In this document: one piece after another, positions 1 to 55,737 of the stretch
How the letters are laid out: the number at the start of each line of letters is the position of its first letter
How positions within the stretch are numbered: the stretch's first letter is position 1
Assembly: GCA_017532425.1 (NCBI GenBank)
Contig: JAFXJH010000029.1
Coordinates: 1 to 55,737 of the forward strand
Source of the DNA: Clostridia bacterium
GTDB lineage: Bacteria > Bacillota > Clostridia > Oscillospirales > CAG-272
Length of the DNA: 55,737 nucleotides
Direction of reading: 5' to 3'
Translations under genes and position numbers: made by a program
The notes under the pieces: generated by a model
Told to the model about the DNA's origin: nothing
The model's input: only the letters and a program-made list of their open reading frames with translations
Database searches by the model: none

Positions 1-2
1 GA

Positions 3-764
3 ACATATCAAGGATTGTATCGGATACGCTGCGGTACAAAATATCTAGTTGCAAATTCCTCTAATGACGTATATCTTACAACCACGTTAGACTCCAAATG
101 TTATTGGTCACTTTCAAGAGTTGAAAAACAGATCGCAGAACTCGATTCTTTTTCCTATTTGTGGGCAGAAGCCGAGAATGGAGTTTTTAATACTACTGCG
201 CACATCGTCAGATTCAATACAGAAATGGATTCATATGGTTATACCGGTAATATATATGTAAATCGTAACGTTGGAAACACATATAATGGTTTGCCTGATT
301 GTTCTGTATTTGTCTTTAACGGACATAGCGATCCCGGAAAACTTTACTATTATGATTCAGTTAATGAAACTCGAACAGGTCTTATCAGGGCTACTACCGG
401 CGTTGGAAGCTCTGGTTATACTTCCGTTTACACAATATCAAATCTTGATGCCAATGAACTTGCAAATATGCAGTGTGCATTACTTCTTGGCTGCAATACA
501 GCAAATGATGTTGGTATACATAATATGATGGATGAGCTGTATAACAAAGGTGCTCATTTCGTTTTAGGAACTACACAATCGGTGAATGTTTACGATTCCG
601 ATAATTTTTTAGAAGGATTTTTGGACGGTGTGAGCGCGAATGAAGATGTTTATGCGTGCTATAGGTCAGGATTAGACATGGCTAACAATTGTGAATTAGG
701 GAACGGACTCTTTGGTTATTATCCGGCAGTATTTATTGGTGACTCGGATCAATATTTGAGTTAG
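3..764 (+). CDS. Caspase/CHAT-like domain protein with ricin-like segment (5' truncated)
   Basis: The frame is open to the left edge, so the true start lies outside the window; a TTG at 15 is probably just an internal Leu codon. The visible N-terminus (GLYRIRCGTKYL, then a KCYWSL stretch) resembles the end of a ricin-type beta-trefoil carbohydrate-binding repeat. The rest looks like a clan CD peptidase fold: a catalytic-type His in FNGHSDPG (codon 324-326), a Cys in LLGCNTA (codon 492-494), then GAHFVLGTTQSV, matching the CHAT/caspase order of H-G/S, xxCNT/S and a following 'Ga..vigt' strand. The substrate is unknown. It is followed by a lipoprotein gene with a 41-base gap. The DNA is more A+T rich than the shikimate operon next to it. 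The His-Cys call is moderately sure; the ricin call is weaker. Confidence 0.6.
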   Translation, partial: TYQGLYRIRCGTKYLVANSSNDVYLTTTLDSKCYWSLSRVEKQIAELDSFSYLWAEAENGVFNTTAHIVRFNTEMDSYGYTGNIYVNRNVGNTYNGLPDCSVFVFNGHSDPGKLYYYDSVNETRTGLIRATTGVGSSGYTSVYTISNLDANELANMQCALLLGCNTANDVGIHNMMDELYNKGAHFVLGTTQSVNVYDSDNFLEGFLDGVSANEDVYACYRSGLDMANNCELGNGLFGYYPAVFIGDSDQYLS

Positions 765-805
765 TAATGTCAAATTGTAAAATACATTTAATGGAGGAAA
801 ACAAA

Positions 806-1726
806 ATGAAAAAAGTATTAGCTTTAATTTTAGTATTAATTACGTTGTTTACGTGCATTACATCTTGTTCGACGCCGAAAGAGGAAACTAAAGAACCTCT
901 GTCAGAAGAAAACGTGCCTAAAGAGGACATCTTCCTATACGCCCTCGGGCAGTCATCACCGGGCAAAGTGATAGGTTCCATGTCGGCAAAAGATTACGGT
1001 ATATGTGATTCGGCACAATCAGAAGATCAAGTATTTGATGAACTAAAGAATAAAGAAAAAACTCCGTTTGGAAACTCCCAAACTTTTGTTTATCAGCGTA
1101 GTCAAAGTGAGTTTACGACTTTAAGCGGAACAAAAGAATACGGTGATTTTTACAGTACCTATGACAGATATGTTGCAGAAGAAGGTAGCGATCGTGTTGA
1201 GTATTTACACGGAACTAATATTTTAACCAGTTATTTCAAAGGCCATGTGGAAAGACCGAGGACTGACACTCCTATTGATGAAATAACTGCTAAACAAGTA
1301 GCAGAAGACTTTATCTTAAAGATAATAACAGAAGAAGAGTTTTCCAAATTTGACGAAGGCGAATTTTCACCATATTCCGGCAGCGGTCTGTACGCTGTTC
1401 GCTACACACGCTATATTGGTGGATATGCAACAGATGAAACTATTGTCGTAAGCATACATCCGGAAACGAAAGAAATTTGCTCATATAATGCACGTTATTT
1501 TGGTAAATACGATGCTCTTGAAGCCAAACTCACAAAAGAGAAGCTTGATGCAACTAACGAAAAGCTCAGAACAAAAATAGAAGAAATGAATTTGAAAAAT
1601 TTGTCTATGGGAATTTCACGTATTGTAACGACTATCTTTGGTGAAGCGTTCATCAGGATTCCTACACAGTACGATACCGAAAGCGGCGGCACTGCAAGCA
1701 ATTATACGTATTTAAATATCCAGTAA
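806..1726 (+). CDS. PepSY-like lipoprotein
   Basis: A secreted lipoprotein of 306 residues. The start at 806 is chosen because GGAGG lies 8 bases upstream (793-797) and a signal peptide follows at once: MKK, a hydrophobic LALILVLITLF stretch, then the lipobox ITSC. A frame-consistent ATG at 767 would put 13 charged residues before the signal peptide and lacks a ribosome site. The C-terminal half (ITAKQVAEDF..., AVRYTRYIGGYATDETIVVSIHPETKEI broken over about 60 residues) has the layout of PepSY/YcdB-type domains, which often occur in peptidase propeptides or as secreted inhibitors. It lies directly after the caspase-like gene, so it could be an inhibitor or partner of that protease (inference only). 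The C-terminal domain assignment is moderate. Confidence 0.65.
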   Translation: MKKVLALILVLITLFTCITSCSTPKEETKEPLSEENVPKEDIFLYALGQSSPGKVIGSMSAKDYGICDSAQSEDQVFDELKNKEKTPFGNSQTFVYQRSQSEFTTLSGTKEYGDFYSTYDRYVAEEGSDRVEYLHGTNILTSYFKGHVERPRTDTPIDEITAKQVAEDFILKIITEEEFSKFDEGEFSPYSGSGLYAVRYTRYIGGYATDETIVVSIHPETKEICSYNARYFGKYDALEAKLTKEKLDATNEKLRTKIEEMNLKNLSMGISRIVTTIFGEAFIRIPTQYDTESGGTASNYTYLNIQ

Positions 1727-1739
1727 ACTAATACCCCAC

Positions 1740-1769
1740 CCCCGCGCTACCCGCGCGGGGAAAATTTTT
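1740..1769. terminator. G+C-rich hairpin after the lipoprotein gene
   Basis: CCCCGCGC (1740-1747) pairs exactly with GCGCGGGG (1753-1760) around a five-base loop and is followed by AAAATTTTT. This is a probable intrinsic terminator separating the left-edge genes from the shikimate operon. Confidence 0.65.
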
Positions 1770-1788
1770 GCCCGCGTTTTCAATTCTC

Positions 1789-1817
1789 TTGACATATACG
1801 CGTTAAAGTGGTAAAAT
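1789..1817 (+). promoter_or_regulatory. Promoter of the shikimate operon
   Basis: TTGACA (1789-1794), a 17-base spacer, and TAAAAT (1812-1817) make a near-consensus housekeeping promoter. Transcription would begin around 1824, which rules out the GTG at 1808 and supports 1877 as the aroB start. Confidence 0.85.
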
Positions 1818-1876
1818 ATATGACAAGTGTTTTTTATCCGCAGGCGGCGGACGGATTTGGAAAGGGCTTTCTTTTT

Positions 1877-2941
1877 ATGAGAAGAATAGAGGTAAAAACG
1901 GGAAAACCGTATGAAATACTTGTTGAACGCAGTATAAGCGGCAGAGTCGGCGCAGAGCTGCTTAAGGTCGCTTCTGTAAAGCGCGTTATGGTCGTTACAG
2001 ACAAAACGGTCGAAGGACTTTACTTTGAGCGTGTCAAAAATTCGCTTATTGCGTCGGGTATAGAGGTTTGCGAGTTTGTTATCGCCCCCGGAGAAAGATC
2101 AAAGAGCACGGAAAATCTTGTGCGCCTTTGGGAGGCTCTTGCCGAATCCGAAATAACAAGAAGTGATGCTATAATCGCACTTGGCGGCGGTGTGGTCGGC
2201 GACCTTGCGGGCTTTGCCGCATCAACCTTTTTGCGCGGAATAAAATACGTTCAGATCCCGACTACTCTTCTCGCAATGACAGATTCCTCGGTCGGCGGCA
2301 AGACGGCGGTCGACCTTAAGGCGGGAAAAAACCTTGCGGGTGCCTTCCATCAGCCCTGCCTCGTGCTTTGCGACCCCGAAACGCTCGGCACACTTCCGAG
2401 AGAGCATATGCGCGACGGAATGGCAGAGGTCATAAAATACGGTATGATAAACCGCCCCGAGATAATAGACAAGCTCTACGCTTATACTCCGGGCGATAAG
2501 GATGCACTTGACGAGATAATATCTATGTGCATCGAGGACAAGCGCGACGTTGTTTCGGGCGATGAATTCGACACGGGAATACGCGCTCTGCTTAATTTCG
2601 GACATACTCCCGCACACGCTATCGAGCTTGGCTCAAATTATGAAATAACGCACGGAAGCGCTGTCGCGATCGGTATGGTAATTATGACAAGAGCTTCGGT
2701 AAAAATGGGTCTTTGCAAGGAAAACGCGCTCGATAAGCTGCTCGGACTGCTTGATAAATTCGGACTTCCGAGCTCTTGCAGCTACTCGGCAAAAACGCTT
2801 GCACAGGGCGCACTCGGAGATAAAAAGCGCACGGGAGATACGATAAGCGTTATTATGGAATACGGAATCGGAGATGCGCGGATTTGCAAGGTGAAGGTTT
2901 CCGAGCTTGAAAAAATATTCGAAAAAGGGCTTGAAAAATAA
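1877..2941 (+). CDS. aroB: 3-dehydroquinate synthase
   Basis: Converts DAHP to 3-dehydroquinate, step two of the shikimate pathway, in the cytosol with NAD and a divalent metal. About 354 residues, normal for AroB. Visible family signatures are PGERSKSTENL, the glycine-rich GGGVVGDLAGF NAD-binding stretch, IPTTLLAMTDSSVGGKT, EVIKYGMI, and the metal-binding LNFGHTPAHAIE and HGSAVAIGM. The start at 1877 is chosen because the promoter -10 box sits at 1812-1817; the ribosome site (GGAAAGGG near 1858-1865) is weak. It is the first gene of an operon with aroC, aroE-aroK and aroQ, only 3 bases before aroC. Confidence 0.95.
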   Translation: MRRIEVKTGKPYEILVERSISGRVGAELLKVASVKRVMVVTDKTVEGLYFERVKNSLIASGIEVCEFVIAPGERSKSTENLVRLWEALAESEITRSDAIIALGGGVVGDLAGFAASTFLRGIKYVQIPTTLLAMTDSSVGGKTAVDLKAGKNLAGAFHQPCLVLCDPETLGTLPREHMRDGMAEVIKYGMINRPEIIDKLYAYTPGDKDALDEIISMCIEDKRDVVSGDEFDTGIRALLNFGHTPAHAIELGSNYEITHGSAVAIGMVIMTRASVKMGLCKENALDKLLGLLDKFGLPSSCSYSAKTLAQGALGDKKRTGDTISVIMEYGIGDARICKVKVSELEKIFEKGLEK

Positions 2942-2944
2942 GAT

Positions 2945-4378
2945 ATGGATAAGAATATAAACAGCTTCGGAAAAAATATAAGACTTACGACCGAGGGCGG
3001 CTCACACGATGAGTTTATCACGGCAAAAATATCGGGATTTCCTGCTGGAGTAAGGATAGACAGAGAAAAGCTGCTTAAATTTATGGCGCGCCGTGCACCC
3101 GGAAATTCTGCTTTCGCAACTGCGAGAAAAGAAAGCGACGAGCCGATATTTCTCTCGGGAGTGGACGGTAATTTCGTTACAAACGGCGACGAAATGACCA
3201 TAAGAATATACAGCAAAAATGCAAAATCTTCCGCATACAAGGACGTGCATGATATTCCGAGACCCTCGCACGCGGATTATCCCGCGATAGTAAAATACGG
3301 CCGTGACGTCGACCTTCGCGGAGGCGGACATTTTTCGGGCAGACTTACTGCGCTTCTTTGCGCCTTCGGCGGAGTTTGTATGCAGTATCTCGAGGAAAAA
3401 GGAATTTCGGTATTTTCGCATATATATTCTGTCTACGATATAAAGGATAAAGAATTTTCGCTCACCGAGGTCGGTGAAAATGAAAAGAATATGCTTTCTT
3501 CATCGCTTTTTCCCGTGCTCGATAACGAGGCGGGCGATAGGATGCAGGAGAAAATAGCCGAGGCAAAATCGCGAGGCGACTCGGTCGGCGGTGTCATTGA
3601 GTGTGCTGTTACAGGACTTCCCGTAGGACTCGGCGAGCATATGTTTGCAAGCGTAGAGGCAAGAATAACCGAAATGCTCTTCTCAGTGCCTGCGCTCAAG
3701 GGTGTTGAATTCGGCCGCGGATTTGACTCGTGCAAGCTGTACGGCTCTGAAAATAACGACCCCTACGTTACCGACGGAAAGCGCATTTGGACAAGAACAA
3801 ATAACTGCGGCGGTATTCTCGGCGGTATGACAAACGGTATGCCGATAGTTTTCAGAGTGGCTATGAAGCCCACTCCGTCAATTGCATCAGAACAGGACAG
3901 TATATCTCTTTCTAAAATGGAAAATACCAAGCTTTCGATAGTCGGACGCCACGATCCCTGCATAGTGCCCCGCGCAGCAGCGGCTGTAGAAGCCGCATCG
4001 GCGATCGCCGTGCTCGATCTTGTGCTTGACAGCAAAAACGAAAACAGTGCTCCTGCGAATGAAAATAAGCAGGGCGGCGATCGTGTTGAAAGCAGCAGGC
4101 TTTCAGAGCTGCGCGGCGTTATAGACAGATGTGACCGCACGATAGTCGCGACTCTTGCAGAGCGTATGGCGGCGGCGTCCGGCGTGGCAGAATATAAAAT
4201 TCAGAACAACCTTCCCGTGCTCGATGCTTCGAGAGAAGCACAGCTTCTCGAAAAGATAAGAATGCTTGCGGGAGAGGAGTACGCGGAATATTTTGCCGAG
4301 ATATATGCCGCAGTACTCAAAACTTCAAAAGAATATCAGCAAAAAATGATAGATAACAGCAGATCAGAGGAAAAATAA
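2945..4378 (+). CDS. aroC: Chorismate synthase fused to chorismate mutase
   Basis: Residues 1 to about 360 are chorismate synthase (EPSP to chorismate, FMN-dependent): the RRAPGNS-type N-terminal motif, HADYPAIVKYG, DLRGGGHFSGR, GLPVGLGEHMF, GVEFGRGF, NNCGGILGGMTNG and VGRHDPCIVPRA are all present. After a polar linker rich in Asn, Glu and Lys, residues 385 to about 466 form an AroQ-class chorismate mutase: LRGVIDRCD, LAERM, the Lys of EYK, LDASRE and a final YQ, so the usual Arg, Arg, Lys, Asp, Arg/Glu and Gln active-site positions are kept. The single protein would make chorismate and convert it to prephenate, which favours flow to Phe/Tyr. At 477 residues it is longer than a lone AroC by about the size of the mutase domain. 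It lies 3 bases after aroB and 5 before aroE-aroK. Confidence 0.92.
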   Translation: MDKNINSFGKNIRLTTEGGSHDEFITAKISGFPAGVRIDREKLLKFMARRAPGNSAFATARKESDEPIFLSGVDGNFVTNGDEMTIRIYSKNAKSSAYKDVHDIPRPSHADYPAIVKYGRDVDLRGGGHFSGRLTALLCAFGGVCMQYLEEKGISVFSHIYSVYDIKDKEFSLTEVGENEKNMLSSSLFPVLDNEAGDRMQEKIAEAKSRGDSVGGVIECAVTGLPVGLGEHMFASVEARITEMLFSVPALKGVEFGRGFDSCKLYGSENNDPYVTDGKRIWTRTNNCGGILGGMTNGMPIVFRVAMKPTPSIASEQDSISLSKMENTKLSIVGRHDPCIVPRAAAAVEAASAIAVLDLVLDSKNENSAPANENKQGGDRVESSRLSELRGVIDRCDRTIVATLAERMAAASGVAEYKIQNNLPVLDASREAQLLEKIRMLAGEEYAEYFAEIYAAVLKTSKEYQQKMIDNSRSEEK

Positions 4379-4383
4379 AGAAA

Positions 4384-5628
4384 ATGCTTACGGGATATAA
4401 GGATTTCAGAGCAGGACTTCTCGGGAGAAAGCTTGGGCACAGTTACTCAAAAATAATTCATAAGGATCTCGTCGATTATACCTACGAAATGTTCGAAAGG
4501 GAAGAGGACGAGGTCGGAGATTTCATAAAAAACGGACCGTTTGACGCTATAAACGTAACCGTTCCGTATAAAAAAACGGTCATTCCGTTTCTCGATGAGC
4601 TTTCTGATACAGCGCAAAAGCTCGGCGCTGTAAATACGATAGTTCGCAGAAGGGACGGTACTCTTTACGGCGATAATACAGACGTTTACGGATTTTCGTA
4701 TATGCTCGATATTGCAAGGATCGACGTAAAGGATAAAAAATCGATCGTTTTGGGCGCTGGCGGAGCTTCCGCTACCGTTTGCGAGGTCCTCAAAAGAAGA
4801 GGCGCATCCGAAATAACCGTTGTCGGCAGAGCAGATAATAACCCCGAAAATCTTGCAAGGCACAGCGATGCGGAGATAATTGTGAATGCAACTCCGGTCG
4901 GTATGTATCCCGAGAACGAGGGTGTCCCCGTCGATATCAGACTTTTCCCAAAGTGCGTAGGCCTTGCAGACCTTATATATAATCCCGCAAGGACGAATAT
5001 TATCTGCGATGCTGAAGATATAGGAATTAACCGCATAAACGGACTTACAATGCTTGTGGCGCAGGCAAAGCGCGCTTGTGAAGTATTCCTCGGAAGAGAA
5101 ATAGAGGATAGCGTTATTCCCGAGATCACGAAAAAGATAGAAAAATCGCAGGAAAATATAGTTCTTATTGGTATGCCGGGATGCGGCAAGAGTACACTCG
5201 CACGTAAGGTATCGGAAAAGCTCGGGCGGGCGCTTGTGGATACGGACGAGGAAATAGTAAAGCTTGCGGGAAAGAGTATTCCCGAAATATTTGCGCAGGA
5301 CGGCGAGGACGCTTTCCGCGATCTTGAATCGCAGGTCGCCGAAAGGGTCGGTAAAATGGCAGGCGTTGTCATCGCAACGGGCGGAGGTATAATAAAAAGA
5401 GAAAAAAATTACCGTCCGCTTCACAGAAACGGAAGGATAGTATTTCTTCATAGGGATATAAACGAGCTCGACACGAGCGGACGTCCGCTCTCACAGCGTG
5501 ACGGCGTTGAGAAGCTTTACAGAGAAAGACTTCCGCTGTACAGAAGATATGCGGACTGCGAGATAGCAGTCGAAAAGGATCCGAATGAAACCTATAATAA
5601 CCTTGCCGATGTGCTTGGATTAAAATGA
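4384..5628 (+). CDS. aroE-aroK: Bifunctional shikimate dehydrogenase / shikimate kinase
   Basis: Residues 1 to about 255 are shikimate dehydrogenase: the shikimate-binding GHSYSKIIH, NVTVPYKK with the catalytic Lys63, GDNTD with Asp100, the NADP-binding GAGGAS (124-129), NATPVGMYP, and NGLTMLVAQA. Residues 258-414 are shikimate kinase: P-loop GMPGCGKST at 263-271, the LVDTDEEI metal/substrate motif, FRDLE, VIATGGGII and SGRPL. The fused enzyme would turn 3-dehydroshikimate into shikimate 3-phosphate in one polypeptide. The only obvious join is the short KKIEKSQEN linker. With AroB, AroC and AroQ in the same operon, only the DAHP synthase and EPSP synthase (AroA) steps are missing from this window. 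Confidence 0.93.
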   Translation: MLTGYKDFRAGLLGRKLGHSYSKIIHKDLVDYTYEMFEREEDEVGDFIKNGPFDAINVTVPYKKTVIPFLDELSDTAQKLGAVNTIVRRRDGTLYGDNTDVYGFSYMLDIARIDVKDKKSIVLGAGGASATVCEVLKRRGASEITVVGRADNNPENLARHSDAEIIVNATPVGMYPENEGVPVDIRLFPKCVGLADLIYNPARTNIICDAEDIGINRINGLTMLVAQAKRACEVFLGREIEDSVIPEITKKIEKSQENIVLIGMPGCGKSTLARKVSEKLGRALVDTDEEIVKLAGKSIPEIFAQDGEDAFRDLESQVAERVGKMAGVVIATGGGIIKREKNYRPLHRNGRIVFLHRDINELDTSGRPLSQRDGVEKLYRERLPLYRRYADCEIAVEKDPNETYNNLADVLGLK

Positions 5629-5661
5629 AAACGATCAAATAATAAAATTCAGGGAAAATTT

Positions 5662-6099
5662 ATGAAAATACTTGTTATAAACGGACCGAATCTCAATCTT
5701 CTCGGTCTCAGAGAACCGAAAATATACGGCTCGCGCACTTATGCAGATCTTTGCAGCTTCATTGAAGACTCGTGTAAGGAGCTCGGTGTTGAATGTGAAC
5801 TGTATCAGTCAAATCACGAGGGTGATATCGTTGATAAGATACAGCAGGCATACGGAGTGTTTGACGGACTTGTTATAAACCCCGCGGCATATACGCACAC
5901 GAGCGTGGCAATACTCGATGCTATAAAGGCTGTAAGTATTCCGACGGTAGAGGTTCATATTTCAGACGTTGACTCGCGCGAGAAATTCAGAAAGATATCC
6001 TATGTTTCGTACGTTGCAAAGAAAAAAATTGCAGGACTTGGATTTGAGGGATATAAGTGCGCTGTTGAATTTTTAAAGGAATATCTTGAAAATAAATAA
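5662..6099 (+). CDS. aroQ: 3-dehydroquinate dehydratase, type II
   Basis: Dehydrates 3-dehydroquinate to 3-dehydroshikimate; type II enzymes form dodecamers. 145 residues, the normal size. Visible motifs are NGPNLNLLG at the N-terminus, the lid-loop LREPKIYG with its Arg and Tyr, [18 protein letters not shown] with the catalytic His region, and VEVHISD. An AGGGAAAAT ribosome site precedes the ATG. It is the last biosynthetic gene of the shikimate operon, 33 bases after aroE-aroK, and completes steps two to five plus seven of the pathway at this locus. Confidence 0.95.
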
Positions 6100-6124
6100 T
6101 AAATTAAACAAAGGAGACCCGAAT

Positions 6125-7273
6125 ATGTCTGATTTTAATGTCAAAAAGAGAGTTTTTGGAAAACTCGGTATAGAGGTATCGTCCTTCGGCCTCGGATGTA
6201 TGCGCTTCCCCATGAAGGATGTCGACGGAAAACGTGTTGTTGATGAGGAGATCGCAAAAAAAATAATCAGAACTGCGGCGGACAACGGTGTCAACTATTT
6301 TGATACTGCGTATGTCTACTCGGATAAGCAGAACGAGGGCGTACTCGGACGCGCACTTGAGGACGGATACCGCGAAAAGGTGTACGTTGCTACAAAGCTT
6401 CCTCTCTGGGAATGCTCGGGTCCCGAGGATATGGAGAGAGTTTTTGAAGAGCAGCTTAAATTCCTCGGAACAGACTACATAGATTTTTATCTTGTGCACG
6501 CACTCGGCGCAAAGCGTTGGGAGGAGGCAAAGGCTTGGGGAATACGCGAATTCCTCGATAAGCTTAAGGCCGAGGGTAGGATAAAGTATGCGGCATTCTC
6601 TTTCCACGATAATTATGAAGCCTTTAAGAAGATCATAAACGAATATGACTGGGATATGTGCCAAATACAGTTCAACTTTATGGATATAAACAATCAGGCG
6701 GGACTTAAGGGTCTTATGCTTGCGGGTAGCAAAAATATTCCCGTGGTAATTATGGAGGGACTTCTTGGCGGAAAGCTTGCATCGGCACCCGACAGCGTTA
6801 TGAAGCTTTACGATTCGTACAGCGAAAAGCGCTCGCCTGCAGAATGGGGCTTCAGATGGCTGTGTAATTTCCCGCAGGTGTCTACGGTTCTTTCGGGCGT
6901 TACAAGCCTTGAACAACTCTACGATAATATGAGAATATTCTCCGAGGCTGACGCTAATGCGATGTCGAAGGAAGAGCTTGATATAATAGATAAGGTGCGC
7001 GAGGAATATATAAACAGAACGAAGATAGGATGCACGGGCTGTGAATACTGTATGCCTTGTCCCTCGGAGGTAAATATTCCGCGTATATTCCGTATATGGA
7101 ACGACGCATTCCAGTATTCAAACGATATTTCGGGAAACGATCGCTACGCCCGCCTTGTCCGTGAGGGACACGATGCTTCGAAATGCGCACAGTGCGGTGC
7201 TTGCGAGGCGGCTTGCCCTCAGCAGCTAAACATTATTGAAAAGCTTGTGCAGGCAAATAAAGAGCTTGTATGA
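6125..7273 (+). CDS. Aldo/keto reductase with C-terminal 4Fe-4S ferredoxin domain
   Basis: An oxidoreductase of about 382 residues. The first 270 or so form the aldo/keto reductase barrel: GLGCMRFP, NYFDTAYVYSD (Asp and Tyr of the tetrad), VYVATKLP (Lys), FYLVHAL (His), and FSFHD. The C-terminus carries two cysteine clusters, CTGCEYCMPCP and CAQCGACEAACP, typical of the anaerobe-specific AKR-ferredoxin fusions annotated as iron-sulfur aldo/keto reductases; the substrate is unknown. The start at 6125 is preceded by AAAGGAG at 6110-6115; an upstream ATG at 6086 would overlap aroQ and lacks a ribosome site. It is probably cotranscribed with the shikimate operon by read-through, but nothing in it points to a shikimate role. 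Confidence 0.88.
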   Translation: MSDFNVKKRVFGKLGIEVSSFGLGCMRFPMKDVDGKRVVDEEIAKKIIRTAADNGVNYFDTAYVYSDKQNEGVLGRALEDGYREKVYVATKLPLWECSGPEDMERVFEEQLKFLGTDYIDFYLVHALGAKRWEEAKAWGIREFLDKLKAEGRIKYAAFSFHDNYEAFKKIINEYDWDMCQIQFNFMDINNQAGLKGLMLAGSKNIPVVIMEGLLGGKLASAPDSVMKLYDSYSEKRSPAEWGFRWLCNFPQVSTVLSGVTSLEQLYDNMRIFSEADANAMSKEELDIIDKVREEYINRTKIGCTGCEYCMPCPSEVNIPRIFRIWNDAFQYSNDISGNDRYARLVREGHDASKCAQCGACEAACPQQLNIIEKLVQANKELV

Positions 7274-7305
7274 CAGTAAGGACAGTAAAATAAAGGAGTT
7301 TTGTT

Positions 7306-8313
7306 ATGAGTTTGTTACGTTATGCCCTTGTAGGCAATCTGAAGCGCTTTCTCGGAAACGTTAAGGAGGTTGCCAAAAAAGAGGAAAAAAGCAGCTTTGT
7401 GGTTTTTAATAAGTTTCTTCTCTGCTTTGCACGCACGGGATGCGGCTACAGCGACTATATGAACTATAAGCTTTATAAGAGAAGCTGGGCAGAGATAGAC
7501 GAGTACGTTACGATAAAGGATCAGGATAAATTCTACGAGATCGTTTGTCCCTCGGCGTATAAGACCGCTTTTACGGTAAAGCCCAATTTTCTTAAAAATT
7601 TCAAGGATTATATAAGCAGAGAATACTTTGTGGACGGAAGTCTTGATGAGCTTAAGGGCTTTCTTGAGAGAAACAGCGAGTTTATGATAAAGCCTTACGA
7701 CGGTAACGGCGGTCATAAGGTAGAAAAAATGAGCCGCGACGAGGTAAATAACGTCGAAGAATTTCACGCAAAGCTGATAAACGAGCGTCTTTTCATTGAA
7801 GAGTGCGTCAGACAGCACAGCGAAATGAACAGACTTTGCCCCGCAAGCGTAAACACGGTCAGAATAATGTCCTTCGGATATAACGGCAGATCGCGTATAG
7901 TTTATGCCGCACTCAGAATAGGCAACGGTATTGCCGCGGTGGATAACTTCCATCAGGGCGGTATGGGATGCTCTATCGATTTTGAAACGGGCGTGCTCAC
8001 CGGAAACGCGGTCGATAAAGACCTTAACGAGTTCGAGTGCCATCCGCAGACGGGCGTGAAATTCGACGGATTTCAGATACCGAACTGGGATAAGGTAAAG
8101 GAAATAGTGCTCAGTGCGGCACTTGTAAGCGATAAGATCCATTTCGTCGGATGGGACGTAGCCGTTACCGAGGAGGGTGCAACCTTCATCGAAGGCAACC
8201 GCCGCCCGGGATTTGACCTCGTGCAGGTGCTTTCGGAGAGAGGTCGCAAAGATATGATGCGCGAATGTCTTGACGAGATAAACGCTGCTGAGGGTACAAA
8301 TCATAAGATATAA
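7306..8313 (+). CDS. ATP-grasp protein of the sugar-transfer-associated type
   Basis: A 335-residue protein resembling the 'sugar-transfer associated ATP-grasp' group: FMIKPYDGNGGHKVEKM (ATP-binding lysine and glycine loop), FIEECVRQH, SVNTVRIMSFG, the AALRIGNG and VDNFHQGGMGCSID stretch, and a C-terminal FVGWDVAVTEEGATFIEGNRRPGFD holding the metal-binding Glu and Asn. In this group the substrate is usually unknown; relatives sit in capsule and polysaccharide clusters, but no glycosyltransferase is nearby here. AAGGAG precedes the ATG. It is 32 bases after the aldo/keto reductase and is closed by a hairpin shared with the convergent gene downstream. Confidence 0.75.
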   Translation: MSLLRYALVGNLKRFLGNVKEVAKKEEKSSFVVFNKFLLCFARTGCGYSDYMNYKLYKRSWAEIDEYVTIKDQDKFYEIVCPSAYKTAFTVKPNFLKNFKDYISREYFVDGSLDELKGFLERNSEFMIKPYDGNGGHKVEKMSRDEVNNVEEFHAKLINERLFIEECVRQHSEMNRLCPASVNTVRIMSFGYNGRSRIVYAALRIGNGIAAVDNFHQGGMGCSIDFETGVLTGNAVDKDLNEFECHPQTGVKFDGFQIPNWDKVKEIVLSAALVSDKIHFVGWDVAVTEEGATFIEGNRRPGFDLVQVLSERGRKDMMRECLDEINAAEGTNHKI

Positions 8314-8324
8314 AACAAAAAAAC

Positions 8325-8362
8325 ATCCGCAAGCGACTGCATAATTGCTTTCGCTTGCGGAT
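8325..8362. terminator. Bidirectional terminator between convergent genes
   Basis: ATCCGCAAGCGA (8325-8336) pairs perfectly with TCGCTTGCGGAT (8351-8362). An A-run precedes it and a T-rich stretch follows, so it can end transcription from both the ATP-grasp gene and the minus-strand DUF2974 gene. Confidence 0.85.
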
Positions 8363-8366
8363 CTCT

Positions 8367-9470
8367 TTATTCGTCGTCCTTTTTCAGCTTGTTGCGAAGT
8401 GCTTCTTTTATAAGAAAGGATATTATTTCGGACAAGACCTTGCGCTTTTCCTTGTCAAACTTGCTGAGCGCGGAGAGAATATCTCTTGTTTTGTCAAGAC
8501 GGTCAACCGAAAGGTCGGTGAGCGTTTTGGCACCGGTCGCTTCAAAGAGCTCGAAGAGCGCTTCGGTGAATTCGCGCCGCTTGTCGTGGTCAAAGGATGA
8601 CAGCCAAGCGTTCAGTACCTTGTCGTTTCGCTGATTGCTTTCCGAGCCTTCGTGCAGAATGTCAAATCTGTTTACGTCTATATACCAGGTAAATCCGTCG
8701 TGTTGATACACTCCGCTGGCGGAAGAACGGACGGTCTGATACTGCGTATCGTGGTTGAGAAGCATTCCGACTATTGAATTTTCGGGTACGAAGGTGAATA
8801 TTCTGTCGCGAAGAGCTGCGTAATTTTCTCTTTCGGTGATCTCCTCGGAAAATCCGGGCCCGTCGAAATTGTAGACCTCGCTGATGCGCTGTCTCACCGA
8901 ATATTCAGCACTGAGCGCAGAATAGAGTGCGAGGTTTCCTCCCTTTGAATGTCCTCCGATGCGTATGGGCGAGGGAATTGCATCGGCGACTTTGTCTAAA
9001 TATTTTTTTGCTTCGATCTGAGAAGCGACCGCGTCGCAGTAGCTCATAGCAAAATCCTCTCTCCAACCGACGATAGTATCGTCAGTGCCGCGGAAAGCTA
9101 TGAAAACGTATCGGTCGCCGGTATCGACAGCCATAGCCGAAAACTGCTTTTCCTCGCTTTCGTTTGTGTCCGATATAAAGGATAAAAGCTTCATATCGGC
9201 AAAACGCCGTGTTTGGGCGGCTATCCTGAATACGTCGAATATAAGATCGGGAAGTATAAGTCCGAGACGCTTACCTGCGCGCTCGGAATCGGCAAAAAAA
9301 CTGTCTGCCGCTTCCTTCAGCGTGACTGAGGAAGAAAGATCTTCTCCGACTATTCCCGAAAAATCAAGATAGGATATTTCGCTGAGAATGAGCGCGTCAA
9401 TCTCGCAAAAGGGCGAGTGGCGTACGCTTACGTCACCGCGCCATTTAAGATAATCAAAAATATTTGCCAT
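8367..9470 (-). CDS. DUF2974 (Mbeg1-like) alpha/beta hydrolase
   Basis: A 367-residue predicted lipase-like hydrolase with no signal peptide. The start MANIFDYLKWRGD and the CEIDALILSEISYLDFSG motif are characteristic of DUF2974/Mbeg1 proteins. FIAFRGTDDTIVGWREDF corresponds to the oxyanion-region motif of class 3 lipases, and IGGHSKGGNLALYSAL is the nucleophile elbow with Ser in G-H-S-K-G. The function of this family is not established. It is the last gene of the minus-strand run GH42 - GNAT - DUF2974, starting 4 bases after the GNAT stop, so it is very likely cotranscribed. Confidence 0.82.
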   Translation of the reverse strand: MANIFDYLKWRGDVSVRHSPFCEIDALILSEISYLDFSGIVGEDLSSSVTLKEAADSFFADSERAGKRLGLILPDLIFDVFRIAAQTRRFADMKLLSFISDTNESEEKQFSAMAVDTGDRYVFIAFRGTDDTIVGWREDFAMSYCDAVASQIEAKKYLDKVADAIPSPIRIGGHSKGGNLALYSALSAEYSVRQRISEVYNFDGPGFSEEITERENYAALRDRIFTFVPENSIVGMLLNHDTQYQTVRSSASGVYQHDGFTWYIDVNRFDILHEGSESNQRNDKVLNAWLSSFDHDKRREFTEALFELFEATGAKTLTDLSVDRLDKTRDILSALSKFDKEKRKVLSEIISFLIKEALRNKLKKDDE

Positions 9471-9474
9471 AAAA

Positions 9475-9993
9475 TCACTTTAATGAGTATTGATAAGCCA
9501 TTCTGTGTCTGTCACCGTCCACATTTACGTAGATCGTTCCGCAGTGAACGAATCCGAGGGAGGTGAGAAGACGCTGCATAGGCAGATTTGCGCGGTGCGT
9601 GTCTATTTTAACGTTTCCCGAGCGCGCTATCGCCCACTCGATGCAAAGCTTTCCGACCTTGCGTCCGCGTGCAGCTTTAGAAACGCCTATTCTGTGAACG
9701 ACAGCGTAGGGAAGAGTATTCAGCCATTTTCCATCGTATATCACACGGTAGGTCGGATCGTCCGCGTTTTCTTCAAAATAGAATGCGGCGAGAATGGTAT
9801 CCCCGTCTGCCGCGACGTAGCCCTTGCCGTTTTCCGAGATATCCTCGGATATAAGATCAACGGAAGGATGTGAATCCTTCCATTGATCGGGATTTCCGTT
9901 TTGTTTCATAAACTCGCGTGCATCGGCGTAGAGAGCGCATATCTGCTCAAGATCCTCAGGACGCGACCTTCTGATTATAATATTATCTGCCAT
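9475..9993 (-). CDS. GNAT-family N-acetyltransferase
   Basis: A 172-residue acetyltransferase. IIIRRSRPEDLEQICALYADARE is the typical first strand and helix of the GNAT fold; a central strand VVHRIGVSKAARGRKVGKLC holds the acetyl-CoA pyrophosphate-binding R-x-x-x-x-G/K loop; the last strand motif LTSLGFVHCGT is also typical. The acceptor substrate cannot be told from sequence. It sits 5 bases downstream of the GH42 gene and 4 bases upstream of the DUF2974 gene on the same strand. Confidence 0.85.
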   Translation of the reverse strand: MADNIIIRRSRPEDLEQICALYADAREFMKQNGNPDQWKDSHPSVDLISEDISENGKGYVAADGDTILAAFYFEENADDPTYRVIYDGKWLNTLPYAVVHRIGVSKAARGRKVGKLCIEWAIARSGNVKIDTHRANLPMQRLLTSLGFVHCGTIYVNVDGDRHRMAYQYSLK

Positions 9994-9998
9994 TTTAA

Positions 9999-11975
9999 TT
10001 ACTTTTTAAGCACAAGAACGTCGTAAGGAGAAAGCTCGACCTTGCCCGAATACTTGTTTCCTGTGATTATGTCGGTCATTTCCTCTTTTAGTACGATAGA
10101 GCCTGCAGCGTTGTTGCATTCAGCAACGATAAGACCCTCGCCTGCTTCACCCGCACGGGGAGAAACGATAAGAGTACCGCTGATCTCGTATCCCGAAACC
10201 CCTGCATCGGCAGATGCAAGCGCGATTATCTTTGCCATATCTTCTTCAGAGGGGATGGTACCGAGAATGTAGACCTTACCCTTGCCGACCTTCTTGCAAA
10301 CGACCGTGGCCTTGCCGACAAGTGTGGGATAGCCTTCGGTAACTGTAACAAGAGAATCCTCGTCTGCTTCAAAGAGCTCGTACCAATCCTTGCCTTTAAA
10401 GCCTTCGCCGTTCTTCCATTCGGTCTTTATAAGACCTTCTCTGTCGGGAGCCTCGTAAGCCTGACGTACGCCGGTGAACTCTTCAAGCATATTGTACGGA
10501 CGGTTTGTGAAGCGTGTGCCGACAGCATTTCTGATATCGCTCATAGGACCGACCACCCAAACGCCGCCGTCCTCTACCCACTTCTGAATACGCTCGGTGA
10601 GATCGCCTTGATCAAGAGAGAGCATAAAGGGAGAGAAGAGAAGCTTGTATTTGGAAAGATCCTTTCTTGCACCGATAACGTCGGGGCGGAGACCTGCGTT
10701 TACAACGGGTGTATATACGTTAGAGTAAACGAGAGGATGATAGTTTACTCCTGTGATAACGCTCTGCGTTGCGAACATATTCCAGTTGAGAGAGGTGAAA
10801 TGGATAGCGACCTTGGTGTCTACCTTTGTGCCGTTTATAAAGTCGGCGCACTTGTCAAATTCGGATGCTGTGCGTGCAACCTCTTCGAAAATGTGGAGAG
10901 GTCTGCCCGAAGGAGCGAGAACAGAGCCGTGCATAAGCTCGTGACCTGCCCAATGTGTGCGCCAGAGCCAGTACATTGCGCTTTCACCGCCGAGGATAAC
11001 GGGCATCCAGGAGTTTACGCGGCAGAAGCCGTAAGGCTTGAGATTCTGACCGGTAGCCTCAGATCCGTTCCAGCAGGTAGAGGTTTCGGTATTCCAAAAG
11101 GGACGGTCCTTAAATGAACGCACAAAATCGTACCAGAAGCGCTGTCTGGGAAGCTCGTGCGGATGGTCGTAGTGGTTGTACTGAATGATATCGCACTTTT
11201 CGGTAAGTGTTTCGTAGTCAACACCGTCGACCGGCATTGTATCCGTACCGATGGGAGCTTTCGTGTACTTTCTGAGAATATCTGCCTGCATACCGATATA
11301 ATTTGAGTGGGAATCACTCTGGAAGAGGAGATATTCAAATCTGAGGTGAGGATTGTGCCAAGCGTTTGCGGGAATTCTTATCTCGCTGAAGCTTGAGTAT
11401 TCCTGGCTCCAAAGGGTGAGATTCCACGATTTGTTGAGATTTTCAACAGTGCCGTATCTTTTCTTGAGATGCTCACGGAAGAGAGTTTCACATTCGGGGC
11501 AGGTGCATCCCTGAAGATAGATCTCGTTGTCTATCTGCCAACCCATAACGCGCTCGTCGTTTCCGAATTCCTCTGCCATCTTTTCAACGATACGCTTACT
11601 GTACTCTATATAGTGTGTATTGTTTGAACAGCAATGACGGCGTCCGCCGTGTCTTGTCTGTATGCCGTTGCTGCCGAGAACGGTAACGTCGGGATACATC
11701 TGAGAAAGCCATATAGGCGGAGTTGCGGTGGGAGTGCAGAGAAGAACGCCGATCCCTGCTTTAGAGAGCTTGTCGATAACCTTGTGTACCCACTCAAAAT
11801 TATAATTTCCGGGTGTGGGCTCAAGTCTTGACCAGGCAAACTCTGCGATTCTTGCGCAGGTAACACCTGCTTCGTTCATTTTTGAGATGTCATAATCGAT
11901 CTCGGATTCATCCCAGTCCTCGGGATAGTAGGCTGCGCCTATAAAGGGCTTCTTGTAGTTGTCCAAATTGTTCAT
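9999..11975 (-). CDS. GH42 beta-galactosidase
   Basis: Hydrolyses terminal beta-galactosides; intracellular, since no signal peptide is seen. At 658 residues it has the normal GH42 size: catalytic barrel, trimerisation domain, small C-terminal beta domain. The N-terminus GAAYYPEDWDE and RIAEFAWSRLEP are GH42 signatures. The acid/base is Glu151 in GWQIDNEIY; the nucleophile is Glu297 in FWNTETS. The zinc cysteine cluster of the family is kept (Cys115/116 and the CTCPEC at 157-162). First gene of a three-gene minus-strand operon; GAAAGGAAT precedes the ATG. A short palindrome just downstream of its -10 box suggests control by a repressor, perhaps sugar-responsive (inference). Confidence 0.93.
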   Translation of the reverse strand: MNNLDNYKKPFIGAAYYPEDWDESEIDYDISKMNEAGVTCARIAEFAWSRLEPTPGNYNFEWVHKVIDKLSKAGIGVLLCTPTATPPIWLSQMYPDVTVLGSNGIQTRHGGRRHCCSNNTHYIEYSKRIVEKMAEEFGNDERVMGWQIDNEIYLQGCTCPECETLFREHLKKRYGTVENLNKSWNLTLWSQEYSSFSEIRIPANAWHNPHLRFEYLLFQSDSHSNYIGMQADILRKYTKAPIGTDTMPVDGVDYETLTEKCDIIQYNHYDHPHELPRQRFWYDFVRSFKDRPFWNTETSTCWNGSEATGQNLKPYGFCRVNSWMPVILGGESAMYWLWRTHWAGHELMHGSVLAPSGRPLHIFEEVARTASEFDKCADFINGTKVDTKVAIHFTSLNWNMFATQSVITGVNYHPLVYSNVYTPVVNAGLRPDVIGARKDLSKYKLLFSPFMLSLDQGDLTERIQKWVEDGGVWVVGPMSDIRNAVGTRFTNRPYNMLEEFTGVRQAYEAPDREGLIKTEWKNGEGFKGKDWYELFEADEDSLVTVTEGYPTLVGKATVVCKKVGKGKVYILGTIPSEEDMAKIIALASADAGVSGYEISGTLIVSPRAGEAGEGLIVAECNNAAGSIVLKEEMTDIITGNKYSGKVELSPYDVLVLKK

Positions 11976-12028
11976 AGCTGTATGATTCCTTTCTTAAATA
12001 AAAGATAAAATCAATGTTCTTATGCTAT

Positions 12029-12079
12029 CGGTAATGTACCGAATTTATTTTATTATATCACAAAAAGCCTAAAAATCAA
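12029..12079 (-). promoter_or_regulatory. Promoter and possible operator of the GH42 operon
   Basis: On the minus strand TTGATT (12074-12079), a 16-base spacer, and TATAAT preceded by TGA (-10 at 12052-12057) form a good promoter. Immediately after it lies CGGTA-ATG-TACCG (12029-12041), a perfect 5-base inverted repeat over the expected start of transcription, which could be a repressor site. Confidence 0.65.
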
Positions 12080-12126
12080 TACGAATATAGTTAAAAAATC
12101 CAAAATCATTTAGTGGCGGAAAGTAT

Positions 12127-12146
12127 TACGCTCCTTTCGAAGCGTA
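12127..12146. promoter_or_regulatory. Inverted repeat in the divergent intergenic region
   Basis: TACGCT (12127-12132) and AGCGTA (12141-12146) form a perfect 6-base inverted repeat separated by 8 bases. It lies in the 292-base gap between the divergent GH42 and 12268 genes, roughly 70 bases upstream of the plus-strand -10 box. It may be a regulator site for one or both directions. Nothing else coding is seen in the gap. Confidence 0.35.
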
Positions 12147-12218
12147 CGAATATTGTATTTGTACAAAAACGGAAAGGAAATTTTGTAAATTATGACTGTT
12201 TAAAAAACGCTTTTTATG

Positions 12219-12227
12219 TGTTACAAT
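12219..12227 (+). promoter_or_regulatory. Extended -10 promoter for the 12268 gene
   Basis: TG-T-TACAAT (12219-12227) fits an extended -10 element; no good -35 box is present at 17 bases. It would drive the 12268 gene and the transporter behind it. Confidence 0.5.
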
Positions 12228-12267
12228 ACTGAAAAAGATTTAGTAGATTAAAGGAAACGTTGAATGT

Positions 12268-13911
12268 ATGGAAAAGTTTACCTATTTTCACTGCTATGCA
12301 GAAGACCTTTGGGATGGATATGAAAAAAACGGACTGCTGCGCGATAATTTCGGCATACGATTTATGCAGTGTATACGCTTGCCCGAGGAACTTAAATTTA
12401 ATGAATATGCGAAGAAGGGCGGAAAGCTCTATAACTTTATAAAAGAACATAACTGTGCTTTTTATATCGATAGACTTCAGGGCGGCACGTTTCTTGAGGA
12501 ATACGATTTCGATACAGATCTTATAGATGAATATAAACAACTGTTGGGCGACAAATTTTTGGGATTTCAAATGCACGAATGGCTTTCTAATTATAAGACC
12601 GAAATACATTGGAAGCTTACCGACCTTCCCGAAGAAAAGTGGACTAAGGAAAACATTGAAAAGTTTATAAACGAAAAATTTCCTCTTCCGTGGCTGTTTT
12701 TGGAGCCTATGACTTTGGATGAGCTTGCCTATTACGGTAAGCCGAAAACTCCGCAAGAATTTTATAACAATATGACCGACGTTTATAGAAAGCGAGCCGA
12801 AAAATATCCGCTTGTGCCTTGTTCAAGCTGGTATATGATGTATCCGTTTGAGGCGGAAAACGGAGCAAAGGTGATTATGCCCGAGGTGGGTTGGCAGATT
12901 CCCGGTATGCGTGTGCAGATGTGTTACGCGCGCGGAGTTTGCAGTGCTTACGGCATTACACTGGGTGCTTATTACGAGCCGTGGGGCGGAGAGCCTTTTA
13001 CGACCTGCTCGTATTCTGATGACGGAAAAAATGAATGGCTCAATAAGGGAAGTAAATCCTTTCCCTTTGTTCCGGGTGGACCGAACGGAGGAAGCTCACG
13101 GTCTATGCAGTGGCGTGTGCATTTGTATGCTTATCTTTCGGGTGCGAAAATGATTTCTGAGGAATGGGGCGGATATAATACCTTCAAGAACAGGGAAACA
13201 TATGAGCTTTCCGAGTACGGATTGGTAAAAAAGAGATTTTTGGATTTCGTAGATAAATATTCCGATATCGGGGAAAAGCTTGCACCTATTGCGGCTGTTG
13301 TCTCTAACGATCTGCTCTGTTATACTACAAGCTGGAATCTTGAAAACGACAGCAAGGAACTGTTCGGCTATAAGCTTGAGGGTGAGGCTTTGGAAAATAA
13401 CCGTAAGCTTCTTTTTGCCGTAGATAAAATATTCGGAAGAAACGTGCCTATGTACGGAAACGAAACTCTGACACTTGTCAATTCAACCGTGCCTGACGGT
13501 GTCGATATGCTTAACGAAGGCGACGGAAAAGCACTTTCAAAGTACCGTTATCTTGTCAATTTGACAGGTGACGCTTTCTTCAAAGATAAATACGCGAACT
13601 GCATTTCACCCGAAGAGGTTTCGGAAAAGTTGGACGAACTTTTGCCTTGCAAGGTTACAGGTGGACTTCATTATCTTGTAAATCGTAGAGGGGAAGAGGG
13701 CTACTATCTTGCAATCTTCAACCACAGCGGGGTTGTGCGCACACAGAAAAAAGGTGATGAAATTTTGCCCGAAGCAACGGTTACGGTTACTGTTGAATTG
13801 AAGGACAGCAGAGCTTTGAAAGCACTTGAAGGAAGCAAAGAAATCATATTCAAGGACGGAAAATACTATGTTACCGTTAGCGGCGGTGATTGGTTTTTTG
13901 CTGAATTTTAA
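12268..13911 (+). CDS. Unassigned 547-residue protein, possible glycoside hydrolase-like enzyme
   Basis: I do not recognise a named family. The protein has no signal peptide. Its layout suggests a TIM-barrel sugar enzyme: LGFQMHEWLSNYKTEIHW near residues 95-110, LPWLFLEPMTLDEL, VPCSSWYMMYPFEAENGAKVIMPEVGWQIPG, RGVCSAYGITLGAYYEPWGG and AKMISEEWGGYNTF contain conserved-looking Glu residues at strand ends, and the C-terminal 100 residues look like a beta-sandwich (VTVTVELKDSRALKAL, KDGKYYVTVSGGDWFF). It begins 292 bases from the divergent GH42 beta-galactosidase and is followed 13 bases later by an EamA transporter, a context that fits sugar breakdown (inference). The ATG is weakly supported: AAAGGAAAC lies about 10 bases upstream. 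Confidence 0.6.
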   Translation: MEKFTYFHCYAEDLWDGYEKNGLLRDNFGIRFMQCIRLPEELKFNEYAKKGGKLYNFIKEHNCAFYIDRLQGGTFLEEYDFDTDLIDEYKQLLGDKFLGFQMHEWLSNYKTEIHWKLTDLPEEKWTKENIEKFINEKFPLPWLFLEPMTLDELAYYGKPKTPQEFYNNMTDVYRKRAEKYPLVPCSSWYMMYPFEAENGAKVIMPEVGWQIPGMRVQMCYARGVCSAYGITLGAYYEPWGGEPFTTCSYSDDGKNEWLNKGSKSFPFVPGGPNGGSSRSMQWRVHLYAYLSGAKMISEEWGGYNTFKNRETYELSEYGLVKKRFLDFVDKYSDIGEKLAPIAAVVSNDLLCYTTSWNLENDSKELFGYKLEGEALENNRKLLFAVDKIFGRNVPMYGNETLTLVNSTVPDGVDMLNEGDGKALSKYRYLVNLTGDAFFKDKYANCISPEEVSEKLDELLPCKVTGGLHYLVNRRGEEGYYLAIFNHSGVVRTQKKGDEILPEATVTVTVELKDSRALKALEGSKEIIFKDGKYYVTVSGGDWFFAEF

Positions 13912-13924
13912 CGGAGGATAAAAT

Positions 13925-14791
13925 ATGCCGTATTTTTATTTGTCGGTTTCCGTCTTAATGAGTGCGTCATCGAGTGTATTTGGGAAGTTTTTCGGGAGAA
14001 AAAATGTTGGTGTAAAGGATGCCTCGATATTATATAACTGCTTACAGCTTACAAGCGTATTTGTTTTTTGGTGTGTCTTGTATCTGTTTGATTTTTCTTT
14101 TGATGTGCGAGTTTTGCCGTACTCGTTACTGTTTGCAACTTGTTTTACAGTATGTAATATCGGTATTATAACTGCTCTCAGGAATGGACCGATGACACTG
14201 ACGTCCTTGTTTAACAGCTTGTCTTTGATCGTAACGACTGTTTGGGGATTTGTTTTTTGGGATGACGAAGTTACAGGGAAAGTTCTTCTCGGACTTGTAC
14301 TTGTTGTAGTTTCTATATTTCTTTGTTTATATACGGGTAAAAAGGAAGAAAAGAAGATTTCCTTGAAGTGGATAATTTTCACCTTGATGGCGTTTTTCGG
14401 AAATGCAGGCTGTTCGATTGTACAGCGTACACAACAAATACATTTTGATGGGCAGTATAAGTATATGCTTATGACATTTGCCACTTTCCTTTCTGCGCTT
14501 GTCTGCTTGATGATATATCTTTGCGGAGATAAAACCCAAAGTAAGGATATACTCAAAAACTCGTGGTATTTTCCGGTTACGGCAGGATCGTGCAATGTTG
14601 TGCTCAATTTGTTCGTTATGTTTCTCGCTACGTCATCGCTTTCACCGAGCTTTATTTATCCTGTTATCGGGGTCGGTGGACTTATGGTAGTTACTATCTT
14701 TTCACTGTTTGTGTTTAGGGAAAAGCTTAAGTGGCGACAATGGTTCGGTATATTCTTCGGCGCGGCGGCTACCGTGCTTCTGTCGATATAG
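13925..14791 (+). CDS. EamA/DMT-family transporter
   Basis: A 288-residue integral membrane protein with about ten hydrophobic segments, the usual size and two-repeat form of drug/metabolite transporters. The first repeat runs from the N-terminal SVSVLMSASSSVFGKFFGRK to a GLVLVVVSIFLCLYTG helix and a charged KKEEKK break; the second ends with FSLFVFREKLKWRQWFGIFFGAA, typical of the last two EamA helices. The substrate is unknown. GGAGGATAAAAT precedes the ATG by a good distance. It is cotranscribed with the 12268 gene, so it may import or export that enzyme's substrate or product (inference). Confidence 0.85.
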   Translation: MPYFYLSVSVLMSASSSVFGKFFGRKNVGVKDASILYNCLQLTSVFVFWCVLYLFDFSFDVRVLPYSLLFATCFTVCNIGIITALRNGPMTLTSLFNSLSLIVTTVWGFVFWDDEVTGKVLLGLVLVVVSIFLCLYTGKKEEKKISLKWIIFTLMAFFGNAGCSIVQRTQQIHFDGQYKYMLMTFATFLSALVCLMIYLCGDKTQSKDILKNSWYFPVTAGSCNVVLNLFVMFLATSSLSPSFIYPVIGVGGLMVVTIFSLFVFREKLKWRQWFGIFFGAAATVLLSI

Positions 14792-14796
14792 TATAT

Positions 14797-14826
14797 ACGC
14801 CGCTTCAAAATTGGAGCGGCGTTCTT
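14797..14826 (+). terminator. Terminator after the EamA transporter
   Basis: ACGCCGCT (14797-14804) pairs with AGCGGCGT (14815-14822), the stem extends inward with TCAA/TTGG, and a short T-containing tail follows. The U-tract is weak. Confidence 0.65.
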
Positions 14827-14927
14827 ATATAATGAGCAATATTTACCGTAAAATTGTATTATGTTTGCAAAAAATTCATATTTGTATAATATAATTAAAA
14901 TGATTAACTATGTAAAGGATTTTAATA

Positions 14928-16088
14928 ATGACTTTTTTCAAAAAAACAGCAAGATTTTTGGCAGTTACACTTGTTCTTGCAACGTCGGTGTCACTGCTTG
15001 CCGCATGTAAAAGCGACAGTAATGACGTGTACACAAAAGAATTTCCGGACGTAAATGAGATCGAGTATAATATATCGGAATATTTAAAGGCACCGAAGCT
15101 TTCGGACATTAAACTCCGTAAAAGCAGGATAGATAATTCTGTAAATTACGCACTTGTAAGCATACTTCTCCAAAAAGCGGAGCGTACGGCGTATAAAGAA
15201 GCAAACAGTGCGCAGGTGGCTCTTTACGATACTGTAAATCTCACCTTCACGGGAGTGCCCGCGGATGAAAGCGTCGAGCTTGACGATATGATTCTCGCGT
15301 CAATGAGTAATGCATCAAGCAGTAGTGGCACTAACCTCGTCATAGGCTCGGGTAGCTTTATCGGTGAGTATTACAACGAAAAGGACCCTTCAAAAAACAA
15401 TAAAGGCTTTGAAGAGCAGCTTGTCGGTATGAACGTCGGAGAAAGCAAGGATATTCTCGTCACCTTCCCGGATACTTATGCTGAAAAATCTCTTTGCTCA
15501 GTAGTGGTCAAGTTCAGCGTAAAGATAAATTCGATAGACAGACCGACTCTCGGAGAGCTTACCGACGAGGCTTGTAAGGCGTATACCGGGTATGAAACGG
15601 TTGAGGCGTATACAGAGTATCTTGAAGAATACTATTCGGGAGTTTACGCATACGACGCCGTCTACGGTCAGTGCGAGATAATCAAGGAATGTAAGGAAAT
15701 AGTAGACGTTTACGTTGATAAGTACATACATGATAATATTATATACAGCTACGGCGAAAGCCTCACGCAAAAGGATTATGAGGATGCATACGAGGAGCTT
15801 TACGATTCGATATACGATAAGGCATATTCGTGGGCTGTGTCGATAGCAAACGAGCGTATAATACTTAAATATCTTTTCGATAACTGCAGTATCACACTCA
15901 GCGAAGAGGAGTTTGATGAAATGTTCGCTACCGACTGGGAGGACAATAAGGATGCGTACAAATCAAATTACGGTATTGAAACCAAGGAAGACGCGATCGA
16001 ATATTTCGGCAGAGACGAGCTTGAGCTTTCTTATATGTTTGAAAAAATGATAAAGGTCCTGCCCGATCATATCAGCATTGTAGAATAA
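14928..16088 (+). CDS. Trigger-factor-like peptidyl-prolyl isomerase lipoprotein
   Basis: A 386-residue lipoprotein. The signal peptide (basic FFKKTARF, hydrophobic core, lipobox LLAAC at about residue 27) puts it on the outer face of the membrane. The middle region has the trigger-factor/FKBP layout: AQVALYDTVNLTFTG, a GSGSFIGEYYN...GFEEQLVGMNVGE core, DILVTFPDTYAEKSL and a closing VVVKFSVKINSI strand. The C-terminal 180 residues are helical and acidic, like the trigger-factor C-domain (EEEFDEMF). It is likely an extracytoplasmic foldase for secreted proteins, analogous to PrsA but with a trigger-factor architecture. It is followed by tRNA-Leu on the same strand, which has its own promoter. 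Confidence 0.8.
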   Translation: MTFFKKTARFLAVTLVLATSVSLLAACKSDSNDVYTKEFPDVNEIEYNISEYLKAPKLSDIKLRKSRIDNSVNYALVSILLQKAERTAYKEANSAQVALYDTVNLTFTGVPADESVELDDMILASMSNASSSSGTNLVIGSGSFIGEYYNEKDPSKNNKGFEEQLVGMNVGESKDILVTFPDTYAEKSLCSVVVKFSVKINSIDRPTLGELTDEACKAYTGYETVEAYTEYLEEYYSGVYAYDAVYGQCEIIKECKEIVDVYVDKYIHDNIIYSYGESLTQKDYEDAYEELYDSIYDKAYSWAVSIANERIILKYLFDNCSITLSEEEFDEMFATDWEDNKDAYKSNYGIETKEDAIEYFGRDELELSYMFEKMIKVLPDHISIVE

Positions 16089-16113
16089 ATTTTAATAAAA
16101 TAATCGATTTCGG

Positions 16114-16142
16114 TTGACAATCAGATTGACTTGTGATATACT
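16114..16142 (+). promoter_or_regulatory. tRNA-Leu promoter
   Basis: TTGACA (16114-16119), a 17-base spacer, TATACT (16137-16142); the tRNA 5' end is 20 bases further on. Confidence 0.88.
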
Positions 16143-16161
16143 AACGAGGTCGATTATATTC

Positions 16162-16245
16162 GCCGGTGTGGCGAAATTGGCAGACGCAAGGGACTTAAAA
16201 TCCCTCGGTGGCAACACCGTACCGGTTCGAGCCCGGTCACCGGCA
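16162..16245 (+). tRNA. tRNA-Leu (anticodon UAA)
   Basis: An 84-base class II tRNA. The acceptor arms GCCGGTG and CACCGGC pair fully, with a discriminator A at 16245 and no encoded CCA. The anticodon stem GGGAC/..TCCC with loop CTTAAAA gives UAA. The long variable arm (CGGTGGCAACACCG) and the T-loop GGTTCGAGCCC are as expected for leucine. It has its own promoter and terminator. Confidence 0.96.
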
Positions 16246-16248
16246 TAA

Positions 16249-16281
16249 AAGCCCAAACCGTTTTGCGGTTTGGGCTTTTTT
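16249..16281 (+). terminator. Terminator after tRNA-Leu
   Basis: AAGCCCAAACCG (16249-16260) and CGGTTTGGGCTT (16266-16277) form a perfect 12-base stem with a 5-base loop, followed by a T-run. Confidence 0.95.
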
Positions 16282-16309
16282 GAAATTATATCTCTTTATG
16301 GGGTGAAAA

Positions 16310-17674
16310 ATGAGTAATACTCAGATCAAGGATTTTACTAAAGGTAATATTACGAGTCAGCTGATAGTTTTTGCGTGGCCGCTTTTTTTGTCAAATCTGC
16401 TGCAGGTAATTTATAATATGGTGGATATGATAATCGTCGGTCATATGCTCGGAAAAACGGGCACGTCGGCGGTTTCGGTAGGCGGAGACGTCAGCGCACT
16501 TCTGACCTTTGTTGCGATGGGCTTTTCAAACGCAGGTCAGGTCATCATAGCCCGCTACATAGGCGCAAAAAGAATAGATAAGCTCGGGAAATTCATAGGA
16601 ACGATGAGCGGATTCCTTATGGTGTGCGCTATGATAATAAGTATTGTCGCTATTATTTTTCAGGACGGTATGCTACTGCTTATGAACACTCCGAAATCGG
16701 CATATGAAGGCGCGGCGGCATACTCGCTCATATGTATGATAGGTCTTGTGTTTATATACGGATATAATATCGTCAGCGCGATACTCAGAGGAATGGGCGA
16801 TTCAAAGCATCCCTTTGTTTTTATCGGAATTGCTGCCGTCCTTAACGTTATTCTTGATACCATTTTTGTTATCGGACTTGATATGAAAGCGGGCGGAGCA
16901 GCACTTGCTACCGTGATAAGTCAGGCTGTAAGCTTTATTTTGTGCTCGATATTTCTGCTGAAAAATAAAGAAAAGTTCCATATTAATGTAAAGCCGCGCG
17001 ACTTTGTAAATTGGGATAGGGAAATGCTCGGCGACCTTGTCAAGCTCGGAACACCGATGGCAATAAAAACGGCGTCGATACAGGTGTCGAAGCTTTTCGT
17101 AAACTCCTGGGTAAATTCTTACGGCACAGACGTGTCTGCCTTTGCGGGAATTGCAAATAAGGTAGGAAGCATAAGCAATCTCGTTTCTGCGGCAATGAAT
17201 ACGGCAGGCTCTACGATGGTGGGACAGAATATCGCCGCCGGAGAGTTTAAACGAGTGAAGAAGATACTTGCAAGACTTGCGGTGATAACCCTCTCGATAG
17301 CGAGTGCGATATCTCTCTTTGCGGTATTTTTCCCGGATCTGCTCTTCGGTATATTCTCAAGCGATGCCGACGTTTTGAAATTCGCGCCGAAATTTATTCC
17401 AATAGCTGTGCTTCTTTTCTTCGGAAGTGCGATGAGAGCGATAATGAACGCTCTGCTTAACGGAAGCGGAAACTACAGAATAAACTTTGCAACCGCAATT
17501 CTCGATGGAATCGTTATGCGTATCGGACTTGCACTGCTCTTCGGAGTTGCACTCGGAATGAAACATTACGGCTTCTGGCTTGGAGACGCGCTTGCGGGAT
17601 TTACGCCCTTCTGGATAGGAATAGTCTTCTACTTCACGGGCAGATGGAAGAAAAACGCTTTGATATCTAAATAA
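16310..17674 (+). CDS. MATE-family efflux transporter
   Basis: A 454-residue multidrug and toxin extrusion type membrane protein with about twelve hydrophobic segments in two homologous halves. Signatures: GNITSQLIVFAWPLFLSNLLQVIYNMVDMIIVGH at the first helix pair, QVIIARYIGAKR in the first loop, and the equivalent second-half AMNTAGSTMVGQNIAAGE. It would exchange Na+ or H+ for cationic compounds; the substrate is unknown. A GGGGTG ribosome site precedes the ATG. It starts right after the tRNA terminator, so it probably has low read-through transcription or a weak promoter of its own in the 28 bases between. Confidence 0.93.
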   Translation: MSNTQIKDFTKGNITSQLIVFAWPLFLSNLLQVIYNMVDMIIVGHMLGKTGTSAVSVGGDVSALLTFVAMGFSNAGQVIIARYIGAKRIDKLGKFIGTMSGFLMVCAMIISIVAIIFQDGMLLLMNTPKSAYEGAAAYSLICMIGLVFIYGYNIVSAILRGMGDSKHPFVFIGIAAVLNVILDTIFVIGLDMKAGGAALATVISQAVSFILCSIFLLKNKEKFHINVKPRDFVNWDREMLGDLVKLGTPMAIKTASIQVSKLFVNSWVNSYGTDVSAFAGIANKVGSISNLVSAAMNTAGSTMVGQNIAAGEFKRVKKILARLAVITLSIASAISLFAVFFPDLLFGIFSSDADVLKFAPKFIPIAVLLFFGSAMRAIMNALLNGSGNYRINFATAILDGIVMRIGLALLFGVALGMKHYGFWLGDALAGFTPFWIGIVFYFTGRWKKNALISK

Positions 17675-17679
17675 CTTGA

Positions 17680-17713
17680 AATAACCCGGTGAAACTGTTT
17701 TCATCGGGTTATT
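17680..17713. terminator. Bidirectional terminator between MATE and M23 genes
   Basis: AATAACCCGGTGAAA (17680-17694) pairs with TTTCATCGGGTTATT (17699-17713), with one G-T pair and a short loop, between two convergent genes. Confidence 0.85.
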
Positions 17714-17726
17714 GTTATATTCATTT

Positions 17727-19163
17727 TTACCAAGCTGTGTCAGGGCGTTTAGAGGGCATATACTTAATAGGGTTTACTCTATCTCCGTTTTTGATAACCT
17801 CAAAGTGAAGATGGATTCCGCCTGCACTTCCTGTCATACCCTGTCCGCCGAGATGCTCACCCTGGAAGACTCTGTCGCCTTCTTTTACGAGCGGCTTTGC
17901 ATACATATGCGCATACAGCGTTTTGATACCGTTTTCGTGGTCTATTATTACACAGTATCCAAATCCGCCGCTGTGCCATCCGGCAAACTCAACGACACCT
18001 GCGTCAGCCGCAACGATTTTGGTTTTTCTGCTTGTAGATATGTCCAGTCCTTTATGATAGGTGGACATTCCGGAGAATTCTGCCTTTCTCTTTCCATAAT
18101 AGGATGTTATCCATCCTACGGTCGGCCATATCATAACTCCGCTTGCGGTGGTAGACTGCGTTCCGTAGATCGTTATTTCATCAACGGGTGCTACCGTGAT
18201 ATGCTCGCTTCCGTCAACTCTTACAGAGTGTGAAAGCTCATCTCCGATATAAATGTCTTCATATTCGACGGTACATTTTCCGTCCTTGCCCTTTTGATGT
18301 ATTTCATCGGGATCGTCGTCGCCGAGAAGTGTTATCGACTTTTTGCAAGCAGAGCAGGTGCACTCTATGTCGGGAAGTCTTAACTTCTGATAAGCAACGA
18401 CCTCGGTTTCGATTCTTCGTATTGATGTAACTACAAGCTCTGTTTCAACGTTTTCAAGAGTTTCTGCGGTGCTTCCGAACATTATCGCCTGATCGATGCT
18501 CTCAATAATATCTGCAACCGCATCGTCAAGATCGTCCTTGTTTTCAAAAGCATCCTTGGTGGAAAGCGCATTACGAATTTCGTCTGTACCTGTAACTATT
18601 TTGCTCTTGTATGTAAAGTCGGGAGCTACGTAAATGTTTGATGCGGCGGCGTGCGCCGGATCGTAAGCCGAAATGTACTTGATAATATCAACGGCAAGTA
18701 TTTCAAGCTCTTCTTTGTCTGAAACGGATGAATAACCTATGATATTGTCTCCTACGTAGAATGCGTAGCATTCGCTGTAGAGTCTGGACAATTCTGCATT
18801 AATAAGCTCTTCCACCTTGGAAGAGGAGACCGTTTCGCCTTCTGTTCTTACAGCTACCATTTCAACGTTAACGTCGTTTGAAATGAGATAAGCATATCCG
18901 AGTTTTTCGGACATTTCGCTTTCGATCTTATCCGAAGCGGAGAAGACGTCGCGTACGTCGCTTACCGAGCAGGAGAATCGTCCGTCGATATAAACCTCGT
19001 AAAGGAGCTGAGAATCGTTCTTTTCAGGCAGGGTGACCTCCGGAGGAATCTCTTCCTTTTCTGTACCGCTGTCTCTGTGAGAAATTGCCGCAACTGAAAT
19101 AATCGATACTGCGATCAGCAGTATCGCAAGTAATATTCCGACTGCGATCTTTTTTTTCAGCAT
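17727..19163 (-). CDS. Membrane-anchored M23 metallopeptidase with G5-like domain
   Basis: Cell-wall endopeptidase of 478 residues. It starts with LKKKIAVG and a single hydrophobic segment (residues 7-27) that anchors or exports it. The middle contains a long helical region and a G5-like domain (YQKLRLPDI..., ending VEYEDIYIGDELSHSVRVDG); a Cys-rich insert (CTCSACKKS, then a single later Cys) interrupts it and might bind metal. The C-terminal M23 domain is intact: YHKGLDIS (His and Asp zinc ligands), GVVEFAGW, TLYAHM and GGIHLHFEV (HxH). It would cut peptidoglycan crosslinks or remodel the wall. Its own promoter lies about 90 bases upstream. Confidence 0.9.
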   Translation of the reverse strand: MLKKKIAVGILLAILLIAVSIISVAAISHRDSGTEKEEIPPEVTLPEKNDSQLLYEVYIDGRFSCSVSDVRDVFSASDKIESEMSEKLGYAYLISNDVNVEMVAVRTEGETVSSSKVEELINAELSRLYSECYAFYVGDNIIGYSSVSDKEELEILAVDIIKYISAYDPAHAAASNIYVAPDFTYKSKIVTGTDEIRNALSTKDAFENKDDLDDAVADIIESIDQAIMFGSTAETLENVETELVVTSIRRIETEVVAYQKLRLPDIECTCSACKKSITLLGDDDPDEIHQKGKDGKCTVEYEDIYIGDELSHSVRVDGSEHITVAPVDEITIYGTQSTTASGVMIWPTVGWITSYYGKRKAEFSGMSTYHKGLDISTSRKTKIVAADAGVVEFAGWHSGGFGYCVIIDHENGIKTLYAHMYAKPLVKEGDRVFQGEHLGGQGMTGSAGGIHLHFEVIKNGDRVNPIKYMPSKRPDTAW

Positions 19164-19254
19164 AAAAATACCTCTCTTTTATCTTTAGCCTGCGGCTTCG
19201 CGGAGGATGTGCGTGCAAATGTCTGCCGGGAAACATAAAACCACAAGCTCTATC

Positions 19255-19283
19255 AGTATAGCATTTTTTGTATATAATGTCAA
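19255..19283 (-). promoter_or_regulatory. Promoter of the M23 peptidase gene
   Basis: On the minus strand: TTGACA (19278-19283), a 17-base spacer, TATACT (19255-19260). The leader of about 85 bases contains only a small G+C-rich hairpin around 19190-19205. Confidence 0.85.
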
Positions 19284-19426
19284 GAGCTTTTTTGAAAGAA
19301 TTTGCTTGCTTTAAGAAAAAATACTCGTTTTTTGTCTTTAAAATGGTGTGTTTGGATTAAAATACAGAATAACCTTGAAGAGAAAAGAATACCTTTTTCA
19401 AAATTTTTATAAAAAAGCAAAAATGC

Positions 19427-19455
19427 TTGAAATCAAGCCCGGTGTATGATAAAAT
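19427..19455 (+). promoter_or_regulatory. tadA promoter
   Basis: TTGAAA (19427-19432), a 17-base spacer, TAAAAT (19450-19455). The rest of the 325-base gap between the divergent M23 and tadA genes is A+T rich with no coding signal. Confidence 0.8.
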
Positions 19456-19488
19456 AATGATAATTTAAGATCGTATACGGAGAATCCG

Positions 19489-20040
19489 ATGGATAAAACA
19501 GATAAAATAAAAGAAGAAATACCCTCATGTATCGAAGCGGAGGCTTCTGCGGAGGATCATATTAAGTTTATGAAAAAAGCGCTCGAATATGCCGCTCTTG
19601 CAGAGGAAACTCTTGACGTGCCGGTCGGAGCAGTCGTTGTTTGCGACGGAGAGATCGTTTCGTACGGTTATAACCGCAGGGAAGGAAGCAAAAACGCGCT
19701 CTGCCACGCCGAGATCGAGGCTATAAACCGAGCTTGCGAAGAGCTTGGCGGATGGCGGCTTCATAAATGCGACCTTTACGTAACGCTTGAGCCCTGCCCG
19801 ATGTGTGCGGGCGCGATAATAAATTCAAGGATCAAAAACGTCTATTTCGGAGCAAGCGATAATAAAGCGGGCGCCTTTGGCGGACTTTTCGATATGAATA
19901 AGGAAGCTCTTAATCACCATCCGAACGTTGTGCGCGGAGTGTGTGCGGACGAGTGCTCGAAGCTGCTCAGCGATTTTTTCGTTGAACTGCGTAAAAGAAA
20001 GAAGATCGAAAAGGAAAACAAAAAAAGTACCGAAGAATAA
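19489..20040 (+). CDS. tadA: tRNA-specific adenosine deaminase
   Basis: Deaminates adenosine 34 of tRNA-Arg(ACG) to inosine. 183 residues. The cytidine/deoxycytidylate deaminase-like zinc site is complete: CHAEIEAI (His ligand and proton-shuttle Glu) and LEPCPMCAGAIINSRI (two Cys ligands). VPVGAVVVCDGEIVSYGYNRR and YFGASDNKAGAFGGLFDM are typical TadA stretches, and the tail holds the usual basic helix. About 20 extra N-terminal residues precede the family start (FMKKALEYA). ACGGAGAA is the ribosome site. It is monocistronic, with its own promoter and a bidirectional terminator. Confidence 0.95.
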   Translation: MDKTDKIKEEIPSCIEAEASAEDHIKFMKKALEYAALAEETLDVPVGAVVVCDGEIVSYGYNRREGSKNALCHAEIEAINRACEELGGWRLHKCDLYVTLEPCPMCAGAIINSRIKNVYFGASDNKAGAFGGLFDMNKEALNHHPNVVRGVCADECSKLLSDFFVELRKRKKIEKENKKSTEE

Positions 20041-20043
20041 ATA

Positions 20044-20082
20044 ATACGCACCTGAAAATCATTCGACTTTTCGGGTGCGTAT
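20044..20082. terminator. Bidirectional terminator between tadA and dapB
   Basis: ATACGCACCTGAAAA (20044-20058) pairs with TTTTCGGGTGCGTAT (20068-20082) with one wobble pair, then a T-rich tail. Confidence 0.88.
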
Positions 20083-20098
20083 CTTTTATTTGTCAGAT

Positions 20099-20866
20099 TC
20101 AAACGCCTGCAATATTATTCACAAGATCGGTCATAGAATAAAATCCTGCGGGCATACCGACCATAAATTCTGCGGCTCGCAGAGCTCCGAGGGCGAATAC
20201 GGAGCGCGAGAACGCCGAGTGGGATATGGTTACCGATTCGTTCTTGCCGCCGAAGAGCACACTGTGCTCGCCGACTATTCCGCCTGCACGGACAGCGTGG
20301 ATGCCGATCTCGTTTTTCGGACGGGCTTCGCGACGCTCTGTGCGGTCGTAAACGTACTCGGGACTGCTCTCGAGCGTTTCAGAGATAGCGTCTGCAATCA
20401 TAAGAGCTGTTCCGCTCGGAGCGTCAAGCTTTTTGTTGTGATGCGCTTCGATTATTTCGATGTCGAAATCGTCACCGAGCATAGCGGCAGCCTTTTTGGA
20501 AAGCTCTATGAGAAGATTTATGCCGAGCGACATATTTCTCGAGAAAAATACCGGTATGTATTTCGAATACTCGTGCATAAGAGCACTCTCCTCGGGTGTG
20601 TGACCGGTGGATGCTATTATGACAGGGAGCTTGTTCGCTTTGGCGTATTCAAGATAGCTCGGGAGCTCTGCGTGAAAAGAGAAATCGATGATAACGTCTG
20701 CTTTTTCACTTACCTCTTTTATTTTTGAATATACGGGATAATCGCCGCGGCGCTCTGTGTTAAGGTCAACGCCGGCAACTATTTTAAAATTGTCTTTTTC
20801 ACATACGATCTCTTCAACGGCTCTTCCCATTCGTCCGTTGATACCGCAAAAAATTATGTTTGTCAC
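20099..20866 (-). CDS. dapB: 4-hydroxy-tetrahydrodipicolinate reductase
   Basis: Reduces the DapA product to tetrahydrodipicolinate on the lysine and diaminopimelate pathway, which also feeds the peptidoglycan crosslink. 255 residues, normal length. FCGINGRMGRAV is the NAD(P)-binding loop; VIIDFSFHAELPSYL, VIASTGHTPEE, SRNMSLGINLL, and the catalytic EAHHNKKLDAPSGTAL motif are all present, followed by EIGIHAVRAGGIVGEHSVLF. It begins 69 bases downstream of dapA on the same strand and is probably expressed from the dapA promoter. An AAAGGAGTTTTT ribosome site precedes the start. Confidence 0.96.
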   Translation of the reverse strand: MTNIIFCGINGRMGRAVEEIVCEKDNFKIVAGVDLNTERRGDYPVYSKIKEVSEKADVIIDFSFHAELPSYLEYAKANKLPVIIASTGHTPEESALMHEYSKYIPVFFSRNMSLGINLLIELSKKAAAMLGDDFDIEIIEAHHNKKLDAPSGTALMIADAISETLESSPEYVYDRTERREARPKNEIGIHAVRAGGIVGEHSVLFGGKNESVTISHSAFSRSVFALGALRAAEFMVGMPAGFYSMTDLVNNIAGV

Positions 20867-20896
20867 TATAAAAACTCCTTTGCTTCGGTAGATTAT

Positions 20897-20928
20897 CAGC
20901 CTCGGAAACGCTGACGTAACCGAGGCTG
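20897..20928 (-). promoter_or_regulatory. Hairpin between dapA and dapB
   Basis: CAGCCTCGG (20897-20905) pairs with CCGAGGCTG (20920-20928), with an inner ACG/CGT. No U-tract follows on the minus strand, so it is more likely an mRNA processing or stability element than a terminator. Confidence 0.5.
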
Positions 20929-20935
20929 TGTTGTA

Positions 20936-21832
20936 TTACTTGTTCAGAATTCCGAGGTCCTTCATTATCTTGACGAGCTTCTCACGGTTCTGAGGCTCTA
21001 CCTCGGAGAGGGGGAGACGGAGCTCACCCGAGCAGAATCCGAGCTCTTCCATTACAGCCTTGATCGGTACGGGGTTTACCTCGCAGAACATTGCTCTTGC
21101 GAAGGAGTGGAGTCTGAGCTGAAGAGCCGCGCTCTCCTTTACCTTGCCGTCGAAGTAAAGCTGGCAGATGTCGTGTGTTTCCTTCGGCAGAGCGTTTGCC
21201 ATAACCGAGATAACACCCTTGCCGCCGAGCGAAAGCATAGGAACGATCTGATCGTCGTCACCGCTGTAAATGTCGAATACGTCGCCGAATTCGTGGAAAA
21301 GGTCAACTATCTGCGAGAAGTTGCCCGAAGCCTCCTTGACGCCGACGATGTTGGGATGCTTTGCAAGCTCTCTGTAAACGGGAGCGGTAATGTTGCATCC
21401 GGTACGTCCGGGAACGTTGTAAACGATGATGGGGCAGTCGACTGCATCTGCAAGGAGATTGTAGTGTCTGATAAGACCTGTAGTCGTTGCCTTGTTATAG
21501 TAAGGGGTTACGGTAAGAAGACCGTCAGCACCTGCGTCACTTGCAAACTTAGAGAGCTCTACAGCGTAGTTTGTGTCGTTGCTTCCCGTGCCTGCGATTA
21601 CGGGGATGCGCTTATTTACCTTTTCAAGTGTGTACTCGAGACACTTTTTGTGCTCTGCATCAGATAGGGTTGCACATTCTCCGGTTGTTCCGCAAATAAT
21701 AATAGCATCGGTGTGGTTAGCTATCTGATACTCTATAATTTTTCCGAGTGCGTCATAGTCGACCTTGTAATCCTTGAAGGGAGTTATTATTGCGACGCCC
21801 GAACCGGTAAAAAGAGTTTTTTTCATTGTCAT
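20936..21832 (-). CDS. dapA: 4-hydroxy-tetrahydrodipicolinate synthase
   Basis: Condenses pyruvate and aspartate semialdehyde, the first committed step to lysine and diaminopimelate. 298 residues, TIM barrel. GSGVAIITPFKD at the N-terminus, ICGTTGECATL (substrate-binding Thr-Thr), VTPYYNKATTTGL, the IVYNVPGRTGCNI stretch with the catalytic Tyr and Arg, and GVKEASGN with the Schiff-base Lys are all visible. AGAAAGGAATTGCT precedes the first ATG (encoding MTM), so that start is used. First gene of the dapA-dapB operon, driven by a consensus promoter about 190 bases upstream; the long leader shows no lysine-riboswitch motif that I can recognise. Confidence 0.96.
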   Translation of the reverse strand: MTMKKTLFTGSGVAIITPFKDYKVDYDALGKIIEYQIANHTDAIIICGTTGECATLSDAEHKKCLEYTLEKVNKRIPVIAGTGSNDTNYAVELSKFASDAGADGLLTVTPYYNKATTTGLIRHYNLLADAVDCPIIVYNVPGRTGCNITAPVYRELAKHPNIVGVKEASGNFSQIVDLFHEFGDVFDIYSGDDDQIVPMLSLGGKGVISVMANALPKETHDICQLYFDGKVKESAALQLRLHSFARAMFCEVNPVPIKAVMEELGFCSGELRLPLSEVEPQNREKLVKIMKDLGILNK

Positions 21833-22019
21833 AGCAATTCCTTTCTGTATATGGCCGAATACATCGTTGTAAGATCATTTCGGTATAGTTTTAAAAAAAT
21901 ATAAAATTGGGTTGAAAAAATCGATTTGTTATTGTATAATTGGATTGCGAGATGCTTGCGGGGGCTTTTTCGAGTGCTTTTTTCGAAAAAACGACCGAAC
22001 AACAAAAATCGCCTATACT

Positions 22020-22048
22020 ATAATATCATAAACTGTTTTTTATGTCAA
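22020..22048 (-). promoter_or_regulatory. dapA-dapB promoter
   Basis: On the minus strand: TTGACA (22043-22048), a 17-base spacer, TATTAT (22020-22025). The leader of roughly 180 bases contains a self-complementary TTTTTTCGAAAAAA (around 21979-21992) and G+C-poor sequence; I see no known riboswitch in it. The 334-base gap to queA holds nothing coding. Confidence 0.82.
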
Positions 22049-22117
22049 GGAGTTTGACATTATTTTCTTCAAACTCTTTGATTTATAATTTGCAGTTATG
22101 TAAGAATATCGGCTTAA

Positions 22118-22126
22118 TGATAAAAT
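22118..22126 (+). promoter_or_regulatory. Extended -10 promoter for queA-miaA
   Basis: TG-A-TAAAAT (22118-22126), 41 bases before the queA ATG; no clear -35 box. Confidence 0.5.
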
Positions 22127-22166
22127 AAGGACAAATAAAATTGAAGTATAAAAAGGATAAACAGTT

Positions 22167-23228
22167 ATGATATCAAATACAATGACACCCACACAGCTCA
22201 GCGTTCACGACTTTTTTTACGAGCTTCCCGAGGAGCTTATAGCGCAGGAACCGGTCAATCCGCGCGATCATTCGCGTCTTATGGTACTTGACCGAGAAGA
22301 AAAAAGCATAGATGACAAGAAATTTTACGATATAATAGACTATCTTAATGCGGGCGACGTCCTCGTTATAAATGATTCGAAGGTAATTCCCGCAAGAATC
22401 TACGGTGAGAAGGAGGGAAGCGGCGGACCTGTTGAGGTGGTACTTCTCCGCAGACACGAGAGCGACCTCTGGGAGGCGCTCACAAGACCGGGCAAAAGAA
22501 CTAAGATCGGTAGTACTATTATATTCGGAAACTCTCTTCGTGCTCACGTCGAAGGTGTTGCAGAGGGCGGAAACCGTATGCTTCGCTTTGAATACGATAA
22601 AACCAAGGAGGATTTCTTTTCGATAATAGACAGAGTGGGTATGATGCCTCTTCCTCCGTATATCACGAAGCCTCTTGAGGACAAGGACCGCTATCAGACC
22701 GTTTACGCAAACGAGCGCGGAAGCGCGGCGGCGCCCACGGCAGGTCTGCACTTTACGAAAGAGCTTCTCGAAAAAATAAAAGCCAAGGGTGTAAAGATAG
22801 CACCCGTAATGCTTCACGTCGGACTCGGCACATTCAGACCTGTCAAGGTAGAAAAGATAGCAGAGCATATCATGCACAGCGAATTTATAACCGTTACAAA
22901 GGAAAGTGCGGATATAATAAACGAAGCTCGCAAAAACGGCGGACGTATAATAGCCGTCGGCACGACGTCCTGCCGCACGCTTGAAAGTGCGTCCGACGAA
23001 AACGGAATAGTTCACCCCGTTTGCGACGATACGAAGATATTTATCTATCCGGGATATAAATTCAAGGCTACAGATGCGCTCATAACCAACTTTCATCTGC
23101 CTGAAAGCACGCTTATAATGCTCGTGTCCGCATTTGCTTCGCGCGATTTCGTTATGCAGGCATACAATGAAGCCGTTGCGAAAAAATACCGCTTCTTCTC
23201 GTTTGGAGACGCGATGTTCATTCAATAA
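22167..23228 (+). CDS. queA: S-adenosylmethionine:tRNA ribosyltransferase-isomerase
   Basis: Transfers and isomerises the ribosyl part of SAM onto preQ1 in tRNA to make epoxyqueuosine. 353 residues. [15 protein letters not shown] is the classic QueA N-terminus; [38 protein letters not shown], the [14 protein letters not shown] motif, [11 protein letters not shown], and [17 protein letters not shown] are family signatures. The partner enzyme Tgt is encoded 13 kb away at 36093, so queuosine synthesis genes are split between two operons of this window. The stop is 22 bases before the miaA start. Confidence 0.96.
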
Positions 23229-23250
23229 GATTCGAAAAGGAATTTTGTCA

Positions 23251-24177
23251 GTGGAAAATTTGTCTACGAAAAAGAAAATTTTAGCGATAAGCGGACCTAC
23301 TGCGGTAGGCAAGACCGCCCTTGCCATAAGGGTCGCCGAGGAGCTTGGCGGAGAGATAATCTCCTGCGATTCCATGCAGATATATAAGGGTATGGACATA
23401 GGCACGGCAAAGCCTACAAGGGAAGAGCTCGCGCGCGTCCCGCATCATATGATAGATGTGGTTTCACCCGATGTGGACTTTTCGTGTGCGGAATACAAGG
23501 CTATGGCTACGGAAGCTGTAGAAGATATAATCTCAAGAGGAAAATTGCCGATATTCTGCGGAGGTACTGGACTTTATCTTGAAAGCGTGCTCTATAACGG
23601 CGGATTTTCGGAGGCTCCTGCGGATAAAGCCGTGCGCGAAAGACTTGCCGCAAACTCTCCCGAAGAAAACTGGAAAAGACTTATAGATATAGACCCAGAT
23701 GCGGCATCGAAGACGCATATGAATAATCTGCCGAGAGTTATACGCGCTCTCGAAATATACGACCTCACGGGTATAACGAAAACTGAGTGGGACAGACTCT
23801 CGAAGGAAAAAACTTCCGACTATGATTCTCGCGTTATCGTACTTTACGCCTCGGATAGAAATTTCCTGTACGATAGGATAAACCGCAGAGTTGATATTAT
23901 GATCGAGGATGGTCTGCTTGAAGAGGTCAGAGCACTGTCACTAAAAAAGAATTCGACGGCAGGGCAGGCAATCGGATATAAGGAAATTACCGAGTATTTC
24001 GAGGGAAGATCGACTCTTGAGGAGGCCATAGAAAAAATAAAGCAGGCAAGCCGTAACTACGCAAAAAGACAGCAGACCTGGTGGCGACACAGCCGAGAGG
24101 CGAAGTTTGTCGATATTTGCGATAAAAACTTTGAAAATATTGTAAATTTTGCAATTTCGCTTGCCGAAAGTGATTGA
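23251..24177 (+). CDS. miaA: tRNA dimethylallyltransferase
   Basis: Adds an isopentenyl group to A37 of tRNAs reading U-starting codons. The GTG at 23251 is taken as start: AAAAGGA lies 9 bases upstream, and the protein (308 residues) then has the normal MiaA N-terminus, with the P-loop SGPTAVGKTALA about 12 residues in. An open frame runs further upstream but would overlap queA by some 90 bases. Other signatures: ISCDSMQIYKGMDIGTAKP, PHHMIDVVSPDVDFSCAEY, FCGGTGLYLESVLYNG, RVIRALEIY, and GQAIGYKEI. A characteristic YAKRQQTWWRHS follows near the C-terminus. It probably shares the queA transcript. Confidence 0.94.
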   Translation: MENLSTKKKILAISGPTAVGKTALAIRVAEELGGEIISCDSMQIYKGMDIGTAKPTREELARVPHHMIDVVSPDVDFSCAEYKAMATEAVEDIISRGKLPIFCGGTGLYLESVLYNGGFSEAPADKAVRERLAANSPEENWKRLIDIDPDAASKTHMNNLPRVIRALEIYDLTGITKTEWDRLSKEKTSDYDSRVIVLYASDRNFLYDRINRRVDIMIEDGLLEEVRALSLKKNSTAGQAIGYKEITEYFEGRSTLEEAIEKIKQASRNYAKRQQTWWRHSREAKFVDICDKNFENIVNFAISLAESD

Positions 24178-24202
24178 TATATAAATGAATATATGTTATA
24201 AT
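24174..24202 (+). promoter_or_regulatory. Promoter of the HlyD-like / cell-division cluster
   Basis: TTGATA (24174-24179), a 17-base spacer, TATAAT (24197-24202). The -35 box overlaps the miaA stop codon. It probably drives the run from 24242 onward. Confidence 0.75.
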
Positions 24203-24241
24203 ATATAAATAATCAAGTGGATAGAACAGGTCGGTGATGGT

Positions 24242-25483
24242 ATGGATACAGCTTATATAAAAAGAATAGGTTTTTATCTTATCCTCGCACTTGTTGCACT
24301 GTCACTTATAGCAAGCCTTATATATCACGCATACGAGGAGCTTTCGGATGACCTTGAGCTAACCTTCCTCAGCGAGACTACCGAGTCCGAGTTTATTGAG
24401 ATGAAGGCTTATATGTCGGTCGAGGAATACGTTGTACCGGATACGCAATATTATGAAGGTATGGCGATCGAGCATTCTGCGGGAAAGACCGCCCTTGTGT
24501 CTGTTGACGAGACGGTAGTGCGTCTTTATTATAACGAGGACGCGGGCGAGCTTGTATCACAGCTTGAATATCTTAACGAAAAGCTTGAATTTTGCAAGAA
24601 GGCAAGAGATTACGCTTCAAAATACAGCGTTTCAAGGCTGAATGAGCTTATAGATAAAACAGAGAGCTCGTTGCTTGCATCAGAAAATTTTCACGATAAG
24701 AACAGCTTTCAGGCAGAATATGAGATCCTTTTGGCGGCAAGAGCGTCAAAAATGGGGAATTCGGTCGATTACTCGGCAGTTATAAGCGAGTGTGAAAGCA
24801 CTATCAAGGAAATATACGGAAATCTCGGAAGAGCTTATGCGGAATATAAATCGACAATAAACGGAGCATATTTTTCTTCTTGCGACGGGTATGAGTCTAA
24901 AATACCTCAAAACGTCTTTTCGGTAGCAGACCTTGATACTCTTTACAATGCGGTGAGTGATGACTCGACTCCAGATGAAGCGGGTAAGCTCGGTAAGCTT
25001 GTGAATCTTAATAAATGGTATCTTGTATGTGCGACCGATAAAACGTCGACTTATTATATGAAAAAGGGCGATAAGCTTGAGGTAGAGCTCGGAAGCAGCG
25101 GAAGAATTTGTAAGCTTTCGATAGAGCGAGTCGTTACAGAGCGCGGACGCGATGAGGCAATAATCGTTTTCTCATCGGATATAATGCTTGACAGCGAGGA
25201 TTACGAGCACTATCAGACTGTTAAGGTGGCTCTGAAAAAGCATACGGGATATAAGCTTCCCGTTACGGCAATAAGATATGAAAACGGAGTTGCCGGAGTG
25301 TACGTGCTTCGAGGAAGTATGGTAAAATACCGTCAGGTGGAGATACTGTACGCAGGAGACGGATACGTTATCGTGACGGGCAACGTTGTGTCGGATGTTG
25401 AGGGAATATCATCGCTCAGCAGATATGACAGAGTAATAGTAAGAGGACAAAATTTGTTTGACGGAAAGGTCATTATAGTATGA
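24242..25483 (+). CDS. HlyD-like membrane-anchored protein of the cell-division cluster
   Basis: A 413-residue bitopic protein: one N-terminal membrane helix (residues 9-28, FYLILALVALSLIASLIYHA) followed by an extracytoplasmic domain. The middle is a helical hairpin with coiled-coil character (residues about 95-205), and the C-terminus has a beta-barrel-like region (KKGDKLEVELGSSGRICKLSIE..., AIRYENGVAGVYVLRGSMVKYRQVEIL), the layout of HlyD/RND adaptor proteins. In Clostridia a protein of this type is commonly found just upstream of yggS-sepF, and its role there is not established to my knowledge. No partner transporter lies nearby. Its stop overlaps the yggS start by 4 bases (ATGA), so translation is likely coupled. 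Confidence 0.7.
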   Translation: MDTAYIKRIGFYLILALVALSLIASLIYHAYEELSDDLELTFLSETTESEFIEMKAYMSVEEYVVPDTQYYEGMAIEHSAGKTALVSVDETVVRLYYNEDAGELVSQLEYLNEKLEFCKKARDYASKYSVSRLNELIDKTESSLLASENFHDKNSFQAEYEILLAARASKMGNSVDYSAVISECESTIKEIYGNLGRAYAEYKSTINGAYFSSCDGYESKIPQNVFSVADLDTLYNAVSDDSTPDEAGKLGKLVNLNKWYLVCATDKTSTYYMKKGDKLEVELGSSGRICKLSIERVVTERGRDEAIIVFSSDIMLDSEDYEHYQTVKVALKKHTGYKLPVTAIRYENGVAGVYVLRGSMVKYRQVEILYAGDGYVIVTGNVVSDVEGISSLSRYDRVIVRGQNLFDGKVIIV

Positions 25484-26208
25484 CTGAAGAATATAAGCAG
25501 CTTTTGGCAGATAATTTTGCCACGCTGAGAAAAAATATAGAAAAACACAAAAAAGACGGAGACACACCGCTGATAGTCGCGGCAACTAAAACGGTTGACG
25601 CAGAGATTGTAAACTACGCGGCAGAGCATCTCGGACTTACCGATATAGGTGAGAACAGAGTGCAGGAGCTTCTCGCAAAATACGATATGCTCGATAAGGA
25701 ACGTCTTAATATACATTTTATCGGACATTTGCAGAAAAACAAGGTCAAGTATATAGTCGGAAAGGTCTGCCTTATACACTCGCTCGATTCGTACGAGCTT
25801 GCGCTTGAAATAGAAAAGCAATCGGCAAAGCTCGGGATAGTAAGCGACGTGCTGCTTGAAGTAAATATAGGAGCAGAAGAAAATAAAAGCGGAGCGGATG
25901 TTTCTCAGATAAACGATATAGCTGAAAAAGTATCGTCTCTCAGCCACGTAAGACTGCGCGGAATGATGACGATAGGACCGAAATGCAGCTCGTTTGACGA
26001 GTACCGCGAATATTTTGATAAAACATATTCACTTTTTTCTGAGATTTTCCTTGACAAGTCGGATAAAAAAGGTCATAATGTAGACAAATATATTTTGTCT
26101 ATGGGAATGTCCGATTCGTATGAAGCCGCAATAGAGAGCGGTGCAAACGTTATAAGACCGGGACAGTGCCTCTTCGGGGCGCGCCATTATCCCGAAAAGG
26201 ACGTATAA
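25480..26208 (+). CDS. yggS: YggS/YlmE family pyridoxal phosphate homeostasis protein
   Basis: A 242-residue PLP-binding protein with the alanine-racemase-type barrel but no catalytic domain partner; family members maintain vitamin B6 balance. VAATKTV carries the PLP lysine, then IGENRVQEL, HFIGHLQKNKVKYI, HSLDSYELA, LLEVNIGAEENKSG, LRGMMTIGP, and the phosphate-binding LSMGMSDSYEAAIESGANVIRPGQCLFG. Overlaps the preceding gene by 4 bases and is followed by sepF 57 bases later, the classic ylmE-sepF order. Confidence 0.95.
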   Translation: MTEEYKQLLADNFATLRKNIEKHKKDGDTPLIVAATKTVDAEIVNYAAEHLGLTDIGENRVQELLAKYDMLDKERLNIHFIGHLQKNKVKYIVGKVCLIHSLDSYELALEIEKQSAKLGIVSDVLLEVNIGAEENKSGADVSQINDIAEKVSSLSHVRLRGMMTIGPKCSSFDEYREYFDKTYSLFSEIFLDKSDKKGHNVDKYILSMGMSDSYEAAIESGANVIRPGQCLFGARHYPEKDV

Positions 26209-26265
26209 TATTAATTTTGTAAACAGAATCAGTAATATTAAATATTTGAATTTGGAGGTCATATC

Positions 26266-26778
26266 ATGGGATTCAAAAACGTTATAGGAAAGATCTTTTC
26301 TCCTGAGGATGAAGAAGTGCAGACTTATGCTTCGGCAGAAGTAGAAGTTGACCCTGCACCCGAATATCAGACAAACAACAGAACAGAGCCCGCTACTCCC
26401 TCGTACGCGCAGGAGCAGCAGCCGGCAGCGACAGCACCTAAGCGTGAAACAGTTGCGCGTGCGGCTGATTCGCCTTTTGAGCTTAAGGTAGTTAAGCCCG
26501 AAAACTTCGCTTCGGTAGGTCAGATCGCAGATCACCTCATCAATCGCAGAACAGTAGTGCTTAATCTTGAGTCTACTTCCAAGGAAACGGCAAGAAGAAT
26601 CATAGATTTTCTTAACGGCGTTGCATATACGCTCGACGGACAGATAAAGGCAGTTGCTAACAATACTTACGTTATCACTCCCAGTCACGTGGATATTTCG
26701 GGAGAATCTCTTACCGAAAGTAAACCCGCGGCTACTGTAACTCAGGCTGCAGACGATTCGGGCTTTGGCGGCTTCTGA
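26266..26778 (+). CDS. sepF: Cell division protein SepF
   Basis: A membrane-binding FtsZ-anchoring protein that shapes the Z-ring. 170 residues: an N-terminal amphipathic segment (MGFKNVIGKIFSPEDEE), a Pro/Gln-rich linker (residues about 35-65), and the SepF core from about 75 to 150 (LKVVKPENFASVGQIADHLINRRTVVLNLE, then a TARRIIDFLNGVAYTLDGQIK helix and YVITPSHVDISGE). GGAGG precedes the ATG. It sits between yggS and yggT in the conserved division cluster. Confidence 0.95.
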   Translation: MGFKNVIGKIFSPEDEEVQTYASAEVEVDPAPEYQTNNRTEPATPSYAQEQQPAATAPKRETVARAADSPFELKVVKPENFASVGQIADHLINRRTVVLNLESTSKETARRIIDFLNGVAYTLDGQIKAVANNTYVITPSHVDISGESLTESKPAATVTQAADDSGFGGF

Positions 26779-26809
26779 TAAATACAGGCAGAATTTGGAG
26801 CTGTAAAAT

Positions 26810-27100
26810 TTGGATTACTTTGTTTATTTCATCGTTTATTTTGTTTACGGTACGATACTCATTCTTCAGCTTTTGATGATGGCGAGAGCCATTATGTCGT
26901 GGTTCGTTCAGGATGACGACGGTCCGTCGCGCATATACGATTTTCTCTACTACGCAACAGAGCCGGTCATATATCCGGTAAGACGCCTGCTTCAGAAATT
27001 CGGACTTGCGGGAGACGGTATGATGATAGATATTTCTTTTCTCGTTACCGTTATGCTTCTCTGGATAATACAGATGATGCTTCCCGTCGTTTCACTTTAA
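26810..27100 (+). CDS. yggT: YggT/YlmG family membrane protein
   Basis: A 96-residue protein with two membrane helices separated by the family loop: FVYGTILILQLLMMARAIMSWF, then YYATEPVIYPVRRLLQKFG and a closing hydrophobic helix ending in MMLPVVSL. The RAIMSW and EPVIYPVR motifs are diagnostic. The start is a TTG at 26810 with GGAG at 26797-26800. In Firmicutes this gene (ylmG) belongs to the sepF-ylmG-ylmH-divIVA group; the exact function is uncertain. Confidence 0.9.
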   Translation: MDYFVYFIVYFVYGTILILQLLMMARAIMSWFVQDDDGPSRIYDFLYYATEPVIYPVRRLLQKFGLAGDGMMIDISFLVTVMLLWIIQMMLPVVSL

Positions 27101-27118
27101 TAAAAGGTCTGAAAAGAT

Positions 27119-27928
27119 ATGAAAAAAGGTGAAAAAATGCAGGTGTCGGACGATATTCGACACGATGCACAGGATAAGCTGCTCTATTCAAAAATAGACG
27201 ATATGATAGAAAAGGCTGAAAAGGGGAGACTCGCTTTCAGTTCTTTCCTTACGCCCGGCGAGATCGCTCAGGCAGAAAAATATCTGACGTACGGAAAATG
27301 CCCGGTGGAGTATCTCTTCGAGGGCGGATATGATGACGCGGAGCGAAAGATGCTCGTGCTTCTTCCCGATTACCTCGATAAGGAATATCTTGATAAAAGC
27401 GAGCTTTTCAAGGCGGTCTTTATAAAAATATCGGGATATGCCGAGCTTGACCACAGAGCGTATCTCGGCTCGCTTATGAATCTCTCGATAAAGAGAGAAA
27501 CACTCGGCGATATAATCGTAACTAAAGAGGGCGCGATAGTATTTTGCACTCTTCCTGTGGCATCAATGCTTGCGGACAATCCTTCGCCGCTTGAGAGAGT
27601 GGGTAAGGATAAGGTCTCACTTGCTTATGCCGACGAGACTATGTATAAGGACTATAAGCGGAGCTATGAAAGACTCGTTGCGGTAATGGCGTCGCTGCGT
27701 CTTGACTGCGCTGTGGCATCGCTTGCAGGGCTTTCGAGAGCATCTGCGCAGGAAAGAATAGCGCACGGAATGGTGCAGCTTAACTACCGTGAGGAGCTTT
27801 CATCGAGCGCAGAGATCAAAATGGGCGATACTCTTTCGATAAGAGGAACAGGAAAATTTATAATAGAAGAGATAGGCGGCGAAACAAGAAGCGGCCGTCT
27901 CAAGGTCAATGCTAAACGATACGTTTAA
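27119..27928 (+). CDS. ylmH: YlmH family S4-domain RNA-binding protein
   Basis: An RNA-binding protein of the division cluster, 269 residues. The N-terminal two thirds match YlmH (FSSFLTPGEIAQAEKYL, DYLDKEYLDKSELFKAVFIKI, LDHRAYLGSLMNLSIKRETLGDI, and FCTLPVASMLADNPSPLERVG), and the last 70 residues are the S4 domain (SLRLDCAVASLAGLSRASAQERIAHGMVQLNY...IRGTGKF). YlmH relatives have been linked to ribosome quality control. Two starts are possible: ATG 27119, or ATG 27137, which has AAAAGGTG at a better spacing. Confidence 0.92.
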   Translation: MKKGEKMQVSDDIRHDAQDKLLYSKIDDMIEKAEKGRLAFSSFLTPGEIAQAEKYLTYGKCPVEYLFEGGYDDAERKMLVLLPDYLDKEYLDKSELFKAVFIKISGYAELDHRAYLGSLMNLSIKRETLGDIIVTKEGAIVFCTLPVASMLADNPSPLERVGKDKVSLAYADETMYKDYKRSYERLVAVMASLRLDCAVASLAGLSRASAQERIAHGMVQLNYREELSSSAEIKMGDTLSIRGTGKFIIEEIGGETRSGRLKVNAKRYV

Positions 27929-27961
27929 AAAAACAAAAGGGCTATGAAAGGAGCTGATTGC

Positions 27962-28665
27962 GTGCTTCCGCCCTATGAACTTCAAAGCAAAAAATTTGCA
28001 AAGGCTATAAAAGGCTACAGTATGACAGAGGTAGACGAGCATCTTGCCTTCGTATAGCAAAATATACAGAGCTTTATATGGCGTATAACGAGCTCGAGGG
28101 AAGGCTGAAGAAGACAGAAGCCGAGCTTAGTATATGCCGTAAAAACGAGGAAGCTACCGCGCAGGCTCTTACAAATGCCCGCGCACAAGGTGAAAAGATC
28201 GTCGAGGAGGCTGAAAAGCGTGCTGACGATATACTCAAATCAGCCAAGAGCGAAACGGATAAGATACTGATAGAATTCAAAAAAGAGCTTAAAAACGAAA
28301 AGGATACACTCAGAATACTCCGTGCAAGGGTTGCTGATTTCATAAATAATATATACAGTCAGTATCATCAGCATATAGAGCTTCTTGAATCGATAGTGCC
28401 CGAGGTCGAGCAGGAGGACGATTGGAGTCTTGCGGATAACGAGTACGTTACAATGGCTGTTCATCAGATAAAGCTTGACGTTGCTAAAATGGGAAGTAAC
28501 GGAAATGCACGTAAGGACAGTGCAAACGTTGAAGCGATAAGCGACGAGCTGCTCGATAAGCTTATAAGCGAAAGAGAAAGCTTCAGCGGTCTCGGAAATG
28601 AGGCTCTGAAATACGAAAACGAGGATGACCTCATCGTTGAAATAAAGAAAAAGACACAAAACTGA
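27962..28665 (+). pseudogene. divIVA: divIVA, split by a -1 frameshift
   Basis: DivIVA-type polar/septal scaffold gene. A GTG at 27962 with AAAGGAG 8 bases upstream opens a frame encoding LPPYELQSKKFAKAIKGY then SMTEVDEHLAFV, the classic DivIVA lipid-binding N-terminus, but it stops at TAG 28055-28057. The rest of the protein continues without a break one frame over from 28054 (IAKYTELYMAYNELEGRLKK, a coiled coil, then about 130 further residues to 28665). Adding one A at 28054/28055 (GTA-ATA-GCA) restores one product of about 235 residues. No slippery heptamer is present. The internal ATG at 28078 lacks a ribosome site. Either a true one-base deletion or a sequencing error. Confidence 0.85.
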
Positions 28666-28735
28666 CCGATTTTCGGCTTGGTTTAAAATAAAAGATATTA
28701 ATTTTTAATTATATAAAAGGAGTTTCCATACTGAC

Positions 28736-31531
28736 ATGGCTAAGGATTACACAAGCACTTTGAATTTGCCGCAGACGAGTTTTTCAATGCGCGCCAATCT
28801 TCCGCAGAGAGAGCCGGAGACTATAAAATATTGGAACGAGATCGGACTTTACGATCTTCTTGAAAAGAACAGCGAAGGTAAGCCTCTTTTCGAGCTTCAC
28901 GACGGTCCTCCCTTCTCGAACGGATATCTTCATATGGGACATGCGCTCAACAAGATACTTAAGGACTTTATAAATAAGTCGAAGGTAATGGGCGGATACC
29001 GCATTTCCTTCATTCCCGGTTGGGATAACCACGGAATGCCTATCGAAAGCGCGATAATCAAGCAGAGCAAGCTTGACCGCAAAAAGATGTCTATTCCCGA
29101 ATTCAGAAACGCATGCCGCGATTTCGCACAGAAATTCGTTAACCTTCAGAAGGATCAGTTTATCCGTCTCGGCGTTGTAGCCGATTGGGATAACCCCTAC
29201 CTCACAATGGATCCTAAATTTGAGGAGTGCGAGGTAAAGGTATTCGGCGAAATGTTCCGCAAGGGATATATCTATAAGGGACTCAAGCCCGTTTATTGGT
29301 GCCCTCACGACGAGACCGCACTTGCAGAGGCTGAGATCGAATATCAGACAGATAAGTGTACCTCTATTTACGTAAAATTCAGAGTTTCCGACGGACTCGG
29401 CAAGCTCGACAGCGCAAGACTCGATAAGACGTATTTCATCATCTGGACAACAACACCCTGGACACTTCCCGGTAACCTCGCTATCGCGGTAAATCCCGAT
29501 GAAACCTACGTTGTTGTAAGAAATAACGAAAAGGACGAGGATTATATCATAGCTAAGGCTCTTCTCGAAAAGACGATGAAGGACGGCACCGTAAGCGATT
29601 ACAGCGTAGTTTCCGAGTTTAAGGGAAGCGACCTTGAAATGATGAAGGCAAGACATCCCTTCCTTGACAGAGACAGCGTTGTTCTTCTTGCAGACTACGT
29701 AACTATGGACAGCGGTACGGGATGTGTTCATACAGCTCCCGGCTTCGGTGCAGATGACTATATCACATGCAAGAAGTATAATATGGATATAATCGTTCCC
29801 GTTGACGACAGAGGCTATCAGACAGAGGACGCAGGAAAGTTCGCGGGAATGTACTACGAGGCATCGAATCAGGCGATCCTTGACGATATGACTGAAAGCG
29901 GAGCACTTTTCGCTTCCGAGGTCATAGAGCACGAATATCCTCACTGCTGGAGATGTAAGCACCCGATCATCTTCCGCGCAACACCTCAGTGGTTCTGCTC
30001 GGTAGACGCATTCAAGGGCGAGGCTGAAAAGGCTTGCCAGGACGTTGAGTGGATCCCTGCATGGGGCGGCGACCGTATCACGCAGATGGTACGCGAGCGC
30101 GCAGACTGGTGTATCTCCCGTCAGCGTCATTGGGGACTTCCGATTCCCGTATTCTACTGCGAGGATTGCGGAAAGGCTATATGCAACGAGGATACAATAA
30201 ACTCGGTTGCAAAGAAGTTCGGCGAAAAGGGATCGAACAGCTGGTACGAGGACGCAGCAGAAGAGCTTCTTCCGAAGGATTACGTATGTCCTCACTGCGG
30301 ATCGAAGAAATTTACAAAGGAAACCAATACGCTTGACGGTTGGTTTGACTCGGGATCGAGCCACTTTGCAGTTATAAACGGAAAAGAAAAGGGCAAATGG
30401 CCTGCAGACCTCTATCTTGAGGGTGCTGACCAGTACAGAGGATGGTTCCAGTCCTCGCTTCTCACAGCAGTAGGCGCAGGTCTTGAGGGCGCACCCTTCA
30501 AGACAGTTCTTACACACGGCTGGACGGTTGACGGCGAAGGAAAGGCAATGCATAAGTCGCTCGGAAACACGATCGCACCCGATGAGATCGTGAAGAAGTA
30601 CGGCGCAGAGCTTATACGTCTGTGGGTAGCTTCGAGTGACTACAGAGTTGACGTCCGCGTTTCGGATAACATCTTCAAGCAGCTTTCCGAAACCTACCGT
30701 AAGATCAGAAATACGGCAAGAATCCTTATGGCTAACCTTAACGGATTTAATCCCGACACCGATATCCTTCCGATAGAAAAGCTTCAGGATATCGATAAGT
30801 GGGCTCTCTCCCGTATGAACGCTCTCGCAAAGTCGGCAAGAGAAGCTTACGATAACTACGAATTCCATATCATTTATCACGGCGTAAACAACTTCTGTAC
30901 AACAGATATGTCCAAGCTTTACGTTGATATCACAAAGGACAGAGTTTACACAGAAAAGGCTGACAGCGAGGCAAGACGCTCCGCACAGACCGCTATGTGG
31001 TACATTCTTTCGGCACTTACAAGACTTATCGCTCCTCTTATCTCCTTCACAGCAGAAGAGATATGGCGCGAAATGCCCCACCTTTCCACAGATAATAAGG
31101 AAAGCGTATTCCTTTGCGATATGCCCGCATGGAATGAAGAATGGAACTTCGCAGAGCTTGAGGAGCGCTGGAATAAGCTCTTCGATCTCCGTGACGACGT
31201 TATGAAGGCTCTTGAAATTGCTCGTGCAGACAAGCTTATCGGTAAGTCGCTCGACGCAAAGATCACTCTCTATATGCCCGAGGACGTAAAGGCATTCGTT
31301 GAATCGTTCGGTGATCTTCTTACTACGGTATTTATCGTTTCGGACGTTCAGTTCGGCGAAGGAAGTGCTCCCGAGGGTGCACATACAGAGACAGACAGCG
31401 GAATCGCTATTCTCGTTGAGCAGGCAGAGGGCGAAAAGTGCGACCGCTGCTGGATGTACACAAAGACTCCTCTTGAAGACGGCGAAGGCAAGCTTTGCCC
31501 CCGTTGCAAGAGAATTATCGATAGCTTATGA
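28736..31531 (+). CDS. ileS: Isoleucyl-tRNA synthetase
   Basis: Charges tRNA-Ile. 931 residues, the normal bacterial type. HDGPPFSNGYLHMGHALNK carries the HIGH motif (as HMGH) and the isoleucine pocket; the editing domain shows WTTTPWTLPGNLAIAVNP and GTGCVHTAPGFG; WFDSGSSH, DQYRGWFQSSL and GKAMHKSLGN (the KMSKS position, here as MHKSL) follow; the C-terminal zinc motif is CDRCWMY...CPRC. AAAGGAG sits 14 bases before the ATG. No T-box leader fits in the 70 bases upstream. It follows divIVA, the usual Firmicutes order, and overlaps lspA by 4 bases. Confidence 0.97.
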   Translation: MAKDYTSTLNLPQTSFSMRANLPQREPETIKYWNEIGLYDLLEKNSEGKPLFELHDGPPFSNGYLHMGHALNKILKDFINKSKVMGGYRISFIPGWDNHGMPIESAIIKQSKLDRKKMSIPEFRNACRDFAQKFVNLQKDQFIRLGVVADWDNPYLTMDPKFEECEVKVFGEMFRKGYIYKGLKPVYWCPHDETALAEAEIEYQTDKCTSIYVKFRVSDGLGKLDSARLDKTYFIIWTTTPWTLPGNLAIAVNPDETYVVVRNNEKDEDYIIAKALLEKTMKDGTVSDYSVVSEFKGSDLEMMKARHPFLDRDSVVLLADYVTMDSGTGCVHTAPGFGADDYITCKKYNMDIIVPVDDRGYQTEDAGKFAGMYYEASNQAILDDMTESGALFASEVIEHEYPHCWRCKHPIIFRATPQWFCSVDAFKGEAEKACQDVEWIPAWGGDRITQMVRERADWCISRQRHWGLPIPVFYCEDCGKAICNEDTINSVAKKFGEKGSNSWYEDAAEELLPKDYVCPHCGSKKFTKETNTLDGWFDSGSSHFAVINGKEKGKWPADLYLEGADQYRGWFQSSLLTAVGAGLEGAPFKTVLTHGWTVDGEGKAMHKSLGNTIAPDEIVKKYGAELIRLWVASSDYRVDVRVSDNIFKQLSETYRKIRNTARILMANLNGFNPDTDILPIEKLQDIDKWALSRMNALAKSAREAYDNYEFHIIYHGVNNFCTTDMSKLYVDITKDRVYTEKADSEARRSAQTAMWYILSALTRLIAPLISFTAEEIWREMPHLSTDNKESVFLCDMPAWNEEWNFAELEERWNKLFDLRDDVMKALEIARADKLIGKSLDAKITLYMPEDVKAFVESFGDLLTTVFIVSDVQFGEGSAPEGAHTETDSGIAILVEQAEGEKCDRCWMYTKTPLEDGEGKLCPRCKRIIDSL

Positions 31532-32085
31532 TGCTGTATATCTATATTGCCGTGATCGTTCTTTCGATCGTATTTGACCAGATAAGCAAATATGTGGTAG
31601 TAGCGAATATGGCAGAGGGACAGTCGATCCCGATCATAGAAGATATCCTGCATTTCACATACGTCACAAACGACGGAGCCGCAATGGGTATGATGGACGA
31701 TTACCGCTGGGTGTTTATGTCGGTTTCGACAGTTGCGCTTATCGGAATATCCGTCTGGCTCGTATGGAAGCATAAAAGCATACCGAAGCTGACGGGAATC
31801 GCGTTTTCGATGATAGTCGGCGGCGGAATAGGCAATATGATAGACCGTACCTTCAACGGCGAGACCTTCGGAAACGGCGTGGTGATCGATTTTATCGACT
31901 TCTGTGCTTTCCCCGAAATATGGATGTGGATATTCAATGTTGCGGATATGTTCGTGTGCGTTGGAGTCGGACTTGCGATAGTTGATATCGTGTTCGACGA
32001 GGTCAGAAAATATAAGCAGGAAAAATCAGATAAAAAGCTGATCGCCGAAAATAAAGTCGGCGAGACGGAAGGAAAAAACAAATGA
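31528..32085 (+). CDS. lspA: Lipoprotein signal peptidase II
   Basis: Integral membrane aspartyl peptidase that cuts prolipoproteins before the lipidated Cys. 185 residues with four hydrophobic segments. DQISKYVVV at the N-terminus, TNDGAAMGM, GGGIGNMIDR with the first catalytic Asp, VIDFIDF, and FNVADMFVCVGV with the second catalytic Asp are all in place. A charged tail of about 30 residues follows the last helix. It serves the several lipoproteins encoded in this window. The ATG overlaps the ileS stop (4 bases), and its own stop overlaps the next gene by 4 bases. Confidence 0.94.
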   Translation: MMLYIYIAVIVLSIVFDQISKYVVVANMAEGQSIPIIEDILHFTYVTNDGAAMGMMDDYRWVFMSVSTVALIGISVWLVWKHKSIPKLTGIAFSMIVGGGIGNMIDRTFNGETFGNGVVIDFIDFCAFPEIWMWIFNVADMFVCVGVGLAIVDIVFDEVRKYKQEKSDKKLIAENKVGETEGKNK

Positions 32086-33002
32086 CACATATACCGACAG
32101 AAAAAGAGATCGGTATGAGGTTGGACGCTTTTGTGGCGGAACGCGAGGATATCACGCGTTCCGCCATTCAAAAACTTATAGACAAGGGTAACGTCAAGGT
32201 AAACGACAAGTTATCCAAAAAGAGCTACAAGATAGAGGCGGGCGATATTATAGAGATAGAGCTCCCCGAGCCCGAGGAAATATCGGTAATACCCGAGGAT
32301 ATTCCGATAAGCGTTGTCTATGAGGACAGTGATCTTATAGTTGTGAACAAGCCGAAAGGCATGGTCGTCCATCCCGCACCGGGAAATTACAGCGGAACAC
32401 TTGTAAATGCCCTTCTTTGGCACTGCAAGGGCAGTCTTTCCGGAATAAACGGAGAGATACGTCCGGGAATCGTGCACAGAATAGATAAGGACACGAGCGG
32501 ACTTCTCGTGGTTGCAAAAAATGATAGGGCACACAACTCGCTTGCCGCACAGATAAAAGAGCATAGCTGCCTGCGTACTTACGAGGCTGTTGTAGTCGGT
32601 AATATGAAGGACGACGAGGGAATCGTAGATGCACCCATCGCACGCCATCCCACAGATCGAAAAAAAATGGCTATAGTTGCAGGAGGCAGGGAGGCTGTCA
32701 CACACTGGACTGTCATAAACAGATATGACGGATATACCCATCTGCGTCTGCGCCTTGAAACGGGCAGAACGCATCAGATAAGAGTGCATATGTCGTCGAT
32801 CGGGCATCCGGTATTCTGCGACGAGGTGTATGGCGGACTTCACACAAAGACCGAGCAGACAAACGCGTCGAAAATAAACGGTCAATGCCTGCACGCGCGC
32901 ACGCTCGGATTCATCCATCCGACTAGCGGGGAAGAGATGCGCTTTGAAAGCGAGCTTCCCGAGTATTTCACCACGCTTCTCGGAAAGCTTAATTTAAAAT
33001 AA
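32082..33002 (+). CDS. RluA-family 23S rRNA pseudouridine synthase
   Basis: A 306-residue pseudouridine synthase of the RluD type. Residues about 8-70 are an S4 domain (MRLDAFVAEREDITRSAIQKLIDKG broken over that stretch), followed by the catalytic domain: VNKPKGMVVHPAPGN, GIVHRIDKDTSGLLVVAK with the catalytic Asp in HRIDKDTSG, VTHWTVINR, LETGRTHQIRVHM, and LHARTLGFIHP. RNA target inferred from the family only. Overlaps lspA by 4 bases, an arrangement conserved in Firmicutes (lspA-rluD). Confidence 0.94.
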   Translation: MTHIPTEKEIGMRLDAFVAEREDITRSAIQKLIDKGNVKVNDKLSKKSYKIEAGDIIEIELPEPEEISVIPEDIPISVVYEDSDLIVVNKPKGMVVHPAPGNYSGTLVNALLWHCKGSLSGINGEIRPGIVHRIDKDTSGLLVVAKNDRAHNSLAAQIKEHSCLRTYEAVVVGNMKDDEGIVDAPIARHPTDRKKMAIVAGGREAVTHWTVINRYDGYTHLRLRLETGRTHQIRVHMSSIGHPVFCDEVYGGLHTKTEQTNASKINGQCLHARTLGFIHPTSGEEMRFESELPEYFTTLLGKLNLK

Positions 33003-33023
33003 ACGCGAAAGAATAATATAATA

Positions 33024-33806
33024 ATGAAGATAACAGATATTCACGCACATTACGATGACGAAAGATTTGAAGGCAAGGAAAAAGAACTTCTTGCCGAGCT
33101 TTTCAGCGGAAACGTCGAAACTGTCATCGGAGCGGCAACAAAGCTTGAGACCTGCAAAAATCAGATCGCGCTTGCCGAAGCCTTCGACGGATTCTATGCA
33201 TCTGTCGGAATCCATCCCGAAAATGCGGATGACCCCGAAAAAATCGAATATACTATAAGCGAGCTTGAAAAGATGCTTTCGCATCCGAAGGTGGTTGCAC
33301 TCGGAGAGATCGGACTTGATTATTACTGGGAGGATTATCCGCCGCGTGAAATTCAGAAAAAATACTTTGAAGCACAGCTTGAGCTTGCAATAAAGCACGA
33401 TTATCCCGTGGTCATCCACGACCGCGAGGCACACGGTGACTGTCTTGAGGTCGTCCGCAAATATAAAGGTGTACGCGGCGTATTTCACAGCTTCAGCGGA
33501 AGCGCAGAAATGGCAAAGGAGCTTGTGTCTCTTGGCTGGTACATATCATTTTCGGGCGTTGTGACCTTCAAAAACGCGCGTAAAACGGTAGAAGCAGCAG
33601 AGATCGTTCCGCTTGACAGAATACTCACCGAAACAGACGCGCCGTATCTCACTCCGCACCCCTTCAGAGGCACGCGAAATAATTCGGCATACGTCTCCTA
33701 TATAGTAGAAAAGCTTGCCGAGATCAAGGGACTTACGGCAGACGAAATGGCACAGACGGTTGCAGAAAACGCAAGAAAACTCTTTTTTGCAAAGGAAACT
33801 TTTTGA
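33024..33806 (+). CDS. tatD: TatD-family metal-dependent hydrolase
   Basis: A 260-residue TIM-barrel metallohydrolase (DNase/D-aminoacyl-type family). Metal ligands: DIHAHYDDERF (HxH), GEIGLDYYWE (Glu), PVVIHDREAH (His), FHSFSG (His), and LTETDAPYLTPHPFRG (Asp). GIHPENAD is also typical. 21 bases after the pseudouridine synthase. The final codons, including TGA, fall inside the first hairpin of the repeat cluster that follows, so the C-terminal ETF is encoded by repeat sequence. Confidence 0.93.
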   Translation: MKITDIHAHYDDERFEGKEKELLAELFSGNVETVIGAATKLETCKNQIALAEAFDGFYASVGIHPENADDPEKIEYTISELEKMLSHPKVVALGEIGLDYYWEDYPPREIQKKYFEAQLELAIKHDYPVVIHDREAHGDCLEVVRKYKGVRGVFHSFSGSAEMAKELVSLGWYISFSGVVTFKNARKTVEAAEIVPLDRILTETDAPYLTPHPFRGTRNNSAYVSYIVEKLAEIKGLTADEMAQTVAENARKLFFAKETF

Positions 33807-33987
33807 AAAAGTTTCTCTAAGCGACGGTTTTGCCGTCGGTTTGCACTCGCTTCAAAAACTTTTCTGAAAAGGAAAAATGATTTGTTTTAGAAAAGTTTTG
33901 AGGATTTTCAAGGAACTTTTTCAAAAGTTCCTTGAATGACTTCTCAGGGCAAAGCCCTGAGCATTTACCCAAAGACATCGCCTTTGG
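33795..33987. repeat. Cluster of six short inverted repeats
   Basis: Six stem-loops follow one another: GAAACTTTTT/AAAAAGTTTC (33795-33815); GACGG/CCGTC (33823-33837); AAAACTTTTCT/AGAAAAGTTTT (33855-33865 and 33889-33899); TCAAGGAACTTTT/AAAAGTTCCTTGA (33908-33935); CTCAGGGC/GCCCTGAG (33943-33961); CCAAAG/CTTTGG (33969-33987). It fills most of the 255-base gap before the ParE-like gene and probably ends tatD transcription. Related hairpin strings are scattered in many Clostridia genomes as REP-like or miniature elements (recollection, not searched). Confidence 0.7.
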
Positions 33988-33994
33988 CAAGCTA

Positions 33995-34023
33995 TTGACA
34001 ATTTGCGACAAAAATGATATAAT
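33995..34023 (+). promoter_or_regulatory. Promoter of the GyrB/ParE-like gene
   Basis: TTGACA (33995-34000), a 17-base spacer, TATAAT (34018-34023): a perfect consensus, 38 bases before the start codon. Confidence 0.9.
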
Positions 34024-34061
34024 CATACGGATATAAAAATATATTAAGGAGAAAAAAACAG

Positions 34062-36050
34062 GTGGCAAAGAAAGAATACGGCGATCAGAGTATAACATCC
34101 CTTAAGGGTGCGGATAGAGTAAGAAAAAAACCGGCGGTAATTTTCGGCTCGGACGGTCTTGACGGATGTGAGCACGCTTTTTTCGAAATACTTTCAAACG
34201 CGGTCGATGAAGCAAGAGAAGGTCACGGAAACAGAATAATAACCACCGTGTTTAAGGATAACTCTATCGAGGTGGAGGACGAGGGTCGAGGCGTTCCGAT
34301 GGACTACAACGAAAGAGAAGGACGCTATAACTGGGAACTCGTTTTCTGTGAGCTTTATGCGGGCGGAAAATATGAAAATAATAATAAAAACGCATCGTAC
34401 AGCTATTCACTCGGTACAAACGGACTCGGCGCGTGCGCAACGCAGTACGCTTCGGAATATATGACGGTAAGATCTCATAACGGACAGAACTATTATGAGA
34501 TGAACTTTTCAAAGGGTGAGCCCAGCGGCGACCTTATAAAGCGAGAGCTTAAGAGAGGCGAGAAAAAGCACGGAACGATAATCAGATGGCTTCCCGACCT
34601 CAGCGTTTTCAGAGAGATAGCAATATCGCCCGAGCATTACGCAGACGTGCTTGAGCGTCAGGCAATAGCAAATGCGGGGATACACTTCGTTTTGCGTGTC
34701 GAAAAGGAAAAGGGCTTCGAGGAAAGCGACTTTTATTACGAAAAGGGAATAGTTGAGCGAGTTACGAATATAGCAGGCGAAAAGACTATCACGCTTCCGT
34801 ATTTTATTACGTCGGAAACCTCGGGACGCGACAGAGCAGACCTTCCCGAATACAGACTTAAGATGGAGGCGGCATTCTGCTTCTCGAATTATTCGCAGAG
34901 TATAGAGTATTATCATAACTCGAGCTGGCTTGAGCACGGCGGCTCGCCCGATAAGGCGACGAGAACTGCCTTTGTCTTCGCTATTGATAAATATATTAAA
35001 GATGCGGGAAAATACAAGAAAAACGAAAGCAAGATAACCTTTGCGGACGTTGAAGACAGCCTTGTTCTCGTGACAAACTGCTTCTCGACAGAGGCAAGCT
35101 ACGCCAACCAGACGAAAAAGGCTATAACCAATCAGTTTATAGCGAGCGCGATGACAGATTTCTTCAAGCGTTCTCTTGAGGTGTATTTCGCGGAAAACCC
35201 CGTGGATGCAGAGGCGATATCGTCACAGGTGCTTCTCAATAAGCGCGCAAGAGAAACTGCTGAAACAACAAAGCTCGATATAAAGAAAAAGCTCAGCGGC
35301 AATACCGACGTCACAAACAGAGTTGAAAAGTTTGTAAGCTGCAGATCAAAGGATCCCGAAAAAAGAGAGCTTTATATAGTTGAGGGAGACTCCGCGCTTT
35401 CCTCGTGTAAGCTCGGACGAGATGCGGACTTTCAGGCGATAATACCGGTGCGCGGAAAAACGCTTAACTGCCTTAAGAGCACGTACGATAAGATATTCAA
35501 GAATGATATAGTTGTTGACCTTCTCAAGGTTATCGGATGCGGCGCGGAAATAAAGAGTAAGAGTAAGGAAGTGTCGGGATTTGACCTTTCAATGCTTAAA
35601 TGGAATAAGATAATTATCTGTACCGATGCCGACGAGGACGGATTTCAGATAAGAGCGCTCGTGCTTACACTCTTCTATAGACTTCTTCCCACGCTTCTGA
35701 AGCTCGGAAAGATATATATAGCAGAATCTCCGCTTTTCGAGATAACGACGAAGGATGAGACCTACTTCGCATATGATGAAAAGGAAAAGGCTGATATTCT
35801 CAAGGATCTTGAGGATAAAAAGATAAAATACACGCTTCAGCGTTCAAAGGGTCTTGGTGAAAACGAGCCCGATATGATGTGGAAGACCACGATGAACCCC
35901 GCAAGCAGAAGACTTATCAGAGTATGCGAGGCAGATGCGGCAGAGACGGCAGAGCTTCTCGATATACTTCTCGGTGATAATCTTGCGGAAAGAAAGAAAT
36001 TTATCGCGGAAAACGGCAGTAAATATGCCAAGGATGCGGATATAAGCTGA
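34062..36050 (+). CDS. Divergent type IIA topoisomerase B subunit (GyrB/ParE paralogue)
   Basis: A 662-residue GHKL ATPase plus TOPRIM protein. N-terminus: EILSNAVDEA (Bergerat Asn), DEGRGVPMD, and SLGTNGLGACATQYASEY where usual GyrB/ParE proteins have a GLHGVGASVVNALS-type loop. TOPRIM: YIVEGDSALSSCKLGRDADFQAIIPVRGKTLNC in place of EGDSAGGSAKQGRD, and CTDADEDGFQIRALVLTLFYR (acidic triad). C-terminus: QRSKGLGENEPDMMWKTTMNP. Catalytic acids are kept but the loops diverge, so it is a separate paralogue and not the housekeeping gyrB. No gyrA/parC-like partner is in the window. GTG start with AAGGAG, own promoter. Confidence 0.85.
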   Translation: MAKKEYGDQSITSLKGADRVRKKPAVIFGSDGLDGCEHAFFEILSNAVDEAREGHGNRIITTVFKDNSIEVEDEGRGVPMDYNEREGRYNWELVFCELYAGGKYENNNKNASYSYSLGTNGLGACATQYASEYMTVRSHNGQNYYEMNFSKGEPSGDLIKRELKRGEKKHGTIIRWLPDLSVFREIAISPEHYADVLERQAIANAGIHFVLRVEKEKGFEESDFYYEKGIVERVTNIAGEKTITLPYFITSETSGRDRADLPEYRLKMEAAFCFSNYSQSIEYYHNSSWLEHGGSPDKATRTAFVFAIDKYIKDAGKYKKNESKITFADVEDSLVLVTNCFSTEASYANQTKKAITNQFIASAMTDFFKRSLEVYFAENPVDAEAISSQVLLNKRARETAETTKLDIKKKLSGNTDVTNRVEKFVSCRSKDPEKRELYIVEGDSALSSCKLGRDADFQAIIPVRGKTLNCLKSTYDKIFKNDIVVDLLKVIGCGAEIKSKSKEVSGFDLSMLKWNKIIICTDADEDGFQIRALVLTLFYRLLPTLLKLGKIYIAESPLFEITTKDETYFAYDEKEKADILKDLEDKKIKYTLQRSKGLGENEPDMMWKTTMNPASRRLIRVCEADAAETAELLDILLGDNLAERKKFIAENGSKYAKDADIS

Positions 36051-36092
36051 TAGTAGCACAAAATAAAGTAACTGAAACGGAAAATAGAGAAA

Positions 36093-37223
36093 ATGTTTAC
36101 TGTACTTAAAACAGAGGGCAGAGCTCGCCGCGGTCATATGTCGACCGTGCACGGTGAAATAGAGACGCCCGTATTTATGAACGTAGGCACCTGCGCGGCA
36201 ATAAGAGGAGGAGCATCTACCGATGACCTTCGCGAGGTGAAATGTCAGGTAGAGCTTTCAAACACCTATCACCTGCATATACGTCCGGGTGATGACCTTA
36301 TATACAGACAGGGCGGAATAAGAAAATTTATGAACTGGGATAAGCCCGTGCTTACGGATAGCGGCGGATTTCAGGTGTTTTCGCTCGCAAAGCTCAGAAA
36401 AATAAAGGAAGAGGGCGTTTACTTCCAGTCCCACCTCGACGGAGCACGTATATTTATGGGTCCCGAGGAAAGTATGCGTATACAGTCGAATCTCGCTTCG
36501 ACTATCGCAATGGCGTTTGACGAGTGTATAGCAAACCCTGCTGAATATAAATACGTTGAGCAGTCGATAGCGCGCACGACACGTTGGCTTGAGAGATGTA
36601 AAAACGAGATGAACAGACTCAATTCTCTCGAGCGCACGATAAATAAAAATCAGCTTCTCTTCGGTATAAACCAGGGAAGTACCTATGCAGACCTCAGAAT
36701 ACGCCATATGCAGCAGATAGCAGAGCTCGACCTTCCCGGATACGCTATAGGCGGTCTTGCGGTCGGCGAAGAGGCAAGCGTTATGTATGAAACGATAGAC
36801 GCGGTAGAGCCTTATATGCCTAAGGATAAGCCGAGATATCTTATGGGTGTCGGTACACCCGTAAATATTCTTGAGGCTGTACATAGAGGCGTCGACTTCT
36901 TCGATTGCGTTATGCCGAGCAGAAACGCACGCCACGGAAATCTCTTCACGTGGCAGGGCAAGCTTACTCTCAAAAACGAGAAGTTCAAGGAGGATAGCGG
37001 CCCGATATCCGAGGGATGCACATGTCCCGCATGCAGAAGCTATTCGAGAGCTTATATCCGCCATCTTCTCAAGGTCGACGAGATACTCGGTATGAGACTT
37101 TGCGTGCTTCATAATCTTCATTTTTATAATGAGCTTATGCAGAAAATACGTGATGCGCTTGACGAGGGAAATTTTGAGGAATTTTACAAAAAATACGTCG
37201 TTCAGCTCGATGAAAGAGTCTGA
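36093..37223 (+). CDS. tgt: tRNA-guanine transglycosylase
   Basis: Swaps guanine 34 for preQ1 in GUN-anticodon tRNAs, the first tRNA-level step of queuosine synthesis. 376 residues. VFMNVGTCAAIRG, SNTYHLHIRPGDDL, LTDSGGFQVFSLAKLRKI (Asp in the active site), MAFDECIANP, GINQGSTYADLR, YAIGGLAVGE, RYLMGVGTP, and the second catalytic FFDCVMPSRNARHG are all seen. Zinc site: CTCPACRSYSRAYIRH followed by a later His. 42 bases after the ParE-like gene; the partner queA lies at 22167. Confidence 0.96.
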   Translation: MFTVLKTEGRARRGHMSTVHGEIETPVFMNVGTCAAIRGGASTDDLREVKCQVELSNTYHLHIRPGDDLIYRQGGIRKFMNWDKPVLTDSGGFQVFSLAKLRKIKEEGVYFQSHLDGARIFMGPEESMRIQSNLASTIAMAFDECIANPAEYKYVEQSIARTTRWLERCKNEMNRLNSLERTINKNQLLFGINQGSTYADLRIRHMQQIAELDLPGYAIGGLAVGEEASVMYETIDAVEPYMPKDKPRYLMGVGTPVNILEAVHRGVDFFDCVMPSRNARHGNLFTWQGKLTLKNEKFKEDSGPISEGCTCPACRSYSRAYIRHLLKVDEILGMRLCVLHNLHFYNELMQKIRDALDEGNFEEFYKKYVVQLDERV

Positions 37224-37299
37224 GAATAACGAATAATATCCGTATGTGTGCATATAATATAATTGCCGCCTGAACTTTATGCAAACGGGAATTATAAAA

Positions 37300-37497
37300 A
37301 TGGACAAATATTCGTTTATTAACGGCAAAAAAAGAAAGAAAACCAAAAAGCCTGCGGGTAATGACCAGTGGTCAAACGCAGATATGATATTTCCTTACGG
37401 AGAAAGAGCGAAAAGCGATGAACCGATGGAAGGAAATAATATTCTCATAACTCCGTTTCCGGAGAATAAGAGATACGATTACGGATTTAACTGTTGA
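37300..37497 (+). CDS. Small basic hypothetical protein
   Basis: A 65-residue reading frame, MDKYSFINGKKRKKTKKPAG..., ending KRYDYGFNC. It is strongly basic near the N-terminus, polar throughout, and has no membrane segment. No family is recognised. A second in-frame ATG lies at 37279, and neither start has a good ribosome site. Support comes from position: it fills the gap between tgt and a strong terminator at 37518, which would otherwise be a long untranslated tail. It may be an RNA-binding small protein or just a chance frame. Confidence 0.4.
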   Translation: MDKYSFINGKKRKKTKKPAGNDQWSNADMIFPYGERAKSDEPMEGNNILITPFPENKRYDYGFNC

Positions 37498-37517
37498 TAA
37501 TCACAGAACGTAAATAA

Positions 37518-37567
37518 GAGAGTTTTATTAAATATCGGTCGGATATTTTCTAAAACTCTCTTTTTTT
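37518..37567 (+). terminator. Terminator after tgt / small ORF
   Basis: GAGAGTTTTA (37518-37527) pairs with TAAAACTCTC (37551-37560), with an inner AATATC/GATATT stem, followed by seven T. Confidence 0.93.
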
Positions 37568-37611
37568 GTCAGAATTTGTACGGCTTATGAACGATCTGTG
37601 GATAAAATCTA

Positions 37612-37640
37612 TTGACTTTGAAGTTTTTTTGTGCTACAAT
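37612..37640 (+). promoter_or_regulatory. Promoter of the acidic exported protein gene
   Basis: TTGACT (37612-37617), a 17-base spacer, TACAAT (37635-37640), 58 bases before the start codon. Confidence 0.82.
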
Positions 37641-37697
37641 CATAGAGTAAGGTGTATAATTTTATACACAATAATTTTTTAAGGAGAACTTAATGAT

Positions 37698-39257
37698 ATG
37701 AAACAGCTTGCGATTGCAATTCTGGTGCTTTCTCTTCTTATCGTCGGTGTTACCGTGGGTGTCAGCGCACACGCCAATAACCCCAAGACGGTAGTAAGAA
37801 ATTCGATCGGCGACATATTTGAGGAGCTTGCCGAAAGAGATGAGATCGAACCCCTTGTAAACGTGTTTACGAAAGGCTCGATCACTGTAGAGGCTTTAAC
37901 AGAGGTCAGTGAAGACGAAGAAATAAAGATGGGCGGAAAGATATATTTTTCCGAAAAGAATCTTTATATTGAAAATCTTCACGTTAAGGCGGCCGACGTA
38001 AAGCTTGATGCTGATATTTACGTTGGCGAGGAATATATGTACGTGAACAACGATAAGATACTCGGCGGCGCGTACGGTGTTGTTTATGACGAAATAATAG
38101 ATAGCTTTAAGAAGTCTATATTCGCATACGATTCGGGAAGCGAATATGCAATTCCCGATGAAGAAGCATACAATCAGTTTGTAAAACTGCTCGAGGCATA
38201 TTCGGACGGAAAGCTCGACGATATTCCCAAGGATCTTGAAAAGCTTTACGACCGCTACATAAAGGTTATTATTAAGGCTGTAGAAAAGCACGCTGATTAT
38301 GAGTCGGATAAGGATGAAGTAAAGCTCGGCGGAGATTACGTGCGTGCACGTACGGTAACCGTTTCGATAGACGAGAAGGCTTTCATAAATATTATCAAGG
38401 ATCTTTATGAAGAGCTTAAGGAAGACGACGATCTTCGCGAGATGCTTGTTGAGTACGCAGACTATTTCGAAGGACTTGCGGCAGATTTCGGCTATACTCC
38501 CGAAGAAGGCGCTAAGGATATTGATATAGAAGAAGCATTTGACGAAGCACTCGATTCTCTGTCGGATGCCATAGAAAATCTCGAAGAGAATATCCCCGAT
38601 TTTAAGGTAGGCGTTAAGTTCGTTACACCTACAACCTCCTCCACGCTGCTTAAATTCAGTGTTTACGCGAGAGCAGAGGGTCAGAAGGTCGATATTATAA
38701 CCGTAGACTTCGGTAAGGACGGAATCAAGGATTCCGAGTGCATCCGCGTTGAATTCGGCGGTATGGAGCTCAAGTACGAGATCTCCGAAAACAACTCAAA
38801 GGAATACGCTTCCTCTCTTAAGATCTCTTACGGCGAAGATTGGATGACAATATTCAAGCTTTCTGTCAATAAGAAGGAAGATTATTTTAGAATTACAACT
38901 CCCGAGGAGCTTGGCGACGTTACTATAAGAGGTACGTTTGAGCAGAAGGGCGATAAGACGACCATCGGACTTGACAAGATCAAGGTCGGTGAAAATACTA
39001 TCGACGGATTTGAGATCAAGATAACTCTTGAGGAAAAGGATTCCGCTCCCAAGATTATTTCGAAGAAGAAGATCAAGAACGTGATCAAGATCACAGAAGA
39101 GGATATCGAGGAGATAGTAACTAACGTTGAAGAATTTATGTCCGAGCTCGGTATGTCGGGCGAAGAAATTCCCGATATATGGGGTCCTTCAAGCGAAGAA
39201 GACTATCCGTTTGGAGATGATTGGGAAAACAACGAAGACTTCGGATTCGGATTTTAA
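37698..39257 (+). CDS. Acidic exported protein of unknown function
   Basis: A 519-residue protein with an N-terminal signal peptide or anchor (MKQLAIAILVLSLLIVGVTV, then SAHANN). I do not recognise the family with certainty; the layout resembles clostridial hypothetical proteins of the DUF6583 kind. The domain after the signal has beta-rich repeats (GGKIYFSEKNLYIENLHVK), a helical centre (residues about 150-300), and a second beta-rich half (VGVKFVTPTTSSTLLKFSVYA..., RITTPEELGDVTIRGTFEQKG) reminiscent of lipoprotein-carrier-like beta sheets. The last 60 residues are highly acidic and aromatic (EEDYPFGDDW...FGFGF). AAGGAG at 37681 is the ribosome site. Monocistronic with its own promoter and terminator. 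Confidence 0.75.
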   Translation: MKQLAIAILVLSLLIVGVTVGVSAHANNPKTVVRNSIGDIFEELAERDEIEPLVNVFTKGSITVEALTEVSEDEEIKMGGKIYFSEKNLYIENLHVKAADVKLDADIYVGEEYMYVNNDKILGGAYGVVYDEIIDSFKKSIFAYDSGSEYAIPDEEAYNQFVKLLEAYSDGKLDDIPKDLEKLYDRYIKVIIKAVEKHADYESDKDEVKLGGDYVRARTVTVSIDEKAFINIIKDLYEELKEDDDLREMLVEYADYFEGLAADFGYTPEEGAKDIDIEEAFDEALDSLSDAIENLEENIPDFKVGVKFVTPTTSSTLLKFSVYARAEGQKVDIITVDFGKDGIKDSECIRVEFGGMELKYEISENNSKEYASSLKISYGEDWMTIFKLSVNKKEDYFRITTPEELGDVTIRGTFEQKGDKTTIGLDKIKVGENTIDGFEIKITLEEKDSAPKIISKKKIKNVIKITEEDIEEIVTNVEEFMSELGMSGEEIPDIWGPSSEEDYPFGDDWENNEDFGFGF

Positions 39258-39270
39258 CTTATAAAAATAA

Positions 39271-39302
39271 AAATCAAGGAGAATTTCTCCTTGATTTTTT
39301 TT
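39271..39302 (+). terminator. Terminator after the acidic exported protein
   Basis: AAATCAAGGAG (39271-39281) pairs with CTCCTTGATTT (39287-39297), then a T-run. Five-base loop. Confidence 0.92.
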
Positions 39303-39317
39303 GCCTTAAATATTTCG

Positions 39318-39346
39318 TTGACAAGAAAATCGCGCTGTGATATAAT
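39318..39346 (+). promoter_or_regulatory. Promoter of the URO-D family gene
   Basis: TTGACA (39318-39323), a 17-base spacer, TATAAT (39341-39346): perfect consensus, 41 bases before the ATG. Confidence 0.9.
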
Positions 39347-39387
39347 GAGTTTGTAAATTTGCTGTAAGCAGAATGTGAGGGACTTTT

Positions 39388-40425
39388 ATGACTGCATCAG
39401 AACGTTTCCGCCGCTTTTTGGCAGGAGAAAGTGTAGATAGATCGCCGGCAATAGAATGGGCACCGTGGTGGCATCTTACCGTAGAGCGTTGGCGCACTGA
39501 GGGTCTGCCCGAAAGCGCAAGATCGGTTGAGGATATTCAGGAGTTTTTCGGACTTGATAAATGTATACAAACGGGAGCTTCGCAGTACACGCCCGCGACT
39601 CCGAGAGCAAAGGGTCACGGACTCGGAATTATGAAAAACGAAGAGGATTGGGAAAATATCAAGAAAACACTCTTTCCTCCGGTAGAAAACGTTGTTTCGG
39701 ATGCTCGTTTTGAATATCTGCAAAAAATGCACGATCGCGGCGATACGCTGAATTTTCTGACGGTTGACGGATTTTTCTGGTTTCCGCGCAATCTTTTCGG
39801 CATAGAAGACCATCTTTACAGCTTCTACGATTATCCCGAGCTCTACTGCGAGATATGCGAAATCTATTCCGACTGGCTCGTAGAGCTCTTCAAATACGTT
39901 TTTTCGCGCTTTAAATTCGACTTTATGAGCTTTGCGGAGGATATGAGCTACAATCTCGGCCCGATGATCTCGGAAGAGTGCTTTGATGAATTTCTTGCGC
40001 CCTTCTACCGTAAGGTCATACCCGTTATACACGAATACGGTATCCCCGTGTTTATAGATTCGGACGGCGATATTACAATGGCGGTCGATTGGTATGCAAA
40101 GGTCGGTGCAGACGGAATGTTCCCGCTTGAAAGGCAGGCGGGCGTTGACGTATCGAAATATATCGCAAAGCAGCCGAAAATGGCATTTATAGGGCATTTC
40201 GATAAGATGTGTATGAAGCACGGAAAGGATGCTATGCGCACCGAATTCGAGCGTGTTCTGCCTTCGATGCAAAGCGGCAAGCTGATCATTTCGGTCGATC
40301 ATCAGACTCCGCCCGACGTGTCGATAGATCACTACAGAGATTACGTTGAGTTGCTTTTCGAGTACTGTGAAAAGGTAACGCACGAGAATTCAGAGATAGA
40401 ACCCTGTCCTGTGCTTGGAAAATAA
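39388..40425 (+). CDS. Uroporphyrinogen decarboxylase-family protein (methyltransferase-like)
   Basis: A 345-residue protein of the URO-D superfamily. MTASERFRRFLAGESVDRSPAIEW is the start seen in URO-D-like corrinoid/methyltransferase proteins; the FLTVDGFFWFPRNLFG, FAEDMSYNLGPMISEECFDEFLAPFY, IPVFIDSDGDI, and MFPLERQAGVDVSKY blocks fit the MtaA/CmuA-like branch rather than true HemE, whose RQAGR and YTDPE-type motifs I do not see. It is probably a methyl-transfer or demethylation enzyme with an unknown substrate; no corrinoid protein is adjacent. Monocistronic. The end is followed by a complex set of inverted repeats shared with the convergent yebC. Confidence 0.8.
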   Translation: MTASERFRRFLAGESVDRSPAIEWAPWWHLTVERWRTEGLPESARSVEDIQEFFGLDKCIQTGASQYTPATPRAKGHGLGIMKNEEDWENIKKTLFPPVENVVSDARFEYLQKMHDRGDTLNFLTVDGFFWFPRNLFGIEDHLYSFYDYPELYCEICEIYSDWLVELFKYVFSRFKFDFMSFAEDMSYNLGPMISEECFDEFLAPFYRKVIPVIHEYGIPVFIDSDGDITMAVDWYAKVGADGMFPLERQAGVDVSKYIAKQPKMAFIGHFDKMCMKHGKDAMRTEFERVLPSMQSGKLIISVDHQTPPDVSIDHYRDYVELLFEYCEKVTHENSEIEPCPVLGK

Positions 40426-40428
40426 ATA

Positions 40429-40609
40429 AAAATCCGACAAATCTTACGACTTGTTGGTTCCGGACTAAAGAAAAACAATAAAAGAAAAGCTTTAGCCAAG
40501 GAAAAGAGTTGGGAGTCTGAGGGAAGAGAAAAAACTTCGGCGTTTGATATGGTTTTTCTCTTCCCTCAGTAAAATGATAATTTATCTGCATTTTAAAATC
40601 CGACAAATC
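40429..40609 (+). repeat. Direct repeat pair flanking an inverted repeat
   Basis: AAAATCCGACAAATC occurs at 40429-40443 and again at 40595-40609. The left copy is followed by a degenerate partner arm (GACTTGTTGG), so both copies once formed the same terminator hairpin. Between them, CTGAGGGAAGAGAAAAA (40517-40533) and TTTTTCTCTTCCCTCAG (40553-40569) form a perfect 17-base inverted repeat around a 19-base loop. This may be duplication of a terminator around an inserted small hairpin element. Confidence 0.75.
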
Positions 40610-40628
40610 ATAAGATTTGTCGGATTTT
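40595..40628. terminator. Bidirectional terminator between URO-D gene and yebC
   Basis: AAATCCGACAAATC (40596-40609) pairs perfectly with GATTTGTCGGATTT (40614-40627) around ATAA, with T-runs on both strands. Confidence 0.92.
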
Positions 40629-40634
40629 TTGCTA

Positions 40635-41366
40635 TTATTCGTCAGCGTTTTCCCAGTTGTGGTAGATATCCTGAACGTCGTCGTGATCTTCGAGGTTCAT
40701 AATGAGAAGGTTCATCTTCTTGATGTCCTCTTCATCGGTAAGCTCAACGTAGGAGGAGGGAATCTTGTCTTCTTCTGCGGAAGCTACGGTATATCCTGCA
40801 GCCTCAAGCGCTTCCTTAACTGCGTTAAGGTCGGAGGTCTCGGTGTGGATCTCAAAGATATCGCCGTCAGCAGAGAAGTCGGTAGCGCCTGCTTCAAGAG
40901 CGGCTTCCATAAGAGCTTCCTCATCAATGCTTCCGTCGTTTTCAACTACGATAACGCCGGTGTCTGTAAACATATAGGATACGCATCCGGTCTGACCGAG
41001 GTTGCCGCCGAACTTGTCAAAGTAGTGACGGATGTCACCTGCGGTACGGTTGCGGTTGTCAGTTGCAGTTGTAACGATAACTGCGATTCCCGACGGTCCG
41101 TAGCCCTCGTAAACGATCTCTTCGTAGTTTGCCGCGTCTGCGGAGGATGCCTTGTCGATAACTCTCTTTATGTTGTCGTTAGGTACGTTAAGGCTCTTTG
41201 CCTTTGCGATAAGGTCTCTGAGCTTTCCGTTTACAACGGGGTCGGGTCCGCCCGCTCTGATAGCGATAGCCATTTCCTTACCGATCTTTGTGAAGACCTT
41301 TGCCTTCTGCGCGTCGGTCTTTTCCTTCTTGTGCTTAATGTTACTCCATTTGCTATGTCCTGACAT
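40635..41366 (-). CDS. yebC: YebC/PmpR family protein
   Basis: A 243-residue YebC-type protein. The N-terminal MSGHSKWSNIKHKKEKTDAQ is diagnostic; FTKIGKEMAIAIRAGGPDP, KSLNVPNDNIKRVIDKAS, YEGYGPSGIAVIV, FDKFGGNLGQTGCVSYMF and the acidic C-terminal EDDIKKMNLLIMNLEDHDDV-type stretch follow (each seen in order). Members were named as DNA-binding regulators; more recent work links the family to translation through proline stretches. It starts 33 bases after argS on the same strand and is probably cotranscribed with it; GGAGATAT is the ribosome site. Confidence 0.95.
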   Translation of the reverse strand: MSGHSKWSNIKHKKEKTDAQKAKVFTKIGKEMAIAIRAGGPDPVVNGKLRDLIAKAKSLNVPNDNIKRVIDKASSADAANYEEIVYEGYGPSGIAVIVTTATDNRNRTAGDIRHYFDKFGGNLGQTGCVSYMFTDTGVIVVENDGSIDEEALMEAALEAGATDFSADGDIFEIHTETSDLNAVKEALEAAGYTVASAEEDKIPSSYVELTDEEDIKKMNLLIMNLEDHDDVQDIYHNWENADE

Positions 41367-41399
41367 AAATTTATATCTCCTTTAAGGTTTGTAAAACTT

Positions 41400-43109
41400 T
41401 TATATTTTCTTAGGTGTTTTGAGGCAGATAAGGCTGAGAGCACGTCCGAGAACGTAGTTTACTGCCTGAGTTATCTTGATACGGGATGCACGCACGGATG
41501 CATTCTCTGCCGAGTTTATCGGACATTCGTGATAGAAACGGTTGAATCCCGTGCAGATATCGAGAATGTAACGTGTGATATATGAGGGCTCGTACTCGTG
41601 AGTTGCCTTAAGAACTGTTTCGGGGAATCTTGAAAGTATCTTGAGCATAGATGCTTCCTCGGGTGCCGTTACCTTGATCTCGCCGTCATATTCAAGAGCA
41701 TCTGCCGCCTTTGAAAGAAGAGAGCAGGTACGTGCGTAGGTGTACTGTGCGTAAGGACCGGTGTTTCCTTCAAATGAGAGCGCGTCTTCCATATTAAAGT
41801 TGATGTCCTTTATTATCGTGTTGAGCAGATAATAGAATACGATAGCGCCAACGCCGACAGCCTCGGCTGTTTCTTCCTTGTTTTCGAGGTCGGGGTTCTT
41901 TTCGTTTATGATCTCGCGTACCTTGTCAACAGCGTCAGCAAAGAGGTCGCGCAGAAGGATAACGTTACCCGTTCTCGTTGCGAGCTTTGCACCGCCGATG
42001 CTTACAGTACCGTAGGGAACGTGTACAAGATCCTTTGCCCAGTCGTAGCCCATAAGCTCGACTACCTTGAACCACTGTGCGAAATGGAGAGACTGCCCTG
42101 CAGAGGTAACGTAGATCACCTTGTCAAAATCGTAGGTCTCTTTTCTGTATACAGCCGCCGCAATATCTCTTGTGGGATAGAGTGTAGAGCCGTCGCGCTT
42201 GAGGATAAGGCATGGGGGCATATTGTAGTCCGAAAGATCAACGATAGATGCGCCGTCGTCTATCTTGAGAAGTCCCTTTTCGCGGATCTTTTCAACCTGA
42301 GGCATCATTTTGTCGCTGTAGAAAGCCTCGCCCTTGTAGGAATCGAATTCGATTCCGAGCTGTGCATAGGTCTTTTTGTATTCGGCAATAGAAATTTCAA
42401 TGAACCACTTCCAAAGCTCTGTGTTCTTCTCGTCACCAAGCTCAAGCTTGTGGAATTCCTCTCTTGCACGGTCGTTGAGGGTAGCGTCTTTTTCGGCTTC
42501 CTCGTGGAACTTGACGTAAAGAGCAACGAGAGCGTCTATTCCGCCGTTTTCAATCTCCTCGCGGTTACCCCAAAGATTAAACGCGGTAATAAGCTTACCA
42601 AACTGTGTACCCCAGTCGCCGAGATGGTTTACGCCGACGCAGTTGTATCCGCAGAAGGTGTGAAGAAGCTTTAGGGAATGACCGATAACAGTCGTTCCGA
42701 GATGTCCGATGTGGAAGGGCTTTGCAACGTTTGGCGAAGAATAGTCGAGAACGACCGTCTTGCCTTTACCTTCGTCAGAGCTTCCGTACATATCCTTCTT
42801 GTCGAGGATTTCGGGCAGAAGGGTGGAAGCGAGATACTCGTTTGAAATAAAGAAATTGAGATATCCTTTAACGGCTTCGATCTTACCGATGCCCTCGATC
42901 TCGAGCGAGGAGGCAAGACTCTCTGCGATCATAACGGGAGATTTGCGCATAAGCTTTGCAAATCTGAAGCAGGGGAGAGCAAGGTCGCCCATAGCAGGAT
43001 CGGGAGGATATTCAAGAGAAGCGATTATATCGCTATACATACTTTGAGGATCATCGGGAGCGATCGTTTCCGATAATTTTTTTGCTATACTTGATTTTAA
43101 TTTCTGCAT
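41400..43109 (-). CDS. argS: Arginyl-tRNA synthetase
   Basis: Charges tRNA-Arg. The start is placed at 43109 (protein MQKLKSSIAKKL..., 569 residues) because AAAGAAAGAG lies just upstream; an in-frame ATG at 43148 has no ribosome site and lies about 6 bases from the expected transcription start. N-terminal Arg-specific domain, then NVAKPFHIGHLGTTVIG with the HIGH motif, GDWGTQFGKL, the catalytic domain, and GGAKLATRTGNVILLRDL where many ArgS proteins lack a classic KMSKS. The C-terminal anticodon-binding domain has FEGNTGPYAQYTYAR and FNRFYHECPI. AraC-like features are absent. Confidence 0.96.
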   Translation of the reverse strand: MQKLKSSIAKKLSETIAPDDPQSMYSDIIASLEYPPDPAMGDLALPCFRFAKLMRKSPVMIAESLASSLEIEGIGKIEAVKGYLNFFISNEYLASTLLPEILDKKDMYGSSDEGKGKTVVLDYSSPNVAKPFHIGHLGTTVIGHSLKLLHTFCGYNCVGVNHLGDWGTQFGKLITAFNLWGNREEIENGGIDALVALYVKFHEEAEKDATLNDRAREEFHKLELGDEKNTELWKWFIEISIAEYKKTYAQLGIEFDSYKGEAFYSDKMMPQVEKIREKGLLKIDDGASIVDLSDYNMPPCLILKRDGSTLYPTRDIAAAVYRKETYDFDKVIYVTSAGQSLHFAQWFKVVELMGYDWAKDLVHVPYGTVSIGGAKLATRTGNVILLRDLFADAVDKVREIINEKNPDLENKEETAEAVGVGAIVFYYLLNTIIKDINFNMEDALSFEGNTGPYAQYTYARTCSLLSKAADALEYDGEIKVTAPEEASMLKILSRFPETVLKATHEYEPSYITRYILDICTGFNRFYHECPINSAENASVRASRIKITQAVNYVLGRALSLICLKTPKKI

Positions 43110-43161
43110 TTTATGACTCTTTCTTTGTTTGAGAATTTTAGAAATCATTATTATTCATATT

Positions 43162-43190
43162 ATTATATCACGAAAAAACACTATATTCAA
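43162..43190 (-). promoter_or_regulatory. argS-yebC promoter
   Basis: On the minus strand: TTGAAT (43185-43190), a 17-base spacer, TATAAT preceded by TGA (43162-43167). No T-box leader is possible in the short space to the start codon. Confidence 0.85.
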
Positions 43191-43313
43191 TAGTCAAAAG
43201 GTAAGAAAATAAGAGAAAAGTGAGCTTTTTTTCATAATAAAGATATATTTTCTGTACCCCGGGTCGCTTTGAGGCTGGAAAATGAAATAAATTTAAAAAA
43301 AGCGGTTTTGCTA

Positions 43314-43342
43314 TTGACAAAAGAGAAATGATACTGTATAAT
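43314..43342 (+). promoter_or_regulatory. Promoter of the CNNM transporter leader
   Basis: TTGACA (43314-43319), a 17-base spacer, TATAAT (43337-43342): perfect consensus. It lies about 235 bases upstream of the start codon, which implies a long leader. Confidence 0.92.
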
Positions 43343-43347
43343 ACAAC

Positions 43348-43479
43348 TTGTATGCGAAAAAAGGACATCGCAGAATATTTGCCGAAAGGAAAATCCGGAG
43401 ACAGCTATGGACGAAGGTGGCGGGAACAACGGCGGTCGAATACCCCGATGTACCACTATTGAAATCTTGAATATATAAT
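43348..43479 (+). ncRNA. Structured leader RNA, candidate riboswitch of unrecognised class
   Basis: The leader between the promoter and an intrinsic terminator is G+C and purine rich and foldable. A closing stem pairs GGACATCG (43363-43370) with CGATGT-A-CC (43446-43454, one bulged A). Inside lie a CCG/CGG or GGA/TCC hairpin (43382-43398), a hairpin GCTAT/GTGGC (43404-43421) with loop GGACGAAG, and a GGG/CCC helix (43422-43424 with 43443-43445), a multi-branch form typical of an aptamer. I do not see the motifs I know for M-box, yybP-ykoY (manganese), NiCo, ydaO or cobalamin classes. The gene below encodes an ion transporter, so a metal or related ligand is likely (inference). Confidence 0.6.
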
Positions 43480-43535
43480 ATAGAAGGCGTGGTCTGTATA
43501 GATTTTTGTACAGGCTATGCCTTCTATGCTCTTTT
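43480..43535 (+). terminator. Intrinsic terminator inside the CNNM leader
   Basis: The arm 43480-43498 pairs with 43509-43527 over 19 base pairs including three G-U type pairs (outer ATAGAAGGC/GCCTTCTAT, inner CTGTA/TACAG), and TTTTT follows at 43531-43535. It stands 43 bases before the start codon, so it must be regulated for the gene to be expressed. Confidence 0.88.
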
Positions 43536-43577
43536 TGGACTTTAAACGGCAAAAATATCTTACGGAGGAAGGTAACT

Positions 43578-44945
43578 GTGGACAGTTATTTATGGACTTT
43601 ATTGCTCCAGTTTTTACTCATCGCACTTAACGCAATATTCGCAAGTGCAGAAACCGCTATCATCGGAATGAACGATAACCGAATAGCAAAGCTCGCCGAG
43701 GAAGGCGATAAGCGTGCTATCAAGCTCGCAAAGCTCACCGAGAAGCCCTCAAAGTTTCTTGCAACGATTCAGGTTGCAATAACTCTTGCGGGATTTTTGG
43801 GAAGTGCTTTTGCGGCAGATACATATTCGGGCGTTCTTGGCGCGTGGCTTTTCAGTATAGGAATACCGCTCAGCGAGGCTGTACTTGAAAAGATAGCTCT
43901 TATTCTTATCACGCTCCTGCTTTCCTATCTTACTATCGTTCTCGGCGAGCTTGTTCCGAAGCGTATAGCAATGAAAAATGCGGAAAAGCATGCACTTAAA
44001 ATGGCAGGATTTATAACAAATATTTCTGTTCTCTTCAAGCCGCTGGTATGGCTACTTACAGTTTCTACAAACGGCGTGCTCAGACTTTGCGGTATTGACC
44101 CTCACGCACAGGAGGAAGAGGTCAGCGAGGAAGACATACGTATAATGGTTGACGTCGGAAGCGAAAACGGTACTATCGACGTTGATGAAAAGGAATTTAT
44201 ACAGAACGTATTTGAATTTGACGATCTGACAGCAGGAGAGATCGCAACACACCGTACGGAGATATCACTTCTCTGGCTTGAGGAAGATGTCGATGAATGG
44301 AAAAAGACGATATATTCGACAAGACATACAAGATATCCGATATGCAGCGAAACAGTAGATAACGTTGTCGGAATACTCAACGCAAGAGATTATTTCAGAC
44401 TCGATACCGAAGATCGCGATGAAATTATGAAAAATGCGGTTAAGCCTGCATATTTCGTGCCCGAAACGGTAAAAGCGGACGTTCTCTTCAAAAACATGAA
44501 GAATAACCGTGTATCACTTGCAGTCGTTCTCGACGAATACGGCGGAATGACAGGTATCGTTACAATGAACGACCTTATAGGACAGCTCGTAGGAGATCTT
44601 CAGGACGAAGAGACCATTTCAGAGGAAAAGGAACTTCCCTCAATCGAAAAGCTTGAGGATGGACTCTGGAATATCAGAGGTAACGTTGCTCTTGAAGAAA
44701 TGGTAAGAGAGCTTGAAATAACACTTCCTACGGATGAATACGATACCTTTAGCGGAATGATATTTGACGCGCTCGAGTCTATTCCCGACGATGGAAGCAC
44801 GTTTGAGATCGAAACAAACGGTCTTTCGATAAGCGTTACGGAGGTTGTCGATCACCAGATAAAGAACGCCGTTGTAAGAGTTCTTGAAAAGGATGAGGAC
44901 GGCGAAGGTGATGATGACGGCAAGAAGACAGATGACGAGAACTGA
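43578..44945 (+). CDS. CNNM/HlyC-CorC family ion transporter
   Basis: A 455-residue membrane protein of the family linked to Mg2+/Co2+ or Na+-coupled ion export. The GTG at 43578 has GGAGGAAGG upstream; the open frame before it lies inside the leader terminator. Residues 1 to about 190 are the DUF21/CNNM membrane domain (LNAIFASAETAIIGMNDNRIAKLAEEG, then three more helices and GELVPKRIAMKNAE). A CBS pair follows (AGEIATHRTEISLLWLEEDVD, RYPICSETVDNVVGILNARDY, VSLAVVLDEYGGMTGIVTMNDLIGQLVGD), then a CorC/HlyC C-terminal domain (WNIRGNVALEEMVREL) and a polyacidic tail. Its leader RNA suggests transcription is attenuated by a ligand. Confidence 0.93.
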   Translation: MDSYLWTLLLQFLLIALNAIFASAETAIIGMNDNRIAKLAEEGDKRAIKLAKLTEKPSKFLATIQVAITLAGFLGSAFAADTYSGVLGAWLFSIGIPLSEAVLEKIALILITLLLSYLTIVLGELVPKRIAMKNAEKHALKMAGFITNISVLFKPLVWLLTVSTNGVLRLCGIDPHAQEEEVSEEDIRIMVDVGSENGTIDVDEKEFIQNVFEFDDLTAGEIATHRTEISLLWLEEDVDEWKKTIYSTRHTRYPICSETVDNVVGILNARDYFRLDTEDRDEIMKNAVKPAYFVPETVKADVLFKNMKNNRVSLAVVLDEYGGMTGIVTMNDLIGQLVGDLQDEETISEEKELPSIEKLEDGLWNIRGNVALEEMVRELEITLPTDEYDTFSGMIFDALESIPDDGSTFEIETNGLSISVTEVVDHQIKNAVVRVLEKDEDGEGDDDGKKTDDEN

Positions 44946-45054
44946 AAATTATACGCAGTGTCCTCACATAAAAAACGATAATTGATTCGGTATAATAAAT
45001 ACCCATCAAAATATAATATTTATAACTCATACAGTTTGAAAGGAAATCATTATT

Positions 45055-45444
45055 ATGGCATTTTGTAGAAATTGCGGCGCAGAGCTCAAAGATGAAGATC
45101 AGTTCTGCGCAAAATGCGGAACAAAGGTAAACGAAGAAGCTCCCGCAGAAACAGCTCCCGCAGCTATTGATATCGATATGACAAAGCTTTACGCGGTACT
45201 TGCATACGTGGGAATACTTTTCCTCATTCCCCTCCTTCTTTGTAAGGACTCCGAATTCGTTCGTTTCCACACAAATCAGGGAATCGTACTCTTCATCGCA
45301 GGCGTTATCTGCGCTATAGTTCCGATCATCGGCTGGATAGCATCTATCGGCGTTCTCGTACTTATGGTATTCGGTCTTATCAACGTTTCCAACGGCGATA
45401 TGAAGGAGCTTCCCGTTATCGGAAAGATCAAGATTCTCAAGTAA
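45055..45444 (+). CDS. Zinc-ribbon membrane protein (DUF4870-like)
   Basis: A 129-residue protein. Residues 4-21 form a zinc ribbon (CRNCGAEL...FCAKCG). After a short Ala/Pro/Glu linker come three hydrophobic segments: LYAVLAYVGILFLIPLLLC, then FHTNQGIVLFIAGVICAIVP and IGVLVLMVFGLI, with the FxxxHxxQG pattern typical of DUF4870-like membrane proteins. Function unknown. GAAAGGAAA is the ribosome site. Candidate -10 boxes (TATAAT near 44991 and 45016) lie in the 109-base gap after the CNNM gene, so it may have its own transcript. Confidence 0.85.
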   Translation: MAFCRNCGAELKDEDQFCAKCGTKVNEEAPAETAPAAIDIDMTKLYAVLAYVGILFLIPLLLCKDSEFVRFHTNQGIVLFIAGVICAIVPIIGWIASIGVLVLMVFGLINVSNGDMKELPVIGKIKILK

Positions 45445-45456
45445 TCTTACTTACAT

Positions 45457-45495
45457 AAAAAATCTCTGATATCTTTTGGATATCAGAGATTTTTT
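45457..45495. terminator. Bidirectional terminator
   Basis: AAAAAATCTCTGATATC (45457-45473) pairs perfectly with GATATCAGAGATTTTTT (45479-45495) around a 5-base loop, between convergent genes. Confidence 0.96.
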
Positions 45496-45510
45496 ATGCT
45501 ATATAGATCT

Positions 45511-47235
45511 TTATTCTGCAGTATTCGCTCTGAACTGGAGTCTGTAGAGGTCGGCGTATTCGCCGTTTAAAGCGATAAGCTGATCGTGCGTGCCCTGCTC
45601 GACTATCTGACCGTCTGCAACTACAGCGATCTCGTCAGCGTTCTTGATCGTGGAGAGTCTGTGTGCTACCACGAGAGTGGTTCTGCCTTTGCAGAGATCG
45701 TCAAGAGCTTGCTGAATGAGTATCTCGGTCGTGTTGTCAAGAGCACTCGTTGCCTCGTCGAGGATGAGAATGGGAGGATTCTTGAGAAATACTCGCGCGA
45801 TCGAAAGACGCTGCTTCTGACCGCCGGAAAGACGTACGCCGCGTTCACCGATCTGAGTTTCGTATCCGTTTTCGAGAGACATTATGTAATCGTGAATGTT
45901 TGCACGCTTTGCAGCCTCGTAAACCTCTTCGTCGGTAGCGTCAAGCTTTCCGTAGAGAATGTTTTCTTTTATCGATGCGTTGAAAAGGTAAATATCCTGC
46001 TGAACGATACCGATACTTTTTCTGACCGATTCTCTTGTCAGCGTGTTGATGCTCTGTCCGTCGATAAGGATGTCGCCCGAATGTATATCGTAAAAATGGG
46101 GAATAAGGTGGCAGATAGTAGTTTTTCCTCCGCCCGAAGGTCCGACAAGCGCGAATTTCTTTCCTTTTTCGATGGAAAGATTGATTCCGCGAAGAACCTC
46201 CTTTTCCTCATCGTAGGAATATTCAACGTTTCGAAGCTCGATGTGTCCCTCGACCTTTTCAAGGTCTATAGCGTTTTCCACGTCATTTTCGGGTTCTGCG
46301 TCCATAATTTCTATAAAACGCTCGAATCCGGTAACACCGCTCTGGTACTGCTCCATAAAGTTGATAAGGGTCATTATGGGAGTGATGAAAAGGTGTACCG
46401 AAACTACGAAGGCGGAATAATCGGGAAATCCTATTCTTCCGCTGTACATGAACAGACCGCCGGCGATAAGAATAACTACGTTAAATACGTCTGTAATAAA
46501 CGAGTTTGTAGAGTGGAAGCGCCCCATAGCATCGTAGGCTTCTTTTCGGGAATCAACGAATTTTTCGTTGCCTTCCTCAAATTTTTCTTTTTCCTTTTCG
46601 GCATTTGTGAAGGCTTTCGTTACTCTTATACCGGAAATACTACCCTCAAGAGAGGAGTTGATCTCGGCTATTGACAGACGGCTCTTCATAAAAGCGTTTC
46701 TCATCTTCTTTCTGAGAAGAAGGGAGGTTATAAGAAGAAAGGGTACACAGGAAAATACTATAAGTGTAAGCAGAGTATCTATCGTGCAGAGGTAAACGAA
46801 GGAGATTATAACGGAAATGCTTGAAATAATAATATTTTCGGGTCCGTGGTGAGCAAGCTCGCTTATGTCCATAAGGTCGTTTGTCATACGTGACATGATC
46901 TTACCGGTCTCGTTGTTGTCATAGAAGCTGTAAGGCAGCTTTTCGAGGTGGTTGAACATATCCGAACGCATCTGCGCCTGCATACGAACACCCATAACGT
47001 GACCGTAATACTGAATAAAGTAGTTCAGCATCATTCTTATGAAATAGATTGCGAGAAGTACGATTCCTGCAATTATTATCATACGGTAATTTTTGTTGGG
47101 AATCAGATCCTGAAGCATTTTTTTCGTGACCATGGGATAAACGATACCTATAAGCGCGATCAGAAGAGATGCGAGCATGTCAAGCGAAAAAATAAGCTTG
47201 TGTGGTTTGTAGTAGGAAATAAATCTTTTTAGCAT
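45511..47235 (-). CDS. ABC exporter (fused permease and ATPase)
   Basis: A 574-residue half-transporter of the MsbA/BmrA/LmrA type that works as a dimer. Six hydrophobic segments fill residues about 1-310 (YPMVTKKMLQDLIPNKNY, then the coupling-region motif RMTNDLMDISELAHHGPE). The ATPase has Walker A VGPSGGGKTTI, a Q-loop IGIVQQDIYLF, the signature VRLSGGQKQRLSIAR, Walker B PILILDEATSAL, and the H-loop VVAHRLST. Substrate unknown: lipid, drug or peptide. AAGGAGG before the ATG and a consensus promoter 30 bases upstream. Alone in its transcript, so it likely forms a homodimer. Confidence 0.94.
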   Translation of the reverse strand: MLKRFISYYKPHKLIFSLDMLASLLIALIGIVYPMVTKKMLQDLIPNKNYRMIIIAGIVLLAIYFIRMMLNYFIQYYGHVMGVRMQAQMRSDMFNHLEKLPYSFYDNNETGKIMSRMTNDLMDISELAHHGPENIIISSISVIISFVYLCTIDTLLTLIVFSCVPFLLITSLLLRKKMRNAFMKSRLSIAEINSSLEGSISGIRVTKAFTNAEKEKEKFEEGNEKFVDSRKEAYDAMGRFHSTNSFITDVFNVVILIAGGLFMYSGRIGFPDYSAFVVSVHLFITPIMTLINFMEQYQSGVTGFERFIEIMDAEPENDVENAIDLEKVEGHIELRNVEYSYDEEKEVLRGINLSIEKGKKFALVGPSGGGKTTICHLIPHFYDIHSGDILIDGQSINTLTRESVRKSIGIVQQDIYLFNASIKENILYGKLDATDEEVYEAAKRANIHDYIMSLENGYETQIGERGVRLSGGQKQRLSIARVFLKNPPILILDEATSALDNTTEILIQQALDDLCKGRTTLVVAHRLSTIKNADEIAVVADGQIVEQGTHDQLIALNGEYADLYRLQFRANTAE

Positions 47236-47264
47236 TTTCCGTCCTCCTTGGTTTTGTACGTTTT

Positions 47265-47293
47265 ATAATAGCATAATAAGATTAAAATGTCAA
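47265..47293 (-). promoter_or_regulatory. ABC exporter promoter
   Basis: On the minus strand: TTGACA (47288-47293), a 17-base spacer, TATTAT (47265-47270). Confidence 0.86.
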
Positions 47294-47319
47294 ATCCACG
47301 GATGTATGCTTGTTTTGTT

Positions 47320-48153
47320 TCATATTTTGAATCTTCGCGCGTATCCGCAACGCTTGCAGAGGTCTTCTGCAGCTTTTTTGCGTGAAAATCCTTCGCGTAT
47401 AGCGCACGCACGCGGAGAACTCAGAATATCCTCGATGCTTTCGGTGTATATATTTCCGAGATTAATGGCACCGTCGCTGTCAAGACAGCAGGGAATGACC
47501 TGCCCGTTTGAAAGTATTCCGAAATGATCGGAAAGACCGTAGCAGAAGAGATCGTCTCCCATATTTTCTGCATTTGAATCGGGCCATTCAAAGCGTTCTC
47601 CGTATTCAAGATGAAGCTTGTCCCATATTCTCGCACCGCGGCTGCTGAATTTCCACTCGTCAGGAAATTTTTCGTGCATAAGTGCAAGCGTTTCTGAATT
47701 GAGAGTGTCTTCGACTCCGCCGTTCCATAAACGCAAAACGGTGAGAACTCCCCGCTTTGAAGCGTTTTTTGCAAAGTTAAGACAGCTTTCGATATACTTT
47801 CTGTGATCCTCGGCACTTCCGCCCTCAAAGCTGTGAAGGGAGAGATTTACCTTGTATACTCCTGCCTCGACAATGCGCTCGCCGAGCCGCTCAAGCAGAC
47901 TTCCGTTTGTCGTGATTGCCACCTTGAAGCCCTTATCTTTAGCGTGAGAAATAAAATCGCATATAAGCGGATGAGTGAGAGGCTCACCCATAACGTGAAG
48001 ATACAAATACTGAGTAACTCCCGATAATTTGTCGCAGATAAGCGAAAATTCCTCCATATTCATCAGACGGGGCGCTCTTTTCGTCTTGTGACAGAAGGAA
48101 CAGCATTTGTTGCAGACGTTGGTTATTTCGATATAAGCACGTGTGTATTTCAT
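47320..48153 (-). CDS. Radical SAM protein with SPASM-like C-terminus
   Basis: A 277-residue radical SAM enzyme. The cluster motif is at the N-terminus: EITNVCNKCCSFCHKT, with Cys14, Cys18 and Cys21 in the CxxxCxxC spacing and an extra Cys at 17. LYLHVMGEPLTHPLICDFI is the GEP-type SAM-binding motif and KVAITTNGSLL follows. The C-terminus has a SPASM/Twitch-like set (VIPCCLDSDGAINLGNIY, CAIREGF, LCKRCGYARR), an arrangement of auxiliary-cluster cysteines. Substrate unknown. Overlaps the upstream small gene by 4 bases, so the two are translated together. Confidence 0.88.
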   Translation of the reverse strand: MKYTRAYIEITNVCNKCCSFCHKTKRAPRLMNMEEFSLICDKLSGVTQYLYLHVMGEPLTHPLICDFISHAKDKGFKVAITTNGSLLERLGERIVEAGVYKVNLSLHSFEGGSAEDHRKYIESCLNFAKNASKRGVLTVLRLWNGGVEDTLNSETLALMHEKFPDEWKFSSRGARIWDKLHLEYGERFEWPDSNAENMGDDLFCYGLSDHFGILSNGQVIPCCLDSDGAINLGNIYTESIEDILSSPRACAIREGFSRKKAAEDLCKRCGYARRFKI

Positions 48154-48482
48154 TTTCTGTAATAAGTGTAATAAGCGATTATCGTACGCTCGACTCCGCC
48201 GTGCTCAAGGTCGGGCGCTGTGAGAATGACACCCTCGAGCGAGAGAAGCTCGGAGGCCTTCAGCTCTTCTATTTTTGCACGCATAACGATATCTCCCGAG
48301 GAGAATACGAGAAACTCGCCGTCGCGTATTGTGAGGCTTCCCGTGCGTCCGATAACGAGGTCGACGTCATCTTTGCGTTCTGTACAGTATTTTATGGCAC
48401 GACCGTCAAGCGTCTTTGCCATTTGGATGCGATACGCCGTGCTGTTTTCATTTTTAGGAATTTTTCTTTTGAATATTGACAC
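48150..48482 (-). CDS. Small protein coupled to the radical SAM gene
   Basis: A 110-residue protein with a basic start (MSIFKRKIPKNENS) and a mostly beta-strand pattern (KDDVDLVIGRTGSLTIRDGEFLVF...IVMRAKIEEL). It resembles small PH-like folds but I cannot assign a family. GTG start with AAAGAGGTG 7 bases upstream. It is first in a two-gene operon, and its stop overlaps the radical SAM start (ATGA type). It is too long, and lacks the Cys/Gly-rich tail, to be an obvious RiPP precursor. It may be an accessory or carrier protein for that enzyme (inference). Confidence 0.75.
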   Translation of the reverse strand: MSIFKRKIPKNENSTAYRIQMAKTLDGRAIKYCTERKDDVDLVIGRTGSLTIRDGEFLVFSSGDIVMRAKIEELKASELLSLEGVILTAPDLEHGGVERTIIAYYTYYRK

Positions 48483-48525
48483 TCTTTTGCACCTCTTTGG
48501 TAGTGTGAACGTTATCTATCTGTAT

Positions 48526-48554
48526 ATTATACATTGATTTACCAACTATTTCAA
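48526..48554 (-). promoter_or_regulatory. Promoter of the small protein - radical SAM operon
   Basis: On the minus strand: TTGAAA (48549-48554), a 17-base spacer, TATAAT (48526-48531). Confidence 0.85.
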
Positions 48555-48635
48555 GGCGGTTTTATAGAAAAAATCATAAAATAATAAAAAATAGTAAAAA
48601 AATTAACAAAAACTATTTTAATTTTGGACTGCTTG

Positions 48636-48644
48636 TGATATAAT
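48636..48644 (+). promoter_or_regulatory. Extended -10 promoter of typA
   Basis: TG-A-TATAAT (48636-48644) without a good -35 box, 53 bases before the TTG start of typA. Confidence 0.65.
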
Positions 48645-48697
48645 AAATTGTTTAATTGTAAATTATGATAGGAAATTTAAAGTAAGAGGTAGTTAAG

Positions 48698-50536
48698 TTG
48701 ATACGTAACGATTTAAGAAACATTGCAATCATTGCACACGTCGACCACGGTAAGACCACACTTGTTGATGAAATGCTCAAGCAGGGCGGTATCTACCGTG
48801 AGAATCAGTCGACGACAGAGCGAGTAATGGACTCAAACGATCTTGAAAGAGAAAGAGGAATCACGATACTCGCAAAAAACACGGCAGTTCATTATAAGGA
48901 CGCTAAAATAAACATTATCGATACCCCCGGACACGCAGACTTCGGCGGAGAGGTTGAGCGTATACTCAAAATGGTAAACGGCGTTCTTCTTCTCGTAGAT
49001 GCCGCAGAGGGACCGATGCCCCAGACGAGATTCGTTCTTCAGAGGGCGCTCGAACTTAACCACAGAGTTATCGTCGTAGTAAATAAGATAGACAAGCCGG
49101 ATGCAAGAATCCACGAGGTGGTTGACGAGGTGCTTGAGCTTCTTCTTGACCTTGAAGCAACAGAGGAACAGCTCGACTCTCCGATGCTCTTCTGCTCGGG
49201 AAGAGCAGGCACGGCATCCTTCTCGCCTGACGAGCAGGGAACAGACCTCGTTCCGCTTTTTGATACTATACTTGAATACATTCAGCCGCCGGAGGGTGAC
49301 GAGGAGGATAAGCTTCAGCTTCTCGTTTCTTCGATAGATTATAACGAATACGTCGGAAGAATAGGCGTAGGAAGAATAGAGCGCGGCGTCATTAGCGTTG
49401 GTGACGAGGTTGCTATCTGCAACTATCATAATCCCGAATCGCACTCCAAGACACGTGTCGTTTCGCTTCAGCAGTTCGACGGTCTCGGAAGAGTTTCGGT
49501 TGAAAAGGCATATCCCGGAGACATCGTCTGCTTCTCGGGCGCAGAGGAGCTGACAATAGGAGATACTATCTGCTCCCCGGAGGATCCCACACCTCTTCCT
49601 TTTGTAAAGATAAGCGAGCCTACACTCGAAATGACTATTTCGGTAAACGATAGTCCGTTTGCAGGAAAAGAGGGTAAGTTCGTTACCTCGCGTCAGATAC
49701 GTAAGCGCCTTTACGACGAGCTTCTCAAGGACGTTTCGCTCAGAGTTACAGACGGCGAGACTACGGATAGCTTCAAGGTGTCGGGAAGAGGAGAAATGCA
49801 CCTCTCGATACTTATCGAAAATATGAGAAGAGAAGGCTTCGAGGTTGCGGTATCCGCTCCGAGAGTAATATATAAGTATATAGACGGCGTTAAATGCGAG
49901 CCGATGGAAAGAGTTTATATCGACGTCGGAAGCGAATTCTCAGGCACGGTTATGGAAAAGCTGGGCGCACGCCGCGGAGAATTCGTTGATATGTCGGTGA
50001 ACGCAAACGGCACACGTACAAAGCTCGAATACGTTATTCCCGCACGCTGTCTCTTCGGCTATAGAAGTAAGTTTATGACAGATACACGCGGAGAGGGTAT
50101 ACTTAATACCATTTTCGACGGATATCAGCCCTATAAGGGAGAGATCACAGCGAGATTTACAGGTTCTCTCGTTGCATCGGAAAACGGCGTTACTACGTCG
50201 TACGGACTCTATAATACGCAGGACAGAGGTCAGCTCTTTATAGGCGTGCAGACTCCCGTTTACGAGGGTATGGTAATCGGTGAAAACCCGAAGATCGGAG
50301 ATATCACGATCAACCCCTGTAAGGAAAAGCACTTAACGGCAGTACGTTCAAAGGGTGCTGATGAAAAGCTTATACTTACGCCTCCGAAGATCATGAGCCT
50401 TGAAGAAGCGATCGAATTTATAAATGCAGATGAGCTTATCGAGGTCACTCCGAGCACAATAAGAATAAGAAAGAGCATCCTTAATACTGCAAACAGACTT
50501 AAGGCGCAGGCAAAGCTCAAGTCTGCAGGAAACTGA
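48698..50536 (+). CDS. typA: Ribosome-associated GTPase TypA/BipA
   Basis: A translational GTPase of 612 residues acting in ribosome assembly and stress/cold adaptation. G1 [16 protein letters not shown], the switch I region [13 protein letters not shown]3 [16 protein letters not shown]4 [11 protein letters not shown] and G5 (FCSGRAG) are all present; EF-G-like domains III and V ([32 protein letters not shown]) and the BipA-specific C-terminal domain ([27 protein letters not shown]) follow. The start is TTG at 48698 with AGAGGTAG upstream. Intact, full length. Confidence 0.97.
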
Positions 50537-50611
50537 TAAAAACAGCAAAACGACCCACAAAAAGCATTCTGAATATTTATTAATATTTGTTTGAGAAAGG
50601 ATTTTACGGAT

Positions 50612-52141
50612 ATGTTTAACCTTTTGAAAAGATCGGTATCTTTTTTGATAGTCGCAGTGATGATTACCTCAATGCTTCTTTTAACGTCGTGCGAAAAAGA
50701 AGAGAGCGGCGAAACTCCGGGTGGCGGAAAGATAGATAAGCTTGCAATTTCTGCCGACTACGTCGTTACAAGACCGGATAGCGCCTCGAATATTGAGGTG
50801 GCTCTTGCAAAGGTTATAAAGGACGCGATCAAGAATGAGTCGGGAGTGAATCTCACGGTAACCACCGACTGGCTCAGACCGGACGCGACGGCACCCGAAA
50901 AGGAGATCCTTGTCGGCGAAACGGTAAGAGCAGAATCGGCAGCAGTATATGAAAAGCTCGAGGAAAATCAGTGGGCTGTTACGGTAGCAAATAATAAGCT
51001 TATAATCGCAGGAAAGGGCGGTAAGGCTCTGAGCGATGCTGTAAACTATTTCGTTGATACTTATATCAAAGGCAAAACGATAGTTGAAATTGAGGCTGAC
51101 GCCGAAAAGTACGATACCTCCAAGCTCGTTTACTTCTCTTGGGAGGACGGCGAGACCGCGACCGTATGCAGCGGAGGCTCTTATCCCAGACTTTATAAGC
51201 TTCAGGACGGACGCCTTATGTGCGCAAGAGACGGTATCTACGCTATTTACAGTAAGGATGACGGTTTGACCTGGAGAACGCAGGGAAAGGGAACACCGAT
51301 AAGCTTCTTCCCGCAGTACGCATGCGCAAACCCCGCTATCTTCCAGATGGAGGACGGAGAAATTTTCGTTGCATACCGCGCTGTAGGTATGGACGGAGAT
51401 AAATATTACAGAGGAATACACGTTTCCTCAAGTAAGGATAACGGAAATACGTGGCAGAAGCAGCCCGACGTTATAGTAACAAACAATGACGATGACGGCG
51501 GAGTATGGGAGCCTCATTTCTTCCTTATAAACGGTATCCTTACGGTCGCTTACGCAAATGACGATGCAGAATACGTCACACCGCCGTATCAGCATCTCGA
51601 ATATAAGCAGCTTATAGACGGTGAATGGACAAACAGAACAATAATGGCAAACGGTATGGATCATAAGTCGAGAGACGGTATGCCCTTTGTCATTCAGCTC
51701 AGCACGGGCGAGTATGTTTGCGCACTTGAAGGCTGGATCCCGAATACATATCAGCTTATGATAAAGCTTATCTATTCAGAGGACGGAATCACGTGGTCTG
51801 AGCCGGTAAACGTTTACAGAGCAAATAATATCAATGCGGGCGCTCCTGCAGTAGCAGAGCTTCCTACAGGACAGCTCGTTGTGTCCTTCCAGACGGCGGA
51901 GGATTGCCCCGATAAAGAATGTACGCAGATGAGAACGGTCATTTCTGACGGAACACCTATTCAGTATCTTACTGAAGAAAACTTCACAGAGCCCGAAAAT
52001 ACCTTCGCAACACCCGAAGGCTACAGATCTATGTGGAACGGTCTGTATACGACAGAGGACTATATCTATGCGATAACGGGTACGGGACATCCGTCGGGAC
52101 AGATAAAGCTCCGCAGATATCCGCTCAAAGATATGGAATAA
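50612..52141 (+). CDS. BNR/sialidase-like lipoprotein
   Basis: A 509-residue lipoprotein. The start at 50612 has AAAGGA upstream and gives a signal peptide directly (LLKRSVSFLIVAVMITSMLL, lipobox LLTSC). Residues about 40-165 form a separate domain resembling the N-terminal nonenzymatic domain found in GH-type lipoproteins (EILVGETVR, AKGGKALSDAVNYFVDTYI). The remainder is a six-bladed propeller with Asp-box repeats: YSKDDGLTWR, SSKDNGNTWQ, YSEDGITWS, and PRLYKLQDGRLMCARDG. That matches sialidase-superfamily/BNR exo-enzymes; activity on sialic acid cannot be told. A detached pyruvate-kinase C-domain follows 1 base later, in the same transcript. Confidence 0.82.
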   Translation: MFNLLKRSVSFLIVAVMITSMLLLTSCEKEESGETPGGGKIDKLAISADYVVTRPDSASNIEVALAKVIKDAIKNESGVNLTVTTDWLRPDATAPEKEILVGETVRAESAAVYEKLEENQWAVTVANNKLIIAGKGGKALSDAVNYFVDTYIKGKTIVEIEADAEKYDTSKLVYFSWEDGETATVCSGGSYPRLYKLQDGRLMCARDGIYAIYSKDDGLTWRTQGKGTPISFFPQYACANPAIFQMEDGEIFVAYRAVGMDGDKYYRGIHVSSSKDNGNTWQKQPDVIVTNNDDDGGVWEPHFFLINGILTVAYANDDAEYVTPPYQHLEYKQLIDGEWTNRTIMANGMDHKSRDGMPFVIQLSTGEYVCALEGWIPNTYQLMIKLIYSEDGITWSEPVNVYRANNINAGAPAVAELPTGQLVVSFQTAEDCPDKECTQMRTVISDGTPIQYLTEENFTEPENTFATPEGYRSMWNGLYTTEDYIYAITGTGHPSGQIKLRRYPLKDME

Positions 52142-52142
52142 T

Positions 52143-52412
52143 TTGATTACCAAATATCCTTCGGAAGATGAGTTCATTTTCACGACAGACGACGTGATAG
52201 GCGACGAAACCAAGGTCTCGGTTACTTATAAGCACCTCATAGAAGTGCTCAGCGAGGAATTCAATTCTATTGAGGTGATATTCTATCACGCGCTTTTGCA
52301 GGCAAAGAAAATATTCTCGCTTGAAAAGGGAGATAACGTAGTCCTTACAGGCGGTCAGATAAACGGCGAGCCGGGAAATACAAATACTATCAAGGTTGAA
52401 ATAGTTAAATAA
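52143..52412 (+). CDS. Stand-alone pyruvate kinase C-terminal-like domain
   Basis: A frame of 89 residues starting one base after the stop of the BNR gene. Its second half (HALLQAKKIFSLEKGDNVVL, then TGGQINGEPGNTNTIKVE) matches the last helix and strands of the pyruvate kinase C-terminal domain (GDxVVxTxG, GxxGxTNxIKV). No kinase barrel is nearby. The start codon is unclear: TTG at 52143 has no ribosome site, so it may be translated by coupling to the gene before it. It ends at a strong shared terminator. It may be an orphan regulatory domain protein of the kind sometimes annotated separately, or a remnant of a lost gene. Confidence 0.65.
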   Translation: MITKYPSEDEFIFTTDDVIGDETKVSVTYKHLIEVLSEEFNSIEVIFYHALLQAKKIFSLEKGDNVVLTGGQINGEPGNTNTIKVEIVK

Positions 52413-52414
52413 TA

Positions 52415-52457
52415 AAAAGCAACACCAAGGATCAAAGAGATCTGCGGTGTTGCTTTT
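52415..52457 (+). terminator. Terminator of the BNR operon
   Basis: AAAAGCAACACC (52415-52426) pairs with GGTGTTGCTTTT (52446-52457). The 353-base gap to the next gene then holds about 115 A+T-rich bases without recognisable features, the promoter at 52574 and a leader. Confidence 0.9.
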
Positions 52458-52573
52458 GTTTCTTTACGAAACACACGTATAAAACAAACGAAAATCCGAA
52501 AAGTCAGTTCGGTATACATATACTCTTGATTTGTAAAAATGGTATATTTTGTTTGCAGATTTTTTGACTTTTT

Positions 52574-52602
52574 TTGAAAAAACTATTGCAATATAGTATA
52601 AT
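52574..52602 (+). promoter_or_regulatory. Promoter of the SGNH/coiled-coil gene
   Basis: TTGAAA (52574-52579), a 17-base spacer, TATAAT (52597-52602). Transcription would start near 52609, giving a leader of about 157 bases. Confidence 0.82.
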
Positions 52603-52645
52603 ATATGGTATTATGAAAACTGTAATAGTTTACCTTTGTTTTGAG

Positions 52646-52753
52646 CACTGACTGCATTGTTTTTTTGTGAAAGGTGATATTTTAAATCTTTGACATTTTT
52701 CTGCGAAAGCAGTTAGTGTATAAAATCAGCATTCGGAATAAGCGAATGTTTTT
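52646..52753 (+). promoter_or_regulatory. Leader with alternative pairings and a terminator-like hairpin
   Basis: CACTGACTGC (52646-52655) can pair with GCAGTTAGTG (52709-52718) over 10 bases, one of them G-U. The second strand instead can form a small GNRA hairpin CTGC-GAAA-GCAG (52701-52712), so the two exclude each other. Next, CATTCG (52730-52735) pairs with CGAATG (52743-52748) and TTTTT follows, just before the ribosome site at 52755. This is an attenuator-like arrangement. Confidence 0.45.
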
Positions 52754-52765
52754 ATGGAGGAAAAA

Positions 52766-55737
52766 ATGAAAAACACATTGACAAGAAAAGTGTTATCATT
52801 TTTCATGGCTGCACTTATGGTCTTTGGTGTCGCAAGCACCGGACTTATAGTTGTTGCACAGGAGAATGATAATACGATCAATTACGTTTCTCTCGGTGCA
52901 TCTAACGTTAATGGCTACGGTATGCACGGATACCTTGACGAGGCTGTTTATGAATATCCCCTTCTCAAGGAAACTGCAAATATCTACGGCTATAAGCAGG
53001 ATACACCCGGATCGTATCCCGTACTTCTCAAGGAATTCCTTGAAGAAAACGGTTATGATGTAAATCTCTCGCAGCTTGCTATCAGCTCTATGCGTGCAGA
53101 GGAAGTTCGCTTCCTTCTCGACGATAGCTATAAGGGCGATGCTTACACCGACTGGAGATTCTGTGACGTTGAAGGCGTTATCAGATATGAAAAAGACGGC
53201 GTTACACCTAAGGGAAATCAGGGTAGCCAGAACTGGTTCTATCTTGCAGGTGCTCTCGAATGGAAGGCACAGGGTAACGAAGGTGATCCTACTCAGGAGC
53301 AGGCTGTTGCTGCACTGAAGGCTGCATATAAGAAGGCTATCAAAGAAGCTGATCTTATTACAGTTGATATCGGTATCAACAACTTCGGTGTATATGCAAG
53401 CAACCAGATCGTAAGCAATATGTACGAGAACGATATGAACACTATCGATCCCGAGCTTGCTGCAATCTACGCAGAAGGCAAGGCTTTCGTTATGGAAGTT
53501 CTTGAAGAGCAGGCAGGCGATCTTCTCGACTTTATCCCCGTAGATGTTCTTGATCATATGGCAGATACAATGGCTTACGCGCTTGTTGGCTTCTGCCTCA
53601 GCTTTGATGCTGTTATGGAACAGATATATACACTCAATCCCGATGTAAACGTTGCAGTTGTAAGCATTCAGAACCTTATGTACGGTCTGTATGCTTCAAT
53701 GGAAGGTATTGAAGAGCCTCTTCCTTTCGGTGACATCTTTGGTGCACTTGTAAATGCGGCTAACGTTTATACAGCAACAGTATCTCCTTACTGTGACAAG
53801 TACGTTTATGCAGACGTTCGCGCTAAAGGACATGTTGAGTTCTTTATGGACGAAATGCTCACATACAACGGTGATCCTGCTACTCTCAGCCAGGATATGA
53901 AGGACTGCTTCGACGTTTACGATAACGATCTTTACATAAAGACTCGCGTACAGCAGCTTCTTGCAAAGGAGCTACTTAAGAATAAGTATCTTGATATTGG
54001 CGCTGCAGTAGCTATGGGTGGCGATATTGAAAACAACCTTGAACACTTTGCAATCGCATATCAGAACGGACTTCTTATTGTTCCTATTGATAACGGCATT
54101 ACTCTTGAGCAGTTCTTTGCTGCCGGTGCAGCAGGACAGCTTCCTAAAGAAGCACAGCCCTACTACGATAGTTATGTAGTTGCTCTTAACGCTGCATACG
54201 ATGCTTGCGCAGAAATGATGCAGGCAGGTATTGCTATCGATACTCTCGATGCTTCTTCCTTCGGACAGAATTTTGGTCCTGTTGAGGATGTTATCTTCGC
54301 AGTGATATTTGAAGGTCTTTTGTTCGCTATTGAGAACGTCATGGACGATCCTAGCTATGAGTTTGATCTTGACGAACTTTTCCCCGAAGGCTTCTATGAA
54401 GCTATAGCCGAGATATCTCCGTATGACGCCGGCCTTGTTAAGACTGTTGCTGCTATGGGTATCCGTACAGGTATCGGTAACAGCTTCTATGGTCATCCCA
54501 ACGGAAACGGTCAGAAAGAACTTGCTGACGCTATCATCGCAGCTCTTAAGAACAAGACCACAGGTAAGGACGTTATCAAGAACGAAATTCTTATCGGTCT
54601 CGAACCCGCAATCAAATATTTCGAAGATCTCGGAATCAAGCTCCTCGGAATTCTCGAAAAGAACCTTAAGCCTGTAGCAGAAGAGCTTGAAGCAGAGCTC
54701 GAGATACTTGGCGGCGAGCTCGAAGCAAAGCTTGCAACACTTGATGCAAAGCTCGCAGACCTCACAGAGAAAGAAGAAGTAATTCTTGCAGATATGCTCG
54801 CTGAAAGAGAAGCAATCGCAGCAGAGCTTGAAGCGCTTGAAGCAGAGCTCGCAGGAATTTATGCAGAGCCTGTAAGCGCAAACGGAATCACAAAGAAGAT
54901 GAGCGCTACAACAGTAGCAGATACAGCAGAAGAGCTTGAAACAGAGCTCGAAGCAGCAATCGCAGAAACAAAGGCAGCACTTGCAGAACTCGACGCAAAG
55001 ATTCTTGAAATAAAGAACAGAATCGAAACAGATAAGGCCGGAATCGAAGCAATCGAAGCGGCAATCGAAGTAGTAAAGGCAAATATCGCAGAGACAGAAG
55101 CAGCACTTGCAAAGGTTAATGCGGCAATAGAAAAGCTTGTAGCAGACCTCGATGCACTCGGAATCAACCTCGAGACACTCACAGAAGCAAGCAAGCTTAT
55201 CGGCGACTTCGTAAATAATAACGTAGACCCCGAGGAAGTATATGAAGCAGTAAAGGCATTCCTCGAAAATCTCCCCGAAACGATCGAAACAATAGAAGAT
55301 CTCTATGATGCAGCAGTAGTAGCAGTAGAGGACGCAAAGGCAGCAGTAGCAGCAATTGAAGAATCCGCAGAGATCATCAAGACAAACGTAGAAAACCTCG
55401 TTGAGTCCGCAAAGGGACTCGCAGCGATCGAAGGCGAAAAGGTAGAAGCGATCAAGGCAACAGCAGAAGAGATCTACGACCTTGCAGAAGCATTCGTGAT
55501 CGACAACCTTCCTGCAGTTGAAGATGCTCTTAAGGAAACAGCCGACGAGATCGACACTGTAATTAAGGAAGAGATCGAAAAGGCAAAGGCACTCTGGGCA
55601 GAATATGACGAAGTAGTAATGGCAGCACTTTACGTTGCATACACCTACTGCGAAGATAAGGGATATATTAAGCTCGCAGAGGACTTTGTTAAGGAACACA
55701 TCGAAATCGTAGAAACAGAGCTCGAAAAGCTCGAAAA
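52766..55737 (+). CDS. Large exported SGNH-hydrolase / coiled-coil protein (3' truncated)
   Basis: The frame from ATG 52766 (TGGAGG at 52755-52760) runs off the window without a stop: at least 990 residues. A signal peptide comes first (KNTLTRKVLSFFMAALMVFG, cut near VVAQE). An SGNH/GDSL-type esterase region follows: YVSLGASNVNGYG with Ser46 (GAS in place of GDS), VDIGINNFG with Asn205, and FYGHPNGNGQKEL with His577; the usual Asp three residues before the His is Phe here, and the Ser-to-His span is unusually long. From about residue 636 on it is a long Ala/Glu-rich coiled coil (ELEAELEILGGELEAKL and similar). It is probably a surface protein. Codon use in the coil is strongly biased to GCA and GAA. 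Confidence 0.85.
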   Translation, partial: MKNTLTRKVLSFFMAALMVFGVASTGLIVVAQENDNTINYVSLGASNVNGYGMHGYLDEAVYEYPLLKETANIYGYKQDTPGSYPVLLKEFLEENGYDVNLSQLAISSMRAEEVRFLLDDSYKGDAYTDWRFCDVEGVIRYEKDGVTPKGNQGSQNWFYLAGALEWKAQGNEGDPTQEQAVAALKAAYKKAIKEADLITVDIGINNFGVYASNQIVSNMYENDMNTIDPELAAIYAEGKAFVMEVLEEQAGDLLDFIPVDVLDHMADTMAYALVGFCLSFDAVMEQIYTLNPDVNVAVVSIQNLMYGLYASMEGIEEPLPFGDIFGALVNAANVYTATVSPYCDKYVYADVRAKGHVEFFMDEMLTYNGDPATLSQDMKDCFDVYDNDLYIKTRVQQLLAKELLKNKYLDIGAAVAMGGDIENNLEHFAIAYQNGLLIVPIDNGITLEQFFAAGAAGQLPKEAQPYYDSYVVALNAAYDACAEMMQAGIAIDTLDASSFGQNFGPVEDVIFAVIFEGLLFAIENVMDDPSYEFDLDELFPEGFYEAIAEISPYDAGLVKTVAAMGIRTGIGNSFYGHPNGNGQKELADAIIAALKNKTTGKDVIKNEILIGLEPAIKYFEDLGIKLLGILEKNLKPVAEELEAELEILGGELEAKLATLDAKLADLTEKEEVILADMLAEREAIAAELEALEAELAGIYAEPVSANGITKKMSATTVADTAEELETELEAAIAETKAALAELDAKILEIKNRIETDKAGIEAIEAAIEVVKANIAETEAALAKVNAAIEKLVADLDALGINLETLTEASKLIGDFVNNNVDPEEVYEAVKAFLENLPETIETIEDLYDAAVVAVEDAKAAVAAIEESAEIIKTNVENLVESAKGLAAIEGEKVEAIKATAEEIYDLAEAFVIDNLPAVEDALKETADEIDTVIKEEIEKAKALWAEYDEVVMAALYVAYTYCEDKGYIKLAEDFVKEHIEIVETELEKLE

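Follow-up and report, generated by a model that had tools for sequence, protein, structure and literature searches.

Comparative analysis of the leader before a Clostridia CNNM/CorC gene suggests ribosome-controlled attenuation by a short open reading frame, with Mg2+ as a possible signal

A CNNM/CorC-type membrane protein gene of a Clostridia bacterium is separated from its promoter by a leader that contains an intrinsic terminator, which raises the question of what decides whether transcription reaches the gene. The window analysed is the whole 55,737-nucleotide stretch of contig JAFXJH010000029.1, and the features of the locus are collected in the table. An original prediction, made from the DNA letters alone, placed a perfect consensus promoter 235 bases before the start codon, a 19-base-pair intrinsic terminator with a T-run, and a CNNM/CorC gene downstream, and all three are borne out. 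The last base of the promoter lies 236 nt 5' of the GTG start codon, promoters matching the consensus at 12/12 positions also stand 5' of the short open reading frame (ORF) in three congeners, and most of 55 leaders from the family have promoters scoring 10-12/12. The regulated protein matches Pfam CNNM (1.7e-50), CBS and CorC_HlyC, as well as the structure PDB 7m1t (E 2e-37). Its top NCBIfam model is PaeA, a polyamine exporter (227 bits, below the cut-off of 500), and the substrate of the CNNM protein is therefore not certain.

Several further features were noted around the gene and in its genome. A promoter-like site with an extended -10 (TTGAAT-17-TATAAT, 10/12) is located at 43162-43190 on the minus strand, before the divergent argS. 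Downstream of the CNNM gene, a small protein gene (45055-45444) encodes an N-terminal CxxC...CxxC zinc-ribbon-like start and hydrophobic segments, and the protein has no NCBIfam match. Two more CNNM genes lie in tandem in the genome (G000, contig C6, 24354-26248; L148 and L149), the first of which in transcription order begins MGSDSIPLW and is itself acidic, and no acidic leader ORF like that of the window was seen before either of them.

Table. Features of the CNNM leader and gene in the window
Feature	Position	Strand	Remark
Sigma-70 promoter TTGACA-17-TATAAT	43314..43342	+	12/12 consensus matches
Candidate Shine-Dalgarno GAAAGGA of leader ORF	43384..43390	+	16 nt before ATG
Second candidate Shine-Dalgarno GGAG of leader ORF	43397-43400	+	found only in the window and in G107
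Leader ORF, 23 codons and stop, MDEGGGNNGGRIPRCTTIEILNI	43407..43478	+	homologous in 4/4 genomes of the genus
Intrinsic terminator	43480..43536	+	19-bp stem 43480-43498/43509-43527, then T-rich GCTCTTTTT
Shine-Dalgarno GGAGG of CNNM gene	43564..43568	+	
CNNM/CorC-type membrane protein gene, GTG start	43578..44945	+	CBS pair and CorC_HlyC domain

The leader had been predicted to be a structured, attenuating riboswitch outside the known classes, with a closing stem (43363-43370/43446-43454) and a metal, nucleotide or osmotic ligand. When scanned with Rfam covariance models, M-box, yybP-ykoY, NiCo and ydaO included, the leader has no match at gathering score and only chance matches at E up to 10, so that no known family fits it, as predicted; the sole Rfam match in the window is a tRNA gene at 16162-16245. 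A scan of 20 related loci returned only a tRNA and a cobalamin riboswitch that lies close to CNNM in a relative from the class (L177, 332-512, minus strand) and is unrelated to the leader. The full leader folds more stably than all of 200 shuffles (z -4.6), but the part before the terminator (43349-43475) has no extra stability (z +0.25), and the high stability of the whole is therefore due to the terminator. The window does allow the predicted closing stem (8 pairs, one bulge), but this stem is not kept in three congeners: its inner pairs are broken in 1 to 3 of the four genus sequences, and no double-sided change was found in its pairs among these four leaders. Covariation of homologous leaders is confined to the terminator, with no other common stem in nine aligned leader groups or among the congeners. 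Given the missing Rfam match, the shuffle-level folding and the lack of congeneric or group covariation outside the terminator, the leader does not look like an aptamer riboswitch. What stands of the prediction is a conserved, unannotated transcription attenuator before the CNNM gene, for which a metal signal is plausible; a ligand-binding aptamer is not supported. A riboswitch for a metal, nucleotide or other ligand would have to contain an open frame within its aptamer by chance, with the ligand selecting between terminator and antiterminator, and is very improbable. Such a switch could account for the strong nucleotide conservation of ATGGACGAAGGTGGCGGGAA in four species, third codon positions included, for a codon-level bias to AGT and CGA, and for a variable 5' hairpin near the transcription start, but not for frame-specific conservation, swaps of the start codon and a frame that is open up to the terminator.

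The conserved block of the leader is itself an open reading frame, a feature that the original prediction overlooked. The leader precedes the orthologous CNNM gene in all four genomes of the genus, argS lies upstream in the opposite direction in 3 of 4 (the three read on that side), and the most conserved block among the four species is ATGGACGAAGGTGGCGGGAA. The leader peptides of the sister species are MDEGGGNNGGRIPRCTTIEILNIFYT, MDEGGGNKGNVARCTTVEILNI and MDEGGGKRETLGRSTTVYIVNI; the ORFs of the genus differ by one in-frame 3-nt indel and stop at the same place or within 3 codons. Substitutions between these near relatives are not wobble-biased, which counts against translation, and the exact peptide sequence is therefore not strictly kept. 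A covariance model of the genus leader (R1) gives confident matches in the genus only, and its weaker matches lie partly inside coding DNA, in CNNM itself and in a dapA-like gene, at the codons of VMDEYGG and VMDEVGG, and these pointed to the reading frame of the leader. A DNA pattern scan of 84,980 species found the same genus only, plus chance-like coding matches in a Bryobacteraceae genome, and the same kind of scan found no match in viral contigs. One record with a matching contig comes from roe deer colon.

Beyond the genus, upstream regions of CNNM orthologues were taken from the family, 95 in all, and read with a rule that takes a Shine-Dalgarno site and the next start codon and nothing else. 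This rule often yields acidic peptides 140-230 nt before the CNNM gene, such as MDDGGSCTTH, MDDGDSTDTTC, MGDGSSADGN, MNPGDSSDPDR, MTDPDSC and MDPLPRSC, and the family peptides MSSDTDGSYRST and MEHCDTDGIARST were found without it. The 55 leaders that were kept represent 24 genera, and some were picked with an acidic start in view, so that unselected tests weigh more. Comparable peptides occur in other families of the order (MDAGDSSPDPSRC, MDAGDSTPDPERN, MDVSNNDPDPGR and MDSDSSDNPDR) and of the class (MDDSPLPERS, MDDSPVPERS, VDDSPSPRS and MEDSTDGDNPR). CNNM genes of 24 genera in the family, and of further families and orders within the class, are thus preceded by short ORFs with a ribosome site and an acidic N-terminus, and several of these leaders show DPD, PLP and PR motifs. 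A subclass of the form [MV]D[PT][LI]PRSC, with CCNCGAAGTTGC, lies before distant CNNM genes (L139-L144, L146 and L061). No clear intrinsic terminator was found in this MDPLPRSC subclass, which is possibly under another mode of control, and a pattern built for it had no match in 291 genomes of the class. CNNM orthologues without an obvious leader ORF (L057, L059 and L060) themselves start MDGGS, MDPDS or MDPDGG. These starts recall the leader peptides and the destabilising N-terminus of CorC and may also reflect membrane topology; an origin of the leader ORF from the CNNM N-terminus was considered on account of them and is unproven.

ORFs that carry 3 or more acidic residues among codons 2-12 are present in 54 of the 149 upstream regions; the reverse strand has 0, and dinucleotide shuffles would give about 1.5. 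Per genus, codons 2-12 hold a mean of 2.6 acidic residues, compared with 0.65 in other short Shine-Dalgarno-led ORFs of the same loci, and the acidic fraction is 0.238 in frame versus 0.072 and 0.025 in the other two frames. Counted by frame, with the ORF frame first, GAC triplets number 94/0/3 and AGT triplets 67/6/1; the count for CGA is less clean because GACGAC puts CGA in another frame. ATG and GTG interchange as start codons among the leaders, and the frame-specific counts hold although the distance from start codon to CGA varies from 6 to 14 codons. In 28 of 32 leaders the ORF frame stays open as far as the terminator; of the two remaining frames, one is closed in 26 leaders and the other in 28. 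Most leaders carry AAAGGA 8-17 nt before the start codon, a spacing that is long (12-17 nt) in many of them. By sequence comparison, the conserved part of the leader looks like a translated short ORF. The peptide of the window has only two acidic residues, D2 and E3, with no Pro between them, and the strongest destabiliser-like motifs are found in relatives.

Codon choice in the leader ORFs is also unusual. CGA makes up 37 of 48 Arg codons (77%, versus 7-10% in background genes; 55 loci) and AGT 67 of 106 Ser codons (63%, versus 9-11%; 55 loci), and an excess of CGA, although weaker, is also present in other families (16/32). This preference suggests an extra constraint beyond peptide charge, and it is what attenuation by amino-acid or codon supply would draw on, in which a shortage of charged tRNA slows the ribosome at the rare Arg codon CGA or Ser codon AGT. 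However, there is usually one CGA and no run of a regulatory codon, and several leaders have no Arg. A ribosome stalled at CGA would moreover be too far away to block the terminator, and stalling would therefore turn the gene off. Neither of the hallmarks of trp/his-type attenuators, a run of regulatory codons and an antiterminator hairpin exclusive with the terminator, was found in the leaders, and a CNNM gene offers no biosynthetic logic, all of which makes control by codon supply unlikely.

The second conserved component is the terminator, which lies between promoter and gene start as in a transcription attenuator. In an alignment of 24 leaders, 88.8% of cells are paired, and compensatory (double-sided) changes occur in 11 of 15 terminator pairs, with 40 compensatory cells versus 12.6 in shuffles. 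Conservation across families of the class extends to the stem sequence (GGCATAGCCTG/CAGGCTATGCC) and exceeds the needs of a generic terminator or of pairing. Together with the codon bias, this conservation hints at a further layer, such as pausing at rare codons or the binding of a further partner. The covariance model built from the terminator has the CNNM leader as its single match in the window's own genome, finds CNNM leaders outside its training set, other families included, and has no match in 30 non-CNNM control loci. In a related genome, a plain bidirectional terminator after an unrelated long ORF (L211, 1500-1531) scores on the model, and the terminator model alone is therefore not proof of a leader.

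ORF and terminator are joined by a conserved geometry. The stop codon of the leader ORF is 1 nt before the stem in the window, and the short ORF either ends within about 8 nt of the 5' base of the stem, as here and in many genera, or runs through the stem, so that a conserved short ORF reaches the terminator as in ribosome-controlled attenuators. These distances were taken from clearly placed stems, and the few automatic placements that took a second hairpin (a G006-like genus) were re-read against a separate mapping. Peptide length and C-terminus are not conserved between groups, in contrast to the position of the stop codon relative to the stem. This is hard to reconcile with an ORF that encodes a small functional peptide, or with a hairpin that just ends a short transcript, the CNNM gene not being regulated by ORF translation in either case. 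Short ORFs with their own promoter and terminator do exist, but no second promoter-like site was found between the terminator and the CNNM start in the window, and this explanation is quite improbable.

Folding was performed with the ribosome footprint masked codon by codon in 17 leaders with a mapped stem. In free RNA the terminator has a probability of 0.77-0.99 in 16 of the 17 leaders (0.34 in G220), and termination is the default. The terminator is lost only when the ribosome has reached one of the last 1-5 codons or sits within the stem, and therefore it stays free after early drop-off and is blocked when the ORF is completed. An antiterminator formed by ACCAC of the ORF with GTGGT of the terminator is possible on paper but uncompetitive, the free terminator having a probability of 0.99, and no alternative or antiterminator hairpin shared among the leaders was found. 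Attenuation by a leader peptide is very probable as far as sequence can indicate. Under the proposed mechanism, transcription would yield the short ORF and then the terminator, whose stem starts one base past the stop codon. In free RNA the terminator would form and the CNNM gene would be off, whereas a ribosome at the last codons would cover the 5' side of the stem, no terminator would form against the T-tract, and RNA polymerase would read into CNNM.

The nature of the signal is suggested by the start of the peptide. Translating ribosomes are destabilised when a peptide begins with acidic and proline residues, an effect that is stronger at low Mg2+ and that drives the control of Mg2+ importers by MgtL and MgtQ in enterobacteria (PMC11282234; PMC8092293). 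The acidic, Gly, Ser and Pro start of the Clostridia peptides (MDEGGG here; MDAGDSSPDPSR, MDVSNNDPDPGR and MDDSPLPERS in relatives) would destabilise the translating ribosome as EPDP does in MgtL. Because of this resemblance to MgtL, with its drop-off at low Mg2+, the signal can be put down to Mg2+ with about even chances, the output being reversed. Low cytoplasmic Mg2+ would cause the ribosome to abort early, the terminator would win and the exporter would not be made; with ample Mg2+ the ORF would be completed and the exporter made. This reversed output would be a sensible direction for an exporter. An MgtL-type acidic/proline start is found in the group as a whole and is weak in the window, where it consists of D2-E3 only; no EttA effect is reported for DE or EE by itself in YFP (PMC11282234), which counts against the D2-E3 of the window.

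The same terminator logic could instead serve a nascent-chain or small-molecule sensor in which the peptide pauses the ribosome, or makes it drop off, in response not to Mg2+ but to polyamines, an antibiotic or translation stress in general. Such stress is read by other leader peptides, the PaeA model named above is that of a polyamine exporter, and a PRSC/YRST/GRST-type motif recurs with the nearly invariant CGA codon. However, the C-terminus varies between groups, unlike that of typical arrest peptides, and the acidic/proline start is the most general feature of the peptides and fits the known Mg2+ leaders, leaving such a sensor a real but minor possibility. Three steps of the main reading are inferred: translation of the ORF, its abortion as the event that is sensed, and Mg2+ as the signal. 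The whole statement, that the leader is an attenuator under ribosome control which turns CNNM on when leader translation is completed and takes Mg2+ as its signal, is given a probability of roughly 0.55. A broader proposal is made tentatively, at somewhat under even chances: a class-wide leader-peptide sensor of Clostridia would read Mg2+ via ribosome stability and control the CNNM Mg2+ exporter with a logic opposite to that of mgtL, as one element without an Rfam match, made up of the acidic/proline start, the nearly invariant CGA codon and the terminator with its conserved sequence.

No description of this leader element was found in the openly licensed literature, and Mg2+ sensing by leader peptides is, to our knowledge, known only from enterobacteria. 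If the proposal is right, a large group of Gram-positive gut bacteria would use the ribosome itself to sense Mg2+, turning an exporter on rather than an importer off. The element is compact and conserved, and the terminator model together with the ORF rule would allow its annotation in many genomes. The CNNM family includes MpfA. In S. aureus, MpfA is an Mg2+ exporter (PMC6711546). In Salmonella, CorC and MgpA rise in high Mg2+, the N-terminus of CorC is destabilising, and how the CorC-family exporters are regulated was described as unclear in 2025 (PMC12421838).

Among known systems, M-box, yybP-ykoY, NiCo and ydaO likewise occupy the leaders of ion transport genes and can have a terminator at their end, but the present leader lacks both a match to their covariance models and a conserved aptamer fold. 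mgtL of mgtA is likewise a short ORF with an acidic/proline start before an Mg2+ transport gene (PMC11282234), the DPD, PLP and PR motifs of several Clostridia leaders have a similar look, and the premature end of leader translation, which changes transcription elongation in mgtL, is proposed to do so here. However, mgtL has a Rho-dependent terminator where the present leader has an intrinsic one, completed translation turns mgtA off but is predicted to turn CNNM on, and the gene is of an exporter family in Clostridia; the likeness described is one of features. In mgtQ, before Salmonella mgtB, early acidic codons in a short ORF also abort translation and control an Mg2+ transporter (PMC8092293), but they act on mgtB translation via alternative stems at the ribosome site rather than on a transcription terminator. 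YoaL precedes mgpA (yoaE) of E. coli and Salmonella, a CorC-domain gene that, as stated above, rises in high Mg2+, and translation of this leader peptide supports MgpA expression; in contrast, YoaL overlaps its gene, its mechanism is unsettled, and the consulted portion of the source describes no intrinsic terminator between the two (PMC12421838). Ribosome-mediated attenuators of Firmicutes, such as that of bmrC/bmrD (PMC4191407), also let the position of the ribosome on a leader ORF decide whether transcription enters the gene; bmrC/bmrD, however, encode a multidrug ABC transporter, no competing antiterminator hairpin was found here, and in the folding model the stem appears to be blocked by direct covering by the ribosome.
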